A stretch of DNA of 64,000 bases, taken from contig JAPZUD010000004.1 of NCBI GenBank assembly GCA_027533425.1, forward strand, positions 62,001-126,000, written 5' to 3'. Below are positions 1-64,000 of the stretch, in pieces. Below the pieces are notes generated by a model. That model saw nothing but the letters and a program-made list of their open reading frames with translations, was not told where the DNA came from and made no database searches. The stretch's first letter is position 1; each line of letters starts with the position of its first letter. Origin of the DNA: Beijerinckiaceae bacterium (GTDB lineage Bacteria; Pseudomonadota; Alphaproteobacteria; Rhizobiales; Beijerinckiaceae). The position numbers and the translations under genes are program-made.

Positions 1-1
1 C

Positions 2-1351
2 GGCCTCGGCTCGGTCGGGCTGATTGCCGCGCAGGACTGGCGCATGGCGCTCCCCGTCGCACTCTGGTTCTGCGCCTATCTGCTCATCCTGCGGCTCTTC
101 CTGCCGCAGCAGCGCCAGCGGGCCCAGGCGGCCTCGGAGGGGCGCTCCATGCTGATGGGCAAGGTTGTCGATGCCTTCGGAAACATCCAGACGCTGAAGC
201 TCTTCGGCGAGAAAGCCCGGGACGATGCCTACATGGCCGCAGCCGTACGGGAGGCCAACGGCCTGTTCCAGGCCCAGCAGCGGCTGCAGATCGGCTTTTC
301 CGGCTGTCTCTCCATCCTCAGCGCCACCACCGTCTGCACAACCTGCGCCATCGGCCTCTGGCTCTGGAGCCAAGGTGCCATCGAGGTCGGCGGCTTCACC
401 ATGGCGATGACGCTCGTCCTCTCGCTTGTCCGTGCCTCGGGCTGGATCGCGTGGGAAATCTCGGGGATCATGGAGAATATCGGCATCGTTCAGGAGGGCA
501 TGGAAAGCCTGACCGCCCCGGTCACGATGCAGGATCGCCCGGATGCCGTGCCCTTGCGCTTCGGGCGTGGCGAGATCGTCTTCCGGAAGGTCTCCTTCTC
601 CTACGATGACCGGCTGCCCATCCTGCGCGACATCGATCTCGTCATCCGCCCCGGCGAGAAGATCGGGCTTGTCGGCCGCTCCGGCGCCGGCAAGTCGACA
701 CTCGTCAACCTGCTGCTGCGATTCAATGCTGTCACCGAAGGGCGGATCCTCGTCGATGGGCAGGACATTGCCGGCCTGAAGCAGGAATCGCTGCGTCGGG
801 TCATCGCAATGGTTACACAGGACACCGCCCTGCTCCACCGCTCGATCCGCGACAACGTACTCTATGGCCGCCCGGAGGCTTCCGAGGCCGAATTGCAGGC
901 GGCGCTCGCTCGGGCCCAGGCGACTGATTTCGTCGGCAACCTCCAGGACTGGCTCGGCCGTCGCGGGCTGGATGCCCATGTCGGCGAGCGTGGCGTCAAG
1001 CTCTCCGGCGGCCAGCGCCAGCGCGTGGCCTTGGCCCGCGTCATCCTGCGCGACGCGCCGATCCTCGTGCTGGACGAGGCAACCAGCGCCCTCGACAGCG
1101 AGGTCGAGACCGCGATCCAGGAGAATCTCGGCACGCTCATGGCCGGCAAGACCGTAATCGCCATCGCGCATCGCCTGTCGACGCTCCAGATCATGGATCG
1201 CCTCGTGGTGCTGGATCAGGGCCGCATCCTCGAACAGGGCACCCATGCCGAGTTGCTGGCCGCGGGCGGACTCTATGCCGATCTCTGGGCCCGGCAGTCG
1301 GGGGGCTTCATCGTGGCGCCGAAGAAGCGGGAAGCGGTTCAGGCGGAGTAA
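2..1351 (+). CDS. ABC exporter, permease-ATPase fusion (5' partial)
   Basis: This is a type I ABC exporter half-transporter with the membrane domain fused to the ATPase. The reading frame is open to the left window edge, so the N-terminus is missing; about 450 residues remain. The first ~190 visible residues carry hydrophobic helices of the transmembrane domain. The ATPase follows with Walker A GRSGAGKST, signature LSGGQRQRVALAR, Walker B ILVLDEATSALD and the switch histidine in IAHRLST. All catalytic motifs are intact. The substrate cannot be told from sequence; lipid or drug export is usual for this fold. Its last 44 bases overlap the convergent LysR gene. Confidence 0.9.
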   Translation, partial: GLGSVGLIAAQDWRMALPVALWFCAYLLILRLFLPQQRQRAQAASEGRSMLMGKVVDAFGNIQTLKLFGEKARDDAYMAAAVREANGLFQAQQRLQIGFSGCLSILSATTVCTTCAIGLWLWSQGAIEVGGFTMAMTLVLSLVRASGWIAWEISGIMENIGIVQEGMESLTAPVTMQDRPDAVPLRFGRGEIVFRKVSFSYDDRLPILRDIDLVIRPGEKIGLVGRSGAGKSTLVNLLLRFNAVTEGRILVDGQDIAGLKQESLRRVIAMVTQDTALLHRSIRDNVLYGRPEASEAELQAALARAQATDFVGNLQDWLGRRGLDAHVGERGVKLSGGQRQRVALARVILRDAPILVLDEATSALDSEVETAIQENLGTLMAGKTVIAIAHRLSTLQIMDRLVVLDQGRILEQGTHAELLAAGGLYADLWARQSGGFIVAPKKREAVQAE

Positions 1352-2279
1352 CCGCCTGCCGGGCGTCCAGCCGCCTGCGATTGGCCCTGAAAACCTTCGT
1401 CAGCGCGCGGATGACCGCTTCGATATCGCCGTCGCTCCGCGTCCGTTCCGTGCGGACGAGATAAACATCTTCATGGAGGAAGGGTTGCGGCAGGGCACAG
1501 TACTGCTCCAGCTGCGGATCGGCATCTCCCAGCCAGCAGGGCAGGCTGCCGATTCCGACGCCGGCCCGGACAGCCTGATACCGCAGATGCAGTTCGTCGA
1601 TCAGCGGTCCCTGGCTGCGGCCCACCAGCGCGCGCTGCGCGAGTGCCAGCTGGCGCGACATGGTGCCGTGTCCGGACGGCATGATCACCGGGAGCGACCC
1701 CGCGCCCCTGAGGCCATACAGCGCGAAGGACAGCGTCGCGACCTTCCGCGCCAGCAGGCCGGGTTCCGGTGCGACGGCATTCATCCTGAGCGCGATCTCG
1801 GCCTCGCCATGCCGGAGATCGATGCGCTGGCGCGTCGGCATCAGCACGATCTCCCGGGCGGGCGCGGCGGCGCGCAGCTGCGTCACGTTCTCCGAGAGGA
1901 ACAGGGCCAGCGAGGTTGTCGCCGTGATCCGGATCGGGGCTTTCTCGAGCGCCCGGTGCTGGCGCAGGAGGCCAGGCAGCCGGCTGGCGGCCTCGCCCAT
2001 CGGCCCGATCGCCTGCAGCAGCGCCTCGCCGGCCTCCGTGAGGTCGGTCCGGTTCGCGCTGCGCAGGAGCAGTGTCAGCCCCGTCGCCTCCTCCAGTCGG
2101 CGCATGCGGCGGCCCACCGTCGGCTGGCTCTCGCCGAGCGCTGCGGCTGCCCGGTTCATCGATCCATGAACAGATACGGCCAGAAATGCGCGGAGATCGT
2201 TCCAGGAGAGCGGGAGCTCCGGCCCTCCGGCGGGGGTGGCGGCGCGGGCGGGACCGGTCGGATCAGCAATGTCAGCCAT
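1308..2279 (-). CDS. LysR-family transcriptional regulator
   Basis: About 323 residues. The N-terminal winged helix-turn-helix (about residues 23-85) contains the typical run LRAFLAVSVHGSMNRAAAAL followed by SQPTVGRRMRRLEE. A substrate-binding-like effector domain follows. I chose the ATG at 2279 because it places the HTH about 22 residues from the start, as usual. The frame is open further upstream, with an alternative ATG at 2420, but those residues look non-coding and would cover the dyad at 2416-2427. The gene diverges from the YeeE/YedE gene at 2510 and may regulate it, but the effector is unknown. It converges on the ABC exporter with a 44-bp coding overlap. Confidence 0.85.
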   Translation of the reverse strand: MADIADPTGPARAATPAGGPELPLSWNDLRAFLAVSVHGSMNRAAAALGESQPTVGRRMRRLEEATGLTLLLRSANRTDLTEAGEALLQAIGPMGEAASRLPGLLRQHRALEKAPIRITATTSLALFLSENVTQLRAAAPAREIVLMPTRQRIDLRHGEAEIALRMNAVAPEPGLLARKVATLSFALYGLRGAGSLPVIMPSGHGTMSRQLALAQRALVGRSQGPLIDELHLRYQAVRAGVGIGSLPCWLGDADPQLEQYCALPQPFLHEDVYLVRTERTRSDGDIEAVIRALTKVFRANRRRLDARQAVTPPEPLPASSAPR

Positions 2280-2415
2280 GCCAGGAGATCGCTCTTCGCA
2301 GAAAGGGGCTCGGAACCGGGCTTTTCGGGATTCGGGGAGGGTGAATGTGGCGTCATGCCCACCGGAATGACAAGCCAGCATTGCCGCGTCAGCCCGGCAG
2401 TTTCGGACAACGCTA

Positions 2416-2427
2416 TTCATAAATGAA
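2416..2427. promoter_or_regulatory. Inverted repeat in the lysR / yeeE divergent region
   Basis: TTCAT-AA-ATGAA is a perfect 5-bp dyad with 2-bp spacer, lying 83-94 bp upstream of the YeeE/YedE start and about 140 bp upstream of the LysR start. It is a plausible LysR-type site by position; binding is inferred only. Confidence 0.35.
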
Positions 2428-2509
2428 GAACGTTGCAGCTTGATCGCCGTCAAGGACAGCCTTGGCTGGCCGCGGAGAATGCGCTCAAGATCAGCGGGGG
2501 AGCCGGTCC

Positions 2510-3610
2510 ATGATGGACTTGGAAGCATTCGTCATGGAATGGGGGCTCGGCCCCGCCATGGCAGCGGCAGGCCTGGTCTCCGGCCTGTTCTTTGGTGTCA
2601 TGGCCCAGCGCAGCCAGTTCTGCCTGCGTGCGGCGGTGGTCGAGTTTGTCTCGCGCGCCTATGGCCGCAAGCTGGCCATCTGGCTTCTGGCCTTTGGCAG
2701 CGCCATCCTCGCGCTGCAGGCGCTGGTGGCGGCTGACCTTGTCGATCTCTCCGGAATCCGGGCGCTTGAATCCCGTGGCTCGCTCTCGGGCGCTGTCCTG
2801 GGTGGGCTGATCTTCGGCGTCGGCATGGTCCTTGCCCGGGGCTGCGCCAGCCGGCTCCTCGTCCTCTCGGCGACCGGTAACATGCGAGCCCTCGTGACCG
2901 GGCTGGTTTTCGTGGTCACGGCACAAGCCGCATGGCAGGGCGCGCTCGAGCCGGCCCGGCTTTTCCTGTCCGGCCTCTGGACCATCGAGGGCGGCCCTGC
3001 GCGGGACTGGATGGCCCGGCTCGGTGGCGGCACCACTGCACGCCTGGCCCTTGCGGGGCTCTGGTTCGCGGCGGCGCTTGTCTTCGCGTGGCGCGGTCGG
3101 GTCGGGGCCTGGGGCTGGATCGGCGGGATCGGCGCCGGGCTAGCCGTCGCGCTCGCCTATTGGCTCAGCGCGCGGATCGGTGCGGCAGCCATGGAAACCG
3201 GCATGGCCCGGGGCATCACCTTTTCCGGCCCATCGGCAGAAGTTCTGATGCGCATCCTCGCCCCGAATAGCCGCCCGCCGGGCTTCGACACCTTGCTCGT
3301 TCCCGGCGTCTTCCTCGGCTCAGCACTGGGGGCCCTGCTGGCCGGCGAATGGCGGCTGACCGTGTTCGATACCCGGTCCGGCATGATGCGCTACATGGTG
3401 GGAGCCGTCCTGATGGGCTTCGGCTCGATCATGGCGGGCGGCTGCGCGGTCGGCGCCGGCATTTCCGGCGGCGCGATCTTCTCTGTCACGGCCTGGCTGG
3501 CGCTGCTCGGCATGTGGCTCGGGGCCGGCACGACGCATCTCTTGCTCGATGCGCCGAAACCTGCAGGCCTTGACCTGCCGGCAGGGTTCGATCTGGCCCG
3601 GGCGGGGTGA
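2510..3610 (+). CDS. Full-length YeeE/YedE-family sulfur-compound transporter
   Basis: A polytopic membrane protein of about 366 residues with the duplicated YeeE/YedE (DUF395) architecture. Characterised relatives such as TsuA import thiosulfate. The Cys-containing transport motifs are visible: SQFCLRAAVV in the first helix, ARGCASRLL in the first half and GGCAVGAGISGG in the second. The ATG at 2510 follows a GGGGGAG ribosome site with 7-nt spacing; an adjacent ATG at 2513 is an alternative. It ends 6 bp before the convergent lepA stop. A second, split pair of the same family lies at 5549-6701. The exact sulfur substrate is inferred. Confidence 0.85.
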   Translation: MMDLEAFVMEWGLGPAMAAAGLVSGLFFGVMAQRSQFCLRAAVVEFVSRAYGRKLAIWLLAFGSAILALQALVAADLVDLSGIRALESRGSLSGAVLGGLIFGVGMVLARGCASRLLVLSATGNMRALVTGLVFVVTAQAAWQGALEPARLFLSGLWTIEGGPARDWMARLGGGTTARLALAGLWFAAALVFAWRGRVGAWGWIGGIGAGLAVALAYWLSARIGAAAMETGMARGITFSGPSAEVLMRILAPNSRPPGFDTLLVPGVFLGSALGALLAGEWRLTVFDTRSGMMRYMVGAVLMGFGSIMAGGCAVGAGISGGAIFSVTAWLALLGMWLGAGTTHLLLDAPKPAGLDLPAGFDLARAG

Positions 3611-3616
3611 ATGGGA

Positions 3617-5422
3617 TCAGCTGTCCATCTTCAGCGCGGCGATGAAGGCTTCCTGCGGAATCTCGACCTTGCCGAATTGCCGCATCTTCTTCTTGCCTTC
3701 CTTCTGCTTGTCCAGAAGCTTGCGCTTGCGGCTGATATCGCCGCCATAGCACTTGGCCGTCACGTCCTTGCGCAACGCGCGCACCGTCTCGCGGGCGATG
3801 ATCTTGCCGCCGATCGCCGCCTGGATCGGGATCTGGAAAAGATGCGGCGGGATCAGGTCCTTCAGCTTCTCGCACATCACCCGGCCGCGCCCTTCGGCGC
3901 GGTTGCGGTGGACCAGCATCGAGAGCGCATCCACCGGCTCGGAATTGACCAGCACCGACAGCTTCACAAGGTCGCCCTCGCGGTAATCGGTGATCGTGTA
4001 GTCGAACGAGGCATAGCCCTTCGAGATCGATTTCAGCCGGTCATAGAAGTCGAAAACGACCTCGTTGAGCGGCAGGTCATAGACCACCATGGCGCGCTTG
4101 CCGACATAGGTCAGGTCGATCTGGTTGCCGCGCCGCTCCTGGCAGAGCTTGAGGATCGCGCCAAGATAATCATCCGGTGTGAGGATCGTGGCGCGGATCC
4201 ACGGCTCCCGGATCTCCGCGATCTTCATCACATCCGGCAGGTCGGCCGGGTTGTGCAGGTCGATCTCGCTGCCATCGCGAAGGGCGACCTGGTAGACGAC
4301 GCTCGGCGCCGTGGCAATCAGGTCGAGATTGAATTCGCGGGTCAGCCGCTCCTGGATGATCTCCAGATGGAGCAGCCCGAGGAAGCCGCAGCGGAAGCCG
4401 AAGCCCAGGGCGGCGGAGGATTCCATCTCGTAGGTGAAGCTGGCATCGTTGAGGCGCAGCTTGCCCATCGCTGCGCGCAGTTCGTCGAATTCCGCCGCAT
4501 CCACCGGGAAGAGGCCGCAGAACACGACCGGCTGCACCGGCTTGAAGCCCGGCAGCGCCTGCGCGGTCGGCTTGCGCTCCTCGGTGATCGTGTCGCCGAC
4601 GCGGGTATCCGCCACTTCCTTGATCGAGGCCGTGATGAAACCTACCTCGCCCGGGGTCAGCTCCGGCAGGTCGATCATCTTGGGCGTGAAGACGCCGACG
4701 CGGTCGACATCATAGACCGCGTCCGTGCCCATCATCTTGATGCGCATGCCTTTTTTCAGCTTGCCATCGATGATTCGGACCAGAACGACCACGCCCAGAT
4801 ACACATCGTACCAGCTGTCGACCAGCAGGGCCTTGAGCGGCGCGCCGACATCGCCCTTGGGCGGCGGCAGCCGGGTGACGATGGCCTCGAGCACACCCTC
4901 GATATTGAGCCCGGTCTTGGCCGAGATCGGCACGGCCTCGGAGGCATCGAGACCGATCACTTCCTCGATCTGCTCCTTCACCCGGTCCGGCTCGGCGGCG
5001 GGCAGGTCGACCTTGTTGAGGACGGGGACAATCTCGTGATTGGCATCGAGCGCGTGATAGACATTGGCCAAAGTCTGCGCCTCGACGCCCTGGCTCGCAT
5101 CGACCACCAGCAGCGAGCCCTCGCAGGCCGCGAGGCTGCGCGAGACCTCGTAGGCGAAATCGACATGGCCCGGCGTATCCATCAGGTTGAGGATATAGTC
5201 CTTGCCGTCATTCGCGCGGTAGTTCAGCCGGACGGTCTGCGCCTTGATGGTGATGCCGCGCTCGCGCTCGATCTCCATATTGTCGAGCACCTGTTCCACC
5301 ATCTCGCGTTCGGAGAGCCCGCCCGTCTTCTGGATCAGGCGATCGGCGAGGGTGGACTTGCCGTGGTCGATATGCGCCACGATCGAAAAGTTGCGAATAT
5401 TGGAGATCGGTTCCGTGCTCAT
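3617..5422 (-). CDS. lepA: Elongation factor 4 (LepA)
   Basis: A 601-residue translational GTPase that binds stalled or assembling ribosomes and promotes back-translocation. The G1 motif AHIDHGKST is near residue 15, G3 DTPGHVDF near residue 81 and G4 NKVD near residue 135. The C-terminus has the LepA-specific end with [15 protein letters not shown]. Length matches the family. The ATG at 5422 starts [21 protein letters not shown], the normal LepA N-terminus; the frame extends a few codons upstream but without support. It sits between two sulfur-transporter loci, with a minus-strand terminator separating it from the one upstream. Confidence 0.97.
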
Positions 5423-5486
5423 GGCGCGGGAGATAGCGAAGCTGGCGCAAATGTCCAAGGAAATTGCTTCCCGGACGGCCCCTGCG

Positions 5487-5525
5487 ACAAAACAAAACGG
5501 GCAGCCCGGGGGAGCGGGCTGCCCG
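5487..5525 (-). terminator. Intrinsic terminator after the split YeeE/YedE operon
   Basis: On the minus strand an 11-bp perfect stem (arms 5515-5525 and 5498-5508, 6-nt loop) is followed by GTTTTGTTTTGTC. It lies between the 5549 gene and lepA and should insulate the two. Confidence 0.85.
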
Positions 5526-5548
5526 GTTCGGTCCGCGGAGGGATGCCG

Positions 5549-6172
5549 TCAGCGCGAGGGCGCCGCAGCGGCGACGGCCGCCGGCAGGGCCGGATCCTCC
5601 GGCACGCCATCGGCATTCGGCCCGATTTCCTTCTCCCAGGGCGAGACCTTTTCCAGCCAGACCAGCAGGCCGATGATGATCGCCGCAAAGCCGAGGGCGA
5701 GCGCCGGGAAGGGCACGCCCAGCAGCTGGTCCAGCGTCAGGCGGCCATAGGCGCCCGTTGTCAGGACCGGCTTGAGGATGTTCGGCTCCATATAGGTGAA
5801 GGCGAGCGCGCCGAAGAGGCCGCCGATGAAGGTGAAGATCGCATCCTTGTAGCCGGTGCCGATCTGCGCCAGCACCGTGCCAGGGCAAGCGCCGGCAATC
5901 ACGATTCCGACGCCGAGAATGGCCCCGCCGACAATATCGGCCGCGAACAGCGTTGCCTTGGGCGAGAGCTTGGCAAAGCCGAACCCGACAAGGATCGCCA
6001 GCACGATCAGCCCGGTGGCCACGGCGCTGAGGAACATTTTCAGCATTGCATGACGGGACATCTGCATCTGGCAGACAATGACCCCGCCTTCGCAGACGCG
6101 TCCCTTTTCCAGCGCCATCCCGAAGATGGCGCCCATGGCAAGGCCGATGAGAATGGCAGCGAACACGCTCAT
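5549..6172 (-). CDS. Half-size YeeE/YedE membrane protein (second gene of pair)
   Basis: A 207-residue membrane protein corresponding to one half of the YeeE/YedE transporter fold. Visible motifs are EKGRVCEGGVI in the first helix and IAGACPGTVLAQIGTG, the Cys/Gly-rich pore element. It lies 10 nt downstream of the other half (6183-6701), with a GAGGAG ribosome site before the ATG at 6172, so the two are co-expressed and probably form a heteromeric transporter. The C-terminal ~25 residues are a soluble Ala/Pro-rich tail. Paired half genes of this kind occur in BigR/SqrR-controlled sulfide-stress operons. The transported species (sulfide, thiosulfate or other) is not decided by sequence. Confidence 0.85.
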   Translation of the reverse strand: MSVFAAILIGLAMGAIFGMALEKGRVCEGGVIVCQMQMSRHAMLKMFLSAVATGLIVLAILVGFGFAKLSPKATLFAADIVGGAILGVGIVIAGACPGTVLAQIGTGYKDAIFTFIGGLFGALAFTYMEPNILKPVLTTGAYGRLTLDQLLGVPFPALALGFAAIIIGLLVWLEKVSPWEKEIGPNADGVPEDPALPAAVAAAAPSR

Positions 6173-6182
6173 GACGAACTCC

Positions 6183-6701
6183 TCAGACGCGCTTGTAGAT
6201 GAGATTGGCCGTGATAATCCCGGCCGCGAACATCGCCGTCACGGCGATGAAGGAGCCGATGGCAAGCTGGGCAATGCCCGAGACGCCATGGCCGGATGTG
6301 CAGCCATCCGCGATGCGGGCACCGAACACCATGATGAACCCGCCGAGCGTCGCCATGGCATAGCGCCGGGCGGGGGTATGCGCGCCCATGGCCCGGGCCC
6401 AGAATGGCGAATGACCCCAGCGCGGCGTGCCGGACAGCCGCGAGGACAGGAAGGCGCCAAGCACGATGCCGGCGATCAGCGCGACCTGCCACCAGTTCTT
6501 GGCACCACCGAGATGGTTGGCGGCATATTTGATCTCGACGATCGAGGGATCGACGAATTGCGCGAGATTGGCCGAGATCGTCACATACGACGACGATGTG
6601 CCGAGCGCCGTGCCGATCAGCAGGAAGGCAGGGATCTGCAGCAGCCCGACGATGATGCCGGCCGTATAGGGCGACCAGGCGCGCTTGGTGAGTCCGAGCA
6701 T
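6183..6701 (-). CDS. Half-size YeeE/YedE membrane protein (first gene of pair)
   Basis: A 172-residue membrane protein, the complementary half of the YeeE/YedE transporter. The conserved element ARIADGCTSGHGVSG, with the transport cysteine, is near residue 134. The ATG at 6701 is preceded by a strong CCGGAGGT ribosome site. The promoter contains an ATTC-N8-GAAT operator, so expression is probably induced by reactive sulfur through a SqrR/BigR-type repressor. No such repressor and no persulfide dioxygenase is encoded in the window. Transaldolase lies upstream on the same strand but is separated by this promoter. Confidence 0.85.
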   Translation of the reverse strand: MLGLTKRAWSPYTAGIIVGLLQIPAFLLIGTALGTSSSYVTISANLAQFVDPSIVEIKYAANHLGGAKNWWQVALIAGIVLGAFLSSRLSGTPRWGHSPFWARAMGAHTPARRYAMATLGGFIMVFGARIADGCTSGHGVSGIAQLAIGSFIAVTAMFAAGIITANLIYKRV

Positions 6702-6735
6702 GGGACCTCCGGAAGGACAGGAATGATAACCCTGT

Positions 6736-6765
6736 CCATTACATTCACATATATGAATGCGTCAA
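6736..6765 (-). promoter_or_regulatory. Sigma-70-type promoter of the split YeeE/YedE operon
   Basis: Minus strand: -35 TTGACG (6760-6765) and -10 TGTAAT (6738-6743) with 16-nt spacer; TAATGG with an 18-nt spacer is the alternative -10. The ATTC-N8-GAAT dyad fills the spacer, so a bound repressor would block polymerase. Confidence 0.65.
6743..6758. promoter_or_regulatory. SqrR/BigR-like operator, ATTC-N8-GAAT
   Basis: ATTC-ACATATAT-GAAT matches the ATTC-N8-GAAT dyad described for the persulfide-sensing repressor SqrR. It lies between the -35 and -10 of the sulfur-transporter promoter. Seen directly: the dyad and its position. Inferred: the repressor. Confidence 0.6.
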
Positions 6766-6790
6766 GAGGCTTGTGCAGCCATGCCCGGGC

Positions 6791-7756
6791 TCAGGTCGCC
6801 TCCACCATCGGCGCCAGCATGGCCTTGAGCTTGCTGAGATCGGCGGCGAAAAGACGGATGCCCTCGGCGAGTTTCTCTGTCGCCATGGCATTCTCGTTCA
6901 TCGCCCAGCGGAACGAGGCCTCGTCCACCGCGATCCGGGCCGGAACCGCCGCGCCGGCGGAACCGGGCGAGAGCACGCGGACGAGCGTCCCCTGATCCTG
7001 CGCCAGCTGGTCAAGCAGGGCAGGGGCGATGGTCAGCCGGTCGCAGCCGGCCAGGGCCTCGATCTCGCCGAGATTGCGGAACGAGGCCCCCATCACGACC
7101 GTCTTGTGGCCATGCGCCTTGTAATAGGCATAGATCGACCGGACCGAGACGACACCGGGATCGGTTTCGGCGGTGTAGTCCTGCCCGGTCGCCTTCTTGT
7201 ACCAGTCGAGGATCCGGCCGACGAAGGGGGAGATCAGGAAGGCGCCGGCTTCTGCCGCCGCGACGGCCTGGGCCAGGCTGAACAGCAGCGTCAGGTTGCA
7301 GTCGATTCCGTCCTTCTGGAGGATCTCGGCCGCGCGGATCCCCTCCCAGGTCGAGGCGATCTTGATCAGGATCCGCTCGCGCCCGATACCCCGGCTCTCG
7401 TAATCCGCGATGATCCGCCGCGCCTTCGCCACCGTCCTGGCGGTATCGAAGGAGAGATCGGCATCGACCTCGGTGGAAACACGGCCCGGAACACGGCGGG
7501 TCAGCTCGGTGCCGAAGGTCACCGCCAGCCGGTCACAGGCCGCCTCGACGCGTTGCGCGCCGGAAAGGTTCTGCGCACGGGCCCAGGCTACCGCCTCCTC
7601 GACCAAGGGGCGATAGGCCGGCATTTCCGCGGCCTTGAGGATCAGCGTCGGGTTGGTCGTGCAATCCGTGGGCTTGAACGCCTCGATCGCGGCCATGTCG
7701 CCGGTATCGGCCACCACCACGGTCATCGCCTTCAGTTGGTCGAGCTTGCTGGGCAT
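6791..7756 (-). CDS. tal: Transaldolase
   Basis: A 321-residue class I transaldolase (TalB type) of the non-oxidative pentose phosphate pathway. It transfers a dihydroxyacetone unit from sedoheptulose-7-phosphate to glyceraldehyde-3-phosphate. Family motifs are [13 protein letters not shown] near residue 30 and [16 protein letters not shown] around residue 135, which holds the Schiff-base lysine. Length is typical. It starts 18 nt after the ScfR-type regulator on the same strand, with a GAGGAACGAGG ribosome region, so the two are probably co-transcribed. This would tie sugar-phosphate interconversion to acetate/acyl-CoA control. Confidence 0.96.
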
Positions 7757-7774
7757 TCCGGCCTCGTTCCTCTC

Positions 7775-9202
7775 TTATCCCGCTGCCGAATAGGTCGACA
7801 GGCCGCGCTTGTTTTCGTCGATGGACAGCCGCTGCGCAAGCGCGGGCATGGCCCGGTCGGCACAATCGGTCCGCGGGCAGGTCCGGCAGGAGACGCCGAT
7901 CGGCGTGACCACCTGCGGATCATCGAGATTGAGGCCATCGGCATAGACGATCTCCCGGGCATGGGAGATCGCCGTGCCGAGCCCGATCGCGAGGGTGCCC
8001 GCGCGCTGGGGCATCCCGCCCCGGATGAAGGCCCGGCCGGCCGGCGTGAGGGTGCGCGCGATGCAGAAGAACTGGCTGCCATCGGGCATTTTCGAGACCT
8101 GCACCCGCAGCATGCCCGGCGTGGCGAAGGCGTCATAGACATTCCAGCGCGGGCAGGCCGCGCCGAACCGCGCGATCTGGATCCCGGACAGCGAGAAGCG
8201 TTTCGAGATGTTGCCGGCAATATCCACGCGGATCAGATGGAAGGGGATCCCCTCGTTGCCCGGGCGCTGCAGGGTGGTCAGCCGGTGGCAGACCTGCTCG
8301 AAGGACAGCCCGAACCGGTGCTGGAGGATGTCGATCGCATAGCGCGTGCTCCGGGCCGCCTCGAGGAAGCGGTCATAGGGCGCCATCACCGCCGCCGCGA
8401 AGTAATTGGCCAGCGCCGAGGCGGCCAGCGCATCCGCTTCCGGGCTGGAGGACTTGCCCCCCGAGACGGCCTGGTCGATCTCCTTCCGGTAGCCGAGAAA
8501 GGCGATCTGGTGCGCCAGCTGGAAGGTCCGGCTCGGCAGGGGCAGCAATTCCGAGAGCATCAGCCGCCGCGTCAGCGGGTTGTAATACCGCAGCAGGCCC
8601 TGCATCGCATCCACAGAGGCGATCTCGACATCGACGGCGAAGCGCATGTTCAGCACCTTCACCAGATCCTGCTGGAGGGTCAGCAGCGCGAGGCCGTTTT
8701 CCTGCCAGAGCTGCTCCGCCGCCTCCTCCAGCTCGGGGAAGTGGTTTCGGCGGCGCTGCAGGAACTCGGTCACTTCCTCCGAGGGCAGGGCATGGATGCC
8801 ACCCTCGCCATCCGCCTCGTCGCCGAAGCGGCTGTCCCCGGCCCCGCCGCGCCGATAGGCCTGGTAGAGACCAAGGAAGGCCCGCCCCATCGCCGGCAAT
8901 TGCGCGACCAGCTCCTTCACGTCACTGGCCTTCACGTCGGCCGCCTCGAAGACCGGGTCCGACAGGGCCTCCATCAGGTCGGTCTGGAGCTGCTCGTCGC
9001 CCTCGCCGCCAAGGCTGGCAAGGTCCACCTGGAATTTCTCGGCGAGGCGCAGCAGCACCGGCACCGTGACCGGGCGCTGGTTGCTCTCGATCAGGTTGAG
9101 ATAGCTTGGCGAGATCGCAAGCTCGGTGGCCATCTGCGCCTGGCTGAGCCGGCGCTCCTGGCGGAGGCGGCGGATCTTGCCGCCGATCCGGAGCGATTTC
9201 AT
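7775..9202 (-). CDS. ScfR/RamB-type short-chain acyl-CoA regulator
   Basis: 475 residues. An XRE-type helix-turn-helix is at about residues 8-62 (LRQERRLSQAQMATELAISPSYLNLIE is the core). A DUF955-like middle and a DUF2083 C-terminal domain follow, the architecture of regulators of acetate and short-chain fatty acid metabolism. The C-terminus carries a conserved cysteine group, CRTCPRTDC, of unknown role. GGAGG precedes the ATG at 9202. The gene diverges from isocitrate lyase across a repeat-rich 217-bp region, so control of aceA and of itself is likely. The family match is firm; the effector is inferred from relatives. Confidence 0.85.
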   Translation of the reverse strand: MKSLRIGGKIRRLRQERRLSQAQMATELAISPSYLNLIESNQRPVTVPVLLRLAEKFQVDLASLGGEGDEQLQTDLMEALSDPVFEAADVKASDVKELVAQLPAMGRAFLGLYQAYRRGGAGDSRFGDEADGEGGIHALPSEEVTEFLQRRRNHFPELEEAAEQLWQENGLALLTLQQDLVKVLNMRFAVDVEIASVDAMQGLLRYYNPLTRRLMLSELLPLPSRTFQLAHQIAFLGYRKEIDQAVSGGKSSSPEADALAASALANYFAAAVMAPYDRFLEAARSTRYAIDILQHRFGLSFEQVCHRLTTLQRPGNEGIPFHLIRVDIAGNISKRFSLSGIQIARFGAACPRWNVYDAFATPGMLRVQVSKMPDGSQFFCIARTLTPAGRAFIRGGMPQRAGTLAIGLGTAISHAREIVYADGLNLDDPQVVTPIGVSCRTCPRTDCADRAMPALAQRLSIDENKRGLSTYSAAG

Positions 9203-9211
9203 GACGCCTCC

Positions 9212-9250
9212 TGTAAAATTATTTACACTTCACAATATTACAATTGTGAA
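9212..9250. promoter_or_regulatory. Double dyad between scfR and aceA
   Basis: Two adjacent inverted repeats: GTAAA-N4-TTTAC (9213-9226) and TTCACAA-N8-TTGTGAA (9229-9250). Half-sites of TTGTAA type recur, and TTGTAAAT appears again at 9340-9347, 73 bp before the aceA start. The dyads lie 11-48 bp upstream of scfR. They are likely operators for the adjacent regulator; binding is inferred. Confidence 0.55.
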
Positions 9251-9419
9251 TATGTCAAGCATTTTCCGAGTTTCTCGACTAATTCCAACAGCTTATTGCA
9301 TCTGCGAACGGCGCGTGAGAGGAGAATGCATGTGAAGGCTTGTAAATGATGTTTGCTTGCTCCGGCATCAGGGATGAGCCGCGCATCCTCGACGATCTTC
9401 TGACTTGAAAGGAAAGACC

Positions 9420-10712
9420 ATGTCCGCCCCCACCGCATCTTACAACCCGCAGAACAAGCGCGACTATACCCCCGCGGATGTCGCGAAGCTCGCCGGTTCG
9501 TTCAAGATGGAATACACGCTCGCCCGCATGGGCGCCGAGCGTCTCCGCATGCTCCTCGCCAACCGTCCGTTCGTCCGCACCCTCGGCGCTCTCACCGGCA
9601 ACCAGGCGATGCAGCAGGTGAAGGCCGGCCTCGAGGCCATCTATCTCTCGGGCTGGCAGGTTGCGGCTGATGCCAACAATGCCGGCCAGATGTATCCGGA
9701 CCAGTCGCTCTACCCGGCCTCCTCCGTGCCAGACGTCGTGCGCCGCATCAACAACACGCTGCGCCGCGCCGATCAGATCGCTCATATGGAAGGCGACACT
9801 TCCATCCATTACATGGCGCCGATCATCGCCGATGCCGAAGCCGGCTTCGGGGGCCCGCTCAATGCCTTCGAATTGATGAAGGGCATGATCGAATCGGGCG
9901 CTGCCGGTGTGCATTTCGAGGACCAGCTGGCCTCGGAAAAGAAGTGCGGCCATCTCGGCGGCAAGGTTCTCGTCCCGACCAAGACCTTCATCCGCACCCT
10001 CAATGCGGCCCGTCTCGCGGCTGATGTTTGCGGCGTGCCGACCGTGCTGCTCGCCCGCACCGATGCCCATGCTGCCAACCTGATCACCTCGGATGTGGAT
10101 GATTACGATCATCCGTGGATTGACCGTGACAGCCGCACCGAGGAAGGCTTCTTCCGCCTGAAGCAGGGCAACCAGCACTCGGTCGAGCATGCTATCGCCC
10201 GCGGCCTGGCCTATGGCGATTACGCTGACCTCGTCTGGTGGGAAACCTCGGAGCCGGATCTGGGCGAAGCCCGCGAATTCGCCACCGAGTTCAAGAAGAA
10301 GTATCCGAACAAGCTGCTCGCCTACAATTGCTCGCCTTCCTTCAACTGGAAGAAGAAGATGAGCGACGCCGAGGCTGCGAAGTATCAGGAAGAGATCGGC
10401 GCGATGGGCTACAAGTACCAGTTCGTGACGCTGGCCGGCTTCCACTCGCTCAACCTGTCGATGTTCGAGCTGGCCAAGGGCTACTCGCAGCGCGGCATGG
10501 GGGCCTATTCGGAAATGCAGCAGCGCGAATTCGCCGCGCAGGACATCGGCTTCACCGCCGTCCGCCACCAGCGCGAAGTGGGCACCGGCTATTTCGATGC
10601 CGTCGCCATGGCGATCTCGCAGGGCAAGTCCTCGACGACCGCGATGGCCGGCTCGACCGAAACCGAGCAGTTCCACGGCGATGCGCCGGCCAAGGCGATC
10701 GCGGCCGAGTGA
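9420..10712 (+). CDS. aceA: Isocitrate lyase
   Basis: A 430-residue enzyme that cleaves isocitrate to succinate and glyoxylate, the first step of the glyoxylate shunt used for growth on acetate or fatty acids. The catalytic signature KKCGH is at residues 174-178. The ATG at 9420 has an AAAGGA ribosome site 6 nt upstream and gives [13 protein letters not shown]; an upstream in-frame ATG at 9405 has none. It is divergent from the ScfR-type regulator and followed by a strong hairpin, so it is probably monocistronic. Malate synthase is not in the window. Confidence 0.97.
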
Positions 10713-10751
10713 ACCTTTGGGGCCGGTGCTCATCCCCCCGGCCTTTGACTG

Positions 10752-10781
10752 GCCGGATCGCGGTCTCTCCCGCGATCCGGC
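10752..10781 (+). terminator. Hairpin terminator after aceA
   Basis: A 12-bp perfect stem (10752-10763 with 10770-10781) with loop TCTCTC, followed by ATTTCTCTCC. The T-tract is weak but the stem is very strong. Confidence 0.7.
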
Positions 10782-10839
10782 ATTTCTCTCCAACCATAGA
10801 AAAAACGCGTTCCGCTCGGGGACAGAAAGGAGAACCACG

Positions 10840-11058
10840 ATGCCAAGACAATTCTGGGTGATTGGCGGCGAATATCAGTGCGTGGAATTCCACGAGGTCA
10901 TTCCGGGGACAGCACGCGTATTCGGGCCGTTCTCCTCCTACGAGGAGGCCAACCGGGTCTGGCGCGAGCGTTCGCTCGCCAGCCGGTCCTCGGCCACCAC
11001 GCGGTATTCCATCGTGGCGAACGCGCCCAATCCGAACCGCCAGAGCGAAGCTGCATAA
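10840..11058 (+). CDS. DUF4170-family small protein
   Basis: A 72-residue protein beginning MPRQFWVIGGEYQCVEFHEV, which I recognise as the short DUF4170 family widespread in alphaproteobacteria. Function is unknown. The FGPFSSYEEANRVWRE segment resembles short domains in which a question of query/context is paired with an alpha helix, but no catalytic motif is visible. The start has an AAAGGA ribosome site 7 nt upstream. A textbook intrinsic terminator follows, so it is its own transcription unit or the last gene of one. Confidence 0.8.
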   Translation: MPRQFWVIGGEYQCVEFHEVIPGTARVFGPFSSYEEANRVWRERSLASRSSATTRYSIVANAPNPNRQSEAA

Positions 11059-11105
11059 GACAGCGGCGGCATAACAAAACTGGAGGAATCGCCGGAGCAG
11101 GCGAG

Positions 11106-11130
11106 GCCGGGTCTTCGGACCCGGCTTTTT
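11106..11130 (+). terminator. Intrinsic terminator with UUCG loop
   Basis: An 8-bp GC-rich stem (11106-11113 with 11118-11125) is closed by a TTCG tetraloop and followed by TTTTTCTGTTT. Canonical rho-independent terminator of the DUF4170 gene. Confidence 0.92.
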
Positions 11131-11234
11131 CTGTTTCAGGCATCCTGAAACGGGCGTTCCGCCGATTGTTGCTTGCTTCGGGCCCGGCTGCATGCCATTA
11201 GCCCGCCCCCGCAAGCAAAAAGGGCCATCCGGCC

Positions 11235-12176
11235 ATGCGCAATCCGCAATCAGGCTCCGAATTCTCGTTGTCCCACCTGCTGGACGACATCCGGGATCAT
11301 GTTCGGCCGGCCTTCGGGCGCGGTCGCGTGGCGGATTACATCCCCGAACTCGCGCGGGTCGATCCCCGCAAATTCGGGATGGCGGTGGTGACCCTCGATG
11401 GCGAGGAGGTCGGGACGGGCGACTGCGACGAACCGTTCTCGCTCCAGAGCATCACCAAGCTTTTCGCGCTGATCCTGGCATTGAACCGGGGCGGCGACGA
11501 GATCTGGACGCGCGTCGGCAAGGAACCCTCGGGCACGGCCTTCAACCATCTCGCCATTCTCGAGGCCGAACAGGGAGCCCCGCGCAATCCCTTCGTCAAT
11601 GCCGGGGCGCTGGCGGTGACGGATTACCTGATGGGGCGCAGCGTGGATGTCGCCGGGCTCATGGCCGGGCTGATCCGCGTCAGCGGCGGGCTCAACGGCG
11701 GTCAGGTGAATGAGGCGGTCGCATTGTCGGAACAGGCGACGGCCCATCAGAACCGCGCCATCGCCCATATCCTCAAGGTCCATGGCACGATCGATCATGC
11801 GCCGGATGCCGTGGTCGACGCTTATTGCCGCCAATGCGCGCTTGAATTCTCGGTGCGGGACCTCGCCCGCGCAGCCATACCCCTGGCCGCTTCCGGCTTC
11901 TCGCCCTTTTCGCGCGAGACGATCATGCCGGCGCGCCTCGCCCGTCGCGTCAATGCCGTGATGATGACCTGCGGCATGTATGAATCGACGGGCAGCTTTG
12001 CCTATCGTGTCGGCCTGCCTGCGAAGAGCGGTGTCGGCGGCGGCATTGTCGCCGTCGCGCCAGGGAGGGGTGTCGTCGCGGTCTGGTCGCCCGAGCTTGA
12101 CCGCGTCGGCAATTCCCTCGTCGGCACGATCGCGCTGGAGCTCTTCGTCCAGAATGCCGGCTGGTCGGTGCTCTGA
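11235..12176 (+). CDS. glsA: Glutaminase
   Basis: A 313-residue serine-dependent glutaminase that hydrolyses L-glutamine to glutamate and ammonia. It has the beta-lactamase-like fold with the nucleophile and general-base Lys in FSLQSITKLF (Ser and Lys separated by two residues, near residue 74). Other family blocks are GTAFN, NPFVNAGA near residue 120, and KSGVGGGIVAV near the C-terminus. Length is typical. The stop lies 3 bp from the convergent usg stop. It is a cytoplasmic nitrogen-metabolism enzyme; no co-transcribed partner is evident. Confidence 0.95.
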   Translation: MRNPQSGSEFSLSHLLDDIRDHVRPAFGRGRVADYIPELARVDPRKFGMAVVTLDGEEVGTGDCDEPFSLQSITKLFALILALNRGGDEIWTRVGKEPSGTAFNHLAILEAEQGAPRNPFVNAGALAVTDYLMGRSVDVAGLMAGLIRVSGGLNGGQVNEAVALSEQATAHQNRAIAHILKVHGTIDHAPDAVVDAYCRQCALEFSVRDLARAAIPLAASGFSPFSRETIMPARLARRVNAVMMTCGMYESTGSFAYRVGLPAKSGVGGGIVAVAPGRGVVAVWSPELDRVGNSLVGTIALELFVQNAGWSVL

Positions 12177-12179
12177 GAG

Positions 12180-12449
12180 TCAGTTCAGGCGGAACTCGAC
12201 GCCGACTTTCCGGATCTCCGCCGGCGTGATCAGCCGGTTATGAGCCACCTTGATCGAGTGCAGCGCGCCCTCGATCTCGCGGCGCCAGAAATCGATGAAC
12301 CGATGCAGGACCGGGAAATTCGGATAGACATCATAATCCTGCCAGATGAATTCCTGCAGCAGGGCCGGGTGATCCGGCAGGCGATAGAGGATACTCGCCG
12401 TCGTCAGCCCATATCCTTCAAGCTGGCGGCGGAACTGCAGATCGACCAT
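12180..12449 (-). CDS. usg: Usg family protein
   Basis: An 89-residue protein recognised as the alphaproteobacterial Usg family. It contains YGLTTASILYRLPDHP and LLQEFIWQDYDVYPNFPVL, the two highly conserved blocks. The biochemical role is not known. It is transcribed divergently from the CDF transporter and convergent with glsA, with a 3-bp gap. Confidence 0.88.
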   Translation of the reverse strand: MVDLQFRRQLEGYGLTTASILYRLPDHPALLQEFIWQDYDVYPNFPVLHRFIDFWRREIEGALHSIKVAHNRLITPAEIRKVGVEFRLN

Positions 12450-12508
12450 GGCGTCCTCCTTTCTGGAACGAGCGTCATTATTTCACTGCGGAACTCCTTG
12501 CGCAGAAG

Positions 12509-12536
12509 TTGACAAACGGTCGCAGGGATGTAAAAA
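12509..12536 (+). promoter_or_regulatory. Candidate promoter of the CDF gene
   Basis: TTGACA (12509-12514), 16-nt spacer, TAAAAA (12531-12536). It would give a leader of about 165 nt before the ATG at 12709. Confidence 0.45.
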
Positions 12537-12553
12537 ACCATAGAAATTCCAAT

Positions 12554-12586
12554 TTGTTAGCAGCATGTTTTGCTGGCTGCCAACAA
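12554..12586. other. Imperfect stem-loop in the CDF leader
   Basis: TTGTT-a-GCAGC pairs with GCTGC-c-AACAA around an 11-nt loop, giving a 10-bp stem with one mismatch. No T-tract follows, so it is not a terminator. It may be an RNA element of the CDF leader or a DNA operator in the usg/CDF divergent region. I could not match it to a known metal riboswitch. Confidence 0.4.
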
Positions 12587-12708
12587 TCGGCGTGAGGGCG
12601 CTCCCGGCAGGGCGCCGCCTCGGGAAATCCCGGTCGCGGGGCTTGACCGGAGCCCGGGCCTCGGCCACGGAAGCACAGTTTCCCGCAACGCAGCACCGGA
12701 GGCGCGAC

Positions 12709-13599
12709 ATGCAGGATCGTGCATCCTTCCTTGCGCTCGGCACCATCGCGATCGGCCTTGCCGTACTGGGCCTGAAATTCGGGGCCTATTGGTTGACGGG
12801 TTCGGTCGCGCTCTATTCCGATGCCCTCGAAAGCTGCGTCAACGTGGTCGCGGCTCTGGTCACCTTCGGCGCCTTGCGCGTCAGCGCCAAGCCGGCCGAT
12901 GCCAAGCACCCGTATGGCCATCAGAAAATCGAGTATATCGCGGCCGTCTTCGAGGGCGCGCTGATCCTGCTTGCCGCCGTTGTTGTCTTCCATGCCGCGT
13001 GGGAATCCTGGCGGAACCCGAAGCCGGTGACGATCGATGCCTTCGGCATTGGCCTGAACGTGGCCGCCGGGCTCATCAATGGCGGCTGGGCCGCCCTGCT
13101 GCTGGCCCGCGCGCGGGCCCTGCGTTCACCGGCCTTGCGGGCCGATGGCCAGCATCTGATGACCGATGTCATCTCCTCGATCGGCGTGCTGGCCGCCCTC
13201 GTGATCGCAGTTGCGACCGGCCTTTCCTGGCTGGACCCGCTGCTCGCCTGCCTGGTGGCCGTCAACATCCTCGTTTCCGGGTGGAAGCTGATGCAGCAAT
13301 CCTTTTCCGGCCTGCTTGACGAGGCGGCGGCTCCGGAGGAACTCGAGCGCATCCGCGGCCTCATTGCGCTCCATGCCGAAGGCGCGCTCGAGGCGCATGA
13401 TCTCCGCACACGTCATTCCGGTCGGCTGACCTTCATCGAGTTTCATCTCGTCGTCCCGGGGGACATGCGCGTCGACCGCGCCCACGACATCTGTGACCGG
13501 ATCGAGGCCGCGTTGAAGGAGGCGGTCGGGGCGGCGATGATCACCATCCATGTCGAACCGGAGAACAAGGCCAAGCATCAGGGTATCGTTGTCTTGTAA
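12709..13599 (+). CDS. Cation diffusion facilitator metal exporter
   Basis: About 296 residues. A CDF/FieF-type proton-coupled exporter of divalent metals such as Zn, Fe, Co or Mn. Several transmembrane helices precede a cytoplasmic C-terminal domain. The metal-site region is visible as LYSDALESC near residue 40 and HPYGHQKIEYIAAVFEG near residue 70, with a second site in ADGQHLMTDVISS near residue 145. GGAGG precedes the ATG at 12709; the longer open frame upstream lacks a ribosome site. The long leader may hold a regulatory structure. Metal specificity cannot be assigned. Confidence 0.9.
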   Translation: MQDRASFLALGTIAIGLAVLGLKFGAYWLTGSVALYSDALESCVNVVAALVTFGALRVSAKPADAKHPYGHQKIEYIAAVFEGALILLAAVVVFHAAWESWRNPKPVTIDAFGIGLNVAAGLINGGWAALLLARARALRSPALRADGQHLMTDVISSIGVLAALVIAVATGLSWLDPLLACLVAVNILVSGWKLMQQSFSGLLDEAAAPEELERIRGLIALHAEGALEAHDLRTRHSGRLTFIEFHLVVPGDMRVDRAHDICDRIEAALKEAVGAAMITIHVEPENKAKHQGIVVL

Positions 13600-13664
13600 T
13601 CCGGCCGGAATCGGCAGAGCCTTCGCGCGCTCGACTGACGATTCGGAAACGCCAGGAAGTCACG

Positions 13665-14249
13665 ATGCCGTCGTTTCTTGCAGACAATGCGCACTATCTG
13701 CTGCTGGCCGTTATCGGATTCTGGTTTGCAGCCCGGTTTCTCGTGATGCCCGGCCGCAGCCGTTCGGGGCTGGCTGGTATGTTCCGGCGCGAGGCGCCGG
13801 TCCGTGAGGGCGGCCTCGATCAGGCGGCCATCCGCACGCTCGTCGAGGACAGCCGCGCCTTTGCCCGCGAGCGGCCGGATCTCCGCGGCCTCCTGCTTGC
13901 CGGGCGTTTCGCCGCCGGCACGGCGGGGCCGGATTCAACCGTTTTCCTGATTTTTCTCGCCGAAACACCTCCGGCCTATGCCGGGCGCGACACTCTCTCC
14001 GCCTGGCTCTATCCGGCGCGCGGCCATACCATCGTCTCCGCAAAGGTCTCGGTCGAGGACGGTGCGGTGCTCCATCGCCTGACCCTGCGCGGCGCGCCGC
14101 CGGTCACGCTGGCTTTCATCGGGCGCGAGGGCCAGTCCCTGCCGGCGCCTCTGGCCGAAGCCGTCGGGGCGGGGTGCCAGATCCTCGATGATCCCTCGGG
14201 GCAGGCCCTGGCACGTCGCCAGGCCTGGCGGGAGCACAGCCGCGCCTGA
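13665..14249 (+). CDS. Hypothetical single-span membrane protein
   Basis: 194 residues, family not recognised. A hydrophobic N-terminal helix (about residues 8-27, YLLLAVIGFWFAARFLVM) is followed by a soluble domain of mixed alpha/beta composition with no recognisable catalytic motif. AGGAAG lies upstream of the ATG. It follows the CDF gene by 65 bp on the same strand and ends 4 bp before the convergent nitroreductase stop. It is probably a real gene, given codon use and context, but no function is proposed. Confidence 0.7.
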   Translation: MPSFLADNAHYLLLAVIGFWFAARFLVMPGRSRSGLAGMFRREAPVREGGLDQAAIRTLVEDSRAFARERPDLRGLLLAGRFAAGTAGPDSTVFLIFLAETPPAYAGRDTLSAWLYPARGHTIVSAKVSVEDGAVLHRLTLRGAPPVTLAFIGREGQSLPAPLAEAVGAGCQILDDPSGQALARRQAWREHSRA

Positions 14250-14253
14250 CCGG

Positions 14254-14838
14254 TCAACCGTTCCAGGTCGTGAAGACGCTTTCCAGCGCCGGCTTCGGCT
14301 TGGCCGGCGGCCAGTCCTGCGTCGAGCCGATGGCGATGATCGAGACGAAATGCTCGTTCGGCCCGAGGGCAAAACCCGCGCGGAAAGCCTTGGTCTCGAG
14401 GAACCGGCCCGAGCGGATCGCGGCCGCAAAGCCGAGCGCCTGGACCGCGAGAACCAGGTTTTCCAGCGCGCAACCCACGGCGAGCCATTGGTCGGAGGCC
14501 GGAATCTTCGGATGATCAGCATCGATCCGCGCGATAATTCCCACGAGGCATGGGCCCTGATGGGCCTTTTCGCGGGACCGCTGGATCTCCTCTTCCGGAG
14601 CATCCGGCATCATCTCGCGAGTCGCCGCGCCAAGAAGGTCGGCCAGCCGGTTCCGCGCAGTATCGGCCAGAGCGAGGAACCGGAACGGCACGATCCGGCC
14701 ATGATCCGGCGCGCGCGATGCCGCCTCGACGATCAGTCGAAGCTGCGCATCGTCGGGGCCGGGTCCGGCCAGCATTCGGGCATTGGCCGAGCGGCGGGCA
14801 AAAAGGGCGTCGATCACGGGATGCGTGGAGGCGGGCAT
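14254..14838 (-). CDS. Nitroreductase family protein (YdjA-like)
   Basis: A 194-residue FMN-dependent nitroreductase-fold protein resembling YdjA. FMN-contacting elements include the N-terminal FARRSANARML, ASRAPDHGRIVPFRF near residue 40, and the C-terminal AIGSTQDWPP. These enzymes reduce nitro groups or quinones with NAD(P)H, but the physiological substrate is usually unknown. A GAAGGA ribosome site precedes the ATG. It is convergent with the hypothetical gene at 13665. Confidence 0.88.
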   Translation of the reverse strand: MPASTHPVIDALFARRSANARMLAGPGPDDAQLRLIVEAASRAPDHGRIVPFRFLALADTARNRLADLLGAATREMMPDAPEEEIQRSREKAHQGPCLVGIIARIDADHPKIPASDQWLAVGCALENLVLAVQALGFAAAIRSGRFLETKAFRAGFALGPNEHFVSIIAIGSTQDWPPAKPKPALESVFTTWNG

Positions 14839-15024
14839 GGAATGTCCTTCGGTCGTGGCTGAGCGGAGTTAAGCCGCCCGCGCTCCGCCGGCAAGGGGGA
14901 TAGCGGGCCGGATTCGCCGAACGGGCGCGGCGGTTCCGTGCTGATTTTGTCACGAGTGTGGCTTGCGCCATACAGCCATCCCCCGGCCGGCTCTTCTACG
15001 GTTGCGCTCGGGAGAGGAATGGCC

Positions 15025-16317
15025 ATGGCCTTCGAATCGCACAACGGAACGGGGCCCGATGACCCCGCCAAGGCCGCCGCCGGCATGCTGCTGCGGTTCG
15101 GCTTCGCGATTCTCGCCATCGTCACGCCCAGTGCCACCTTGCTGTCGCGCTGGGTCATCGTGGTTCTCGTGCCCATCGCTGCCGTCCTGATCATTCTTGC
15201 CGTCCTCCTGCGGCGGGACCCTGCCCGTCTGGTCGATGCCTGCCGGGATGCCCTGCTGTCCTGGCCGGGTGTGACGGCCATGTTGCTGGTCAGCTGGGCT
15301 CTGTTTTCCCTGCTCTGGACGCCGGCACCGGGCGAGGCTGCGGCGCGGTTCTTCAAGACAATCGGCGTCGTGCTGCTGGGCTTCATGGCGGTGCAGGCCC
15401 TGCCGAGAAAGATGCGCGCCACCAACCTGCATCTGGTAACGATCGGCGTCGCGATCGGCGCAGTTCTGCTGCTCGCAGGCCGGGGCCTCGAATGGGCCGG
15501 TCTCGCCTCGATCCAGTTTCCGGCGGCAACGCCCGGCCGCGCCACCGTCCTGATCGCCTGTCTCGGCTGGGCAGCGGCGGCGTGGCTGATGATCAAGAAC
15601 CGGCGGTTGCTGGCGGCGATCCTGCTCGTGCTGGTTTTTGCCGCGGCGGTTTCCGGGCCGACCGGCGAGGCGATCCTGCCGACCGGCATCGGCTTTCTGG
15701 TCTTCGCGTTGGCATGGGCGGTTCCGGAACGCGCGGGCCGCATCATGGCGGCCTTTTTCGCCCTCCTGGTCGGGTTCGCACCGCTCCTGCCGCTTCTCGC
15801 CAAGCTGGCCACACTGATTCCGGGCATCATGCCCGGCCAGGCCCTTGTGACGGGCGCGCTCTGGTGGGACGTGATCCAGCAGGATCCCGTTGCCGTGCTG
15901 ACCGGACGCGGCATCGAGGCGATCGGCAGGGCCCGGCTGGATGGCCATGTCCCGGCCGCGGTTCCGAGCACGCTGATTTCCGACCTCTGGTTCGATCTGG
16001 GCCTGCTGGGCGCGTTGGCGACTGCTTTCCTTGTGTTCCTTGCCTTCCGTGCGGCCGGGCGGTTCGGGCTGGAAGTGGCCCCGTTCGCGCTGGCCGGCCT
16101 CGCCTCGGCCTTCACCTTCACTTTCCTTGAACGGGGCGCGACGCAGACCTGGTGGCTCAACGGCATGACCGTTTTCGCCATCGTGCTGATGTCGGTCGAA
16201 CGCGGCCGCTATCGCACCGTCCGCCCCCGTGCCGCAATCGAGAATGCCCGCGATCGGAGAAACAGCGTCATGCGTGACAGGCATGATCCTATGCATCCGG
16301 CTGAACCGATTTCGTGA
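15025..16317 (+). CDS. O-antigen ligase-like polytopic membrane protein
   Basis: About 430 residues with around ten hydrophobic segments, resembling the O-antigen ligase/polymerase (WaaL/Wzy-like) fold in layout. There is a long hydrophilic loop (about residues 270-320) containing GRGIEAIGRARLDGH before the last helices. The start was chosen at 15025, 8 nt after GGGAGAGG; an ATG at 15019 is too close to that site. No glycan-assembly genes are adjacent, so a role in surface polysaccharide is only a structural guess. It could be an uncharacterised membrane protein family. A hairpin at 16366-16389 follows. Confidence 0.6.
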   Translation: MAFESHNGTGPDDPAKAAAGMLLRFGFAILAIVTPSATLLSRWVIVVLVPIAAVLIILAVLLRRDPARLVDACRDALLSWPGVTAMLLVSWALFSLLWTPAPGEAAARFFKTIGVVLLGFMAVQALPRKMRATNLHLVTIGVAIGAVLLLAGRGLEWAGLASIQFPAATPGRATVLIACLGWAAAAWLMIKNRRLLAAILLVLVFAAAVSGPTGEAILPTGIGFLVFALAWAVPERAGRIMAAFFALLVGFAPLLPLLAKLATLIPGIMPGQALVTGALWWDVIQQDPVAVLTGRGIEAIGRARLDGHVPAAVPSTLISDLWFDLGLLGALATAFLVFLAFRAAGRFGLEVAPFALAGLASAFTFTFLERGATQTWWLNGMTVFAIVLMSVERGRYRTVRPRAAIENARDRRNSVMRDRHDPMHPAEPIS

Positions 16318-16365
16318 AGACCGGCATGGCCAAGGGCGCCCGATCGGCTAGAATGGCCGGCGATA

Positions 16366-16389
16366 CGGTGATGCGATCACCGCCTTTTT
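16366..16389 (+). terminator. Hairpin with T-tract before the M20 hydrolase
   Basis: CGGTGA-TGCGA-TCACCG (16366-16382) is followed by CC and TTTTT. It ends only 19 bp before the next ATG. It may terminate the membrane-protein transcript, or act as an attenuator if the TAGAAT at 16349-16354 is a -10 element. Confidence 0.55.
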
Positions 16390-16408
16390 CCGAGATTGGA
16401 CCCTGACA

Positions 16409-17575
16409 ATGACGATCGACCCCCGGATCCTCGCCCTGAAGGATGAAGTGACTGCATGGCGCCGTGATTTCCATGCCCATCCCGAAACGCTGTATGATGT
16501 GCACCGGACGGCGGGGATAGTGGCGCAGAAGCTGCGGGAATTCGGTTGCGACGAGGTTGTCGAGGGCATCGGCAAGACGGGTGTCGTTGGCGTGGTCCAT
16601 GGCCGGAACGGCCCGGGTGGCCGGGTTGTCGGGCTGCGCGCCGATATGGATGCTCTCCCCATTTCGGAGGAAACCAATCTGCCGCATCGCTCGACCATTC
16701 CGGGCAAGATGCATGCCTGCGGCCATGACGGCCATACCTCGATGCTGCTCGGCGCCGCCAAGCATCTGGCCACCTCGCGCGATTTCGAAGGCACGGTCGT
16801 GCTGATCTTCCAGCCCGCGGAAGAAGGCGGGGCCGGAGGCAAGGCCATGGTCGATGATGGCCTGATGACGCGCTGGAAGATCGACGAGGTCTATGGCATG
16901 CACAACATGCCGGGCCTGCCACCCGGGCATTTCTCGCTTCGGCCGGGCCCGCTCATGGCGGCGACGGCCTATTACACGATCACCATCGAGGGGCGCGGTG
17001 CCCATGCTGCCAAGCCGCATGAGGGGATCGACCCTGTCCTTGTCGGCGCGCATATCATCACCGCCCTGCAGAGCATTGCCTCGCGCACCATCGATCCGCT
17101 GAAGTCGATTGTTGTCTCCAACACCGTCTTCCAGGCCGGTGAGGCGCAGAATGTCATTCCGCAGCGGGCCATCCTGCGCGGCACGGTGCGCACCCTCGAC
17201 AACGAGGTGCGGGACCTGGCCGAGGAGCGCTTCAAGGCCATCGTCGAGGGCACGGCTCGCATGCTCGGTGCCGAGGTCACGCTCGATTATCGCCGCGGCT
17301 ATCCGGCCACGGTCAACCATCCGCGCGAAACGCGCTTCGCGACCGAGATCGCCCGGAAGATCGCCGGGGCGGCGCAGGTGGATGACGATGCCGTGCCGAC
17401 CATGGGCGGCGAGGATTTCTCCTACATGCTGCTCGAACGGCCCGGCGCCTTCATCTTCATCGGCAATGGCGACACGGCCGGGCTGCATCACCCTGCCTAT
17501 GATTTCAACGACGAGGTGATTCCCGTCGGCATCCAGTACTGGGCAGATCTCGCCCGGGCCCGCACGGCAGCCTGA
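16409..17575 (+). CDS. M20-family amidohydrolase (hippurate hydrolase-like)
   Basis: A 388-residue cytoplasmic metallo-amidohydrolase of the M20D group, which cleaves N-acyl or amide bonds of amino-acid-like substrates. Metal-binding motifs are complete: GLRADMDALPI near residue 80, MHACGHDGHTSML near residue 103, PAEEGGAGG near residue 138, YGMHNMPGLPPG near residue 165 and LHHPAYDFND near the end. Only 17 nt separate it from otnK, so it is the first gene of the M20 - otnK - otnC - mgsA operon. A plausible but unproven job is to release a sugar-acid or amino acid from an amide conjugate. Alternatives are N-acetyl-ornithine- or IAA-conjugate-type hydrolases. Confidence 0.9.
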   Translation: MTIDPRILALKDEVTAWRRDFHAHPETLYDVHRTAGIVAQKLREFGCDEVVEGIGKTGVVGVVHGRNGPGGRVVGLRADMDALPISEETNLPHRSTIPGKMHACGHDGHTSMLLGAAKHLATSRDFEGTVVLIFQPAEEGGAGGKAMVDDGLMTRWKIDEVYGMHNMPGLPPGHFSLRPGPLMAATAYYTITIEGRGAHAAKPHEGIDPVLVGAHIITALQSIASRTIDPLKSIVVSNTVFQAGEAQNVIPQRAILRGTVRTLDNEVRDLAEERFKAIVEGTARMLGAEVTLDYRRGYPATVNHPRETRFATEIARKIAGAAQVDDDAVPTMGGEDFSYMLLERPGAFIFIGNGDTAGLHHPAYDFNDEVIPVGIQYWADLARARTAA

Positions 17576-17592
17576 CGCGGGAGGGAGGCAGG

Positions 17593-18861
17593 ATGCTGCT
17601 GGGTTCGGTTGCCGACGATTTCACCGGCGCGAGTGATCTCGCCAACACGCTGGCCCGCGGGGGCATGCGGACGACGCTGTTCGTCGGCATTCCCGAGACC
17701 GTCCGGCCGGAATGCGAGGCCGGCGTGATCGCGCTGAAATCCCGGTCGATCCCGGTAGCCGAGGCGGTCGGGCAGAGCCTCGCTGCCCTCGAAGCGCTCC
17801 GCGCGGCAGGGGCGAAGCAGATCCTCTTCAAATATTGCTCCACCTTCGATTCGACCCGCGAGGGCAATATCGGGCCCGTGGCGGATGCGATGATCGAGGC
17901 ACTGGCGGCGCCGGTGGCCATCGTCTGCCCGGCTTTTCCGACCAATCTCCGCACGATCTATCGCGGCCATCTCTTCGTCGGCGACAAGCTGCTCAACGAG
18001 AGCGGCATGGAGAAGCACCCGCTGACCCCGATGACGGATGCCAATCTCCAGCGCTGGCTGTCCTACCAGTCGCAGAACCGCATCGGCCTGATCACCCTCG
18101 ACACGATCCGCAAGGGGTCGGATGCCATCCGGGCCGCGCTCGAGGAGGCGGCACGCCGCAAGGAGAGGCTCGTCATCTGCGATGCCATCACCGATGACGA
18201 TCTCGTCCGGCTCGGCGAAGCGGCACGGGGCATGGCGCTTGTGACCGGCGGATCGGGTATCGCTCTCGGCCTGCCGGCGAATTTCGGCCGGAGCCCTTCC
18301 GCTGCCGCGCCGGCGCCGCGCGCGCCGGTCGGCAAGGCGGTTGCCCTGTCCGGCTCCTGCTCGCGCGCCACCCTCGCGCAGGTCGCCCGGCATCGGGCAG
18401 AGGCGCCTGCCCTCGCGCTGGATGCTGCCGCCATTGTCGAATCGCGCTTCGCCCCGGCTGACGCGATGACCTGGCTGGCCGGCGAGGCTGGCTCCGCGGC
18501 GCTGCCGCTGGTCTATTCCAGTGCTGCCCCGGAAGAGGTTTCTGCGCTTCAGGCCCGGTTCGGCACGGAGAAGGTGGCCCATGCAGTCGAAAACTTCTTC
18601 GCCGAACTGGCCCGGATGCTGGTTGCCTCGGGCTATCGCCGCCTGATCACGGCCGGGGGCGAGACGTCGAGCGCGATTGTCAGCGGCCTTGCCCTGAAGG
18701 CGCTGGCGATCGGCCCGGAAATCGATCCCGGCGTCCCGGCGCTGGTGCATGAGGGTGAGCCCTCGCTGGCGCTTGCCCTGAAGAGCGGCAATTTCGGCGC
18801 GCCCGATTTCTTCGCCAAGGCCCTGGCCGTCATGGATGGCATGGCCGGAGGGCCGGCCTGA
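17593..18861 (+). CDS. otnK: 3-oxo-tetronate kinase (four-carbon acid sugar kinase)
   Basis: A 422-residue DUF1537/OtnK-family kinase that phosphorylates 3-oxo-tetronates (from threonate or erythronate) at the 4-position. The N-terminal substrate-binding motif VADDFTGASDLANTLA is at residues 6-21 and the C-terminal ATP-binding element ITAGGETSSAI is near residue 354. GGGAGG precedes the ATG. Its stop overlaps the otnC start by one base (TGATG), implying coupled translation. The dehydrogenase that would make the 3-oxo acid is not in the window, so upstream substrate identity is open. Confidence 0.88.
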   Translation: MLLGSVADDFTGASDLANTLARGGMRTTLFVGIPETVRPECEAGVIALKSRSIPVAEAVGQSLAALEALRAAGAKQILFKYCSTFDSTREGNIGPVADAMIEALAAPVAIVCPAFPTNLRTIYRGHLFVGDKLLNESGMEKHPLTPMTDANLQRWLSYQSQNRIGLITLDTIRKGSDAIRAALEEAARRKERLVICDAITDDDLVRLGEAARGMALVTGGSGIALGLPANFGRSPSAAAPAPRAPVGKAVALSGSCSRATLAQVARHRAEAPALALDAAAIVESRFAPADAMTWLAGEAGSAALPLVYSSAAPEEVSALQARFGTEKVAHAVENFFAELARMLVASGYRRLITAGGETSSAIVSGLALKALAIGPEIDPGVPALVHEGEPSLALALKSGNFGAPDFFAKALAVMDGMAGGPA

Positions 18862-19502
18862 TGATGCCGGAAGACGAGGCAAGGCACGCGCTGGTCGAGG
18901 CCGGCCGCCATTTCGCGGCCATGGGCATGGCGATCGGCAGCGCCGGCAATCTCTCGATCCGCATCCCGGACGGCTACCTCGTCACGCCCACCAATTCGGC
19001 GCTCGGACGGCTCGATCCCGCCCGGCTGAGCAAGCTCGATCCGGATTTCGCGCCTGTTTCCGGTGATCCGCCGACCAAGGAAGTCTCGCTCCATCGCGCC
19101 TTCTACGAGACGCGGCCCGGATGCGGGGCGGTGGTGCATCTCCACTCGAGCCATGCGGCCGCCCTGTCCTTCCGCGCCGATCTGCCCGAACAGGATCCGA
19201 TCCCGCCCTTCTCGCCCTATTTCATCATGCGTGTCGGCCGGGTTGCGGTGCTGCCCTATGCACGGCCGGGTTCCGACCGGATCGGCGAGATGATCCGCAG
19301 CCTTGGCGGTCGCTTCCGCGCCGTCCTTCTGGCCAATCACGGGCCCGTCACGGTCGGACGCAGCTTGGCCGAGGCGATTTCCGCCGCCGAGGAATTCGAG
19401 GAAACGGCCCGGCTCTACCTCATGCCAGGCATCCATCCGCTCCGGCTGCTCACGGAGGCCGAGATTGCCGATCTCGTCGCGACCTTCCGGCTGGAATGGT
19501 GA
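18861..19502 (+). CDS. otnC: 3-oxo-tetronate 4-phosphate decarboxylase (class II aldolase fold)
   Basis: A 213-residue protein of the class II aldolase/adducin family. In the Otn pathway it decarboxylates 3-oxo-tetronate-4-phosphate to dihydroxyacetone phosphate. Zn ligands are visible in VVHLHSSHAAAL (near residues 93-95) and LLANHGPVTVG (near residue 157), with the conserved acidic PTKEVSLH near residue 73. It overlaps otnK by one base and lies 3 nt before mgsA. A fuculose-phosphate-aldolase-like activity is the alternative, but adjacency to otnK favours OtnC. Confidence 0.88.
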   Translation: MMPEDEARHALVEAGRHFAAMGMAIGSAGNLSIRIPDGYLVTPTNSALGRLDPARLSKLDPDFAPVSGDPPTKEVSLHRAFYETRPGCGAVVHLHSSHAAALSFRADLPEQDPIPPFSPYFIMRVGRVAVLPYARPGSDRIGEMIRSLGGRFRAVLLANHGPVTVGRSLAEAISAAEEFEETARLYLMPGIHPLRLLTEAEIADLVATFRLEW

Positions 19503-19505
19503 GCC

Positions 19506-19895
19506 ATGACCGGAAACGCCAAGACCCTTGCCCTCGTCGCCCATGACCGGATGAAGGAAGCCCTGGCCGACTGGGCGGAGGCCAATCGCCCCGCCCTGGC
19601 CACCCATCGCCTTTTCTGCACCGGCACAACCGGCGCGGTCCTGCTCAAGCGCTGCCCGGACCTTGCGATCACGCGGCTGGCCTCCGGCCCGCTTGGTGGC
19701 GACCAGCAGATCGGGGCGCTGATCGTCGAGGGCCGCATCGATGCGGTTGTTTTCTTCATCGATCCGCTATCGCCCATGCCGCATGACGTCGACATCAAGG
19801 CCCTGCTCCGGCTCGCCGTCGTCTATGACGTGCCGATTGCCCTGAGCCGCCGCACCGCCGATCTCTTCGTGGCGGCCGGCCTTCTGGCGGGGTAG
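19506..19895 (+). CDS. mgsA: Methylglyoxal synthase
   Basis: A 129-residue enzyme converting dihydroxyacetone phosphate to methylglyoxal and phosphate, an overflow that relieves phosphate lock-up. All key positions are present: AHDRMK (H13, D14, K17), phosphate-binding GTTG (40-43), SGPLGGDQQ with catalytic D66, FFIDP (D86) and PHDVD (H93, D96). It is about 20 residues shorter at the C-terminus than the E. coli enzyme. It lies 3 nt after otnC, whose product is its substrate, so the operon appears to feed acid-sugar carbon into methylglyoxal. Confidence 0.95.
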
Positions 19896-19970
19896 CGGGT
19901 CCCGCGCAGTCGTTGCCGTGTCACGGTTTGCCGGCATGACAGCCCGGGATTTATGAAGAGGACTGGTCCG

Positions 19971-21254
19971 ATGACGGAAGGTCTGCAGGATAAGGCGCTG
20001 GAGCAGCCGAGTATCGGCGAATGGCTCGCCATGTCGTTCCGGATCGGGTGTCTCTCGTTCGGCGGCGCTGCCGGCCAGATCGCCATGATGCACCGCCTGC
20101 TCGTCGAGGAGCGACGCTGGGTCAGCGAACGGGATTTCCTCGACGGCTTGAATTTCTGCACGCTCCTGCCCGGGCCGGAAGCGCAGCAACTGGCCACATG
20201 GCTCGGCTGGCGGCTGCACGGAATCCGGGGCGGGCTCATCTCGGGCATCCTGTTCGTCCTGCCGGGGGCGCTCCTCATTCTCGCACTGGCACAGCTCTAT
20301 GTGCGCGGCGCCGGGCTTCCGGCAGTCGAGGGGCTCCTGCTGGGCATCAAGGCGGCCGTGATTGCCATTATCCTCGAGGCGCTGATCAGGCTTTCCCGGA
20401 AGGCGCTCGGAAGCACCGCCTTCCGGGCTCTCGCGCTCGTTGCGTTCCTTGCCATGGCCTTCACCACGCTGCCTTTCCCCGCAATCATCGGCGTGGCAGC
20501 CCTTGCGGGCAGCCTGCTGGCCCGGGGTCGCACGCCTGGTCCGGCTCCGGCAGCGGCCCCGGCGGGCTTTTCCTGGCGCGTGGCGGGCCTGACTTTCGGC
20601 ATGTGGTGGCTTCCGGTCGGCGCCGCCGCGCTGATATTGGGCGGCCAGCATCTGCTGGTCGAGATCGGCCTCTTCTTCTCGAAACTCGCCGTGATCACCT
20701 TCGGCGGCGCCTATGCCCTGCTCGCCTATCTGGTGGAGGAGGGCGTCCGGCGTGGCTGGGCGAGCCCGGGCGAGATGCTGGATGCCCTCGGCCTTGCCGA
20801 GACAACGCCGGGGCCGACGATCCTCGTCAATCCGTTCATCGCGTTTCTTGGCGGGTTCAAGAGCGCCGGCAGTCTCATGGGCTGGCTCGCCGGTCTGATG
20901 GCGCTCTGGGTCACTTTCGCGCCCTCCTTCCTCTGGATCTTTGCCGGCGGTCCCTATATCGAGCGCATCAATCGCAACCCCCGGCTTGCCGGCGCGCTCA
21001 AGGGCATTGGAGCGGCGGTTGTCGGCATCATCGCCAGCGTCGCGCTCAAATTCGGAACCCTGTTCCTGGTTCCCGGGTCAATCCGGTGGGAAGCGGGGTG
21101 GCTGTCCGCCATCGTGCCTGCAGGAATGCCGGACGGGAAGGCGCTCATCCTGTCCGCACTGGCGCTCGGGCTTACCTTTGCCTATCCGGTACCGCTTGTT
21201 CGCAGGCTCATGGTTGTGATGATCTCCGGGCTCGCCCTGCGGCTTGTTGCCTGA
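19971..21254 (+). CDS. chrA: Chromate transporter family (ChrA)
   Basis: About 427 residues with the two-domain (long) CHR structure, each half carrying the signature. FRIGCLSFGGAAGQIAMMH and LPGPEAQQLATWLGW are in the first half; SKLAVITFGGAYALLAYL and ETTPGPTILVN are in the second. Relatives export chromate, though many are of unproven anion specificity. The ATG at 19971 has GAGGA 8 nt upstream; an in-frame ATG at 19953 has none. It follows mgsA by 75 bp but has its own ribosome site, and functional linkage to that operon is not evident. Confidence 0.9.
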   Translation: MTEGLQDKALEQPSIGEWLAMSFRIGCLSFGGAAGQIAMMHRLLVEERRWVSERDFLDGLNFCTLLPGPEAQQLATWLGWRLHGIRGGLISGILFVLPGALLILALAQLYVRGAGLPAVEGLLLGIKAAVIAIILEALIRLSRKALGSTAFRALALVAFLAMAFTTLPFPAIIGVAALAGSLLARGRTPGPAPAAAPAGFSWRVAGLTFGMWWLPVGAAALILGGQHLLVEIGLFFSKLAVITFGGAYALLAYLVEEGVRRGWASPGEMLDALGLAETTPGPTILVNPFIAFLGGFKSAGSLMGWLAGLMALWVTFAPSFLWIFAGGPYIERINRNPRLAGALKGIGAAVVGIIASVALKFGTLFLVPGSIRWEAGWLSAIVPAGMPDGKALILSALALGLTFAYPVPLVRRLMVVMISGLALRLVA

Positions 21255-21287
21255 GGCGGCACGCAGGGGCGCTGCAGGGGCCGGAAC

Positions 21288-21316
21288 TTGTGGAATGCCC
21301 GTTTTCGCGCTATAAA
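21288..21316 (+). promoter_or_regulatory. Promoter of the cold-shock gene
   Basis: TTGTGG (21288-21293), 17-nt spacer, TATAAA (21311-21316). The implied start near 21323 gives a 5' leader of about 165 nt before the ATG at 21490, as is usual for cspA genes. Confidence 0.65.
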
Positions 21317-21384
21317 ACAGTCCATCGATTTGGCCGGACGACTGGGCCGCTTTGGGACTACCAGGCGCACGTTCAGACTGCTTC

Positions 21385-21479
21385 TCCAAAGATCGACCAT
21401 CGGGGCGCGGAACTTCCAAACTCCAAACGTGTAACGATTGCCGAGAGATCGGCAACCTGTTGAGACCTGATAGTCCAAA
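21385..21479 (+). other. Structured cspA leader: TCCAAA repeats and GNRA hairpin
   Basis: Four copies of TCCAAA lie at 21385, 21415, 21422 and 21474. Between the third and fourth is a perfect 7-bp hairpin (21438-21444 with 21449-21455) closed by a GAGA GNRA tetraloop. It is probably part of a temperature-responsive mRNA leader. The structure is seen; the function is inferred. Confidence 0.5.
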
Positions 21480-21489
21480 GGATAGACCC

Positions 21490-21699
21490 ATGAGCACCGG
21501 AACCGTGAAGTGGTTCAATGAACAGAAGGGCTACGGATTCATTCAGCCGGATGATGGCGGCAAGGATGTGTTCGTGCATATCAGCGCCGTGCAGCGCTCG
21601 GGCCTCCAGGGCCTGCGCGATGGACAGAAAGTCACCTATGAACTGCAGGCCGATCGCCGCACCGGCAAGATGGCCGCGGTGAACCTGCAGGCGATCTGA
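21490..21699 (+). CDS. cspA: Cold shock protein (CspA family)
   Basis: A 69-residue single cold-shock domain that binds single-stranded RNA/DNA and melts mRNA structure. RNP1 KGYGFIQ (about residues 13-19) and RNP2 VFVHIS (about 28-33) are both present, with the family start [23 protein letters not shown] lies 7 nt before the ATG. It has its own promoter and long leader, and a terminator follows at 21745. IF-1 is the next gene. Confidence 0.97.
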
Positions 21700-21744
21700 C
21701 GGAAGTCCACGGCCCGGTTTGCGGGTCGTGATCGGGTAGGGCGG

Positions 21745-21780
21745 AGCCGTTCCGGGTTTCGGAGCGGCTTTGTCCTGTTT
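21745..21780 (+). terminator. Intrinsic terminator after cspA
   Basis: AGCCGTTCC (21745-21753) pairs with GGAGCGGCT (21761-21769) with one G-T wobble and a 7-nt loop, followed by TTGTCCTGTTTT. Confidence 0.75.
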
Positions 21781-21818
21781 TCGCGCGTGAATACGCGCCA
21801 CAGAGGAAGGTTTGCCGG

Positions 21819-22106
21819 ATGGCGAAGGAAGAAGTGATCCAGTTCGAAGGCTTGGTGCTGGAATTGTTGCCCGATGCGCGTTTCCGGGTCCAGCTCGATA
21901 GCGGACACGAGATCATCGCCTACACGGCCGGCAAGATGAAGAAGAACCGCATCAAGACCCTCGCCGGAGACCGGGTAACGGTCGAGATGTCGCCCTACGA
22001 TCTGGAAAAGGGCCGCCTCGTCTTCCGCCACAAGGACGAGCGCTCGGGCTTCACGCCGGGCGGGGCCCGCCCGCCGCAGAAGGGCCAGCCGCCGAAGCGC
22101 CGTTGA
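21819..22106 (+). CDS. infA: Translation initiation factor IF-1, extended C-terminus
   Basis: 95 residues. Residues 1-72 are a normal IF-1 S1/OB fold ([20 protein letters not shown], then [24 protein letters not shown]), which binds the 30S A site during initiation. The last ~23 residues are a basic Pro/Gly-rich tail ending [11 protein letters not shown], absent from the usual 72-residue IF-1. The tail suggests an RNA-binding extension or a paralog. Whether the genome has another infA cannot be told from this window. It follows cspA and lies 13 nt before rbsK. Confidence 0.92.
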
Positions 22107-22119
22107 CCGGAGGCCCGGC

Positions 22120-23028
22120 ATGACGGGGCGCGTGGTCGTTCTCGGCAGCGTCAACCGCGATCTCGTCCTGTCGGTTCCGCATCATCCCCGTCCGGGAGAA
22201 ACCCTGTCGGCCACCGGCATGGCGGAGTTTCCGGGCGGCAAGGGGGCCAACCAGGCGGTCGCTGCGGTTCGCGCAGGTGCGTCGACAGTTCTGGCCGGGG
22301 CGATCGGCGCTGACGGGTTCGGCGAGGCGATGCGGACATTTCTCGCGGGCGAGGGGATCGATCTCTCCGCCCTTGCCCGCCGCTCCGACCATCCGACCGG
22401 CCTCGCCGTGATCGCGGTCGATCCGCACGGGCAGAACTGTATCCTTGTCGTTCCCGGGGCAAATGCCGCGCTTGGCGCAGAGGATGCCGCCGCGCTCGAA
22501 TTCCGAACCGGCGATCTGGTTATCGCCCCGTTCGAGGTGCCGGACAGCTTCATCCTCGAAGGGTTCCGCAAGGCCCGGGCGGCCGGGGCCCGCACGTTGC
22601 TGAACCCGGCGCCGATGCGTGCGCATGATCCGGCGCTGATCGGCCTGACCGATCTTCTCGTTCTCAACGAAACCGAATTCGCGCAGCTGACAGGCGCTGC
22701 TGATGTGCCGGAAGGACCGGCCCTCGAGGCAGCGCTTGCCGTGGCCCTGCCGGACATCCCCGTCCTTGTCCTGACGCGCGGGCCCGAGGGCGTCCTCGTG
22801 CGGGCTGACGGGCAGCTCCGCGCCGTCCCCGGCCATCGCGTCGCCGTGCGCGATACGACCGGCGCCGGCGATTGCTTTGTCGGTGCGCTTGCAGCCTCGC
22901 TGGCCCTCGGTCAGGACCTCGAGGCCGCGCTGTCGCGCGCCAACCGGGCGGCGGCCATCAGTGTCACGCGGGACGGTGCGGGCGCATCGATGCCGAAGGC
23001 GTCGGAAATCGAAGCCTTCGGCGGCTGA
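22120..23028 (+). CDS. rbsK: Ribokinase
   Basis: A 302-residue PfkB-family sugar kinase phosphorylating D-ribose to ribose-5-phosphate. The N-terminal block GSVNRDLVLSV and FPGGKGANQAVAAVRAGA (PfkB signature 1) are near residues 8-50. The C-terminal DTTGAGDCFVGALAAS near residue 246 carries the anion hole and catalytic Asp. No ribose transporter or rbsD is adjacent. It is 13 nt downstream of infA and ends 14 bp before the convergent GST gene. Ribokinase is the best call, but other PfkB substrates are possible. Confidence 0.88.
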   Translation: MTGRVVVLGSVNRDLVLSVPHHPRPGETLSATGMAEFPGGKGANQAVAAVRAGASTVLAGAIGADGFGEAMRTFLAGEGIDLSALARRSDHPTGLAVIAVDPHGQNCILVVPGANAALGAEDAAALEFRTGDLVIAPFEVPDSFILEGFRKARAAGARTLLNPAPMRAHDPALIGLTDLLVLNETEFAQLTGAADVPEGPALEAALAVALPDIPVLVLTRGPEGVLVRADGQLRAVPGHRVAVRDTTGAGDCFVGALAASLALGQDLEAALSRANRAAAISVTRDGAGASMPKASEIEAFGG

Positions 23029-23042
23029 GAACGGGCCCTGCC

Positions 23043-23696
23043 TTACGCAGGCTCGGCATCCCGGCGGGCCATCATCTCCTGATAGGCCGGTCGGGCATGG
23101 CAGGTCCGCAGCCAGGCGCTGACGGCCGGAGCGGCTTCCCAGAGATTCTTGGCCGGCAGGGCATAACGCAGCACCTCCGCGACATTGATATCCGCCACGG
23201 TGAAGCGATCGCCGAGGATGAAGGGCTGGCGGGCGAGATGCTCGTTCAGCACACGAAACGGTGCCGCCAGCGCCTCCACTGCGGCAGCAGCGGCCTTGGT
23301 ATCGCGCTCCTCCGGCGGCTTCGCGGCCATGTTGTAGAGCACCTGGATCGAATGCGGCTCCACCTCGGTTGCGGCCCAGAGCGTCCACATCATCGTCTGG
23401 CCCTCCTCGGCCACATTGGCCGGCGCCAGCGGTCCGCCATGCTTGCGGGCGAGATAGAGCGTGATCGCCAGCGATTCGTGCAGGACGAGGCCATCATCCT
23501 CGATCGAGGGGATATGCCCGTTCGGATTGACCTTCAGGAATTCCGGCGAACGAGTATGCACCGTGCCGGGCGGAATCTCGCCCTTGAGGCGGTTGGCCTG
23601 GATCACCGGCACATGCTTGAAGGGCAGCCCGAGTTCCAGCGCGAGCCAGACGATCCGCGACGCGCGCGAGCGATAGACACCATAGAGCGTGAACAT
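23043..23696 (-). CDS. Glutathione S-transferase family protein
   Basis: A 217-residue canonical GST with an N-terminal thioredoxin-like domain (MFTLYGVYRSRASR, then NPNGHIPSIEDDGLVLHESLAITLYL, the glutathione-binding block) and an alpha-helical C-terminal domain with FILGDRFTVADINVAE. The substrate is unknown. The ATG at 23696 gives the usual GST N-terminus; the frame extends upstream without support. It starts 53 nt after cysG on the same strand and could be read through from the nas operon, though no functional link is apparent. Confidence 0.88.
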   Translation of the reverse strand: MFTLYGVYRSRASRIVWLALELGLPFKHVPVIQANRLKGEIPPGTVHTRSPEFLKVNPNGHIPSIEDDGLVLHESLAITLYLARKHGGPLAPANVAEEGQTMMWTLWAATEVEPHSIQVLYNMAAKPPEERDTKAAAAAVEALAAPFRVLNEHLARQPFILGDRFTVADINVAEVLRYALPAKNLWEAAPAVSAWLRTCHARPAYQEMMARRDAEPA

Positions 23697-23749
23697 CCGT
23701 GAGAGTCTCCAAAGGGAATACCCTGTGATCGCACAGGGCTCCCCGGAAC

Positions 23750-25213
23750 TCAAACGGCTTCGCGCAGCACCTCGATGGCAGGCAAGACCGCGGCGCGCGG
23801 TGCGAAGACCGGGCCGATTCCGAGCAGGACCGGCGCCCCCTCCGGAAGGGTCCGGATCCCCGCCGGCAGATCGGCGAGCGGCCCTTCCCAGCGCGCTTCC
23901 CCCGGGCGGGACAGCGCCGCCATAGCGATGGCCGGCATGGATGGGGCCATGCCATGCGCCACCAATGCCCCGACGATCTTCCCCGCCTGCCGCGCGCCCA
24001 TATAGATCACCAGCGTCGTCCGGCCCCCCGCCGCCTGCGTCCAGTCGATCGTGTCCGGCAATTCGCCGTGCCGTGAATGACCGGTCACCAGCATCAGGCT
24101 TTGTGCATGGTCGCGATGCGTCAGCGAGCGGTTGAGGCTCATCGCCATGGCCTGGGCGGAGGTGATGCCCGGCACGACACTGACGGGAATGCCCGCCCGC
24201 TCCAGCGCCTCGATTTCCTCGCCGGCCCGGCCGAACACCATCGGATCGCCGGATTTCAGCCGGACGACATGCTTGCCCTGCCGCGCCAGCCCGAGCATCA
24301 GGGTGTTGATGTCATTCTGCGCACAGCTTTCGCGTGCACCCCGTTTGCCGACCATCATCCGCTTCGCCTCGCGCCGCGCCAGCTCCAGCACCGCATCCGA
24401 GACGAGATCGTCGAACAGGATGACATCCGCCGATTGCAGCGCGCGGACGGCCTTGATCGTCAGCAGGTCGGCATCGCCCGGCCCGGCTCCGACCAGCGTG
24501 ACCCGGCCGCCGCTCGTGCCCGCGGCCAGCCGGCTCTCGCTGATCATCGTTTCGATGGCGCCATCATCCGCCCGCGCCTTGTCACGGAAGGCGAGATCGG
24601 TGAAGGCTTCCCAGAAGCGGCGGCGCTCCGGCCCCGGCTTCAGCCTGTCCATTACCCGCTGCCGAATGGCCTGCGCGCGGCCGGCCCAGTCGGCGAGGCT
24701 CGGCGGCAGCAACGTCTCGATCCGGCGGCGGATGCCTTGTCCGAGGATCGGCGCTGCGCCGTCGGTGGAGATGCCGATCACCACGGGCGAGCGGTTGACG
24801 ATCGAGCCGAACAGGAAGTCGCAGGTCTCGGGTTTGTCGACCGTGTTGACGATCACGCCCGCCGCCCGGGCAGCACAGCGGAACGCCTTGGCTTCCGCCT
24901 CTTCCTCGAAATCGCCGACGGCCAAAGCCGCATGGGCGAAGATGTCGATCGACCAGGGCCGTTCGAGCAGGGTCAGGCGACCCGCCTCGGCGCCGCGCGC
25001 CACGATGGCGAGCATCTCCTCGCTGGGTTCGGGCGCATAGATCGCGACATCGGCCCCTGCTGCGGCGAGAAGCTCGGCCTTCCAGGCCGCACCGGCGCTG
25101 TTTCCGGCCAGCACGGCGCGCTTGCCGGCGAGATCGAAGAAGACGGGAAGCTTCGCCAGCGCGCCCATCCGGGGCGGCAGGGACTCAGCCGGTTTTCTCG
25201 AGGCGATTTTCAT
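23750..25213 (-). CDS. cysG: Siroheme synthase (CysG)
   Basis: A 487-residue fusion. The N-terminal Met8-like domain (about 1-210) performs precorrin-2 oxidation and iron insertion; the C-terminal SUMT domain (about 225-470) methylates uroporphyrinogen III. SUMT motifs are GAGPGDADLLTIKAVRAL, RLKSGDPMVFGRAGEE and VVPGITSAQA. The catalytic Asp is retained in VNTVDKPE. The ATG at 25213 follows GGAGG by 7 nt and overlaps the nasA 3' end by 29 bp; an ATG at 25234 is less likely. It supplies siroheme for NirB, the obvious reason for its place at the end of the nas operon. Confidence 0.94.
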   Translation of the reverse strand: MKIASRKPAESLPPRMGALAKLPVFFDLAGKRAVLAGNSAGAAWKAELLAAAGADVAIYAPEPSEEMLAIVARGAEAGRLTLLERPWSIDIFAHAALAVGDFEEEAEAKAFRCAARAAGVIVNTVDKPETCDFLFGSIVNRSPVVIGISTDGAAPILGQGIRRRIETLLPPSLADWAGRAQAIRQRVMDRLKPGPERRRFWEAFTDLAFRDKARADDGAIETMISESRLAAGTSGGRVTLVGAGPGDADLLTIKAVRALQSADVILFDDLVSDAVLELARREAKRMMVGKRGARESCAQNDINTLMLGLARQGKHVVRLKSGDPMVFGRAGEEIEALERAGIPVSVVPGITSAQAMAMSLNRSLTHRDHAQSLMLVTGHSRHGELPDTIDWTQAAGGRTTLVIYMGARQAGKIVGALVAHGMAPSMPAIAMAALSRPGEARWEGPLADLPAGIRTLPEGAPVLLGIGPVFAPRAAVLPAIEVLREAV

Positions 25214-27851
25214 CGAGCATCCTCCGGATGTCATGGCGGCAGGAACCGCAATTGGTGCCGGCCTTCAGCGCTTCGCCGATGGCCTCCACCGAAGCCTTGC
25301 CCTCGCGGATGGCCGTGAGGATCTCGTTCACGCCGACCTGGAAACAGGCACAGACGATCGCCCCGCGATCCGGCCGGTCGGCGCCGCCGCGCCCGGCGAG
25401 GATCCGGAACCGTTCCGCCGCGGAATGGGCGCTGCCGATCGCATCCGACAGGAAGGACCGAGAGAGGCGCACGGGCTCCGGCGCAAGGAACAACGCCCCG
25501 GCCAGCGCCTCGCCCCGGAAGGCGGCGATCCGCGCCCGCCCGGCCTCGCGATCATGCAGGGCTACCCATTCCGCTTCGTCTTCCGCCAGTCCGAACAGGG
25601 AGGCGGCCAGCGGCTGGAGATCGCCCGGCAGCGTTTCTCCGGCCATCTCGATCCGGTAGCCGCCCTCGACCGGGGCGATCGCCCAATAGGTATCCGGCGG
25701 CGGGACCGGCCGGCGCACCGTGACCGCGAAGCCGAACCATCGCGCCGCATAGCGCTCGATCCGGGCCGGCGTCCGCTTCAGGCCGGGCTGGCCGGAAACC
25801 GGATCGGTCATCCGGTCGACCAGCCGGTCGACCCGCGCGCGGCTGGCAAAACGGTCGGTCCAGTGGATCGGCACAAAGACCGAACCCCGCCGCTGGCGCG
25901 GCGTTACCATGGCCCGGACGACCGCATCCCCGTGGCACGAGCGGACCCGGACGAGATCCGCCGGCGTGATGCCCGCTTCGGCAGCGTCATCCGGGTGGAT
26001 CTCGGCAAAGGGTTCGCCGAACTGGCCCAGCAGGGCCGGGGCGCGGCCGGTCCGCGTCATCGTGTGCCATTGGTCGCGGATGCGACCGGTATTCAGCCAG
26101 AGCGTGTATTCCGCATCCCTCGGCTTGGTCTCCGGCGGCAGGGCGACGGCAACCATCCGCGCCTTGCGGTCCGGTGTGTAGAAGCCACCCTGCGCGAAAA
26201 AGCGTCCGCCTTCCGGCCCTTGGGCGGGCTTCGGCCAGAGGAACGGGGCCATTTCATCGAAAGCGGCATCCCCGATCCCGGCCACGCCGCCCAGATCGAA
26301 GTCGCGCGTGCCGTCATTCTCGAAGGCCGAGAGGGCGGCATGCTCGCGGAAGATCGCGGCGGCATTCGGATAATCGAACCCGGCAAAGCCCATCCGTTTG
26401 GCCACCTCGGCCAAAGCCCACCAATCGGCGCGGGCCTCGCCCGGCGGCGGCAGGAATCCGCGCTGGCGCGATATCCGCCGCTCGGAATTCGTGACCGTGC
26501 CGTCCTTTTCGCCCCAGCCGAGCGCCGGCAGCAGCACATGGGCATGGCAGGTCGTGTCGGTCTCGGTCAGGATGTCGGAGACGACGACGAAGGGGCAGGC
26601 TGCCAGCGCCGCATCGATGCGACCTGCCTCCGGCAGCGAATCCGCCGGGTTGGTCGCCATGATCCAGAGCGCCTTGATCCGGCCCTCGAGCACGGCATCG
26701 AAAAGCTCGACTGCCTTGAGGCCGGGCCTTGGTGCCATGACCGGCGATTGCCAGAAGCGCTGCACCCGGTCCCGCGCGGCCTCGTCCTCGATGTTCATGT
26801 GGGCGGCCAGCATGTTGGCGAGGCCGCCCACCTCGCGCCCGCCCATCGCATTGGGCTGCCCGGTGATCGAGAAGGGCGAGGCGCCGGGCTTGCCGATCCG
26901 TCCGGTATAGAGATGGCAATTGATGATGGCATTGGCCTTGTCGGTGCCCCGGACCGACTGGTTCACGCCCTGGCTGAAGATGGTCAGCGTCCGCGATGTG
27001 CGGGCAAAGGCCTCGTAGAAGGCGCGGATCTGCTCGGCGGGAAGCCCGGTTAGGCTGGCCACGCGGGCGACGGGCAGGGTCCGGGCTTCTGCGAGCGCCG
27101 CTTCCGTGCCCGAGACATGGGCGTCGAGATAGGCCGTGTCAGCCAGCCCTTCCGCCTCGCAATGCCGGAGCAATCCGAGGAACAGCGCGGCATCGCTGTC
27201 CGGTTCGAGCGCGAGATGCAGGTCGGCAGCCTCGGCGGTCATGGTCCGGCGCGGATCGATGACGATGATCCGCGTGCCGCGGCGCTCGCGCGTGGCCAGC
27301 AGGCGCTGGAACAGCACCGGATGGCACCAGGCGAAATTCGACCCGACCAGCACGACGAGATCGGCCTCGTCGAGATCGTCATAGAGCGCCGGCACCGTGT
27401 CGCTGCCGAAGGCCCGGCGATGGGCGGCCACCGACGAGGCCATGCAGAGCCGGGAATTGGTGTCGATATTGGCCGAGCCGATGAAGCCCTTCATCAGCTT
27501 GTTGGCGACATAGTAATCCTCGGTCAGCAACTGGCCCGAGACATAGAGCGCCACAGAATCCGGACCGTGTTCGGCGACGGTCTCGGCAAAGCGACTTGCC
27601 ACGAGGTCGAGCGCCTCACTCCAGCTGGCACGCTGTCCATGGATCGAGGGATGCGTGAGCCGCCCCTCCATCCCCAGCGTCGCGCCGAGCGCGGTGCCCT
27701 TCGAACAGAGCTTCCCGAAATTGGCCGGATGGTCGGGATCGCCGGCAATTGCCACGCTCCCATCCGCAAGTGGCGTGGCCAGAACCCCGCAGCCGACCCC
27801 GCAATAGGGGCAGGTCGTCCGCGTGGTCGGGCCGGCCGCCAGGTCAGCCAT
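25185..27851 (-). CDS. nasA: Assimilatory nitrate reductase catalytic subunit
   Basis: An 888-residue cytoplasmic molybdopterin oxidoreductase reducing nitrate to nitrite. The N-terminal [4Fe-4S] site has Cys 14, 17, 21 and 49 (CPYCGVGC and GKLCSKG). The Mo-bis-MGD domains follow. A C-terminal BFD-like [2Fe-2S] domain (about 835-885) has CACF and CGSC pairs, a fusion seen in several NasA enzymes that lets it accept electrons directly. No signal peptide is present. The start at 27851 overlaps the nirD stop by 8 bp. No separate nasC/nasB electron-donor gene is present in the cluster. Confidence 0.96.
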   Translation of the reverse strand: MADLAAGPTTRTTCPYCGVGCGVLATPLADGSVAIAGDPDHPANFGKLCSKGTALGATLGMEGRLTHPSIHGQRASWSEALDLVASRFAETVAEHGPDSVALYVSGQLLTEDYYVANKLMKGFIGSANIDTNSRLCMASSVAAHRRAFGSDTVPALYDDLDEADLVVLVGSNFAWCHPVLFQRLLATRERRGTRIIVIDPRRTMTAEAADLHLALEPDSDAALFLGLLRHCEAEGLADTAYLDAHVSGTEAALAEARTLPVARVASLTGLPAEQIRAFYEAFARTSRTLTIFSQGVNQSVRGTDKANAIINCHLYTGRIGKPGASPFSITGQPNAMGGREVGGLANMLAAHMNIEDEAARDRVQRFWQSPVMAPRPGLKAVELFDAVLEGRIKALWIMATNPADSLPEAGRIDAALAACPFVVVSDILTETDTTCHAHVLLPALGWGEKDGTVTNSERRISRQRGFLPPPGEARADWWALAEVAKRMGFAGFDYPNAAAIFREHAALSAFENDGTRDFDLGGVAGIGDAAFDEMAPFLWPKPAQGPEGGRFFAQGGFYTPDRKARMVAVALPPETKPRDAEYTLWLNTGRIRDQWHTMTRTGRAPALLGQFGEPFAEIHPDDAAEAGITPADLVRVRSCHGDAVVRAMVTPRQRRGSVFVPIHWTDRFASRARVDRLVDRMTDPVSGQPGLKRTPARIERYAARWFGFAVTVRRPVPPPDTYWAIAPVEGGYRIEMAGETLPGDLQPLAASLFGLAEDEAEWVALHDREAGRARIAAFRGEALAGALFLAPEPVRLSRSFLSDAIGSAHSAAERFRILAGRGGADRPDRGAIVCACFQVGVNEILTAIREGKASVEAIGEALKAGTNCGSCRHDIRRMLDENRLEKTG

Positions 27852-28197
27852 GGGGCACAGCGAGCCGCGCGATGGCCCGTGCATCGAGCAGCACGCGGCC
27901 CTCCGTGATCTGCACGGGAATGCGCGGCGTGCAGCCATGGTCGGCGCCCTGCGCCTCGCCGGTTTCGAGGCTGATCACCCAGTTATGCAGCGGGCAGGTC
28001 ACGCCATGCCCATGCACGATGCCCTGGCTGAGCGGCCCGCCCTTGTGGGGGCAACGGTCGCGCAGGGCGAAGACCGAGCCATCCGCCGCACGGAAGACCG
28101 CGATATCGCCTGCGAGGCTCCGGACGACGCGGGCGCCGCGCAGGGGAATATCGGCTTCGGCCCCCACATCGATCCATTCGGCAGTCATCGCGTTCAT
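27844..28197 (-). CDS. nirD: Nitrite reductase small subunit (NirD)
   Basis: A 117-residue Rieske-type protein that partners NirB. The [2Fe-2S] ligand pairs CPH (C49, H51) and CPLH (C68, H71) are both intact, although in many NirD proteins these are lost. This one may therefore really carry a cluster. It lies 9 nt after nirB and overlaps nasA, so it is in the same transcript. Confidence 0.94.
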   Translation of the reverse strand: MNAMTAEWIDVGAEADIPLRGARVVRSLAGDIAVFRAADGSVFALRDRCPHKGGPLSQGIVHGHGVTCPLHNWVISLETGEAQGADHGCTPRIPVQITEGRVLLDARAIARLAVPHG

Positions 28198-28206
28198 GGC
28201 CCCCTC

Positions 28207-30660
28207 CTATTCCGCCGCCTGGGGCAGGCTGAGCGTGCCGATCGGCGCGAATTCATGCGCATCCTTGCCGGCCACGCGCTCGGCCCAGGGGTCGATCTGG
28301 GCGAAGCGCTGGCTCAGCACGAACCGGTCGAACAGCATGCGCCGGCGGGCCGGATCCTCGATGATCGCCTGCTTGATCGAGTCGGTCCCGACCCGTTTCG
28401 CCCATTTGTAGATCCGCTCGAGATAGCGGCCCTGCTCGCGATAGAGCTGGGTCAGCGCCGCGATGATCTCGATCGTCTCGTCCTCGGTTTTCGCATGGCC
28501 CAGAACCTGCGTGCCGTGGATGTCGAGCCCGGCCGCCCCGGCGAAATGGATCTCGTAGCCGGAATCGACGCAGATCACGCCGATATCCTTGCAGGTCGCC
28601 TCGGCGCAGTTCCGCGGGCAGCCGGAGACCGCCATCTTCAGCTTGGCCGGCGTCCAGGAGCCCCACATGAATTTCTCGATCTTCACGCCGAGACCCGTGG
28701 AATCCTGGGTGCCGAACCGGCACCAGTCGGTGCCGACGCAGGTCTTCACCGTGCGCAGCCCCTTGGCATAGGCCGCGCCCGAGATCATCCCGGCCTGGTT
28801 GAGATCCGACCAGACGGCGGGAAGATCCTCCTTCTTGACGCCCAGCAGGTCGATCCGCTGCCCGCCGGTCACCTTCACCGTTGGGATGGCGAACTTGTCG
28901 ACCACATCGGCGATTGCGCGGAGTTCCTTCGCGCTGGTCAGCCCGCCCCACATCCGCGGCACCACCGAATAGGTGCCGTCCTTCTGGATATTGGCGTGGA
29001 CGCGCTCGTTGATGTAGCGCGACTGGCTGTCATCCGCATATTCGCCGGGCCAGTCGCAGATCAGGTAGTAATTCAGCGCCGGCCGGCATTTTGCGCAGCC
29101 GCAGGACGTCTTCCAGCCGAGTTCCTGCATGATTGCGGGAATGGACTTCAGCTCTTTCGCCTTGATCAGCCGGCGGACATCGTCATGGCCGAGATCGGTA
29201 CATCCACACATCGGCTGCACGGCAGCCGGGTTGTAGCTGTCGCCGAGGCTCAGCCTGATCACCTGCTCGACCAGCCCGGTGCAGGAACCGCAGGAGGCCG
29301 AGGCCTTGGTATGGGCCCGCACCTCGTCGAGGCTTGTCAGGCCCAGTTCGGCGATTGTCGTCGTGATCTTGCCCTTGCAGACGCCGTTGCAGCCACAGAT
29401 CTCCGCCTCATCCGGCAAGGCTGCAACGGCTGCCATAGGGTCCGCGAGGGCGCCCCCCTGGTAGCCCTGGCCGAAAATCAGCGTTTCCCGCATCTCCGAG
29501 ATGTCGGTGCCGCGCCTGATCATGTCGAAGAACCACGGCCCGTCGCCGGTATCGCCATAGAGCACGGCACCGATCAGGATATTGTCCTTCAGGACGAGGC
29601 GCTTGTAGACACCGCGGGTGGGATCGCGCAGGACGATCTCCTCCCGGTCCTTCGCATCGGCGAAATCTCCGGCGGAATAGAGGTCAATGCCGGTCACCTT
29701 GAGCTTGGTCGCAGTGGCCTGCGGGCTGAAGGCCGCCGAGGCATCCCCCGCCAGCTGCTTCGCCACCACGCCCGCCATGTCATAGAGCGGGGCAACAAGC
29801 CCGAAAACCTGGCCCGAGGCTTCCGCGCATTCACCGAGGGCGAAAATGGCGGGATCGGATGTCCGCATGTCCGGATTGACGAGGATGCCGCGATTGACCT
29901 CCAGCCCGGCTGCCTTGGCCAGGGCGGCATTTGGCCGGATGCCCACGGCCATCACGACGAGATCGGCCGGATAGATCGTGCCATCGTCGAGCCGGACACC
30001 GGTCACCCGGTCCGTCCCCGTGATCTCGTGGGTATTCGCCTTGCAATGAACCTTGATGCCGCGCGCCTCGACCGCCTTCTGCAGGAGGTAGCCGGCTGCC
30101 GGATCGAGCTGGCGCTCCATCAGCGTCGGCATGAGATGGAGCACAACCACCTCCATGCCCTGCGCCTGCAGGCCGGCGGCGGCCTCAAGCCCGAGCAGCC
30201 CGCCCCCGATGACCACGGCCCTTCCGCCTGCCTTCGCGGCGAGCATCATCGCGTGCACGTCGTCGAGATCGCGGTAGGTCAGGACACCCGAAAGCTGGTG
30301 CCCCGGCACAGGAAGGATCACCGGGTTCGATCCGGTTGCGATGATCAGCCGGTCATAGGAAACCGTCTCGCCATGCTCCGAGGTGACCGTCCGGGCGCTC
30401 CGGTTTATTTCGGTCACCTTGTGACCCTTGTAGAGCGTGATGCCCTTCTCGATGTACCAGCCATCGCCATGGATCACGATCTGCTCATAGGTCTTCTCGC
30501 CCGAGAGGACCGGCGACAGCATGATCCTGTCATAGTTCACGCGCGGTTCGGCGTTGAAGATCGTGACCTCGTAGGCATCCGGCGCCAGTTCGAAGAGCTT
30601 TTCCAGCGCGCGGCCGGGCGCCATCCCATTTCCGACGACGACGAGTTTCTGCTTGGCCAT
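28207..30660 (-). CDS. nirB: NADH-dependent nitrite reductase large subunit (NirB)
   Basis: An 817-residue enzyme reducing nitrite to ammonium with six electrons from NAD(P)H. Domain order: an FAD/NAD(P)-binding pyridine-nucleotide oxidoreductase module (1-400, with VVVGNGMAPGRAL and VVIGGGLLGLEAA), BFD-like [2Fe-2S] modules with paired cysteines (about 415-530), and a C-terminal siroheme/[4Fe-4S] domain with CVGTDWCRFG and SGCPRNCAEATCKD. The ATG at 30660 has GAGGAG upstream. It is 10 nt downstream of the ATPase gene. Siroheme comes from cysG in the same operon. Confidence 0.97.
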   Translation of the reverse strand: MAKQKLVVVGNGMAPGRALEKLFELAPDAYEVTIFNAEPRVNYDRIMLSPVLSGEKTYEQIVIHGDGWYIEKGITLYKGHKVTEINRSARTVTSEHGETVSYDRLIIATGSNPVILPVPGHQLSGVLTYRDLDDVHAMMLAAKAGGRAVVIGGGLLGLEAAAGLQAQGMEVVVLHLMPTLMERQLDPAAGYLLQKAVEARGIKVHCKANTHEITGTDRVTGVRLDDGTIYPADLVVMAVGIRPNAALAKAAGLEVNRGILVNPDMRTSDPAIFALGECAEASGQVFGLVAPLYDMAGVVAKQLAGDASAAFSPQATATKLKVTGIDLYSAGDFADAKDREEIVLRDPTRGVYKRLVLKDNILIGAVLYGDTGDGPWFFDMIRRGTDISEMRETLIFGQGYQGGALADPMAAVAALPDEAEICGCNGVCKGKITTTIAELGLTSLDEVRAHTKASASCGSCTGLVEQVIRLSLGDSYNPAAVQPMCGCTDLGHDDVRRLIKAKELKSIPAIMQELGWKTSCGCAKCRPALNYYLICDWPGEYADDSQSRYINERVHANIQKDGTYSVVPRMWGGLTSAKELRAIADVVDKFAIPTVKVTGGQRIDLLGVKKEDLPAVWSDLNQAGMISGAAYAKGLRTVKTCVGTDWCRFGTQDSTGLGVKIEKFMWGSWTPAKLKMAVSGCPRNCAEATCKDIGVICVDSGYEIHFAGAAGLDIHGTQVLGHAKTEDETIEIIAALTQLYREQGRYLERIYKWAKRVGTDSIKQAIIEDPARRRMLFDRFVLSQRFAQIDPWAERVAGKDAHEFAPIGTLSLPQAAE

Positions 30661-30670
30661 GATCCGCTCC

Positions 30671-31465
30671 TCAGGCCGCTTCGACGAGGCGGTGGCGTTC
30701 GTAGAGGAAGCGCAGGACGGCCTCGCGCGCGGCGATGTAGCGGCTGTCCGACACCAGATCGAGGCGTTTGCGCGGCCGCGGCAGGTCAACGGCCAGCACC
30801 TCGCCGATCCGGGCGGCCGGGCCGTTCGTCATCATGACGATCCGGTCCGAGAGCAGCACGGCCTCGTCGACATCATGGGTGATCATGATCATCGTGTTCT
30901 TGAGCCGGGCATGGATATCCATGACGCTGTCCTGCAGATGGGCGCGGGTCAGCGCGTCCAGGGCGCCGAAGGGCTCGTCGAGCAACAGGATCTTGGGTTC
31001 CATGGCCAAAGCCCGGGCAATGCCGACGCGCTGCTTCATCCCGCCCGAGATTTCCGACGGGCGCTTGTCGCGGGCATGGCCCATCTGCACCAGATCGAGA
31101 TTGGCCAGGATCCAGTCATGCCGCTCGGCCCGGCTCTTCCTGCCGGAGAACACCTTGTCGACCGCCAGTTTGACGTTCTCATAGACGGTCAGCCAGGGCA
31201 GCAGCGAATGGTTCTGGAACACCACGGCGCGTTCCGGCCCCGGCGCATTGACCTCGCGGTTCTCCAGCAGAACCGCGCCGGCCGTCACCTGAGTCAGCCC
31301 GGCAATGAGGTTGAGCAGGGTCGATTTCCCACAGCCGGAATGACCGATGATCGAGATGAACTCGCCCTGGTCGATCGTCAGGCTGATATCCTTGAGGACC
31401 TCCGTCGTCTGGCCGGCCCGCACGAAGCTTTTGTCGATATGGTCGAGCTTGAGATAGGCGTGCAT
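30671..31465 (-). CDS. nrtD: Nitrate ABC transporter ATPase
   Basis: A 264-residue ABC ATPase of the nitrate/sulfonate/taurine group. Walker A GHSGCGKST is near residue 42, signature EISGGMKQRVGIARAL near residue 140, Walker B ILLLDEPFGALDALTR near residue 162, and switch His in ITHDVDEAVLLSDR. A ribosome site GGAG precedes the ATG at 31465, 14 nt after nrtB. It energises nitrate import with NrtA and NrtB; a homodimer is expected because there is one ATPase gene. The frame is open far upstream but runs into nrtB in another frame. Confidence 0.94.
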   Translation of the reverse strand: MHAYLKLDHIDKSFVRAGQTTEVLKDISLTIDQGEFISIIGHSGCGKSTLLNLIAGLTQVTAGAVLLENREVNAPGPERAVVFQNHSLLPWLTVYENVKLAVDKVFSGRKSRAERHDWILANLDLVQMGHARDKRPSEISGGMKQRVGIARALAMEPKILLLDEPFGALDALTRAHLQDSVMDIHARLKNTMIMITHDVDEAVLLSDRIVMMTNGPAARIGEVLAVDLPRPRKRLDLVSDSRYIAAREAVLRFLYERHRLVEAA

Positions 31466-31479
31466 GGGAATTCTCCTGC

Positions 31480-32391
31480 TCAGCTGGCCGAGGTGCCGCG
31501 GGTGACGAGATTGCCGATCGCCGCGACCAGACGGTCCAGGGCGAAGCCGACGACGCCGATATAGAGAAGCGCCACGATGATGTCGGAGAGCTTCGACGAG
31601 TTCCACGCATCCCAGATGAAGAAGCCGATCCCGACGCCGCCCGTCAGCATTTCCGCGGCCACGATGGCGAGCCAGGACAGGCCGATCCCGATCCTGAGGC
31701 CGGTGAAGATGTAGGGCGCCGCCGAGGGCACCATGATCTTGAAGAAGAACTCGAACGTGTTCAGCCGAAGCACTTCGGCCACGTTGCGGTAATCCTGCGG
31801 GATGTTGCGGATGCCGACCGCCGTGTTGATGATGATCGGCCAGATCGCGGTGATGAAGATCACGAAGATCGCGCTGGGATTGGCATCGCGGAAGGCCGCA
31901 AGGCTGATCGGCAGCCAGGCCAGCGGCGGTACGGTCCGCAGGACTTGGAAGATCGGGTCGAGCCCGCGCGTCGCCCAGATCGACTGGCCGACCAGCGCGC
32001 CGAGCATCACGCCGACCACAGCCGCGAGGCCGAAGCCGACCGCCACGCGCTCGAGCGAGGTCAGCACGCGGAGCCCGAGGCCGATATCCTGCGGCCCGAG
32101 CACGAAGAACGGATCGAGGATGAGGTCCTTCGCCTCGGCCCAGATCACGCTCGGGGCCGGCAGGCTGGCGCCCGGCCGGGCGAAGCCGATCTGCCAGACC
32201 AGCAGCAGCACGCCCAGAACCAGCAGCGGCGGCACCGTGGTCGCGGCGAAGCCTTTCAGGCGGCCCATGATCTTGCGGCCTCGTCCTTCGCTCTTGCGGG
32301 CGGGGAGGGCAACGATTTCGGCTGGCTTCGCGCTCGCCTTCGGGCTGGGCAGGGCAGTCACGTTGTCGGTCTTCTGCACGGGGACGGCCAT
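31480..32391 (-). CDS. nrtB: Nitrate ABC transporter permease
   Basis: A 303-residue inner-membrane permease of the NtrB/SsuC group. A hydrophilic N-terminal tail of about 55 residues precedes the helices. The EAA-like coupling loop is AEVLRLNTFEFFFKIMVPSAAPYIFTGL (near residue 205). The start at 32391 was chosen because it lies 51 nt after nrtA and begins MAVPVQKTDN; residues further upstream look non-coding. It works with NrtA (binding protein) and NrtD (ATPase). Confidence 0.94.
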   Translation of the reverse strand: MAVPVQKTDNVTALPSPKASAKPAEIVALPARKSEGRGRKIMGRLKGFAATTVPPLLVLGVLLLVWQIGFARPGASLPAPSVIWAEAKDLILDPFFVLGPQDIGLGLRVLTSLERVAVGFGLAAVVGVMLGALVGQSIWATRGLDPIFQVLRTVPPLAWLPISLAAFRDANPSAIFVIFITAIWPIIINTAVGIRNIPQDYRNVAEVLRLNTFEFFFKIMVPSAAPYIFTGLRIGIGLSWLAIVAAEMLTGGVGIGFFIWDAWNSSKLSDIIVALLYIGVVGFALDRLVAAIGNLVTRGTSAS

Positions 32392-32442
32392 GGCGATCTC
32401 CAGAAACGGGTGAAAGGGCCGCCGGTGGGCGGCCCACGACAA

Positions 32443-33756
32443 TCAGGCGATGCGCTTGACGGAGAGGGACTTGAGGTAGCCCATCGGATCGGCCGGATCG
32501 AAGACCTTGCCGTCGAAGAACTTTTCCACGCCGCGGCTGTCGCCGGTCGGATAGCCGGTCAGCCCGAGGCCCTTGGCCGCCTCGATCCAGAGATCCGATC
32601 GGTTGGTCTTGTCGACCAGCGCCTTGATATCGGTGGTCGGCTCGAACTTGCCCCAGCGGATATTCTCGGTGATGAACCAGGTGTCGAGGCTCTTCCAGGG
32701 ATAGGAGACCTCGCCCGACTTGCCCCAGAATTTCATCAGCAGGTTTGTGCCATTGGCGACCTTGCCCCTGCCGTAATTGATGTCGCCCTTGATGCGCCCG
32801 ATAATGTCCGGGACCGGCACGTTGAACCATTGCCGGCGGCCGACGATTTCGGCCATTTCCTGCTTGTTCTCCATCTTCTCGCACCAGGCCTGGGCTTCCA
32901 TCGTGGCCATCAGGATGGCCTGCGTCGCCTTCGGGTTTGCATCCACCCAGTCGGCGCGCATGCCGAGGATCTTCTCGGGATGCTTGAACCAGACCTCCCC
33001 CGTGGTGCAGGCCGTGAAGCCGATATTCTGGTTGACCAGCTGCTCGTTCCACGGCTCGCCGACGCAGAAGGCGTCCATGTTGCCGACCTTCATGTTCGCC
33101 ACCATCTGCGGCGGCGGGACGACGATGGTCGAGACATCCTTGTCCGGGTCGATGCCGGCGGCCGCCAGCCAGTAGCGGATCCAGAGATCATGCGTGCCGC
33201 CGGGGAAGGTCATGGCGACCTTCACTTCCTTGCCGCTGGCCCGCTTCTTCGCGAAGGCCTCCTTCAGCGCCGAGGCATCCGTCCCGACCGGGAGATCCTT
33301 GTACTCGTTCGAGACGGAGAGGCCCTGGCAATCCTCATTCAGGCTGAGCAGCGTGTACATCGGCAAGGGCTGGTTGTTCTGCATGACCTTGCCGGTCGCA
33401 TAGAGATGCGTCTTCGGCCGTAGGATATGCCCGCCATCGATGCCGTTCGCCTTGGTGCCGAGCGCCATGTTGTCGCGCGTGGCGCCCCAGGAGGCCTGCT
33501 TGGCGATGTCCATGTCCGGCACGCCATGCTTGGCGAAGAAGCCCTTTTCCTTGGCGATGATAAGCGGTGAGGCGTCGGTCAGCGCGATATAGCCGAGCTT
33601 GGTGCCCTTCACTTCCGGCCCGCTGCCCTGCGCGAAGGCACCGCCCGGGAAGGCGAGCCGCGCGGCGGCGGCGGTTGCGCCGGCAGCGGCACCCAGTTTC
33701 AGGATATCACGGCGGGTGGCCACGGGGTCCCTGGCGGTCAGAACCTTTGACGTCAT
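32443..33756 (-). CDS. nrtA: Nitrate-binding periplasmic protein
   Basis: A 437-residue CmpA/NrtA-family solute-binding protein. The N-terminus has a Tat signal: the twin arginines in TRRDILKLGAAAG followed by a hydrophobic stretch and an Ala-rich cleavage region ending GGAFAQ. The mature domain contains GYIALTDASPLIIAKEKGFF and WGATRDNMALG, the nitrate-pocket side of the family. It is the first structural gene after the NasT-type leader. It has a paralog, NasS, just upstream that lacks a signal peptide. Confidence 0.95.
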   Translation of the reverse strand: MTSKVLTARDPVATRRDILKLGAAAGATAAAARLAFPGGAFAQGSGPEVKGTKLGYIALTDASPLIIAKEKGFFAKHGVPDMDIAKQASWGATRDNMALGTKANGIDGGHILRPKTHLYATGKVMQNNQPLPMYTLLSLNEDCQGLSVSNEYKDLPVGTDASALKEAFAKKRASGKEVKVAMTFPGGTHDLWIRYWLAAAGIDPDKDVSTIVVPPPQMVANMKVGNMDAFCVGEPWNEQLVNQNIGFTACTTGEVWFKHPEKILGMRADWVDANPKATQAILMATMEAQAWCEKMENKQEMAEIVGRRQWFNVPVPDIIGRIKGDINYGRGKVANGTNLLMKFWGKSGEVSYPWKSLDTWFITENIRWGKFEPTTDIKALVDKTNRSDLWIEAAKGLGLTGYPTGDSRGVEKFFDGKVFDPADPMGYLKSLSVKRIA

Positions 33757-33793
33757 CCTTGCTCTCCTCTGGCGGCGCGGGGCCGTTGAAATG

Positions 33794-33844
33794 AAAAAGC
33801 CGCCGGCAGCGATCTCCTCGGGACGAGGAGGGCTGGCCGGCGGC
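33794..33844 (-). terminator. Regulated intrinsic terminator upstream of nrtA
   Basis: Minus strand: GCCGCCGGC(C)AGC pairs with GCTGCCGGCGGC, enclosing an inner CTCCTCG-TCC-CGAGGAG hairpin, then TTTTTCATTT. It lies 38 nt before the nrtA start and overlaps hairpin P2, making it the attenuator of the operon. Confidence 0.88.
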
Positions 33845-33897
33845 GTTGCCGAATGCCCGTTCGGGCGAAAACTGACTTCAAGCCGTCATTGGCTTGA
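33794..33897 (-). ncRNA. ANTAR-target leader RNA of the nas operon
   Basis: Read on the minus strand, P1 (33897-33878) is UCAAGCC-AAUGAC-GGCUUGA. P2 (33851-33838) is CGGC-AACGCC-GCCG. Both have six-base loops with A at position 1 and G at position 4, the signature bound by ANTAR proteins such as NasT. A GCCC-GAAC-GGGC mini-hairpin sits in the 26-nt linker. The 3' arm of P2 is part of the 5' arm of the terminator at 33794-33844, so P2 and the terminator exclude each other. This predicts antitermination when NasT is free. Confidence 0.85.
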
Positions 33898-33906
33898 GAC
33901 AAAGAC

Positions 33907-33922
33907 AGCACCTTTCGTGCCA
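33907..33922 (-). promoter_or_regulatory. Sigma-54 promoter of the nas operon
   Basis: Minus strand: TGGCACG-AAAG-GTGCT, with GG and GC exactly 10 nt apart. The -24 element is a perfect TGGCACG; the -12 element differs at one base from TTGCW. The predicted start (about 33896) coincides with the base of hairpin P1. Fits NtrC/RpoN activation under nitrogen limitation; the activator site is not securely identified. Confidence 0.75.
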
Positions 33923-34036
33923 AACACGCGCATAGCCAGGAAAGGCGATGGATTCGCCAACAGATTCAGATTGTTAGTTTTTCCGATGTAGCAGCCGGTT
34001 TGGCGCGGGCCGGCGCGGCCCTTTTGCTCCTCGCGC

Positions 34037-34058
34037 CATGCTGCAATGCATCATGCTG
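34037..34058 (-). repeat. CAGCATG direct repeat upstream of the nas promoter
   Basis: On the minus strand CAGCATG occurs at 34058-34052 and again at 34043-34037, 15 bp apart. It lies about 140-160 bp upstream of the predicted sigma-54 start, a normal enhancer distance. It does not match the NtrC consensus well; function uncertain. Confidence 0.25.
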
Positions 34059-34063
34059 AAAAA

Positions 34064-35227
34064 TCAGGCAGGGTCCTGCCGCTGGTCGCGCAGGATCTGG
34101 CGGGCGAGATAGGCTTCCGCCTCGCCGGGCTCGAACACCTCGCCATCGAACAGCCCGGTGATCGGCGCCATGCGATACGGATCGTCACGGCCGCCCGATT
34201 CGGCAAAGAGTTCCGGCGCATAGGAAGCTTCCGCCCGCCGGCGCGCCTCGTCCGACAGCGTGGTCTGGCCCCAGCGCGCCATCTGCGTCAGGAACCAGAT
34301 CGCGGTCTCCCGTCGGGGCGCATTCGCTTCCCCGCCGCCGAAGACAAGGAAGTCCTGAAGCTGGTGCCGCCGTCCATCGGCCAGCAGCATCTTGCCCGTC
34401 AGGGGGGCGGCAATATCCTCTTTCGGCAGATGCAGCCGGCCCGGCGCCGCGAGGATATCGATCAGCTCGTCGGCATTCGACTTGTCGGCGCACCAGGTTG
34501 CCGCGCGGCGGCAGGCGCGCAGCAGCGCCTGCACGGCATCCGGGTTGGCTTTCGCCCAGGGCGCACGCAATCCGAGGATCTTTTCAGGCCCGTCGCGCCA
34601 GATCGCCGATTTGGTCAGGATGATCCGGCCGCCGAAGCGCCGTGCGGCATGGCTGCTCCAGGGCTCGCCGGCGCTGAACCCGTCGAGGCTGCCATTGGCC
34701 AGCGCATCCGGCATCAGCGGGGGCGCGAGGATCGCCAGTTCGATATCCCGCCCGGGCTGGATTCCGGACGCCGCCAGCCAGTAGCGCAATTCGTAGTTAT
34801 GCGAGGAATGCGGATGGACCACAGCGAGCGTTGGCTTCCCGCCGGGCCAGGTGCGCAGGGCCAGCCGCAGCGCACGACCGACCGATTTTGCGTCATTGGC
34901 CACGACATCCGGCGCCACACGCAGCATGGCCTGCCAGAGGGCTTCCGACACCGTGGTGGCGTTCCCGCCGACACCGAGCGTCATGGCCGCGACCACGGGC
35001 ACATCCAGCGGCGTCAGGCCAAGCGCCGCCGCAACCGGCATCGGCGCCAGCATATGCGCGGCGTCGAAATGGCCAATGGCCAGCCGGTCACGGATATTGG
35101 CCCAGGAGGTCTCGCGGACGAGCTCGATCTCAAGCCCTTCGGCGGCCGCGAAGCCCTTGTCGGCGGCCACGATGGGAATCGAGGCGTCGATCAGCGGGAT
35201 GAAGCCGAGGCGGATGGGGGCCTTCAT
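34064..35227 (-). CDS. nasS: Nitrate sensor NasS (cytoplasmic NrtA-like)
   Basis: 387 residues, homologous to NrtA/CmpA along its length (GFIPLIDASIPIVAADKGFA at the start) but without any signal peptide, so it is cytoplasmic. In studied systems NasS binds NasT without nitrate and releases it when nitrate or nitrite binds. The start overlaps the nasT stop by 4 bp (ATGA), so the two are translationally coupled at matched levels. Placement directly upstream of the ANTAR-type leader supports the assignment over a transport role. Confidence 0.92.
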   Translation of the reverse strand: MKAPIRLGFIPLIDASIPIVAADKGFAAAEGLEIELVRETSWANIRDRLAIGHFDAAHMLAPMPVAAALGLTPLDVPVVAAMTLGVGGNATTVSEALWQAMLRVAPDVVANDAKSVGRALRLALRTWPGGKPTLAVVHPHSSHNYELRYWLAASGIQPGRDIELAILAPPLMPDALANGSLDGFSAGEPWSSHAARRFGGRIILTKSAIWRDGPEKILGLRAPWAKANPDAVQALLRACRRAATWCADKSNADELIDILAAPGRLHLPKEDIAAPLTGKMLLADGRRHQLQDFLVFGGGEANAPRRETAIWFLTQMARWGQTTLSDEARRRAEASYAPELFAESGGRDDPYRMAPITGLFDGEVFEPGEAEAYLARQILRDQRQDPA

Positions 35228-35826
35228 TCGCGATCTCCCAGGATCAGGGACGCGCTGCCGATCAGCGCGCGGGCGACATCGCCCATGCGGCGATTCTCGC
35301 GCATGGCGGTGCGCCGGAGCAGATGATGCGCCTCGTCTTCGGCCAGACCGCGTGTCTTCATCAGGATCGCCTTCGCCCGGTCCACGGCCTTGCGGTCCTC
35401 AAGGGCCTGCCGCGTGCCTTCCAGCTCCGACCGCAGCCGGGAATAGGCATTGAACCGGGCGATGGCCATGTCCATGATCGCCTTCACCCGGTCCTGCCGG
35501 AGGCCATCCACCACATAGGCTGAAACGCCCGCATCGATCGCCGCCTCCATCATGCTGCTGTCGGACTGGTCGACGAACATCGCGATCGGCTTGTCCACAA
35601 CGCGGCTCATCTGGAGCAGATGCTCCAGCCGGTCGCGGTTCGGGTTTTCGAGATCGATCACGATCACATCCGGCGACAGCTCGACAATCTGGCGCATCAG
35701 CCCCTGCACGTCCGAGAGGATGGTCACTCGCTCGTGCCCGGCTTCCCGCAATCCTGCCTCGATGATCGCGGCACGGACCCGGTTCTCGTCGATGATCAGG
35801 ACGGAAAGCTTGGCAGCCGGGATCAC
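35224..35826 (-). CDS. nasT: NasT ANTAR antiterminator
   Basis: 200 residues. The N-terminal pseudo-receiver (about 5-120) keeps D58 in VIVIDLEN, but at the conserved Lys position has Asp (AYVVDGL), so phosphorylation control is unlikely. A coiled linker (about 122-140) leads into the C-terminal ANTAR domain (about 140-195) with DRAKAILMKTRGLAEDEAHHLLRR. It binds paired hexaloop hairpins and prevents termination. The matching RNA is found at 33838-33897. Control by NasS is expected from the coupled gene. Confidence 0.95.
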   Translation of the reverse strand: MIPAAKLSVLIIDENRVRAAIIEAGLREAGHERVTILSDVQGLMRQIVELSPDVIVIDLENPNRDRLEHLLQMSRVVDKPIAMFVDQSDSSMMEAAIDAGVSAYVVDGLRQDRVKAIMDMAIARFNAYSRLRSELEGTRQALEDRKAVDRAKAILMKTRGLAEDEAHHLLRRTAMRENRRMGDVARALIGSASLILGDRE

Positions 35827-35999
35827 GCGCGCGGGGGCCTTTCACATTGTGCAGTGCGATATGGTGGCATGGATCGCGGGGGGATCAACCGAAAATTTGC
35901 CGGGACGTTCTTCCCTTTGCCTGTGCGAACGCGTCATATGCCTGCATCCGCCGGGCTTGCCCGGGTGTATTCCCCCTGTCGGCCCAAGCCGAGGACGAG

Positions 36000-36551
36000 A
36001 TGACGAACGACCCTGTCGGAACCGATCTGGCAACCTGCCTGCGTGACATCGCGCTGGGCCGGGCCGATGCGTTCCGGCGCCTGTACGAGGCGGAGGCTGG
36101 CCGGATGCTGGGCATCGCGCTGCGAATCCTGAAACGCCGGTCCCTCGCGGAGGAGGCGGTCCATGATGCCTTTGTCAGCATCTGGAACCGCGCGGCCAGC
36201 TATGATGCCCGGCTTGGCAGCCCGCGCGGCTGGATCCACACAATTGTCCGGAATCGCGCGCTGAATATCCTGCGCGGCGAGGCCCGGACCGAGCTCACCG
36301 ATTCGCTTGAACCGCTCGACATCGCCTCCGGGGACGAGAACCCCGAGGAGGCGGTCGGGCGCCTGTCCGATGCCGAAGCGCTCAGGCACTGCCTTGACCG
36401 GCTCGAGACGGCACCGCGCCACGCCGTCGTGCTCGCCTATGTCGAGGGGCTGAGCCATGGCGAGATCGCCGAACGGTTGCGGATCCCGCTCGGCACCATC
36501 AAGAGCCGGATCCGGCGGTCGTTGCTCGCGCTGAAGGAGTGCCTCGGATGA
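36000..36551 (+). CDS. ECF-family RNA polymerase sigma factor
   Basis: A 183-residue sigma-70-family protein with only regions 2 and 4. Region 2 includes AEEAVHDAFVSIWNRAASYD and WIHTIVRNRALNILR. Region 4 has the HTH VEGLSHGEIAERLRIPLGTIKSRIRRSL. The ATG at 36000 follows GAGGA; open sequence upstream is not protein-like. It overlaps the next gene by 4 bp (ATGA), which encodes an RskA-like anti-sigma factor, so this is a SigK-type pair. The signal and regulon are unknown. Confidence 0.92.
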   Translation: MTNDPVGTDLATCLRDIALGRADAFRRLYEAEAGRMLGIALRILKRRSLAEEAVHDAFVSIWNRAASYDARLGSPRGWIHTIVRNRALNILRGEARTELTDSLEPLDIASGDENPEEAVGRLSDAEALRHCLDRLETAPRHAVVLAYVEGLSHGEIAERLRIPLGTIKSRIRRSLLALKECLG

Positions 36552-37261
36552 GTCTCTCGCGGGATGATATGGCTCTTGCGGGAGAATTCGTGCTCGGCGT
36601 GCTGGACCGTGGCGAGCGGGCGGCACTCCAGCGGCGCATCCAGCGCGACCCAGCCTTTGCCGCGGCGGTGGCGGATTGGCAGCGGCATTTTGCAGGGCTG
36701 GATGCCAGTGCACCGGAAGTCACGCCTTCGCCCGAACTCTGGTCACGAATCGAGGCCAGCCGCCTTGCCTTCAGGGCGGAACGCTCCGCACGGCGTGAGC
36801 CGTCCCGGCTGGCTGGCTTCTGGGATTCACTCCGCCTCTGGCGGCCGCTCGCACTGGCCGGAACGCTGGCCTCGCTGGTTCTGGGCGTCGCCCTGCTGAT
36901 GCGCATCGCGGCCGGACCGGAAGCGCCGCAACTCGTCGCGGTCCTGTCGGCGCCGGATGGCCGTGCGGCTGCAGTGGTCCATGCCTATGCCAACGGAACT
37001 GTCCAGCTCATCCCGCTCGACACGATTCCCGTGCCCGACGGGCGGGTTCTCGAGGTTTGGACGCTGCAGACCCGCGAGCAGGGCCCTGTCTCGTTGGCCC
37101 GGATGGATCGCGCCCGCACGATCCGGCTGGAACTCAGGGGGCTCTCGCCGGCGCAGGTCGGCCATCTGTTCGAGATCACGCTTGAACCACAGGGCGGCTC
37201 GCCCACCGGCAAGCCCACGGGGCCGATCCTGATGAAGGGGCTCGCGGCAACCCGGCTCTGA
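36548..37261 (+). CDS. Anti-sigma factor, RskA/anti-sigma-K family
   Basis: 237 residues. The N-terminal cytoplasmic anti-sigma region has LAGEFVLGVLDRGERAALQRRIQRDP (typical of anti-sigma-K proteins; first 20 residues of this run are most conserved). One transmembrane helix is at about 101-121 (LALAGTLASLVLGVALLM). The periplasmic RskA domain has the conserved VLEVWTLQ and the C-terminal FEITLEPQGGSPTGKPTGPI. No zinc-binding HxxxCxxC is present. It should hold the upstream sigma factor at the membrane until released by proteolysis. Confidence 0.9.
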   Translation: MSLSRDDMALAGEFVLGVLDRGERAALQRRIQRDPAFAAAVADWQRHFAGLDASAPEVTPSPELWSRIEASRLAFRAERSARREPSRLAGFWDSLRLWRPLALAGTLASLVLGVALLMRIAAGPEAPQLVAVLSAPDGRAAAVVHAYANGTVQLIPLDTIPVPDGRVLEVWTLQTREQGPVSLARMDRARTIRLELRGLSPAQVGHLFEITLEPQGGSPTGKPTGPILMKGLAATRL

Positions 37262-37277
37262 GCCCGACTCGCCCGAC

Positions 37278-37922
37278 CTATTCGAAATCGGGCTGGTTTT
37301 CCGGCCGGGCCGCCTCGAAGGCCGGCAGGGCGAGGCAGGCCGCCTCGATGGCGAGAAGCCGCTCCAGCCCGTCGGCCGGGGTGTTCCAGCGGCGGAGATT
37401 GTAGAGCTGCGGCACCAGGCAGCAATCGGCGAGGGTCGGAGTTTCGCCGAACGAGAACCGCGTTCCCTCCGGAAGAAGCGCCTGATAGGCCAGCAGGCCG
37501 TTCCGCATCCAGTGGTGCATCCAGGCGATAACATCTTCCTGGCTGCGTCCGAATTCCGCCTTGAGATAGGCCCCGACGCGCGAATTGTTGACCGGGTGGA
37601 TGTCGCAGGCGATGACCTGCGCCGCCGCGCGGATCTGCGCTCGCGCGAGGGCGTGGCCGGGCAGCAAGGACGGCTCGGGCCGGATCTCATCGAGATATTC
37701 CAGGATGGCGAGGCTCTGGACGATAGCCGCGCCCTCCTCGGTGACGAGGGTCGGCACCGTGGCATTCGGGTTGATCCGGCGAAAGGCCTCGCTCTTCTGC
37801 TCGCCGCCATTCCGCACGAGATGGATGAAGCGAGGCTCCGCGGTCAGGCCCTTCAGCCCGAGCCCGATGCGCACGCGATAGGCCGCGGAGGAGCGGAAAT
37901 AGGTATAGAGCGTCAGTGCCAT
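37278..37922 (-). CDS. maiA: Maleylacetoacetate isomerase (zeta GST)
   Basis: A 214-residue zeta-class glutathione transferase that isomerises maleylacetoacetate to fumarylacetoacetate in tyrosine/homogentisate breakdown. The active-site loop SSAAYRVRIGL is at residues 11-21 and QSLAILEYLDE near residue 68. It lies 97 bp downstream of hpd on the same strand, supporting the pathway assignment. Homogentisate dioxygenase and fumarylacetoacetase are not in the window. A stem-loop lies in the hpd-maiA gap. Confidence 0.92.
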   Translation of the reverse strand: MALTLYTYFRSSAAYRVRIGLGLKGLTAEPRFIHLVRNGGEQKSEAFRRINPNATVPTLVTEEGAAIVQSLAILEYLDEIRPEPSLLPGHALARAQIRAAAQVIACDIHPVNNSRVGAYLKAEFGRSQEDVIAWMHHWMRNGLLAYQALLPEGTRFSFGETPTLADCCLVPQLYNLRRWNTPADGLERLLAIEAACLALPAFEAARPENQPDFE

Positions 37923-37984
37923 GGCGATCCCTGTCCTGTCTGCCGGCAGGGTGCCGCCTTCCGGGCCGCAAAATCAAGGAGGTT

Positions 37985-38010
37985 CGGGGGCGGACCGGCG
38001 CCGTCCCCCG
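37985..38010 (-). other. Stem-loop between hpd and maiA
   Basis: CGGGGGCGG pairs with CCG-T-CCCCCG (one bulged T), 9 bp, 7-nt loop. No clear T-tract follows on the minus strand. It may stabilise the hpd 3' end or partly terminate before maiA. Confidence 0.4.
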
Positions 38011-38019
38011 ACCGGCGGC

Positions 38020-39135
38020 TTACTCCGCCGCCTGCACCTTCAGCACGCCGCGGCGGATCTGGTCTTCCTCGATCGACTCGAACAGGGCGCGGAAATTGCC
38101 CTCTCCGAACCCGTCATCGCCCTTGCGCTGGATGAACTCGAAGAAGATCGGACCGATCACCGTTTTCGAGAAGATCTGCAGCAGGATGCGCGTCATGCCG
38201 CCATCGACCACGCCTTCCCCGTCGATCAGGATTCCATGCTTGCGCATGGCGTCGATGGGCTCCTGATGGCCGGCCACGCGGGCCTGGCTCTTCTCGTAAT
38301 AGGTGTCCGGCGGGCCGGGCATGAAGCGGATGCCGTTCTCGGCCAGGAGATCGGTCGAGCGGTAGATATCCTCGGTGGCAACCGCGATATGCTGGATGCC
38401 TTCACCCTTGTATTTCTTGAGATATTCCTCGATCTGCGAATGGTCGTCGGCGCTCTCGTTGATCGGGATGCGGATCCGGCCGCAGGGCGAGGTCAGCGCC
38501 CGCGAGAACAGGCCGGTCAGCTTGCCCTCGATGTCGAAGAACCGGATCTGCCGGAAATTGAACAGGGTGATGTAGAAATTCGACCACTTGTCCATGTTCC
38601 CCCGGAACACGTTATGGGTCAGGTGGTCGAGATAATAGAAGCCATGCCCCTCCGGCTTCGGATCGACCGGGCCGAGCCAGGTGAAATCCGGGTGCGCATA
38701 GAGCGAACCCTTCGCGCCGTAGCTATCGACGAAGTAGAGGATCGACCCGCCGATGCCCTTGATGGCCGGAACGTCGAAGGTCTTGTCCTCGCCCTCATAG
38801 GGCTCGGCGCCGAGGCTCACCGCATGGGCGAAAGCATGCTGCGCATCGACCACGCGCCAGCCCATCGAGGGCGCACAGGGCCCATGCTCGGCGACGAACC
38901 GCGCGGCGAAGGAGGTCGGCTCGGCGTTGAGCACATAGTTGATGTCGCCCTGGCGGTAGATTGTAATCGCCTTCTTCTTGTGCCGGGCCACCGGCTTGTA
39001 ACCCATCTGCTGGAACAGGATGGCCAGCTTCTCCGGCTGCGGATGGGCGAATTCGACGAATTCGAACCCGTCGGTCCCGGCCGGATTGTCCGGCGTGATC
39101 ATGGCAGGCGGCGCGTGATGCGGAAACGGACCCAT
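38020..39135 (-). CDS. hpd: 4-hydroxyphenylpyruvate dioxygenase
   Basis: A 371-residue non-heme Fe(II) dioxygenase converting 4-hydroxyphenylpyruvate to homogentisate. The iron ligands of the vicinal-oxygen-chelate fold are visible: His in LDHLTHNV, His in GEGIQHIAVAT, and Glu in IGPIFFEFIQRKGDDGFGEGNF (within the C-terminal helix that gates the site). Start MGPFPHHAPP at 39135. It is divergent from an Lrp/AsnC regulator, with a large inverted repeat between them. maiA lies downstream in the same pathway. Confidence 0.97.
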   Translation of the reverse strand: MGPFPHHAPPAMITPDNPAGTDGFEFVEFAHPQPEKLAILFQQMGYKPVARHKKKAITIYRQGDINYVLNAEPTSFAARFVAEHGPCAPSMGWRVVDAQHAFAHAVSLGAEPYEGEDKTFDVPAIKGIGGSILYFVDSYGAKGSLYAHPDFTWLGPVDPKPEGHGFYYLDHLTHNVFRGNMDKWSNFYITLFNFRQIRFFDIEGKLTGLFSRALTSPCGRIRIPINESADDHSQIEEYLKKYKGEGIQHIAVATEDIYRSTDLLAENGIRFMPGPPDTYYEKSQARVAGHQEPIDAMRKHGILIDGEGVVDGGMTRILLQIFSKTVIGPIFFEFIQRKGDDGFGEGNFRALFESIEEDQIRRGVLKVQAAE

Positions 39136-39203
39136 GGACTTCTCCCTGATATGACCAGAGGATAAGGCGGATTCCGTGCACGAGGCGCGCATTCGGAAGA
39201 GGC

Positions 39204-39236
39204 AATTCGCAAAAATCCGACTATAGATTGCGAATT
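39204..39236. promoter_or_regulatory. Inverted repeat AATTCGCAA-N15-TTGCGAATT
   Basis: A perfect 9-bp inverted repeat with 15-bp spacer, 69-101 bp upstream of hpd and 11-43 bp upstream of the divergent Lrp/AsnC gene. Half-site centres are 24 bp apart. Likely operator for that regulator; binding is inferred. Confidence 0.65.
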
Positions 39237-39243
39237 TTCTCAC

Positions 39244-39257
39244 GATCATGCATGATC
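39244..39257. other. 14-bp perfect palindrome at the Lrp/AsnC start
   Basis: GATCATGCATGATC spans the ATG at 39248. It could occlude that start or be a further regulator contact. Confidence 0.35.
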
Positions 39258-39730
39258 CGTGCATGGATCCGTTTGACATGCGCATTCTCGCCGCCCTCCA
39301 GCAGGACGGTCGGCTCACCAACAACGAACTGGCGGAGAAGGTCGGCCTCTCTGCCTCGCAATGCTCCCGCCGGCGCCAGCAGCTCGAGGCGGAAGGGACG
39401 ATCCGCGCCTATCATGCCGCGCTCGATCCGGCGGCGATCGGCCTCCATGTCCATGCCTTCGTGCAGGTGACGCTGGCCACGCACTCCCCCGACAATGCCC
39501 GGCGGTTCCAGCGGCTCGTAGAAGGGCTCGACGAGGTGCTGGAGGCCTTTGCGGTCACCGGCGAGGCCGATTATCTCATCCGCCTCGTCGTGCCGGACCT
39601 GCCGGCCCTTGCCCGCATCCTCAACGAGGTCTTCCTGCCGCATGAGAGCGTGGCGCATGTCCGCTCCTCCATCGGGCTGACCTGCCTGAAGGACAGCCGC
39701 ATCCTGCCGATGGCGGGCTCCCGGGCCTGA
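39248..39730 (+). CDS. Lrp/AsnC-family transcriptional regulator
   Basis: About 160 residues. An N-terminal HTH (FDMRILAALQQDGRLTNNELAEKVGLSASQCSRRRQQLE) is followed by the RAM/Lrp effector domain. It diverges from 4-hydroxyphenylpyruvate dioxygenase, so it probably senses an aromatic amino acid or pathway intermediate. No ribosome site supports either start; an ATG at 39263 (MDPFDMRIL) matches the usual family N-terminus and is an equal candidate. The inverted repeat at 39204-39236 suggests autoregulation and control of hpd. Confidence 0.92.
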   Translation: MHDPCMDPFDMRILAALQQDGRLTNNELAEKVGLSASQCSRRRQQLEAEGTIRAYHAALDPAAIGLHVHAFVQVTLATHSPDNARRFQRLVEGLDEVLEAFAVTGEADYLIRLVVPDLPALARILNEVFLPHESVAHVRSSIGLTCLKDSRILPMAGSRA

Positions 39731-39871
39731 TTCTCACGAGAGCTTGATTCAACCCGCTGTGGACCCTTGCGGTTTTGGCGCCCTCGCGCGATTCCCCAGC
39801 CTGTCCTTCACCGTGATTCTGTCTAGATTGGCGGGATAGTCTCGCGCATCCACGCGCAGCAGGGATTTCTG

Positions 39872-41968
39872 ATGACGATGCACCCGTTCCAGCGCCTCCT
39901 GGCCTTCGCCGTTGCGGCCATGTCCATCCTGGCGATCGCCCTGAACCTCGCCGGACTTGTCGGCCAGGTGCCGCTTTATGTCTCGGTGGCCGGCCTTGTC
40001 CTTGCCGGCGGCATGCTGGCGACACCCGGGATCGGCGCCTATCTCCGCTTCTTCATTGTCTTCTACGGGTTAGGCTATCTCGTGCTGATGGCCGTCGTGA
40101 TCCTCGGCGGCCTGACCGGGCTGGGCTGGCTCAAGCTTGTTCCGCCGCTCACCGCCTTCACCGCCGCCGCGTTCGGCCTGCTCGCCATCCTGCTGGCGCG
40201 ACTGCCGATCACCCGGCGGGTCTTCGCCATTGCCGATCCCTATTTCGAGACGACCGATCGCGGCACGCTCAGCCTCTGGCCGATCCCGAAGGTCAATGCG
40301 CCGGAACGCTGGATCGCCTTCGTCCTCCTGGGCGTGATCATCGTGATCAATCTCGCCCAGGTGGGCATCACCGTGCGGCTCAACCAGTGGAACCGCGAAT
40401 TCTATGATTCCATCCAGAACAAGAACCAGCCGGAATTCTGGCGCCAGCTTCTGGAAGTCTGGATGCCGATCGTTGCGGTTTTCATCCTGTCCAACATCAT
40501 CGAACTGGTTCTGGTTTCACTTTACAAGATCCGCTGGCGCGAATGGATGACGAACCGCCTCTCCGGCCGGTGGCTCGACAACAGCACGCATTACACGCTG
40601 CAATTCGGGCATGCCATCGACAACCCCGACCAGCGCATCCAGGAGGATGTCCGGAAATATACCGAGACCACCTACACGCTGACGATCCAGATGATCGCGC
40701 AGATCTCGTCGCTGGTCTCCTTCTCGGTCATCCTCTGGAATCTCTCCGCCAACCTGCCGATTCCAGGCACCGAAACGAAGCTGCCGGGCATGCTGTTCTG
40801 GATTGCCCTTGTCTATGCCGGGATCGGCACGATCCTCGCGCATTTCATCGGCCGCCGCCTGATCCGGCTCAATTTCGAGCAGGAGAAATATGAGGCGGAT
40901 TTCCGCTATCTGCTCGCCCGGCTGCGTGAGTTCAACGAGCCCATCGCCCTGCTCCGGGGCGAGCCCACCGAAAAGCAGCGCCTTGGCGGGCGCTTCCGCC
41001 GCGTCGCCACGAACTACATGGAGATTATCGGCGTCGCGAAATGGCTCAATGCCTTCACGAGCTTCTACGGCATGGCCAACAGCGTCATCCCGATCGTGAT
41101 CCTCGCGCCGTTCTATTTCCTCGACAAGATTACGCTCGGGGTGATGTTCCAGACCGCCAGCGCCTTCGGGCGTGTCGATGCCGCGCTCTCGTTCTTCATT
41201 GATCGCTACTCGACCATCGCCGATTACAAGGCCGTGGTGGACCGCCTGACCGGCTTCGAGCAATCCATCGATTCCGCGCGGGAAACGCAAGAGGCCACGG
41301 CGATCCGGCCGGCCCGCGCGAACAGCCCCGACCTCGTCATCCCGCAGCTGGAACTCGCCTTGCCCGATGGCCGGACCATCGCCCGCATCCGCGATCTCAC
41401 CTTCCGCAAGGGCCAGCGCACCTTGCTGGTCGGGCCCTCCGGGTCCGGGAAATCGACGTTGTTCCGTGCGATATCCGGCATCTGGCCCTTCGGCTCCGGC
41501 ACGGTGGATATCCCCGCCGGGGCGAGCGTGATGTTGCTCCCGCAGCGGCCTTACATCCCGATGGGCTCCCTGCGCGGCGCCGTCTCCTATCCTGCCGCCG
41601 AGGGCGCGCATGATGATGCGTCGATCGTTGCTGCACTCGAGGCTGTTCGCCTGCCCGTCCTTGTCACGCGGCTCGACGAGGAGGCGAACTGGTCGCAGGT
41701 TCTCTCCGGCGGCGAACAGCAGCGCCTCGCCGTGGCGCGGGCGCTGCTGGCCCGGCCGGACTGGCTGCTCCTTGACGAATCCACCTCCGCGCTTGATGAG
41801 CCGCTCGAGGATGCAATCTATGCCGCGATCGCGCGACTCCTGCCGGAAACCTCGGTCATCTCGATCGGTCACCGCTCGAGCCTGATCGACAACCATGATC
41901 GCCGCGTCGAGATGCGGATGGGCCCTGATTCGCTCTACAGCATCGAGGAAACCCGTCAGCCTGCGTAA
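39872..41968 (+). CDS. SbmA/BacA-like ABC transporter (ABCD family)
   Basis: 698 residues: an extended N-terminal membrane region, an SbmA/BacA-type transmembrane domain (about 155-430, including RLNQWNREFYDSIQNKN and REWMTNRLSGRWLDN), then a C-terminal ATPase with Walker A VGPSGSGKSTLFRAI near residue 525, signature LSGGEQQRLAVARALL and Walker B WLLLDESTSALDEP. It belongs to the group with BacA-related and ABCD proteins, which move peptides or very-long-chain fatty acids. Unlike SbmA itself it has its own ATPase. An intrinsic terminator follows. Confidence 0.9.
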   Translation: MTMHPFQRLLAFAVAAMSILAIALNLAGLVGQVPLYVSVAGLVLAGGMLATPGIGAYLRFFIVFYGLGYLVLMAVVILGGLTGLGWLKLVPPLTAFTAAAFGLLAILLARLPITRRVFAIADPYFETTDRGTLSLWPIPKVNAPERWIAFVLLGVIIVINLAQVGITVRLNQWNREFYDSIQNKNQPEFWRQLLEVWMPIVAVFILSNIIELVLVSLYKIRWREWMTNRLSGRWLDNSTHYTLQFGHAIDNPDQRIQEDVRKYTETTYTLTIQMIAQISSLVSFSVILWNLSANLPIPGTETKLPGMLFWIALVYAGIGTILAHFIGRRLIRLNFEQEKYEADFRYLLARLREFNEPIALLRGEPTEKQRLGGRFRRVATNYMEIIGVAKWLNAFTSFYGMANSVIPIVILAPFYFLDKITLGVMFQTASAFGRVDAALSFFIDRYSTIADYKAVVDRLTGFEQSIDSARETQEATAIRPARANSPDLVIPQLELALPDGRTIARIRDLTFRKGQRTLLVGPSGSGKSTLFRAISGIWPFGSGTVDIPAGASVMLLPQRPYIPMGSLRGAVSYPAAEGAHDDASIVAALEAVRLPVLVTRLDEEANWSQVLSGGEQQRLAVARALLARPDWLLLDESTSALDEPLEDAIYAAIARLLPETSVISIGHRSSLIDNHDRRVEMRMGPDSLYSIEETRQPA

Positions 41969-42064
41969 TCATACGTGGCATTTTGGGTGATCCATCCGCA
42001 AAAGGCGGGCGTAAGATCGACAAGACGCGCCGATGGTTTGCCCCCCGCTCGCCTCGTGCGCTTC

Positions 42065-42099
42065 AAGAGGTCGCTTGCCCCCCGCGAGCGACCTCTTTT
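42065..42099 (+). terminator. Intrinsic terminator after the SbmA-like gene
   Basis: AAGAGGTCGCT (42065-42075) pairs perfectly with AGCGACCTCTT (42087-42097), 11-nt loop, ending TTTTC. The loop half TTGCCCCCCGC is a direct repeat of the same run about 40 bp upstream. Confidence 0.85.
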
Positions 42100-42123
42100 C
42101 TGTTGGGATTCCGGGCGAGCCCC

Positions 42124-43119
42124 TCAGGCGATGGCGCGGAGATCCGGCACGCGGCGCGACTCCAGCGCCTGGCTCAGCTTGTCGAAGAGCGGGTTCTCGA
42201 TGCTGAAGGCGTAATCCACCTCCGAGACGAGCACGCGCGCGGCGCCAAGGCGGAGCAGCGTATCGGCCGTCTCGGCCACCCGATCCTTCGGAAGGAACAG
42301 CGTCAGGTCCTGCGGGCCCTCGGCGAGGATCCGGCCATCCTGCGCGGCCATCCGGGCGTCCTCTGAAACGGGACCGCCGAAATAGGCCGCAACCCGGCGA
42401 TGGCTGCGGGCTTCCTCCTCGGCATGGATGCGTGCCAGCACCGAGCGGGCGCGCTCCAGCATGTCCGGGCGCCAGTCCGCCTGCAGCGAGGCGACGAGAT
42501 TGGCCTCGGATTTCAGCATCGTGCCGTCATCCAGCACCTTCAGCGCATTCGCGGCGAGCGTCGCACCCGTCGTGGTGATGTCGACGATGATCTCCGCCGT
42601 GCCGGCGGCCGGCGCACCTTCGGTGGCGCCGAGGCTCTCGACGATCCGGTAATCCGCAATGCCGTGTTTCTTGAAGAAACGCCGCGTCAGGTTGACATAT
42701 TTGGTCGCGACCCGGAGGCGGCGCTGCTTCCGGTGCCGGAAATCTGCGGCGACTTCCTCGATATCGGCCATGTCATGCACGTCGATCCACGCCTCAGGCA
42801 CAGCGACAACAACATTCGCATGGCCGAAGCCGAGGGGCGCCAGCATCTCGACCTTGGAGGCCGGATCAGCCAGCTGCTCGGACAGGAGGTCCGCGCCGGT
42901 CACGCCGAAATGCACCGCACCGCGCGCCAGCTCGCCGGCAATTTCCGAAGCCGAGAGGAAAGCGATCTCGATCCCCTCGAGCCCTTTCACCGCGCCGCGA
43001 TAGTCGCGGGCGCCGCGCGGCTGGATGATCGGCATCCCGGCCCGTGCGAAAAAGGCGAAGGTGTTTTCCTGCAGGCGCCCCTTGGAGGGGATGCCGATGG
43101 TCAGCGGCGCATCCGTCAT
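42124..43119 (-). CDS. hisG: ATP phosphoribosyltransferase catalytic subunit (HisG)
   Basis: 331 residues, the catalytic subunit of the first histidine-biosynthesis step (ATP + PRPP to phosphoribosyl-ATP). The type that requires HisZ is indicated by the adjoining hisZ gene. Motifs include GIPSKGRLQENT at the start, FGVTGADLL, and the PRPP loop DITTTGATLAANAL near residue 178. It overlaps hisZ by 4 bp (ATGA), so the two subunits are translationally coupled. Confidence 0.95.
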   Translation of the reverse strand: MTDAPLTIGIPSKGRLQENTFAFFARAGMPIIQPRGARDYRGAVKGLEGIEIAFLSASEIAGELARGAVHFGVTGADLLSEQLADPASKVEMLAPLGFGHANVVVAVPEAWIDVHDMADIEEVAADFRHRKQRRLRVATKYVNLTRRFFKKHGIADYRIVESLGATEGAPAAGTAEIIVDITTTGATLAANALKVLDDGTMLKSEANLVASLQADWRPDMLERARSVLARIHAEEEARSHRRVAAYFGGPVSEDARMAAQDGRILAEGPQDLTLFLPKDRVAETADTLLRLGAARVLVSEVDYAFSIENPLFDKLSQALESRRVPDLRAIA

Positions 43120-44276
43120 ACCGCCATCTCCCGGACCAGCCGGTCCATCCAGATCGCCGCGCCGATACCCGGCACCGTGCGGCCCATGCGTTCGAACAGC
43201 CGGTCATAGCGGCCCCCGGCGGCAAGCGGGCGCGGCGCACCGTCCAGCCGGAGGTCGAAGACGAAGCCGGAATAATAATCGAGGCTGCGCGAGAACCCGG
43301 CCGCGGCGCGGATTTTCACCAGCGGCAGGCCGCGCGCTTCCATGAAGCCGGTCCGCATCTCGAACCGGTCGATTGCAGCCGAAAGGTCGAGCCCGGCCTC
43401 GCCGGCCAGCTGCCGCAAGGCCTGCGCCACCTGGTCGGGGTCGCCGCCGATGCCGAGGAAGCGGCGCAGGATTTCCGCCTGTTCCGGGCCGAGCTGCTGC
43501 GCATCTTCCCGCGCTCTCTGGAGGAACCGGCCGGCAATATCCTCGGCCGTGCGTCCGCCCGTGGCGGTAATGCCGGCCATGGAGAGCAGGTCCTTGACGA
43601 AGGCCTTGGCCTCCTGCGGATCGGCGCCCTTCAGCGCATCGAGCACGCCGGAATAGCGCGTCAGGCCGCGCGGCTCCTGCTTCCGGTCCGCAAGGCGCTG
43701 CGGATCAAGCAGGCTGCCGAGCCGCCCCTCGCCGAGGGCCAAAGCCAGCCGCCGGCTCGTGACGCCATCGAGCGCGAGCGCCTCGAGCAGGCTCGAAAAC
43801 AGGCCGAGATCGCCGATTGTGATGCCGAGGGCGCCCTCGCCGATCACATCGGTCACGGCCGAATAGGTTTCGGCCAGCACATCGGCATCGGCGGCCTCGC
43901 GGTCATTCCGCCCGATGGATTCGAGGCTGACCTGCGTGAACTCGCCGCTTTCGCCGGGCCGGTGGCGGAAGACCGGGCCGACAAAGACCTGGTCGAGCCG
44001 ACGGCCAACAATGCCGGATTTCAGATAGGCGAGGGCTGCGGGAATCGTGAATTCCGGCCTGAGGCACCATTCCTCGCCATCCTCGTTGGTGGTCAGGAAC
44101 AGGCGGCCGCGAATATCCTCGCCCGAGAGTTCAAGGAACGGATCGGCCGGCTGGAGCACCGGAACCTCGGCCGCCTGGTAGCCGGCCCGATGCAGCCGCG
44201 CCATCAGGCGGCTGAGATCGTCGGCTTGCGGTTGGGGCCGCGCGAGGCGGGCCGCTGTCTCGGGTCGTTCGCTCAT
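43116..44276 (-). CDS. hisZ: ATP phosphoribosyltransferase regulatory subunit (HisZ)
   Basis: A 386-residue HisRS paralog without aminoacylation activity that assembles with HisG and mediates histidine feedback. Class II synthetase-like motifs are present in reduced form (VFVGPVFRHRPGESGEF near residue 98; AAGGRYDRLFERMG near the end). The ATG at 44276 gives MSERPETAARL; upstream sequence is low-complexity and lacks a ribosome site. It lies 158 bp downstream of hisS on the same strand. Confidence 0.92.
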   Translation of the reverse strand: MSERPETAARLARPQPQADDLSRLMARLHRAGYQAAEVPVLQPADPFLELSGEDIRGRLFLTTNEDGEEWCLRPEFTIPAALAYLKSGIVGRRLDQVFVGPVFRHRPGESGEFTQVSLESIGRNDREAADADVLAETYSAVTDVIGEGALGITIGDLGLFSSLLEALALDGVTSRRLALALGEGRLGSLLDPQRLADRKQEPRGLTRYSGVLDALKGADPQEAKAFVKDLLSMAGITATGGRTAEDIAGRFLQRAREDAQQLGPEQAEILRRFLGIGGDPDQVAQALRQLAGEAGLDLSAAIDRFEMRTGFMEARGLPLVKIRAAAGFSRSLDYYSGFVFDLRLDGAPRPLAAGGRYDRLFERMGRTVPGIGAAIWMDRLVREMAV

Positions 44277-44434
44277 CGGGTCTCGCCGCAAGGGCGCTCC
44301 TGCAGAGGGCCGGGACTGGTCCGGCCTGCCGGCGCGACCCTGCCCATCATCGACCCTGCCCATACCAGCCTGCTTGCACAGAGGCGAGCGGAAACCGCGA
44401 TCGCGCTTAATCCTTTGCGTTAAGGCCGGGCCCC

Positions 44435-45907
44435 TCAGCCCCGTTGCCGCGCCAGCACGTCGCGGATCGCCGGGACGAGGCCGGAAACCGGCACCTCGAA
44501 CTGCGCCTTGGCCTGCAGGGCGAGATATTCCTCGCGGTCCTTGGTGGCCGAGAGCGTGGCGCCGAGGATCAGGTCCTTCACCTGCGCTGTGCCCTTCTCG
44601 CGTTCGTTCGAGCCCTGGATGATGGCGATGGGCGAGGCGCGGCGATCGGCATATTTCATCTGCGCCTTCATGCCGGCGCTGCCGAGATAGATTTCGGCGC
44701 GGATGCCCTCGCCGCGCAAGGCCGCGACCATCTGCTGGTAGCTCGCCATCGCCGCGACATCGCGGTCCATCGCCAGAACCAGCACGGGCCCGTCCAGCGG
44801 CCGGGTCGAGACCTTGCCGAGCGCCTGCAGGGCCGCCAGCAGCCGCGACACGCCGATGGAAAACCCGGTCGCCGGCACCGGTTCATTGAGGAAGCGCGAG
44901 ACGAGGCCATCATAGCGCCCGCCGCCACCCACCGAGCCAAAGCGGACAGGCCGGCCGTCCTCGTCCTTCACCTCGAACAGGAGTTCAGCCTCGAAGACCG
45001 GGCCGGTATAATATTCGAGCCCGCGGACGACGCTCGGGTCGATGCGGATGCGGTCCGGACCATAGCCGGCGGCGGTGACGAGGGCCTCTATCTGACGCAG
45101 TTCGTCCTGCCCAGCCCGCCCCGTATCGTTTGCCGCTTCCGGCTGTTCGGACAGCGGCTTCAATCCTGCGCGAAGCAGGGCAACCTGATCGAGCGAGAGG
45201 CCGGCACCCTTTGTGAAGTCGCCGCTTTCATCAAGGCGACCTTCGCCAAGCAGTTTGGTGACTTCTGTCCAGTCAAACTTGTCCAGCTTATCAATTGCCC
45301 GCAGCACGATCAGCCGGCGCGCGGCATTCTCCTCGCCGCCAAGGCCGATCGCCTCCATCACGCCGTCGAGGATCTTGCGGTTATTGACCTTGATCACATA
45401 GGAGCCGCGCGGAATCCCCAGCGCCTCCATCGTATCCGCCGCCATCATGCAGATCTCGGCATCGGCGGCCACGCTGGCCGCACCCACCGTATCGGCATCG
45501 AATTGCATGAATTGCCGGAAGCGCCCGGGCCCCGGCTTCTCGTTGCGGAACACCCAGCCGGCGCGATAGCTGCGATAGGGCTTGGGCAGGGTCTGCCAGT
45601 TCTCGGCGCAATAGCGGGCCAGCGGCGCCGTCAGGTCATAGCGCAGGCTCATCCATTGCTCGTCATCGTCGCGCAGGGAGAAGACGCCGGCATTCGGCCG
45701 GTCCTGATCGGGAAGGAACTTGCCCAGGGCATCCGTATATTCGAGGAACGGTGTCTCGACCGGGTCAAAGCCGTAGCGCTGGTAGACCTCGCGGATCGTC
45801 GCCATCATGGCTTCGGTGGCCATGATATCGGCGGGCGTGCGGTCGGGCAGGCCGCGCGGGCGGCGGGCTTCGGTCTTGTCGGAACGGGCTGTGCTGTCGG
45901 TGCTCAT
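44435..45907 (-). CDS. hisS: Histidyl-tRNA synthetase
   Basis: A 490-residue class II aminoacyl-tRNA synthetase. Motif 2 is [22 protein letters not shown] near residue 118 (histidyl-AMP site), with the HisRS-specific [12 protein letters not shown] near residue 308 and [13 protein letters not shown]. An insert near residues 215-285 is codon-atypical. First gene of the hisS-hisZ-hisG run, which couples tRNA charging and histidine synthesis. Confidence 0.96.
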
Positions 45908-45961
45908 GCCGGGGGCTTTATCGCCACCGGCGCGGCTTGTCACGCCTCAAGCATCAAGGCG

Positions 45962-46192
45962 TCACGCGTGCCGCGCTTCGAGCGTGGCATAGAGATCATG
46001 CAGCGCGTCGATGTCATTCTCTTCCGGCGGGCGGCCATGGGCCGCATCGAACCGGGCCGAGATCTCGCGATTCGCGAGCAACAGCAGGATCGCCTCCCTC
46101 GGCGCCAGATCGGCATGGCGCCCGGATTCCTCCGGGCTCAGTGCCACCCCAAAACGCGCGAACAAGGCCTTGAGCAGGTCGGCATCCGTCAT
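45962..46192 (-). CDS. Small hypothetical protein
   Basis: About 76 residues, acidic and helical, family not recognised (contains LAPREAILLLLANREISARFD and ENDIDALHDLYATLEARHA near the end). The ATG at 46192 has GGGAG 9 nt upstream; alternatives at 46201 (ATG) and 46216 (GTG) are possible. It lies 54 bp upstream of hisS on the same strand and may share its transcript. No catalytic motif is visible. Confidence 0.6.
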   Translation of the reverse strand: MTDADLLKALFARFGVALSPEESGRHADLAPREAILLLLANREISARFDAAHGRPPEENDIDALHDLYATLEARHA

Positions 46193-46275
46193 GATCGCCA
46201 TCTCCCGGTTCCGCACAACGAATCCAAGCAGATATAGGCTATCACGACGCTGCCGGCCTGCCTACCAGCGAAGAA

Positions 46276-47628
46276 TTACGCGACCGCGCGGATCAGCTTG
46301 CCGAGCTTGTCCACGGTCTCGTCGATCTGCGCTTCCGAGATGATCAGCGGCGGGGTGAGCGCCAGCGTCTCGCCGGTATTGCGCACCATGAAGCCGTAAT
46401 CCTCGAAGCCGCGATGCATCGCCGTGTAGGCCCGCTTGCCGAACGCGTCCGGGATCGAGGCGAGGTCGATCGCCGCCGTCAGCCCGACTGTGCGGATATC
46501 GAGCACGTTGGGCGAACCCTTGAGCGAGTGGATTGCATCGGCCCAGATCGGCTCGAGCTTGCGGGCGCGCTCGAACAGATCCTCGTCGCGATAGACATCG
46601 AGCGTCGCCATGGCGGCAGCGCAGGCCAGCGGATGGGCCGAATAGGTATAACCGTGGAAGAACTCCACCATATGCTCCGGGCCCTTCATGAAGGCCTCGT
46701 GGATATGCTTCCGGGCGATGACGCCGCCCATTGGCACCGTGCCCGAGGTCACGCCCTTGGCGAAGGTGATCATGTCCGGCACCACGCCATAGCGCTCCGC
46801 CGCGAAGGAGGTGCCGAGCCGGCCGAAGCCGCAGATCACCTCGTCGAAGATCAGCAGGATGCCATACTTGTCGCAAATCTCGCGCAGGCGCTTGAGATAG
46901 CCCTTCGGCGTCGGCAGCACGCCGGTCGATCCGGCCATCGGCTCGACGATGACGGCAGCGATCGTCGAGGCATCATGCAGGGCGACGATCCGCTCGAGAT
47001 CATCGGCCAGATGCGCGCCCCATTCCGGCTCGCCCTTGGTGAAGGCCTGCTCGGCCCGGTTGTAAGTGTGGGGCAGATGGTCGACATGCGGCAGGAGCTG
47101 GGTGGCGAAGGCCTTGCGGTTGGCCAGCATGCCGCCGACCGAGATGCCGCCGAAACCGATGCCGTGATAGCCACGCTCGCGGCCGATCAGCCGGCAGCGA
47201 TTGCCTTCGCCCTTCGCATGGAAATAGCCGATCGCCATTTTCAGCGCGGTATCGACGGCTTCCGAGCCCGAATTCACGAAGAAGACGTGGTCGAGATCGC
47301 CCGGCGCCATCGAGGCGATGCGCGAGGCGAGCTGGAACCCGAGGGGATGCGCGAACTGGAACGGCGGCGAGTAATCCAGCGTCTCGGCCTGGGCCTTGAT
47401 CGCCTCGACGATCGGATCGCGGTTATGGCCGGCATTGCAGCACCAGAGGCCGGCGGTCGTATCCATGATCTCGCGGCCGTCATTGGTGTAATAATGCATG
47501 TCCTTCGAGCGCGAGACGATGCGCGGTGCCTTCTTGAAGGCACGCTCGGCCGTAAAGGGCATCCAGAAGGCCTCGAGGTCATTCGGCTGCGAAAGGGTCG
47601 TGATCGGCTGGGCGCCGGACTTGGCCAT
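46276..47628 (-). CDS. Class III aminotransferase, beta-alanine-pyruvate type
   Basis: A 450-residue PLP enzyme of the omega-amino acid:pyruvate group, starting with LEAFWMPFTAERAFKKAPR, the run typical of beta-alanine-pyruvate transaminase. PLP contacts are in NSGSEAVDTALKM near residue 118, LLIFDEVICGFGRLG near residue 258, and the Schiff-base Lys in ITFAKGVTSG near residue 288. Likely substrates are beta-alanine or other omega-amines with pyruvate. No malonate-semialdehyde dehydrogenase is adjacent. GGAG precedes the ATG. Confidence 0.9.
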   Translation of the reverse strand: MAKSGAQPITTLSQPNDLEAFWMPFTAERAFKKAPRIVSRSKDMHYYTNDGREIMDTTAGLWCCNAGHNRDPIVEAIKAQAETLDYSPPFQFAHPLGFQLASRIASMAPGDLDHVFFVNSGSEAVDTALKMAIGYFHAKGEGNRCRLIGRERGYHGIGFGGISVGGMLANRKAFATQLLPHVDHLPHTYNRAEQAFTKGEPEWGAHLADDLERIVALHDASTIAAVIVEPMAGSTGVLPTPKGYLKRLREICDKYGILLIFDEVICGFGRLGTSFAAERYGVVPDMITFAKGVTSGTVPMGGVIARKHIHEAFMKGPEHMVEFFHGYTYSAHPLACAAAMATLDVYRDEDLFERARKLEPIWADAIHSLKGSPNVLDIRTVGLTAAIDLASIPDAFGKRAYTAMHRGFEDYGFMVRNTGETLALTPPLIISEAQIDETVDKLGKLIRAVA

Positions 47629-47744
47629 GGGAATCTCCGCGCAAGTTTGTTGCGAGCGCTGCCAGCGCCCGGAAATAGCAGCGAGGATACGCCCCTCGGG
47701 GAAGGAAACAACCCCTGAAAGCGGCGCGGGATTAGTGGAATAAT

Positions 47745-47966
47745 CTATTGCGCCGCGGGAGGGAGGATGTCGTATCCGGCGGCATGGATCGCCTGCTCGA
47801 AAGCGGCCCGGTCCTTCGTCGCGGCGCTGATCCGTACGGACTTGCCCGGAAGGTCGACCGCCACTTTCGCGCCGGGGTCGATCCGGGTGATCGCGCGGGT
47901 CACGGATTGGGCACAGCCCTCGCAGGCCATGCCGTCAACGCCGAGTGTGAGATCCTGTTCAGCCAT
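47745..47966 (-). CDS. copZ: Heavy-metal-associated (CopZ-like) chaperone
   Basis: A 73-residue single HMA domain with the metal motif GMACEGC (C15, C18), typical of Cu(I) chaperones. A CopA-type ATPase is not adjacent. It lies 15 nt after a Rid-family gene with GGAGGAG before the ATG, so the two are co-transcribed, an unusual pairing. Zn or Hg binding is a less likely alternative. Confidence 0.85.
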   Translation of the reverse strand: MAEQDLTLGVDGMACEGCAQSVTRAITRIDPGAKVAVDLPGKSVRISAATKDRAAFEQAIHAAGYDILPPAAQ

Positions 47967-47981
47967 GGCCGACTCCTCCGC

Positions 47982-48464
47982 TCATTCCTGCCCGGCCGGC
48001 CGGGCCCGGTGGCTTCCTCCGCCGCCCGTCGCGCCGATCTCGGCTTCTCGCGGCATGTCGAGGAAGGCCATTTCGGCATCCTCGCAGACCGCTTCGCCCT
48101 CGATCTCGACGAGATAGGCAGGCGACGCAAGGGCCGCAACCTCGACATAGGTCGCGGCAACAAGATGGCCGCCGAGCCTACGGTCCCGGATGGTCCTGTA
48201 AAGCCCGACGGAACCCGGCACGGTGGCATAGACCACTATCTTCACGAGATCCTGCACCGCCATGCCCGCCTCGCGCAGAACCGCCTCGAGATTGTCCCAG
48301 GCCAGTTCCATCTGGCCGGCGAGATCGGATGCCGGCGTCCCGTCGAGCGTGATCCCGACCTGTCCGGAAACCAGCAGCCGGCGCGACCGGCCCGAATGCA
48401 CAATGCCATGGGCATAATGGGAAGCAGGCGGGGCGATCGAGCGCGGGTTGATGATCCGGGGCAT
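47982..48464 (-). CDS. Rid (RidA/YjgF) family protein
   Basis: 160 residues of the Rid family, with LLVSGQVGITLDG, NLEAVLREAGMAVQDLVKI and a C-terminal extension rich in Gly and Ala. RidA hydrolyses reactive enamine/imine intermediates; this one lacks the exact Arg-containing RidA end (segment reads PAYLVEIEGEAVCED), so it may belong to another Rid subgroup with unknown substrate. AAAGGA precedes the ATG. First gene of a two-gene unit with copZ. Confidence 0.85.
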   Translation of the reverse strand: MPRIINPRSIAPPASHYAHGIVHSGRSRRLLVSGQVGITLDGTPASDLAGQMELAWDNLEAVLREAGMAVQDLVKIVVYATVPGSVGLYRTIRDRRLGGHLVAATYVEVAALASPAYLVEIEGEAVCEDAEMAFLDMPREAEIGATGGGGSHRARPAGQE

Positions 48465-48648
48465 GCGTTCCTTTCGGCGGGTTCGGGCTTCCGCCCCATT
48501 CCTAGCAACCTCGCCGTGACCAAGACTAGCGGGGCTGCGGGGCCTTGCACAACGTTGATTTCCACAGGCCGTTGCAGGGAAGGAGTCTCGCTATTGCATT
48601 CTGGACAAAGTAGCTTTGACTGAAGTGATTCGTTGTCTCTCCCGACAC

Positions 48649-50073
48649 ATGGCGCCGCCCCGCATGCGTGTTCAACATCTTCTCTCTGTCAGCCTTGTGG
48701 CCGTTACCGCGGCGGGCCTCTCGGTACTCGCGCATCGGTATGATCAGCTCTGGCTGGCGGTGGTCGGCCTTTCGGCGGCCTTTGCCGGCGGCGGGGCGCT
48801 TCTGCATGTGCGGGGCTCCAGCCTTTTCCGCGAGATCGAGGTTCTCCGCGACCATCTTGAAAGCACCCGCCAGCACGCGGCCCTGCTCGCCCGCCACACC
48901 CGCGAATTGCGCGAGGCCTTCGTCAATGGCCCGGCCGAGGGCGCTGTCCATGCCAGCGAATTCGCAACCTTGAGCGCGCTGGTGCGTGATATTGCGGATG
49001 GCGTTGCCGAACTCGATCGCCGGACCGAGGCCACGGAGCAGGAGCTTGCCTATTCCCGCCGCCCGGCGACCACATCCGTCAGCCGCGCGGCCGAGGCCCG
49101 GCCTTCTCCCGGATGGCTGGCGCCGCAGAAGCCGGTCGTGCCGGAGCCGGCCCGTGCTTCCGCGATGATGCCGGAGGAGCGGGTGATCCGTGAGGCGCCG
49201 GTAGCGCCGCGCCAGGGCGGGAACGCGCAGGAACCGCCGCGCGCCGTTCGTCAGCTTGTGGCCGCCGCCATCGCCGCCGACCGGTTCGACCTTTTCCTTC
49301 AGCGCGTGGTGGGCCTGCCGCAGCGGCGCCTCAAGGGCTATGACGTGACGCTCCGCCCGGATGGCAGCGATCTCGCCATTCCGAACAACGAGATCCGCCT
49401 CGCTGTCGAGGCTGTCGGGCATCAGCTCGCCTTCGACCGGAAGCTGATGATCCAGGCAGTCCGTCTGGCGCGTGTCTTTTCCCAGCGCGAGCGGGACGTG
49501 CTGCTCTTCGTCGATATCTCCCAGCGATTCCTGATGAGCGAAGCGGCCTTCGACGATCTCGAGGCGCTGATCGCCGACGTGCCGCAGGCCCCGGAGCGCA
49601 TCATCCTTTGCCTCCCGCAGCGCTTCTTCCGGAAGGCGGTGGCCTTCGAGCACGAGGCGTTGCGGAACCTTTCGAAAATGGGCTTCAGCTTCATGATGCG
49701 CGATATCGAGGATCTCGATTTCGATCCCGTCAAGCTGTCGCAGATGGGCGTGCGCTGGCTGCGTATGCCGGCTGAATCCCTTCTGGCCGAAACCCACGAA
49801 CGCGATACGCTGTTCGATGTCGCCACGGCGGATTTCGTGCCGCTGCTGGCCCGCCGCAAGCTGTCTTTCATGGTCGATGCCGTCAGCGACGAGCCGACCA
49901 TCGCCGATCTCATCGATCTCAATATCGAATTTGCGCAGGGCCTTGCCTTCTCGCCGCCGCAGGCCGTCCGGGCCGATGTGCTCGAGGCCGGCACGCCCTC
50001 GCCGGAACCGCCCCGGCCGACGGAGCCGCCAGCGGAGCGCCGCAGCCTGCGCGATCTTGCACGGCGCGCATGA
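48649..50073 (+). CDS. TipF-like membrane protein with degenerate EAL domain
   Basis: About 474 residues. Two hydrophobic segments (about 8-28 and 34-52) are followed by a coiled-coil-like region (about 60-140), a Pro/Ala linker and a C-terminal EAL fold (about 220-450). Catalytic motifs are lost: the EAL motif reads YDVTL, the DDFG-type motif reads MRDIED, and the final segment is NIEFAQGLAFSPP. It therefore should not hydrolyse c-di-GMP but may bind it. The layout matches Caulobacter TipF, a c-di-GMP receptor for flagellar placement. Start is uncertain (ATG 48649 or 48664; TTG 48616 is also open). Confidence 0.75.
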   Translation: MAPPRMRVQHLLSVSLVAVTAAGLSVLAHRYDQLWLAVVGLSAAFAGGGALLHVRGSSLFREIEVLRDHLESTRQHAALLARHTRELREAFVNGPAEGAVHASEFATLSALVRDIADGVAELDRRTEATEQELAYSRRPATTSVSRAAEARPSPGWLAPQKPVVPEPARASAMMPEERVIREAPVAPRQGGNAQEPPRAVRQLVAAAIAADRFDLFLQRVVGLPQRRLKGYDVTLRPDGSDLAIPNNEIRLAVEAVGHQLAFDRKLMIQAVRLARVFSQRERDVLLFVDISQRFLMSEAAFDDLEALIADVPQAPERIILCLPQRFFRKAVAFEHEALRNLSKMGFSFMMRDIEDLDFDPVKLSQMGVRWLRMPAESLLAETHERDTLFDVATADFVPLLARRKLSFMVDAVSDEPTIADLIDLNIEFAQGLAFSPPQAVRADVLEAGTPSPEPPRPTEPPAERRSLRDLARRA

Positions 50074-50125
50074 ACGGGCTACCCGCTGCCACGCGGCATG
50101 ATCGCCGCGTCGCCGGGAGCTGCCC

Positions 50126-50995
50126 ATGACATCCTTGACCCCCCTGGTTTCCGGCCTCTCCGGCATGATGGATCGCTATGACGCGATCATCAGCGACGTC
50201 TGGGGCGTGCTTCATAACGGTGTTTCAGCCACGCCCGGAGCTGGCGAGGCGCTGAAGGCCGCCCGCGAGTCCGGCAAGGCTGTCGTCCTGCTGACCAATG
50301 CACCGCGCCCGCCGGACTCGATCCGCCGTCAGCTCACCGGTTTCGGCGTGATCGACGGTATCAGTGACGCGATCGTCTCCTCGGGGGGTGTCACGCGGGA
50401 TCTGCTGGCCCGGGAGGGTGAGGCGCCCTTCTATCATCTTGGCCCCGCGCGGGACCGGGCGATCTACGAGGGGCTGGCTGCACGACCCGTTTCGTTGGAT
50501 GAGGCCCGTCTCATCCTCTGTTCCGGCCTGTTCGACGATGAAACGGAGCAGGCCGAGGATTACCGACCGATGCTGGAGGAGGCGCGCCGGCGCAACCTCC
50601 AGCTGATCTGCGCCAATCCCGACCTTGTGGTCGAGCGCGGCAGCGACCTTCTGCCCTGTGCCGGAGCGCTGGCGGATCTCTACGAGAAGCTCGGGGGCGA
50701 GACGATCTGGGTCGGCAAGCCGCATCCCCTTGTCTATCGCTATGCCCGCGAGGCCATCGAGCAGACCTTGGGCCGGCAGGTCGATCCGGCCCGGATCCTC
50801 TGCATCGGCGATGCGCTGCGCACCGATGTAGCGGGCGCCGGTGCCGCCGGCCATGACTGCCTGATGACTTTGGCCGGAATTCACGGGCACGAGATCAACC
50901 TGGATCAGGGCCGGTTCAACCGCGATCTGCTCGAAGCCTTGATCGCGACCCATGAAAAAAGGCCGATTGCCGTGGCAATCAGCCTTGTCTGGTAA
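50126..50995 (+). CDS. HAD-superfamily class IIA hydrolase
   Basis: 289 residues of the NagD/pyridoxal-phosphatase-like HAD IIA group (TIGR01459-like). The nucleophile motif is AIISDVWGVLHNG near residue 22, motif II VVLLTNAPRPP near residue 53, and motif III/IV IWVGKPHPLVYR with ILCIGDALRTDVAGAG near residue 230. The substrate is unknown (sugar phosphates are usual). The last 15 codons contain a terminator for the convergent cheY gene. Confidence 0.88.
   Translation: MTSLTPLVSGLSGMMDRYDAIISDVWGVLHNGVSATPGAGEALKAARESGKAVVLLTNAPRPPDSIRRQLTGFGVIDGISDAIVSSGGVTRDLLAREGEAPFYHLGPARDRAIYEGLAARPVSLDEARLILCSGLFDDETEQAEDYRPMLEEARRRNLQLICANPDLVVERGSDLLPCAGALADLYEKLGGETIWVGKPHPLVYRYAREAIEQTLGRQVDPARILCIGDALRTDVAGAGAAGHDCLMTLAGIHGHEINLDQGRFNRDLLEALIATHEKRPIAVAISLVW
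50955..50984 (-). terminator. Terminator of cheY, inside the HAD gene 3' end
   Basis: GATTGCC/GGCAATC plus GGC/GCC separated by one mismatch, then TTTTTT on the minus strand (50960-50955). It ends the convergent cheY transcript while coding for the last residues of the HAD hydrolase. Confidence 0.75.
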
Positions 50996-51013
50996 ATTCC
51001 GGGGCTGCGGAAA

Positions 51014-51406
51014 TTACTGGTGCATCGATTGGCTGACCGCGTCGATCTTCGCCTTGAGCGTCTGGGCGTTGAACGGCTTCACGATGTAGTTGTTCACCCC
51101 GGCGCGCTTGGCCGCGATGACGTTTTCCGTCTTCGATTCGGCCGTCACCATGATGAAGGGAGTGGCATGCAGGTCGCGATCGGCACGAACCTGCTTGAGC
51201 AGTTCGTAGCCCGTCATCGGTGCCATGTTCCAGTCGGAAATGATAAGCCCATAGCGGCGTTCGCGCATCTTGTTCAGCGCTTCCGAACCATCCGAGGCTT
51301 CATCCACATCCTCAAAGCCAAGCTGCTTCAAGAGGTTACGGATGATCCGCACCATGGTCTGATAATCGTCTACGACGAGAATCGGCATTGAACTGTCGAA
51401 ATTCAT
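51014..51406 (-). CDS. cheY: CheY-like single-domain response regulator
   Basis: A 130-residue receiver domain without output. Acidic pocket D13/D14, phospho-acceptor D58 (IISDWNM), T88 (IMVTAES) and K110 (YIVKPFN) are all present, so it is phosphorylatable. Sequence is closest to CheY of chemotaxis. It stands alone, away from any che cluster in this window. The ATG at 51406 has a GGAG-type ribosome site; a TTG at 51418 is in frame. Confidence 0.92.
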   Translation of the reverse strand: MNFDSSMPILVVDDYQTMVRIIRNLLKQLGFEDVDEASDGSEALNKMRERRYGLIISDWNMAPMTGYELLKQVRADRDLHATPFIMVTAESKTENVIAAKRAGVNNYIVKPFNAQTLKAKIDAVSQSMHQ

Positions 51407-51622
51407 GACCCGCTCCAATAACGCCCCTTCACCAAAACCCGCCGTGCTTCAGCCCGGCAGCTTTTTTGCGAAAGTCACACGTTCACCCTCTAGATGTGTG
51501 CTCTTCACCGCCGAAACTACCTGCGTGTCGATTGCGAATGCGTTAATGCGGTGGCATGGCAGGATCGAATTTGCAGGGATCGCGGGAGGTTAGCCCGCTC
51601 CAAAGTGCAGACGTGGTTGATA

Positions 51623-52645
51623 ATGAACGAACAAGTTTCCAAAAATTTTCCGGTCTGGACGCTGTCCGCCGACGCCCGGACGGCAGCGATGACGGGAATC
51701 CCCGCTCCGGATGGCCGCTTTCGTATCGTGGCAATCGGGAATTTTGATGGCGCCCATCTCGGCCACGCCGCCCTCGTGCAGGCGGGCCGCGCGCTGGCTG
51801 GCGAGAAAGCGCCAGCCCGGCCGGTCGAATGCGTGGCCCTGACCTTCGACCCGCATCCGCGCGCGTTCTTCCAGCCCGACCAGCCCCTGTTCCGGTTGAC
51901 GGCCCCGGAAGACCGCGTCGCCGCTTTGGCCGGAATCGGCTTCGACGCCGCCGCGATCATCGCCTTTGACCGCGCTTTTTCAAGCCTGTCGGCAGAAGCC
52001 TTCATCACCGATATCCTGCTCGGTGCGCTCGGGGCCGAGGCCGTGATCGTCGGCGAGGATTTCCATTTCGGCCAGGGCCGCAAGGGCACGCCGTCGCTGC
52101 TTGTCGCCGAGGGGGCTCGACTTGGCTTCGCGGTGCGGCTTGTCGGGCCGGTCCGCCATGCAGACGGGACGATCATCTCCTCTACTGCCATCCGCGAGGC
52201 GCTGGCTGCCGGTGACATCCCCCGCGCCAACGCGATGCTCGGCCGGCCTTATGCCCTGGCCGGCGAGGTCATCCACGGCGCCAAGCGCGGCCGGGAGATC
52301 GGCTATCGCACGGCGAACATCGCACTCGATCCGGGCAACGCTCTGGCCCATGGCATCTATGCCGTGACGGCGGAACTCGAGGGCGAAGCGCTCCGGGGCG
52401 TGGCGAGTTTCGGCCGGCGCCCCCATTTCGACAATGGCCCGCCGCTGCTCGAAGTCCATCTCTTCGATTTCAGCCACGACATCTACGGAAGCCGGTTGGC
52501 GGTCGCCTTCCATGCCCGCCTGCGCGGCGAGGCCAAATTCGATTCGCTCGAAGCGTTGCTCGTGCAGATGGCGCGCGATTGCGAGGAGGCGCGGGGCATC
52601 CTCGACGCGAGCACCGGGGTTCTTCCCCAACGCGGCAAAGCCTGA
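51623..52645 (+). CDS. ribF: Bifunctional riboflavin kinase / FAD synthetase
   Basis: About 340 residues. The N-terminal FAD synthetase (adenylyltransferase) domain has AIGNFDGAHLGHAALV near residue 40 with the nucleotidyl-transferase HxGH, and VIVGEDFHFGQGRKGT. The C-terminal riboflavin kinase domain has RPYALAGEVIHGAKRGREIGYRTANI. It makes FMN and FAD. The start MNEQVSKNFPVW at 51623 is chosen over upstream open sequence without support. It lies ahead of ileS-lspA, an order common in proteobacteria. Confidence 0.95.
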   Translation: MNEQVSKNFPVWTLSADARTAAMTGIPAPDGRFRIVAIGNFDGAHLGHAALVQAGRALAGEKAPARPVECVALTFDPHPRAFFQPDQPLFRLTAPEDRVAALAGIGFDAAAIIAFDRAFSSLSAEAFITDILLGALGAEAVIVGEDFHFGQGRKGTPSLLVAEGARLGFAVRLVGPVRHADGTIISSTAIREALAAGDIPRANAMLGRPYALAGEVIHGAKRGREIGYRTANIALDPGNALAHGIYAVTAELEGEALRGVASFGRRPHFDNGPPLLEVHLFDFSHDIYGSRLAVAFHARLRGEAKFDSLEALLVQMARDCEEARGILDASTGVLPQRGKA

Positions 52646-52773
52646 TAGAGCGGCACCATGGTCGGCACCCGCATCATTCTGGCGCGAATTATCACCCCGG
52701 CTCCGGCGCATTGATCGCCAGGGGCCGGTTGTTGCTGTCGCCCTGATCTGCCGTTTTTCGAGAAGAGCCCTCG

Positions 52774-55700
52774 ATGTCCGAACAATCCGCTGCTTTCGAT
52801 TATTCGAAGACCCTGTTCCTGCCCGAAACCGATTTTCCCATGCGCGCCGGTCTTCCGCAGAAAGAGCCGGAAATCCTCGCGCGCTGGCAGAAGATCGACC
52901 TCTACCGCCGCATCCGCGAATCGTCCAAGGGCAAGCCGAAATTCGTGCTCCATGACGGCCCCCCCTATGCGAATGGCAACATCCATATCGGCCATGCACT
53001 CAACAAGATCCTGAAGGACCTCGTGACCCGCAGCCAGTCGATGCTCGGATTTGATTCGAACTATGTGCCGGGCTGGGATTGCCATGGCCTGCCGATCGAA
53101 TGGCGCATCGAGGAGGAATACCGGGCGCGCGGCCAGTCCAAGCCGGAACTCAATTCCGGCACGGCCATCAATGCCTTCCGCGCCGAATGCCGCGCCTATG
53201 CCGAGAAATGGCTCTCGATCCAGCGTGAGGAATTCAAGCGGCTGGGCGTGACGGGCGACTGGGACAATCCCTATTCGACCATGGCCTTCCATGCCGAGGC
53301 GCAGATCGCCCGCGAGATCATGAAGTTCAAGGATAACGGGCTGCTCTATCGCGGCTCGAAGCCGGTCATGTGGTCCGTGGTCGAGAAGACGGCGCTGGCC
53401 GAGGCCGAGATCGAATATCACGACCACCAGAGCGACATGGTCTGGGTGAAGTTTCCGGTGAAGGGCGTTGCCCAAACAGGCAAATCATTCCGATCGCTAG
53501 ACGTCCCGTTGCCGCTTAAGGTGCTTGCCGATGGTGATCTTGTTTCAAGTGGAAATTGGCCATCCTATGAGGGTGTAGCAATCCTCATCTGGACCACAAC
53601 GCCCTGGACCCTGCCGGGCAACCGCGCGATCTCCTTCTCCTCGAAGATCGCCTATGGTTTCTATGAGGTGACGGCGAACGAGCGTGATTACGGCCCCAAG
53701 CCGGGTGAACTCTACATCCTCGCCGACAAGCTGGCCGAGGCAGTCGCCGGATCGGCGAAGATCACGCTGGTCCGGAAGAGCGATGTCCCGGCCGATGCGC
53801 TGGCCGGCGCCACCTGCGCCCACCCGCTCGCCTCGCTCGGCTACACGTTCGACGTGCCCCTGCTCGACGGCGACCATGTGACCGACGATGCGGGCACGGG
53901 CTTCGTCCATACCGCGCCGAGCCATGGCCGCGAGGATTTTGAAATCTGGACCCGCGCCGACGTCCAGCAGGACCTGCGCGCCCGCGGCATCGAGACGAAG
54001 ATCCCCTTCACCATCGATGATGACAGTGTCTACACCGAGGAGGCCCCCGGCTTCACCGGCAGGCGCGTCATCACCGAAAAGGGCGAGAAGGGCGATGCCA
54101 ACGAGGCGGTGATCAAGGCGCTGATCGAGGCGAATGCCCTCGTCGCGCGCGGGCGTCTGAAGCACCAATATCCGCATAGCTGGCGCTCGAAAAAGCCGGT
54201 TATCTTCCGGAACACGCCGCAATGGTTCATCGCGATGGACAAGCCCTTTGCGGTGGATCCGGCGCAAGCCACCAACGGCGCGACTCTCCGTGACACCGCC
54301 TTCGAGGCGATTTCGAACACCGAATGGGTGCCCGGTTCCGGCGAGAACCGCATCCGCGGCATGGTCGAGAACAAGCCCGACTGGGTGATGAGCCGCCAGC
54401 GCGCCTGGGGCGTTCCGATCACGGTCTTTGTCCATCGCGAGACGAAGGAACTCCTGCAGGACAAGCGGGTGGACGAGGCCATCGCCGCCGCCTTCGATCA
54501 GGAAGGAGCGGATGCCTGGTTCGCGGAAGGCGCGGCCGAGCGCTTCCTTACGCCCTTCGGCCATGATGCGACTGCCTACGAGCAGGTGACGGACGTCCTT
54601 GATGTCTGGTTCGATTCCGGCTCGACCCATACCTACACTTTGGAAGATCCAAAGCATTTTCCGGGCCTTGCCGGCGTGAAGCGCAAGGTCGATGGCGGGG
54701 TCGACCGGGTGATGTATCTCGAGGGGTCGGACCAGCATCGCGGCTGGTTCCAGTCCTCGCTGCTGGAAAGCTGCGGCACGCGCGGCCGCGCCCCCTTCGA
54801 CGTGGTGCTGACCCATGGCTTCGTCCTCGACGAGAAGGGTCAGAAAATGTCGAAATCCCTCGGCAACGTGACCGCGCCGCAAGATGTGATCAAGGATTCC
54901 GGCGCCGATATCCTCCGGCTCTGGGTGGCCTCGGCGGACTACTCGGATGATCTCCGCATCGGCAAGGAGATCCTGAAGACCTTCGTCGAGACCTATCGCA
55001 AGCTGCGCAACACGATCCGCTGGATGCTGGGCGCGTTGAAGCACCATGATGGCAAGCCGGTGGGCGTTGCAGACATGCCCGAGCTGGAGCGGCTGATGCT
55101 GCACCGGCTGGCCGAGCTCGATCCCGTGATCCGCAAGGCCTATGCCGAGTATGATTACCGCAAGGTCGTCATGGAGCTTTCGGCCTTCATGAATACCGAG
55201 CTTTCGGCCTTCTATTTCGATATCCGCAAGGACACGCTCTATTGCGACCCCGCGTCGAGCCCCGCCCGCCGCGCCGCGCTGGCTGTGATCGACAGCCTCT
55301 GCGATGCCATCCTCCGCTGGCTGGCGCCGATCCTCGTCTTTACGGCTGACGAGGCCTGGCTGGCCCGCCATCCGGAGATGCCGGGCTCGATCCATGAGGA
55401 AGGCTTCCGCGATGTGCCGGAAAGCTGGCGCGACGAGGCCCTCGCCGCGAAATGGGAGCGCCTGCGCGAGATCCGCCGCGTCGTCACCGGCGCGCTGGAA
55501 CTCGAGCGGGCGGACAAGCGGATCGGCTCCTCGCTGGAAGCCGCCCCGGTTGTTCATCTCGCCGATCCGGCGGATCGCGCTGCGCTGGAAGGCATCGATT
55601 TTGCCGGGATCTGCATCACATCGGCGCTTCACCTTGAGGCGGGTGAGGGACCCGAATCCGCGTTCCGTCTGCCGGAGGTCAAGGGCGTGGCAGTCGTCCC

Positions 55701-55842
55701 GGCTCGGGCCGATGGCGTCAAATGCGCCCGCTCCTGGCGCTATTTCGATCCGGCCACGGCGGATCCGGCTTTCCCCGATATCACCCCGAGGGATGCGCAG
55801 GCGATGCGGGAATGGCAGGCGGCCAACCCGCAGGCAGCGTGA
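52774..55842 (+). CDS. ileS: Isoleucyl-tRNA synthetase
   Basis: A 1022-residue class I synthetase. The HIGH motif is in NIHIGHALN near residue 71, KMSKS in GQKMSKSLG near residue 691. The CP1 editing domain (about 180-400) includes [11 protein letters not shown] and [15 protein letters not shown]. The anticodon-binding domain is C-terminal. No zinc-finger end is seen. A codon-atypical stretch lies within the editing domain (53465-53580). lspA starts 8 nt after the stop. Confidence 0.97.
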
Positions 55843-55849
55843 GGCCGTC

Positions 55850-56362
55850 ATGGCGGATGAGGTCCGGCCGTCCGGCGATCCGGCGGCCCTCCGGATCGGG
55901 CTCGGCATCGCGCTGGCTTGCCTGCTGGCTGACCAGGCGAGCAAGCTCTGGCTGATCTATGGCACCACGCTCCGGCTGACCTATCCCTGGCCGGTCCTGC
56001 CCTTCATCGATTTCACGGTTGTCTGGAACCGCGGGATCTCCTACGGCCTGTTCCAGCAGGATTCCGAGGCTGGCCGCTGGTTCCTCGCGGCCTTCAAGAT
56101 CGCTGCCGCCATCTTCCTGACCTTCTGGCTCCGGAAATCCGCGAACCGGCCGGAGACTGTTGGAATCGGACTGATCATCGGCGGGGCGATCGGCAATGCG
56201 ATCGACCGGATCCTGCACGGTGCAGTCTTCGATTTCGTGCATTTCCATATCGGCACCTTCAGCTGGTATGTGTTCAATATCGCCGATGCCGCGATCGTTT
56301 TCGGGGTTCTCTGCATGCTCCTCGGTCAGCTTTTACCATCCCGTGCCCCGGAATTGCCCTGA
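55850..56362 (+). CDS. lspA: Lipoprotein signal peptidase
   Basis: A 170-residue inner-membrane aspartic peptidase that removes signal peptides from prolipoproteins. Four hydrophobic helices are visible. Catalytic Asps lie in GGAIGNAIDRI and FNIADAAI, and the conserved VVWNRGISYGLF is near residue 61. The ATG lies 8 nt after ileS, so the two are co-transcribed. Confidence 0.95.
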   Translation: MADEVRPSGDPAALRIGLGIALACLLADQASKLWLIYGTTLRLTYPWPVLPFIDFTVVWNRGISYGLFQQDSEAGRWFLAAFKIAAAIFLTFWLRKSANRPETVGIGLIIGGAIGNAIDRILHGAVFDFVHFHIGTFSWYVFNIADAAIVFGVLCMLLGQLLPSRAPELP

Positions 56363-56388
56363 TCTGGTGTTTTGAGTGGGGGAATGAT

Positions 56389-57078
56389 ATGGGATCCAGC
56401 TGGTTACGGAGTTCCCCGATGGTCTCTTCTTCTTTCACGCTCGTGCGCGCCGCTTTTCTCGGCGGCCTTGTTGGCTTTTCCGCGCTGGCCCCGCTCCCTG
56501 CGGTGGCACAGGATGGACTTCTGATGCGGAACATGCTGGGCCGGATCGGCCTTCTTCCCGATGAGAAGGAGCCGATTGAGTACCGCGAGCGCCCCGGCCT
56601 TGTGGTACCCAAGGATCTCAACAAGCTCCGCGAGCCCGAGCCGGGAGATGCTGCCCGCCGTCAGGCCGCCGGCCAGTGGCCGCGCGATCCTGATGTGCTT
56701 GAGCGCGAGCGGGAACGGCAGCGCCGGAAGCTTCCGCTGGTCTCGGTGATCTCGGCCGACCCGACCGAAGGGGGGCGCCTCTCTGTTGATGAACTCGCGC
56801 GAGGCCGCTCGACGCGGGGTGCTCAGATGGGAGAATCCGGTGTTCCGCTCAACGACAAGGCCGGCGTCCGGCTCAGCATCCACGAGATGAAGGCGGCCGA
56901 TGCGCGGCTTGCAGTACCCACCTATCCTCCCGGCACGGAGCCGCCGCGTCGATATCTGACCGATCCTCCTGCCGGTCTGCGCGTTCCGTCTGCTGCTGTC
57001 CCGTCGGGCAGAAGGACAGCGGATGGTCCTGTTGTGGATGATTTCAGACCGTCGAATGTCTGGGGTCGTATCGACTGA
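56389..57078 (+). CDS. DUF3035-like exported protein (possible BamF)
   Basis: 229 residues with an N-terminal signal peptide: a positively charged start, hydrophobic core (about 20-38) and cleavage near AVAQ-DG. The mature region is hydrophilic, with LPDEKEPIEYRERPGLVVPKD and many Arg/Pro, and resembles DUF3035 proteins found beside lspA and M16 peptidases in alphaproteobacteria, some of which are BamF subunits of the outer-membrane assembly machine. A lipobox cysteine is not present, which argues against a lipoprotein. Start at 56389 (GGGGGA upstream) or 56419 (GGAG upstream). Confidence 0.65.
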   Translation: MGSSWLRSSPMVSSSFTLVRAAFLGGLVGFSALAPLPAVAQDGLLMRNMLGRIGLLPDEKEPIEYRERPGLVVPKDLNKLREPEPGDAARRQAAGQWPRDPDVLERERERQRRKLPLVSVISADPTEGGRLSVDELARGRSTRGAQMGESGVPLNDKAGVRLSIHEMKAADARLAVPTYPPGTEPPRRYLTDPPAGLRVPSAAVPSGRRTADGPVVDDFRPSNVWGRID

Positions 57079-57126
57079 TGCGGCGTGCCGCCCCCTTGCA
57101 GGGGCGCCGTCCTGACGCCATGTCTG

Positions 57127-57156
57127 AAGGGCCGGAATGATCCATTCCGGCCTTTT
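57127..57156 (+). terminator. Intrinsic terminator after the ileS-lspA-DUF3035 unit
   Basis: GGCCGGAATG and CATTCCGGCC (57130-57139, 57143-57152) form a 10-bp stem with ATC loop, followed by TTTTGTTT. Confidence 0.88.
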
Positions 57157-57197
57157 GTTTCATCGGGCCCGGCCGGGTCCAGCTTGCGAGGGAATTC

Positions 57198-58475
57198 ATG
57201 CGCACCGATGCTGCCGTCGATCATTTCCATCTCGACAATGGGCTTGAAGTGGTGGTGATCCCGGACCGGCGTGCCCCTGTCGTGACCCACATGGTCTATT
57301 TCCGGAACGGTGCCGCCGATGATCCCGCCGGCAAATCCGGGATCGCGCATTTTCTCGAGCATCTGATGTTCAAGGGAACAGAGCGGAATCCCAAGGGCAC
57401 ATTCTCCGAGACGGTGGCCAGCCTCGGCGGTCAGGAGAATGCCTTCACCTCCTACGATTACACCGCCTATTTCCAGCGCGTCGCGAAGGAACATCTCGGC
57501 GCGATGATGGCGCTCGAATCCGACCGCATGACCGGCCTCGTCCTCGAGGGGCCGGAAGTCCTGTCCGAGCGAGATGTGGTGATCGAGGAGCGCAAGATGC
57601 GCACCGACAGCGACCCCTCCGCCCAGTTGCAGGAAAGCCTGCTCGCGACGCTCTATGTCCACCATCCCTATGGCACCCCGGTCATTGGCTGGGGCCACGA
57701 GATCGAGGATCTCCAGCGCGAGGATGCTTTGGCCTATTACCGGCGGTTCTACCGGCCGGACAATGCGATCCTGATCGTTGCCGGCGATGTTGAATCCGGC
57801 GAGGTCCGACGCCTCGCCGAGGAAACCTATGGCCGTGTTCCACGGCCGGAAGGGCCGGCTCCCGCCCGCCGGCGGGTGAAGGAGCCGGAAATCCGCGCAA
57901 CACGTCAGGTCCGCCTGAGCGATGCGAAGGTCGAGCAGCCCCTCACCCAGCGCGCCTATCTGGTGCCAGCCCATGCCACGGCCGAGGGCAACGAGGCCTT
58001 CGCGCTTGAATTGCTCGCGCAGATCCTTGGCGGCTCGCAGACGAGCCGCCTCTACCGGGCCCTTGTGCTGGACGGCAGCACGGCGGTCAATGCCGGCTCC
58101 TGGTACTGGAACGATGCGCTCGATATCGGGCAGTTCGGCGTCTATGCCGTGCCGGCGGAAGACATCTCGCTCGACGCTGTCGACGGCGCCATCGATGCTG
58201 TCATTGCCACCTTGCGCGAGGCGGAGGTCAGTGCCGCCGAGCTCGAACGCGCCAAGACGCGGCTGATCGCCGACATGATCTATGCGCAGGACAACCAGGC
58301 CCATCTTGCCCGCATCTATGGTGCCACGCTGACGACGGGTGGAACCGTGCGCGATGTGACCGAATGGCCCGAGCGCATCCGTGCCGTTACGGCTGCCGAG
58401 ATCCTCGATGTCGCCAAGCGCTATCTCCAGCCCGGCCGTTTCGTGGTCGGACATCTCCTGAAGGCTGCGGCCTGA
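57198..58475 (+). CDS. M16 zinc metallopeptidase, catalytic subunit
   Basis: A 425-residue insulinase/pitrilysin-type (M16) peptidase with the inverted zinc motif HFLEH near residues 51-55 and the downstream Glu of the family. The second domain carries a C-terminal R/Y-like region. No signal peptide is visible. It lies 16 nt before a paralog that lacks HxxEH, forming the active/inactive pair typical of M16B clusters. Substrate unknown; peptide clean-up is the usual inference. Confidence 0.93.
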   Translation: MRTDAAVDHFHLDNGLEVVVIPDRRAPVVTHMVYFRNGAADDPAGKSGIAHFLEHLMFKGTERNPKGTFSETVASLGGQENAFTSYDYTAYFQRVAKEHLGAMMALESDRMTGLVLEGPEVLSERDVVIEERKMRTDSDPSAQLQESLLATLYVHHPYGTPVIGWGHEIEDLQREDALAYYRRFYRPDNAILIVAGDVESGEVRRLAEETYGRVPRPEGPAPARRRVKEPEIRATRQVRLSDAKVEQPLTQRAYLVPAHATAEGNEAFALELLAQILGGSQTSRLYRALVLDGSTAVNAGSWYWNDALDIGQFGVYAVPAEDISLDAVDGAIDAVIATLREAEVSAAELERAKTRLIADMIYAQDNQAHLARIYGATLTTGGTVRDVTEWPERIRAVTAAEILDVAKRYLQPGRFVVGHLLKAAA

Positions 58476-58491
58476 GCCCCGGACGGAACCC

Positions 58492-59766
58492 ATGAACGCA
58501 CCCCTGTCCCATGCCCGCACGACCAGCCGCGCCCGTGCCCTGGTCTCGCCTTCCGGAATCGAGATCTGGCATGTCGAGGATTACACTGTCCCGCTTGTCT
58601 CGATGGAATTCGCCTTTGTCGGCGGTGCTGCGCAGGATCCGGACGGCATGGCCGGCCTCGCCAATCTGATGGCCGGCACGCTGGACGAAGGCGCCGGCCC
58701 GCATGATGCCTCGGTCTTCCAGGAGCGGCTGGAGGAGAAGGCGATCGAGCTGTCCTTCGATGCCAGCCGGGATCGTGTCGACGGGTCCCTCCGCACGCTT
58801 TCGGACCATGTCGAAGCCGCGTTCGACCTGCTGGCTCTGGCAGTCAACCAGCCGCGTTTCGACCAGGCCGCGATCGACCGAGTGCGCAGCCAGATCATTT
58901 CCGGCCTCCGGCGGGAGGAATCCGATCCTGGCGCCCGCGCGCGGGACCGGCTGAACGCCCTGGCTTTCGAGGGCCACAGTTATGCCCGCCCGGCGGATGG
59001 CCGCATCCCGGAACTGCAGGCGATCACCCGCAAGCATGTCGTCGCGCAGCATCAGGCCCTGTTCGGGCGTGATGCGCTTCATATTGCCGTGGTCGGGGCT
59101 ATCGCACCGGAGCACCTGACCGCCCTTGTCGAGAAGGCGTTCGGCAACCTGCCGGCCAAGGCCCGCCTGGCCACCATTCCCGATATCGGCGTCGGTCATG
59201 CCGGCCATCGCGAGATCGTGCCACTGGATATCCCCCAGTCCACCCTGTACCTCGCCATGCCCGGCATTGCGCGGAAGGACCCGGATTTCATGGCTGCCCT
59301 GCTGGTCAACCACATCCTCGGCGGCGGCAGCTTCACCTCGCGCCTCTGGATGGAGGTTCGCGAGAAACGCGGCCTCGCCTATTCGGTCTGGTCGAGCCTC
59401 TCCAACCGGCACCATGCCGAGACCTTCATCGCCGGCACGGCGACCAGCAACGAGCGCGTTGCCGAGTCGCTCTCGATCATGCTGGCCGAGATCGCGCGGA
59501 TGGCGGAAGCCGGCCCGACCGAGGAGGAAATGGCCAAGACCAAGGCCTTCCTGATCGGGTCCTATGCCCTCCGGTTCGATACCTCGCGGAAGATTGCCAA
59601 CCAATTGCTTGAAATCGCCATCGAGAAGCTGGGGATCGACTATATCGACCGCCGCAATGACGAGGTGGCGGCCGTTACCTTGCCGCAGATGCAGGCGGTG
59701 GCGCGGCGCCTTTTCGCTGGCCGCGAACCGCTTGTGGTCGTGGCCGGCCAACCCAAGGGGTTGTGA
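58492..59766 (+). CDS. M16 peptidase-like, non-catalytic partner
   Basis: 424 residues with the M16 fold but no HxxEH zinc motif: the equivalent place reads GLANLMAGTLDEGAG. The R/Y-pair region is kept (REKRGLAYSVWSSL near residue 285), as expected of the subunit that contributes substrate contacts. It is 16 nt downstream of the catalytic M16 gene and presumably forms a heterodimer with it. Confidence 0.92.
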   Translation: MNAPLSHARTTSRARALVSPSGIEIWHVEDYTVPLVSMEFAFVGGAAQDPDGMAGLANLMAGTLDEGAGPHDASVFQERLEEKAIELSFDASRDRVDGSLRTLSDHVEAAFDLLALAVNQPRFDQAAIDRVRSQIISGLRREESDPGARARDRLNALAFEGHSYARPADGRIPELQAITRKHVVAQHQALFGRDALHIAVVGAIAPEHLTALVEKAFGNLPAKARLATIPDIGVGHAGHREIVPLDIPQSTLYLAMPGIARKDPDFMAALLVNHILGGGSFTSRLWMEVREKRGLAYSVWSSLSNRHHAETFIAGTATSNERVAESLSIMLAEIARMAEAGPTEEEMAKTKAFLIGSYALRFDTSRKIANQLLEIAIEKLGIDYIDRRNDEVAAVTLPQMQAVARRLFAGREPLVVVAGQPKGL

Positions 59767-59831
59767 TCCGTTCCGGATCGTGGCAACGGCTGTGTCCGTG
59801 AGGCACGGCACTTTCGGCCGGGGATGAAAGA

Positions 59832-60770
59832 ATGGCTCTGACGGCAGACATGATGGTCGACAGGCGGCAGCTGCGCAGGAAGCTGACATTCTGGCGCGTG
59901 ATCGCGATTCTGGCCGCGCTCTCGGCGCTCGTCGTGGCCGGGCTCGCCTGGCGCGGCAGCCTCGGCTTTTCCCGCCCGCATATTGCCCGTATCACCATCG
60001 AGGGCATGATCACCGGCCGGCAATCGACGCTTGACGTGCTCAAGCGCGCGGACAACGCCAATGTCCAGGCTGTTATCCTGCGAATCAATTCCGGCGGCGG
60101 GACGACGGCCGGTTCCGAGGCCTTGTACAACGAGGTGCAGCGCCTCGCCGGCAAGAAGCCCGTGATCGCGGTTGTTGACGGCGTCGGCGCCTCCGGGGCC
60201 TACATGACCGCGCTCGGCGCCGAGCGGATTTTCGCCAATGGCAGCGGCATTGTCGGCTCGATCGGCGTGATCGCCCAGGTGCCCAATCTGTCGAAGCTGC
60301 TCGATACGCTGGGGGTCAAGGTCGAGTCGGTCCGTTCATCGCCGCTCAAGGCGATGCCGAGCGGCATCGAGCCGACCTCTCCCGAGGCGCGCAGGGCGCT
60401 TGAGGAGACGGTACTCGATACCTACCGCTGGTTCCGGGCGCTGGTGGGCGAGCGTCGGAAGCTCGAGGGTGAGGCGCTCGACAGGGTCACGGATGGCCGC
60501 GTCTTCACTGGCAGGCAGGCGCTTGAGCTCAAGCTCATCGATGCTCTCGGCGGCGAACGCGAGGCCATTGCCTGGCTGGAGGCCGAGAAGAAGATCGGCG
60601 CCAACCTCCCGGTGACGGATTACCGCCCGCGTCAGGCTTCCGGCACCCTGCCGGGGATCGCGGCCTTCCTCGGCGTCGACTGGCCGGGACTGGGCGACAC
60701 CGCGCGCGATATCCTTGGCCCCGGAGCGCTTGACGGCTTGGTGTCGATCTGGCAACCTTCCGGCCAATAA
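59832..60770 (+). CDS. sppA: Signal peptide peptidase SppA (short form)
   Basis: A 312-residue S49 peptidase with one N-terminal transmembrane helix (about 21-40) and a single catalytic domain. The Ser nucleophile is in DGVGASGAYM (near residue 121) and the general-base Lys in SSPLKAMPSG (near residue 173). It degrades cleaved signal peptides at the membrane. About half the length of E. coli SppA, like other Gram-negative short forms. Confidence 0.93.
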   Translation: MALTADMMVDRRQLRRKLTFWRVIAILAALSALVVAGLAWRGSLGFSRPHIARITIEGMITGRQSTLDVLKRADNANVQAVILRINSGGGTTAGSEALYNEVQRLAGKKPVIAVVDGVGASGAYMTALGAERIFANGSGIVGSIGVIAQVPNLSKLLDTLGVKVESVRSSPLKAMPSGIEPTSPEARRALEETVLDTYRWFRALVGERRKLEGEALDRVTDGRVFTGRQALELKLIDALGGEREAIAWLEAEKKIGANLPVTDYRPRQASGTLPGIAAFLGVDWPGLGDTARDILGPGALDGLVSIWQPSGQ

Positions 60771-60778
60771 TTATTCGA

Positions 60779-60791
60779 AATCAATTATCTA
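60779..60791 (+). promoter_or_regulatory. Possible IHF site upstream of ihfB
   Basis: AATCAA-TTAT-CTA matches WATCAA-N4-TTR at 12 of 13 positions, 53-65 bp before the ihfB ATG in an AT-rich stretch. It suggests autoregulation; unproven. Confidence 0.4.
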
Positions 60792-60843
60792 ACGGGTTTC
60801 GCCTTGCCGAGGGCGCGCCCGGTTTCCAGGGCAGAGGTATTCC

Positions 60844-61146
60844 ATGATCAAGTCCGAACTGGTGCTCAAGCTGGCCGAGCTGAACCCGCATCTTTACCAG
60901 CGGGATGTCGAGATTCTGGTCAATGCCATCCTCGACGAGATCACCGATGCGCTCAAGCGTGGCGACCGCGTCGAGCTGCGCGGCTTCGGCACGTTCTCGA
61001 TCAAGGAGCGGGATCCGCGCCAGGGCCGCAATCCGCGCACCGGCGAGAAGGTCAGCGTAACGGGCAAGGTTGTGCCGTATTTCAAAAGCGGCAAGGAAAT
61101 GCGCGAACGGCTCAACCCGAAGGCCGGCGCTGCCAAGCGCGCCTGA
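60844..61146 (+). CDS. ihfB: Integration host factor beta subunit
   Basis: A 100-residue DNA-bending protein of the HU/IHF family with the beta-type start [15 protein letters not shown]. The beta-arm and signature region [31 protein letters not shown] are near residues 40-70, including the Pro that intercalates DNA. It partners IhfA, encoded elsewhere. It is the first gene of the ihfB-lapA-OCD-trpF-trpB run. Confidence 0.96.
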
Positions 61147-61176
61147 CAAGCGGGCTGCTGGACAAGGAGAGACGCC

Positions 61177-61509
61177 GTGTTGCGCCTGCTGAAATTTCTG
61201 CTGCTGCTGCCGGTGGCAATCCTTCTGGTCCTGTTCGGCGTGGCAAACCGGCAGATCGTCAGCCTTGTGATCGATCCGCTTTCACCCCCGGCCGAGGCCT
61301 TGCGTGTTTCGGTGCCTTTGTTCCTCTTCTTCTTCGGAACGCTCGCTGTCGGCGCCGTGATCGGCTCGATGGTGACATGGTTTGCACAGGGGCGGCACCG
61401 CAAGGCCGAGCGTCAGTTCCGCCGCGAATGTGACCGCCTGCAGGATGAATGCACCCGGCTGAAGGCCCAGTCGGGCCAGGCTGCGACCCTGCTTCCTGCC
61501 ACAAGGTAA
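61177..61509 (+). CDS. lapA: LapA-domain membrane protein
   Basis: A 110-residue protein with two transmembrane helices (about 8-25 and 43-65) and a C-terminal helix-rich tail (DRLQDECTRLKAQ), matching the LapA (DUF1049) family of lipopolysaccharide-assembly proteins. GTG start with AGGAGA 6 nt upstream. It lies 30 bp after ihfB and 7 nt before the cyclodeaminase-like gene. Confidence 0.85.
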   Translation: MLRLLKFLLLLPVAILLVLFGVANRQIVSLVIDPLSPPAEALRVSVPLFLFFFGTLAVGAVIGSMVTWFAQGRHRKAERQFRRECDRLQDECTRLKAQSGQAATLLPATR

Positions 61510-61516
61510 CGCTGAC

Positions 61517-62467
61517 ATGCGTGTTCTGGAACAGGCCGCGATCGACGCGGCATTGACCATTCCTGCCCTGATCGAGGCCATTGATTCCCTCCTCCGGGCG
61601 GATGTCGTGGTCCCCGTGCGGCACCATCATCCGATCGCCCGCGAGGATGGCGAGGCCATGCATCTCATCATGCCGGCCTGGCATGCTGGCGCGGGTGGCT
61701 ATCTCGGGGTGAAGATCGTCAACGTCTTTCCCGGCAATGCCAATCGCGGCCTGCCCAGCGTGCTCGGCGCCTATGTGCTGATGAACGGCGATACCGGCGC
61801 TCCGATGGCGCTGATCGACGGCACGCGGCTGACCTTGTGGCGGACGGCTGCAACCTCCGCGCTTGCCGCGCGCTATCTCGCCCGGCCGGATGCGGCGACT
61901 CATCTCGTGGTCGGGGCCGGCGCGCTGGCGCCGTTCTTCCTGCGCGCCCACCGGGCCGTGCGGCCGGTAACCCGCTCGATCGTCTGGAACAAGACGCGCG
62001 CCAATGCGGAGAAGCTGGCCGCCAGCCTTGCTGCGGAAGGGCTGGATGTCGAGGTCGCGGAGGATCTCGAATCAGCTGTGCGGGAAGCCGATATCGTTTC
62101 AACCATCACGCTCTCGCGCGAACCTCTGGTCCGTGGCGCCTGGCTGAAGCCGGGCGCGCATCTTGACCTCGTCGGGGCTTTCACCCCGGCGATGCGCGAA
62201 ACTGACGATGATTGCGTGCTGCGGTCTCGGCTCTTCGCCGATACGCGCGGCGGGGCGCTGAAGGAAGGCGGCGATCTCGTCCAGCCGATCGCGGCGGGGC
62301 TGGTTTCCGCCGATCAGGTCGAGGCAGACCTGCCGGAGCTGGCGCGTGGGGCCGTGATCAATCCGCGCCAGCCGGACGACATCACGCTCTACAAGTCGAC
62401 CGGAGGCGCGATGTTCGATCTCGCGACCGCGATGCAGATCGCCCGCGCGACCGGTGCGGTGGCCTGA
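61517..62467 (+). CDS. Ornithine cyclodeaminase / mu-crystallin family protein
   Basis: 316 residues with an N-terminal substrate domain (LIMPAWHAGAGGYLGVKIVNVFP) and a C-terminal NAD-binding Rossmann domain (VVGAGALAPFFLRAHRAVRP near residue 132). Family members include ornithine cyclodeaminase, alanine dehydrogenase and ketimine reductase; sequence alone does not decide. It sits between lapA and trpF, overlapping trpF by one base (TGATG), an unusual insertion in this otherwise conserved order. Confidence 0.85.
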   Translation: MRVLEQAAIDAALTIPALIEAIDSLLRADVVVPVRHHHPIAREDGEAMHLIMPAWHAGAGGYLGVKIVNVFPGNANRGLPSVLGAYVLMNGDTGAPMALIDGTRLTLWRTAATSALAARYLARPDAATHLVVGAGALAPFFLRAHRAVRPVTRSIVWNKTRANAEKLAASLAAEGLDVEVAEDLESAVREADIVSTITLSREPLVRGAWLKPGAHLDLVGAFTPAMRETDDDCVLRSRLFADTRGGALKEGGDLVQPIAAGLVSADQVEADLPELARGAVINPRQPDDITLYKSTGGAMFDLATAMQIARATGAVA

Positions 62468-63135
62468 TGCCCCTGCTCGTCAAGATCTGCGGGCTGTCAA
62501 CGTCGGAATCGATCGATACCGCCATCGAGGCCGGGGCGGACCTGATCGCCTTCAATTTCCATCCGCGCAGCCCCCGCTATGTCTCCCTGGATCAGGCAGC
62601 GGCGCTGGCGGCGCATGCCCGTGGTCGGGTCGAGACGGTCGCGCTCGTGGTCAATGCCGAGGATGGCGTCCTGAGCGCGATCCGCTCGGCCGTCGAGCCG
62701 GATTCCTGGCAGTTTCACGGGCAGGAAACGCCCGAGCGCGTCCGGGACGTCCGGGCCGTCTGGGGCCGCCCTGTCATGAAGGCCATCGGCGTGTCCGGCC
62801 CGGCCGATCTCGCCGCCCTCGCCAGCTTTGCGCCGGTGGCGGACCGGCTCCTGCTGGATGCGAAACCGCCGAAGGACGCGGCCTATCCGGGCGGCCATGG
62901 CCAGCCCTTTGACTGGCGCGTCCTTTCGGCGCTTCCCCCGCATCGCCCGTTCATGCTATCGGGCGGCCTCACGCCGGAAAATGTGGGCGAGGCAATCCGC
63001 CTTGTCCGGGGCTTCGGTGTCAATCTGCTGGGCGTGGATGTCTCGTCCGGGGTCGAATCGGCGCCCGGCATCAAGGATCCGGCCCGGATCAGGGCCTTTG
63101 TCGCGGCGGCGCGCGAGGCCGAAGGAGCACGATGA
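62467..63135 (+). CDS. trpF: Phosphoribosylanthranilate isomerase
   Basis: A 222-residue TIM-barrel enzyme of tryptophan biosynthesis. The catalytic Cys is in [12 protein letters not shown] near residue 8 and the general-acid Asp in LLLDAKPP near residue 122. The phosphate-binding SGGLTPENV and [10 protein letters not shown] are in the C-terminal part. It overlaps the upstream gene by one base and trpB by 4 bp (ATGA), giving continuous translational coupling. Confidence 0.95.
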
Positions 63136-64000
63136 TGGTGGTGCAGGAACGCCCGAATTCCTTCCGGACGGGCCCGGATGACAATGGCCGTTTCGGCTTG
63201 TTCGGGGGTCGCTTCGTCGCGGAAACGCTGATGCCGCTGATCCTCGAGCTCCAGAAGGCCTATGAGGCGGCGAAGGGCGATCCGGCCTTCCATGCCGAGA
63301 TGAGCAATATGCTCACCCATTATGTCGGCCGGCCCTCGCCGCTCTATTTCGCCGAGCGCATGACCGAGCATCTCGGAGGGGCGAAGATCTATTTCAAGCG
63401 CGACGAGCTGAATCATACCGGCGCGCACAAGGTCAACAATGTGCTCGGCCAGATCCTGCTTGCCCGCCGCATGGGCAAGAAGCGGATCATCGCCGAGACC
63501 GGCGCCGGGCAGCACGGCGTTGCCACGGCCACGCTCTGCGCCCGCTATGGCCTGCAATGCGTGGTCTATATGGGCGCGGTCGATGTCGAGCGGCAGAAGC
63601 CCAATGTCTTCCGGATGAAGATGCTCGGCGCCGAGGTCATCCCCGTCACCTCCGGCTCGAAGACGCTGAAGGATGCGATGAACGAGGCCCTCCGCGATTG
63701 GGTCACCAATGTCGCCGATACCTTCTATTGCATCGGCACCGTTGCCGGCCCGCATCCCTATCCGGCCATGGTCCGTGATTTCCAGTGCGTGATCGGCAAC
63801 GAGACGCGCGAGCAGATGATGGCAGCGGAAGGTCGCCTGCCGGACAGCCTGATCGCGGCGATCGGCGGCGGCTCGAATGCCATCGGCCTGTTCCATCCCT
63901 TCCTTGATGATGCCTCGGTCGAGATCTACGGCGTCGAGGCGGCCGGCCATGGCCTTTCCTCCGGTCTGCATGCCGCTTCGCTGACGGGCGGCCGCCCCGG
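63132..64000 (+). CDS. trpB: Tryptophan synthase beta chain (3' partial)
   Basis: The first ~289 residues of TrpB, which makes tryptophan from indole and serine with PLP. The gene runs off the right window edge. The PLP Lys is K100 in [11 protein letters not shown], with [17 protein letters not shown] and the phosphate-binding GGGSNAIG visible. Start at 63132 overlaps the trpF stop; a second ATG at 63135 is adjacent. trpA would be expected next. Confidence 0.97.

Follow-up and report, generated by a model that had tools for sequence, protein, structure and literature searches.

The closest described counterparts of the leader analysed here are the nitrate-responsive leaders of Paracoccus denitrificans and Klebsiella oxytoca and the leaders bound by EutV in Enterococcus faecalis. 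In P. denitrificans, NasT binds the leader of nasA in the presence of nitrate and is reported to form oligomers once it is free of NasS (PMC3795266). A chromosomal mutation of hairpin HI of this leader left the organism without growth on nitrate; when HII was mutated, expression on nitrate stayed almost the same (PMC5424462). For the K. oxytoca regulator NasR, SELEX experiments yielded the criterion that the hexaloop is closed by a C-G pair (PMC7496416). The spacing of the two hairpins is known to be limiting for EutV: induction is impaired when the eutP linker measures 3 or 14 nt (PMC3369931), and antitermination in vitro is lost when a linker is extended by 20 nt (PMC8934654). Based on the EutV crystal structure, the authors of the latter study proposed a model in which a dimer binds the hairpins P1 and P2 in succession and not at once (PMC8934654).

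Here we describe a leader in the window, by which we mean the whole analysed stretch of 64,000 nucleotides from a Beijerinckiaceae bacterium. This leader very probably is a NasST antitermination leader, that is, a NasT-responsive transcription attenuator of the nitrate-assimilation operon nrtA-nrtB-ATPase-nirB. Such a role had been proposed by the first-pass annotation of this DNA, and it is supported by the anatomy of the leader, its neighbouring genes, its conservation, its co-occurrence with the ANTAR gene, and its absence from an ANTAR-less genome of the same genus. A switch of this sort is to be expected. The useful aspect is the natural variation in the length of the linker between P1 and P2, in a hairpin within this linker, and in the number of hairpins.

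Anatomy of the leader

Both hexaloops that had been read from the sequence, each with A at the first and G at the fourth position (A1/G4), are present (Table 1), and P1 is conserved across the window's genus. The P2 stem consists of four Watson-Crick pairs (33851-33838) and one U-G pair. The linker indeed contains a hairpin of its own, as had been stated. The 5' arm of the terminator (33844-33836) spans three bases of the P2 loop and the entire 3' arm of P2, so that the P2 and terminator folds are mutually exclusive; the sharing of this arm had been noticed before and holds. Set against the criteria for dual-hairpin ANTAR targets, the leader has stems of at least 3 bp, A1/G4 in both loops, C-G closing pairs and a terminator that excludes P2, and an ANTAR protein is encoded in the genome.

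With a minimum free energy of -55.3 kcal/mol, the terminator fold lies far below the most favourable one in which P1 and P2 are enforced (-42.5 kcal/mol). P2 therefore needs help to win, as would be expected for a protein-stabilised antiterminator. The same difference in stability also suits another explanation, according to which the element is an ordinary attenuator or a terminator of read-through from nasTS, whose A1/G4 loops are incidental.

Table 1. Features of the leader and of the adjoining genes in the window.
Feature	Position	Strand	Remarks
nasT	35826-35224	-	REC + ANTAR; PF03861 70.4 bits, PF00072 38.6 bits, both above cut-off
nasS-like nitrate sensor gene	35227-34064	-	NMT1_2 229 bits; named by family and position
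Sigma-54-like -24/-12 promoter	33922-33907	-	TGGCACGAAAGGTGCT; GG-N10-GC at 33921-33908
P1 hairpin	33897-33878	-	UCAAGCC[AAUGAC]GGCUUGA; 7-bp stem, A1/G4 hexaloop, C-G closing pair
P1-P2 linker	33877-33853	-	25 nt; 26 nt if P2 is counted as 4 bp
Linker hairpin	33866-33855	-	GCCC-GAAC-GGGC; 2 nt from P2
P2 antiterminator	33852-33837	-	UCGGC[AACGCC]GCCGG; A1/G4 hexaloop, C-G closing pair
Intrinsic terminator	33844-33794	-	9-bp outer stem GCCGCCGGC/GCCGGCGGC, inner 7-bp hairpin, UUUUU
nrtA-like nitrate-binding protein gene	33756-32443	-	First gene of the presumed operon; NMT1_2 334.9 bits; named by family and context
nrtB-like permease gene	32442-31480	-	TIGR01183, above cut-off
ABC ATPase frame		-	Between nrtB and nirB; recognised by inspection of the listed ORFs
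nirB, nitrite reductase large subunit	30789-28207	-	TIGR02374, above cut-off; listed ORF, the true start may lie inside

Regulator genes and target range

The genes nasT and nasS lie directly upstream of the leader, in agreement with the initial reading, and overlap each other. All 60 loci with a local NasT have a nasS-type match that begins no more than 400 nt from where nasT ends. Divergently from nasT, the stretch 35847-37261 on the plus strand holds an ECF sigma factor gene and an adjoining ORF that, judging from its position and appearance, may encode the anti-sigma factor.

No ANTAR protein other than NasT was found in the window's genome. A search of this genome with R1, a covariance model described below, returned the leader and then nothing above 20.5 bits among the 150 of 3246 first-look candidates that were scored, a fraction at which weaker targets could be missed; each of the five next-best matches falls inside an open frame of 2.2-3.1 kb. 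Judged from these matches, the nrtA leader seems to be the sole NasT target in the genome.

Chance expectation and RNA models

A composite of two C-G-closed A1/G4 hexaloop hairpins within 60 nt and a terminator overlapping the second one occurs once in the window, compared with 0.03 times per window in 30 dinucleotide shuffles searched on both strands. When the terminator is disregarded, two such hairpin pairs are found, as against 0.5 in the shuffled sequences. Among the relatives, the 74 non-redundant upstream regions (of 114), which are mutually related and were picked by their nrtA gene and so do not amount to 74 independent tests, contain 104 A1/G4 hairpins of at least 4 bp versus 4.35 in shuffles, an excess of about 24-fold. 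Other C-G-closed hexaloops in the same regions are no more frequent than by chance (78 versus 75.7), which argues against the loops being incidental to an ordinary attenuator or read-through terminator.

A search with Rfam yielded nothing at gathering level in the window and nothing plausible at E-values up to 10 between 33600 and 34100, the matches near the leader being of the kind expected by chance only. Our own model R1, built from 14 leaders, assigns 59.1 bits to the leader of the window, a score that is circular because the window is part of the seed. Of the genus leaders that R1 matched and that are not in its seed, L083 and L084 nearly duplicate rows of the seed, and L089 (38.7 bits) does not. 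Eleven genomes of the genus possess NasT together with the nrtA orthologue; in nine of them R1 hits the nrtA leader, and in G003 and G016 it misses it. In G001 NasT is present and no R1 match was obtained near it. Background matches of the model reach 27-29 bits, and one of them (27.9 bits) stems from a genome without an ANTAR match.

Co-occurrence of leader and ANTAR gene

We compared 97 nrtA loci (the window plus 80 plus 16), two of which (L001 and L086) apparently represent one contig. A strict parse, defined as P1, P2 and terminator with one stem mismatch allowed, succeeded in 74 of them, one parse (L017) being doubtful. All 74 belong to the 86 loci with an ANTAR gene in the genome, and none to the 11 loci without (Fisher p 1.4e-8, relatedness ignored). 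The ANTAR status of the 86 loci derives from NasT in the fetched DNA (60), a check of the genome (15), or an ANTAR gene elsewhere in the genome (11). In the last 11 loci a leader was parsed and the fetched DNA lacked NasT, and all 11 of these genomes possess an ANTAR gene outside the fetched DNA. The ANTAR-less genomes are mostly draft MAGs, in which the absence of a gene is uncertain. Terminators recognised by a loose criterion of -12 kcal/mol were present in 77 of the 80 ANTAR-bearing loci tested (of 86) and in 5 of the 11 ANTAR-less ones.

A member of the window's genus, G010, is rated 100% complete and encodes an nrtA orthologue with 84% identity, but has no ANTAR match. Upstream of its nrtA we found a sigma-54-like site and GC-rich hairpins, with no parsed P1-P2 pair and no terminator by the -12 kcal/mol criterion. 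The lack of the leader in this ANTAR-less genome suggests that the cis element and its regulator are kept or lost together. The lack of a parsed leader in all 11 ANTAR-less loci, the excess of A1/G4 loops and the promoter-like site just before P1 (see below) make an ordinary attenuator or a terminator of nasTS read-through a most improbable explanation, and we retain the NasT-responsive leader.

Twelve of the 86 ANTAR-bearing loci remained unparsed. Looser scans recovered four of them (L013, L019, L045, and L070), and eight were not cleanly found (L011, L028, L039, L048, L071, L092, L093, and L096). In L011, L039, and L048, where nasT is present, the first hairpin has no clear A1/G4 hexaloop and P2 is intact. 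Leaders of Bosea contain a C-C mismatch below the closing pair of P1 and are missed by a scan for perfect stems. A class-wide search for nrtA at an E-value of 1e-160 had hits in 19 of 385 genomes and added 17 loci, of which five (L125, L126, L131, L137, and L140) showed no A1/G4 hairpin upstream of nrtA in our scan and two (L135 and L136) only one.

Putative promoter and proposed mechanism

A strict -24/-12 site lies within 45 nt upstream of P1 in 46 of the 74 parsed leaders, in 37 of these 46 at a distance of 7-15 nt; downstream of P1, the sequences of the 74 contain two. By the strict pattern no site was detected in the other 28, which include the Bosea leaders as a near miss by eye. Transcription from sigma-54 promoters usually starts about 12 nt after the GC element, so the RNA of the window is predicted to begin at about 33897, which would place P1 at its very 5' end.

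Under nitrogen limitation, this putative sigma-54 promoter, probably driven by NtrC, would, judging from the sequence, start the RNA at P1. As long as nitrate is lacking, NasS would hold NasT in the manner described in published work on NasST, the terminator would form, and RNA polymerase would stop about 100 nt into the transcript. In the presence of nitrate, freed NasT could engage the A1/G4 loops of P1 and P2 and keep P2 folded. Given the overlap seen in the leader, the terminator could not form once P2 is folded, and the operon would presumably be read. That nitrate would free NasT and that NasT would block termination, as the first-pass annotation had put it, is extrapolated from published work on Paracoccus and Bradyrhizobium. 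The linker hairpin would be a conserved but subsidiary element of this switch in the lineage, and its most likely task would be to hold P1 close to P2.

Linker length and linker hairpin

The window's linker of 25-26 nt compares with 5-12 nt in the eut leaders of E. faecalis and 2-25 nt in a curation of actinobacterial RNAs. Linker lengths were tabulated for 72 leaders, that is, the 74 parsed ones without the doubtful L017 and the duplicate L086. They were at most 10 nt in 16 leaders and at least 18 nt in 56, with none between 11 and 17 nt. These are parser lengths: two of the 16 short linkers (L053 and L061) are misparsed long ones with a false P2 inside the linker hairpin, and in four of the 56 long ones (L010, L036, L037, and L038) the parser chose the distal hairpin over an A1/G4 hairpin that lies closer to P2. 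A MAFFT alignment across linker lengths misplaced the 3' arm of P1 in the short-linker rows and was left out of the counts. In a tree of NasT the linker classes cluster, the bootstrap not having settled.

In this single sequence, the window's linker hairpin does not reach significance by itself (p 0.083 versus mononucleotide shuffles), and the case for it therefore rests on the relatives. In all 11 loci of the genus tested, the folded part of the linker ends 0-3 nt before P2, the predicted fold being longer and branched in L092. The linkers of the genus have a mean z of -1.82, versus -0.67 in control segments, and 3 of 11 are individually below p 0.05. The outermost pair of the hairpin, G-C in the window, is A-U in L082 and L085, a compensatory change, and G-U in L083 and L084. 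Otherwise its sequence varies by species, and in L086, L087, L089, L090, and L091 a different hairpin occupies the same place; since L086, L087, and L089 are out of register here, pairs were not counted on the genus alignment. The signal is stronger in Rhizobiaceae, where 24 linkers have a mean z of -2.61 (control -0.58), 20 of them below 0.05, and where four of the seven pairs of the linker hairpin show changes on both sides with 91.7% of the cells paired. A conserved linker hairpin near P2 is thus supported in two groups, the window's genus and Rhizobiaceae.

One possible function, to which we assign slightly less than an even chance, is that of a structural spacer that folds the long linker so that a single NasT dimer or oligomer can serve both P1 and P2. 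The gap in parser lengths between 11 and 17 nt, the conservation of the hairpin in the linkers of both groups, the structure seen in the linkers of L128 (47 nt) and L129 (62 nt), and the spacing limit of EutV are all in line with such a spacer. Conversely, the 10 distinct Bosea linkers (18-22 nt) barely exceed the controls in stability (mean z -0.57 versus -0.47), and L047 and L133 lack a hairpin in their long linkers (20 and 23 nt), so that a rule by which the hairpin is kept wherever the linker is long had to be rejected. Nor do the linkers contain clearly fewer unpaired bases than shuffled ones (genus 12.6 versus 10.0; Rhizobiaceae 9.2 versus 9.5, hardly a difference). A more compact folding of long linkers than expected by chance is accordingly unsupported, and the earlier suggestion that the hairpin spaces or strains P1 and P2 found no backing in either group. 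L128 and L129, whose linkers are predicted to form closed domains, belong to one genus with L134, which has a linker of 10 nt.

Leaders with three or more hairpins

At least three A1/G4 hairpins are present in 9 of the 74 non-redundant upstream regions (L010, L037, L038, L070, L130, L132, and L139, and also L041 and L047, in which the extra hairpin is outside the P1-P2 stretch); L036 and L133 likewise contain three or more when one mismatch is allowed. L130 lacks a clear U tract in the stretch examined. In position, the window's linker hairpin corresponds to the middle A1/G4 hairpin of some of these relatives, and on this ground it may be a changed member of such an array.

It could also be a decayed third NasT hairpin from an ancestral A1/G4 array, with no present role. 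Its location agrees with decay: at 0-3 nt before P2 in the genus it takes the place that P1 has in relatives with short linkers, and L010, L036, L037, L038, and L070 carry one A1/G4 hairpin at the distal place and another at the middle one. The compensatory changes described above, affecting one pair in the genus and four of seven in Rhizobiaceae, preserve the pairing and argue for a hairpin that has been kept, and we consider decay without a role unlikely. In the part of the literature covered by our search, neither a linker hairpin nor hairpin arrays were found described for ANTAR targets; PMC4679880, considered as an account of multiple-hairpin targets, turned out to be unrelated.

Predicted loop-binding residues of NasT

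NasT was aligned with EutV (6wsh), whose RNA contacts were taken from PMC8934654, with residue numbering matched at an offset of two. Of the seven loop-binding residues of EutV, NasT keeps five (Arg142, Lys143, Lys149, Glu160, and Met172) and has Arg in place of Lys147. The seventh position, corresponding to EutV Tyr164, which stacks on G4 of the loop (PMC8934654), is His167 in NasT. Among the 60 NasT proteins of the locus set this residue is Tyr in 39, Phe in 19, and His in two, namely the window and L001, which itself is in the genus; within the genus, counting the window, His occurs in 9 of 12 proteins and Tyr in three. Since the loops still are of the A1/G4 type, the His ring, though that of neither Tyr nor Phe, presumably could stack on G4 in the way of EutV Tyr164. 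By eye, the P2-like loop of L096 (genome G046) seems to start with G instead of A, and the NasT of this genome also has His at the G4-facing place. The kind of leader is changed neither by the linker hairpin nor by His167.

Comparison with known ANTAR systems

When linker lengths, arrays and loop-binding residues are viewed jointly, NasT leaders of Alphaproteobacteria might not be strictly two-hairpin elements, but comprise close pairs with linkers of 1-10 nt, long linkers with a conserved middle hairpin, and arrays of at least three hairpins. The middle hairpin of the window would then be a converted array member that lets oligomeric NasT work over a spacing too wide for EutV, accompanied in most of the genus by the exchange of Tyr for His at the G4-facing residue. 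We put this joint reading forward as a speculative one that is rather doubtful as a whole. Irrespective of it, the natural variants, with 1-nt linkers, folded linkers of 25-62 nt, or three and more hairpins, are suited for tests of the loop distance and of the role of the middle hairpin.

The known systems agree with the locus of the window to different degrees. The nasA leader of P. denitrificans resembles it in that nasT and nasS are situated directly upstream and a non-coding leader with hairpins precedes the nas operon (PMC3795266, PMC5424462). There, however, the first gene is nasA and not nrtA, and the likeness is one of arrangement. The nasF leader of K. oxytoca, the target of NasR, likewise has two hairpins whose A1/G4 hexaloops are closed by C-G, an overlap of P2 and terminator, and nitrate as the signal (PMC7496416, PMC3369936), but NasR itself senses nitrate, whereas a separate NasS would do so here. 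The EutV leaders of E. faecalis (eutP and others) have in common with the window the dual A1/G4 hairpin, a P2 that is exclusive with the terminator, and a REC-ANTAR protein as regulator (PMC3369931, PMC8934654); they differ in their linkers, which measure 5-12 nt and fail when longer, in contrast to the 25-26 nt with a hairpin of its own found here.
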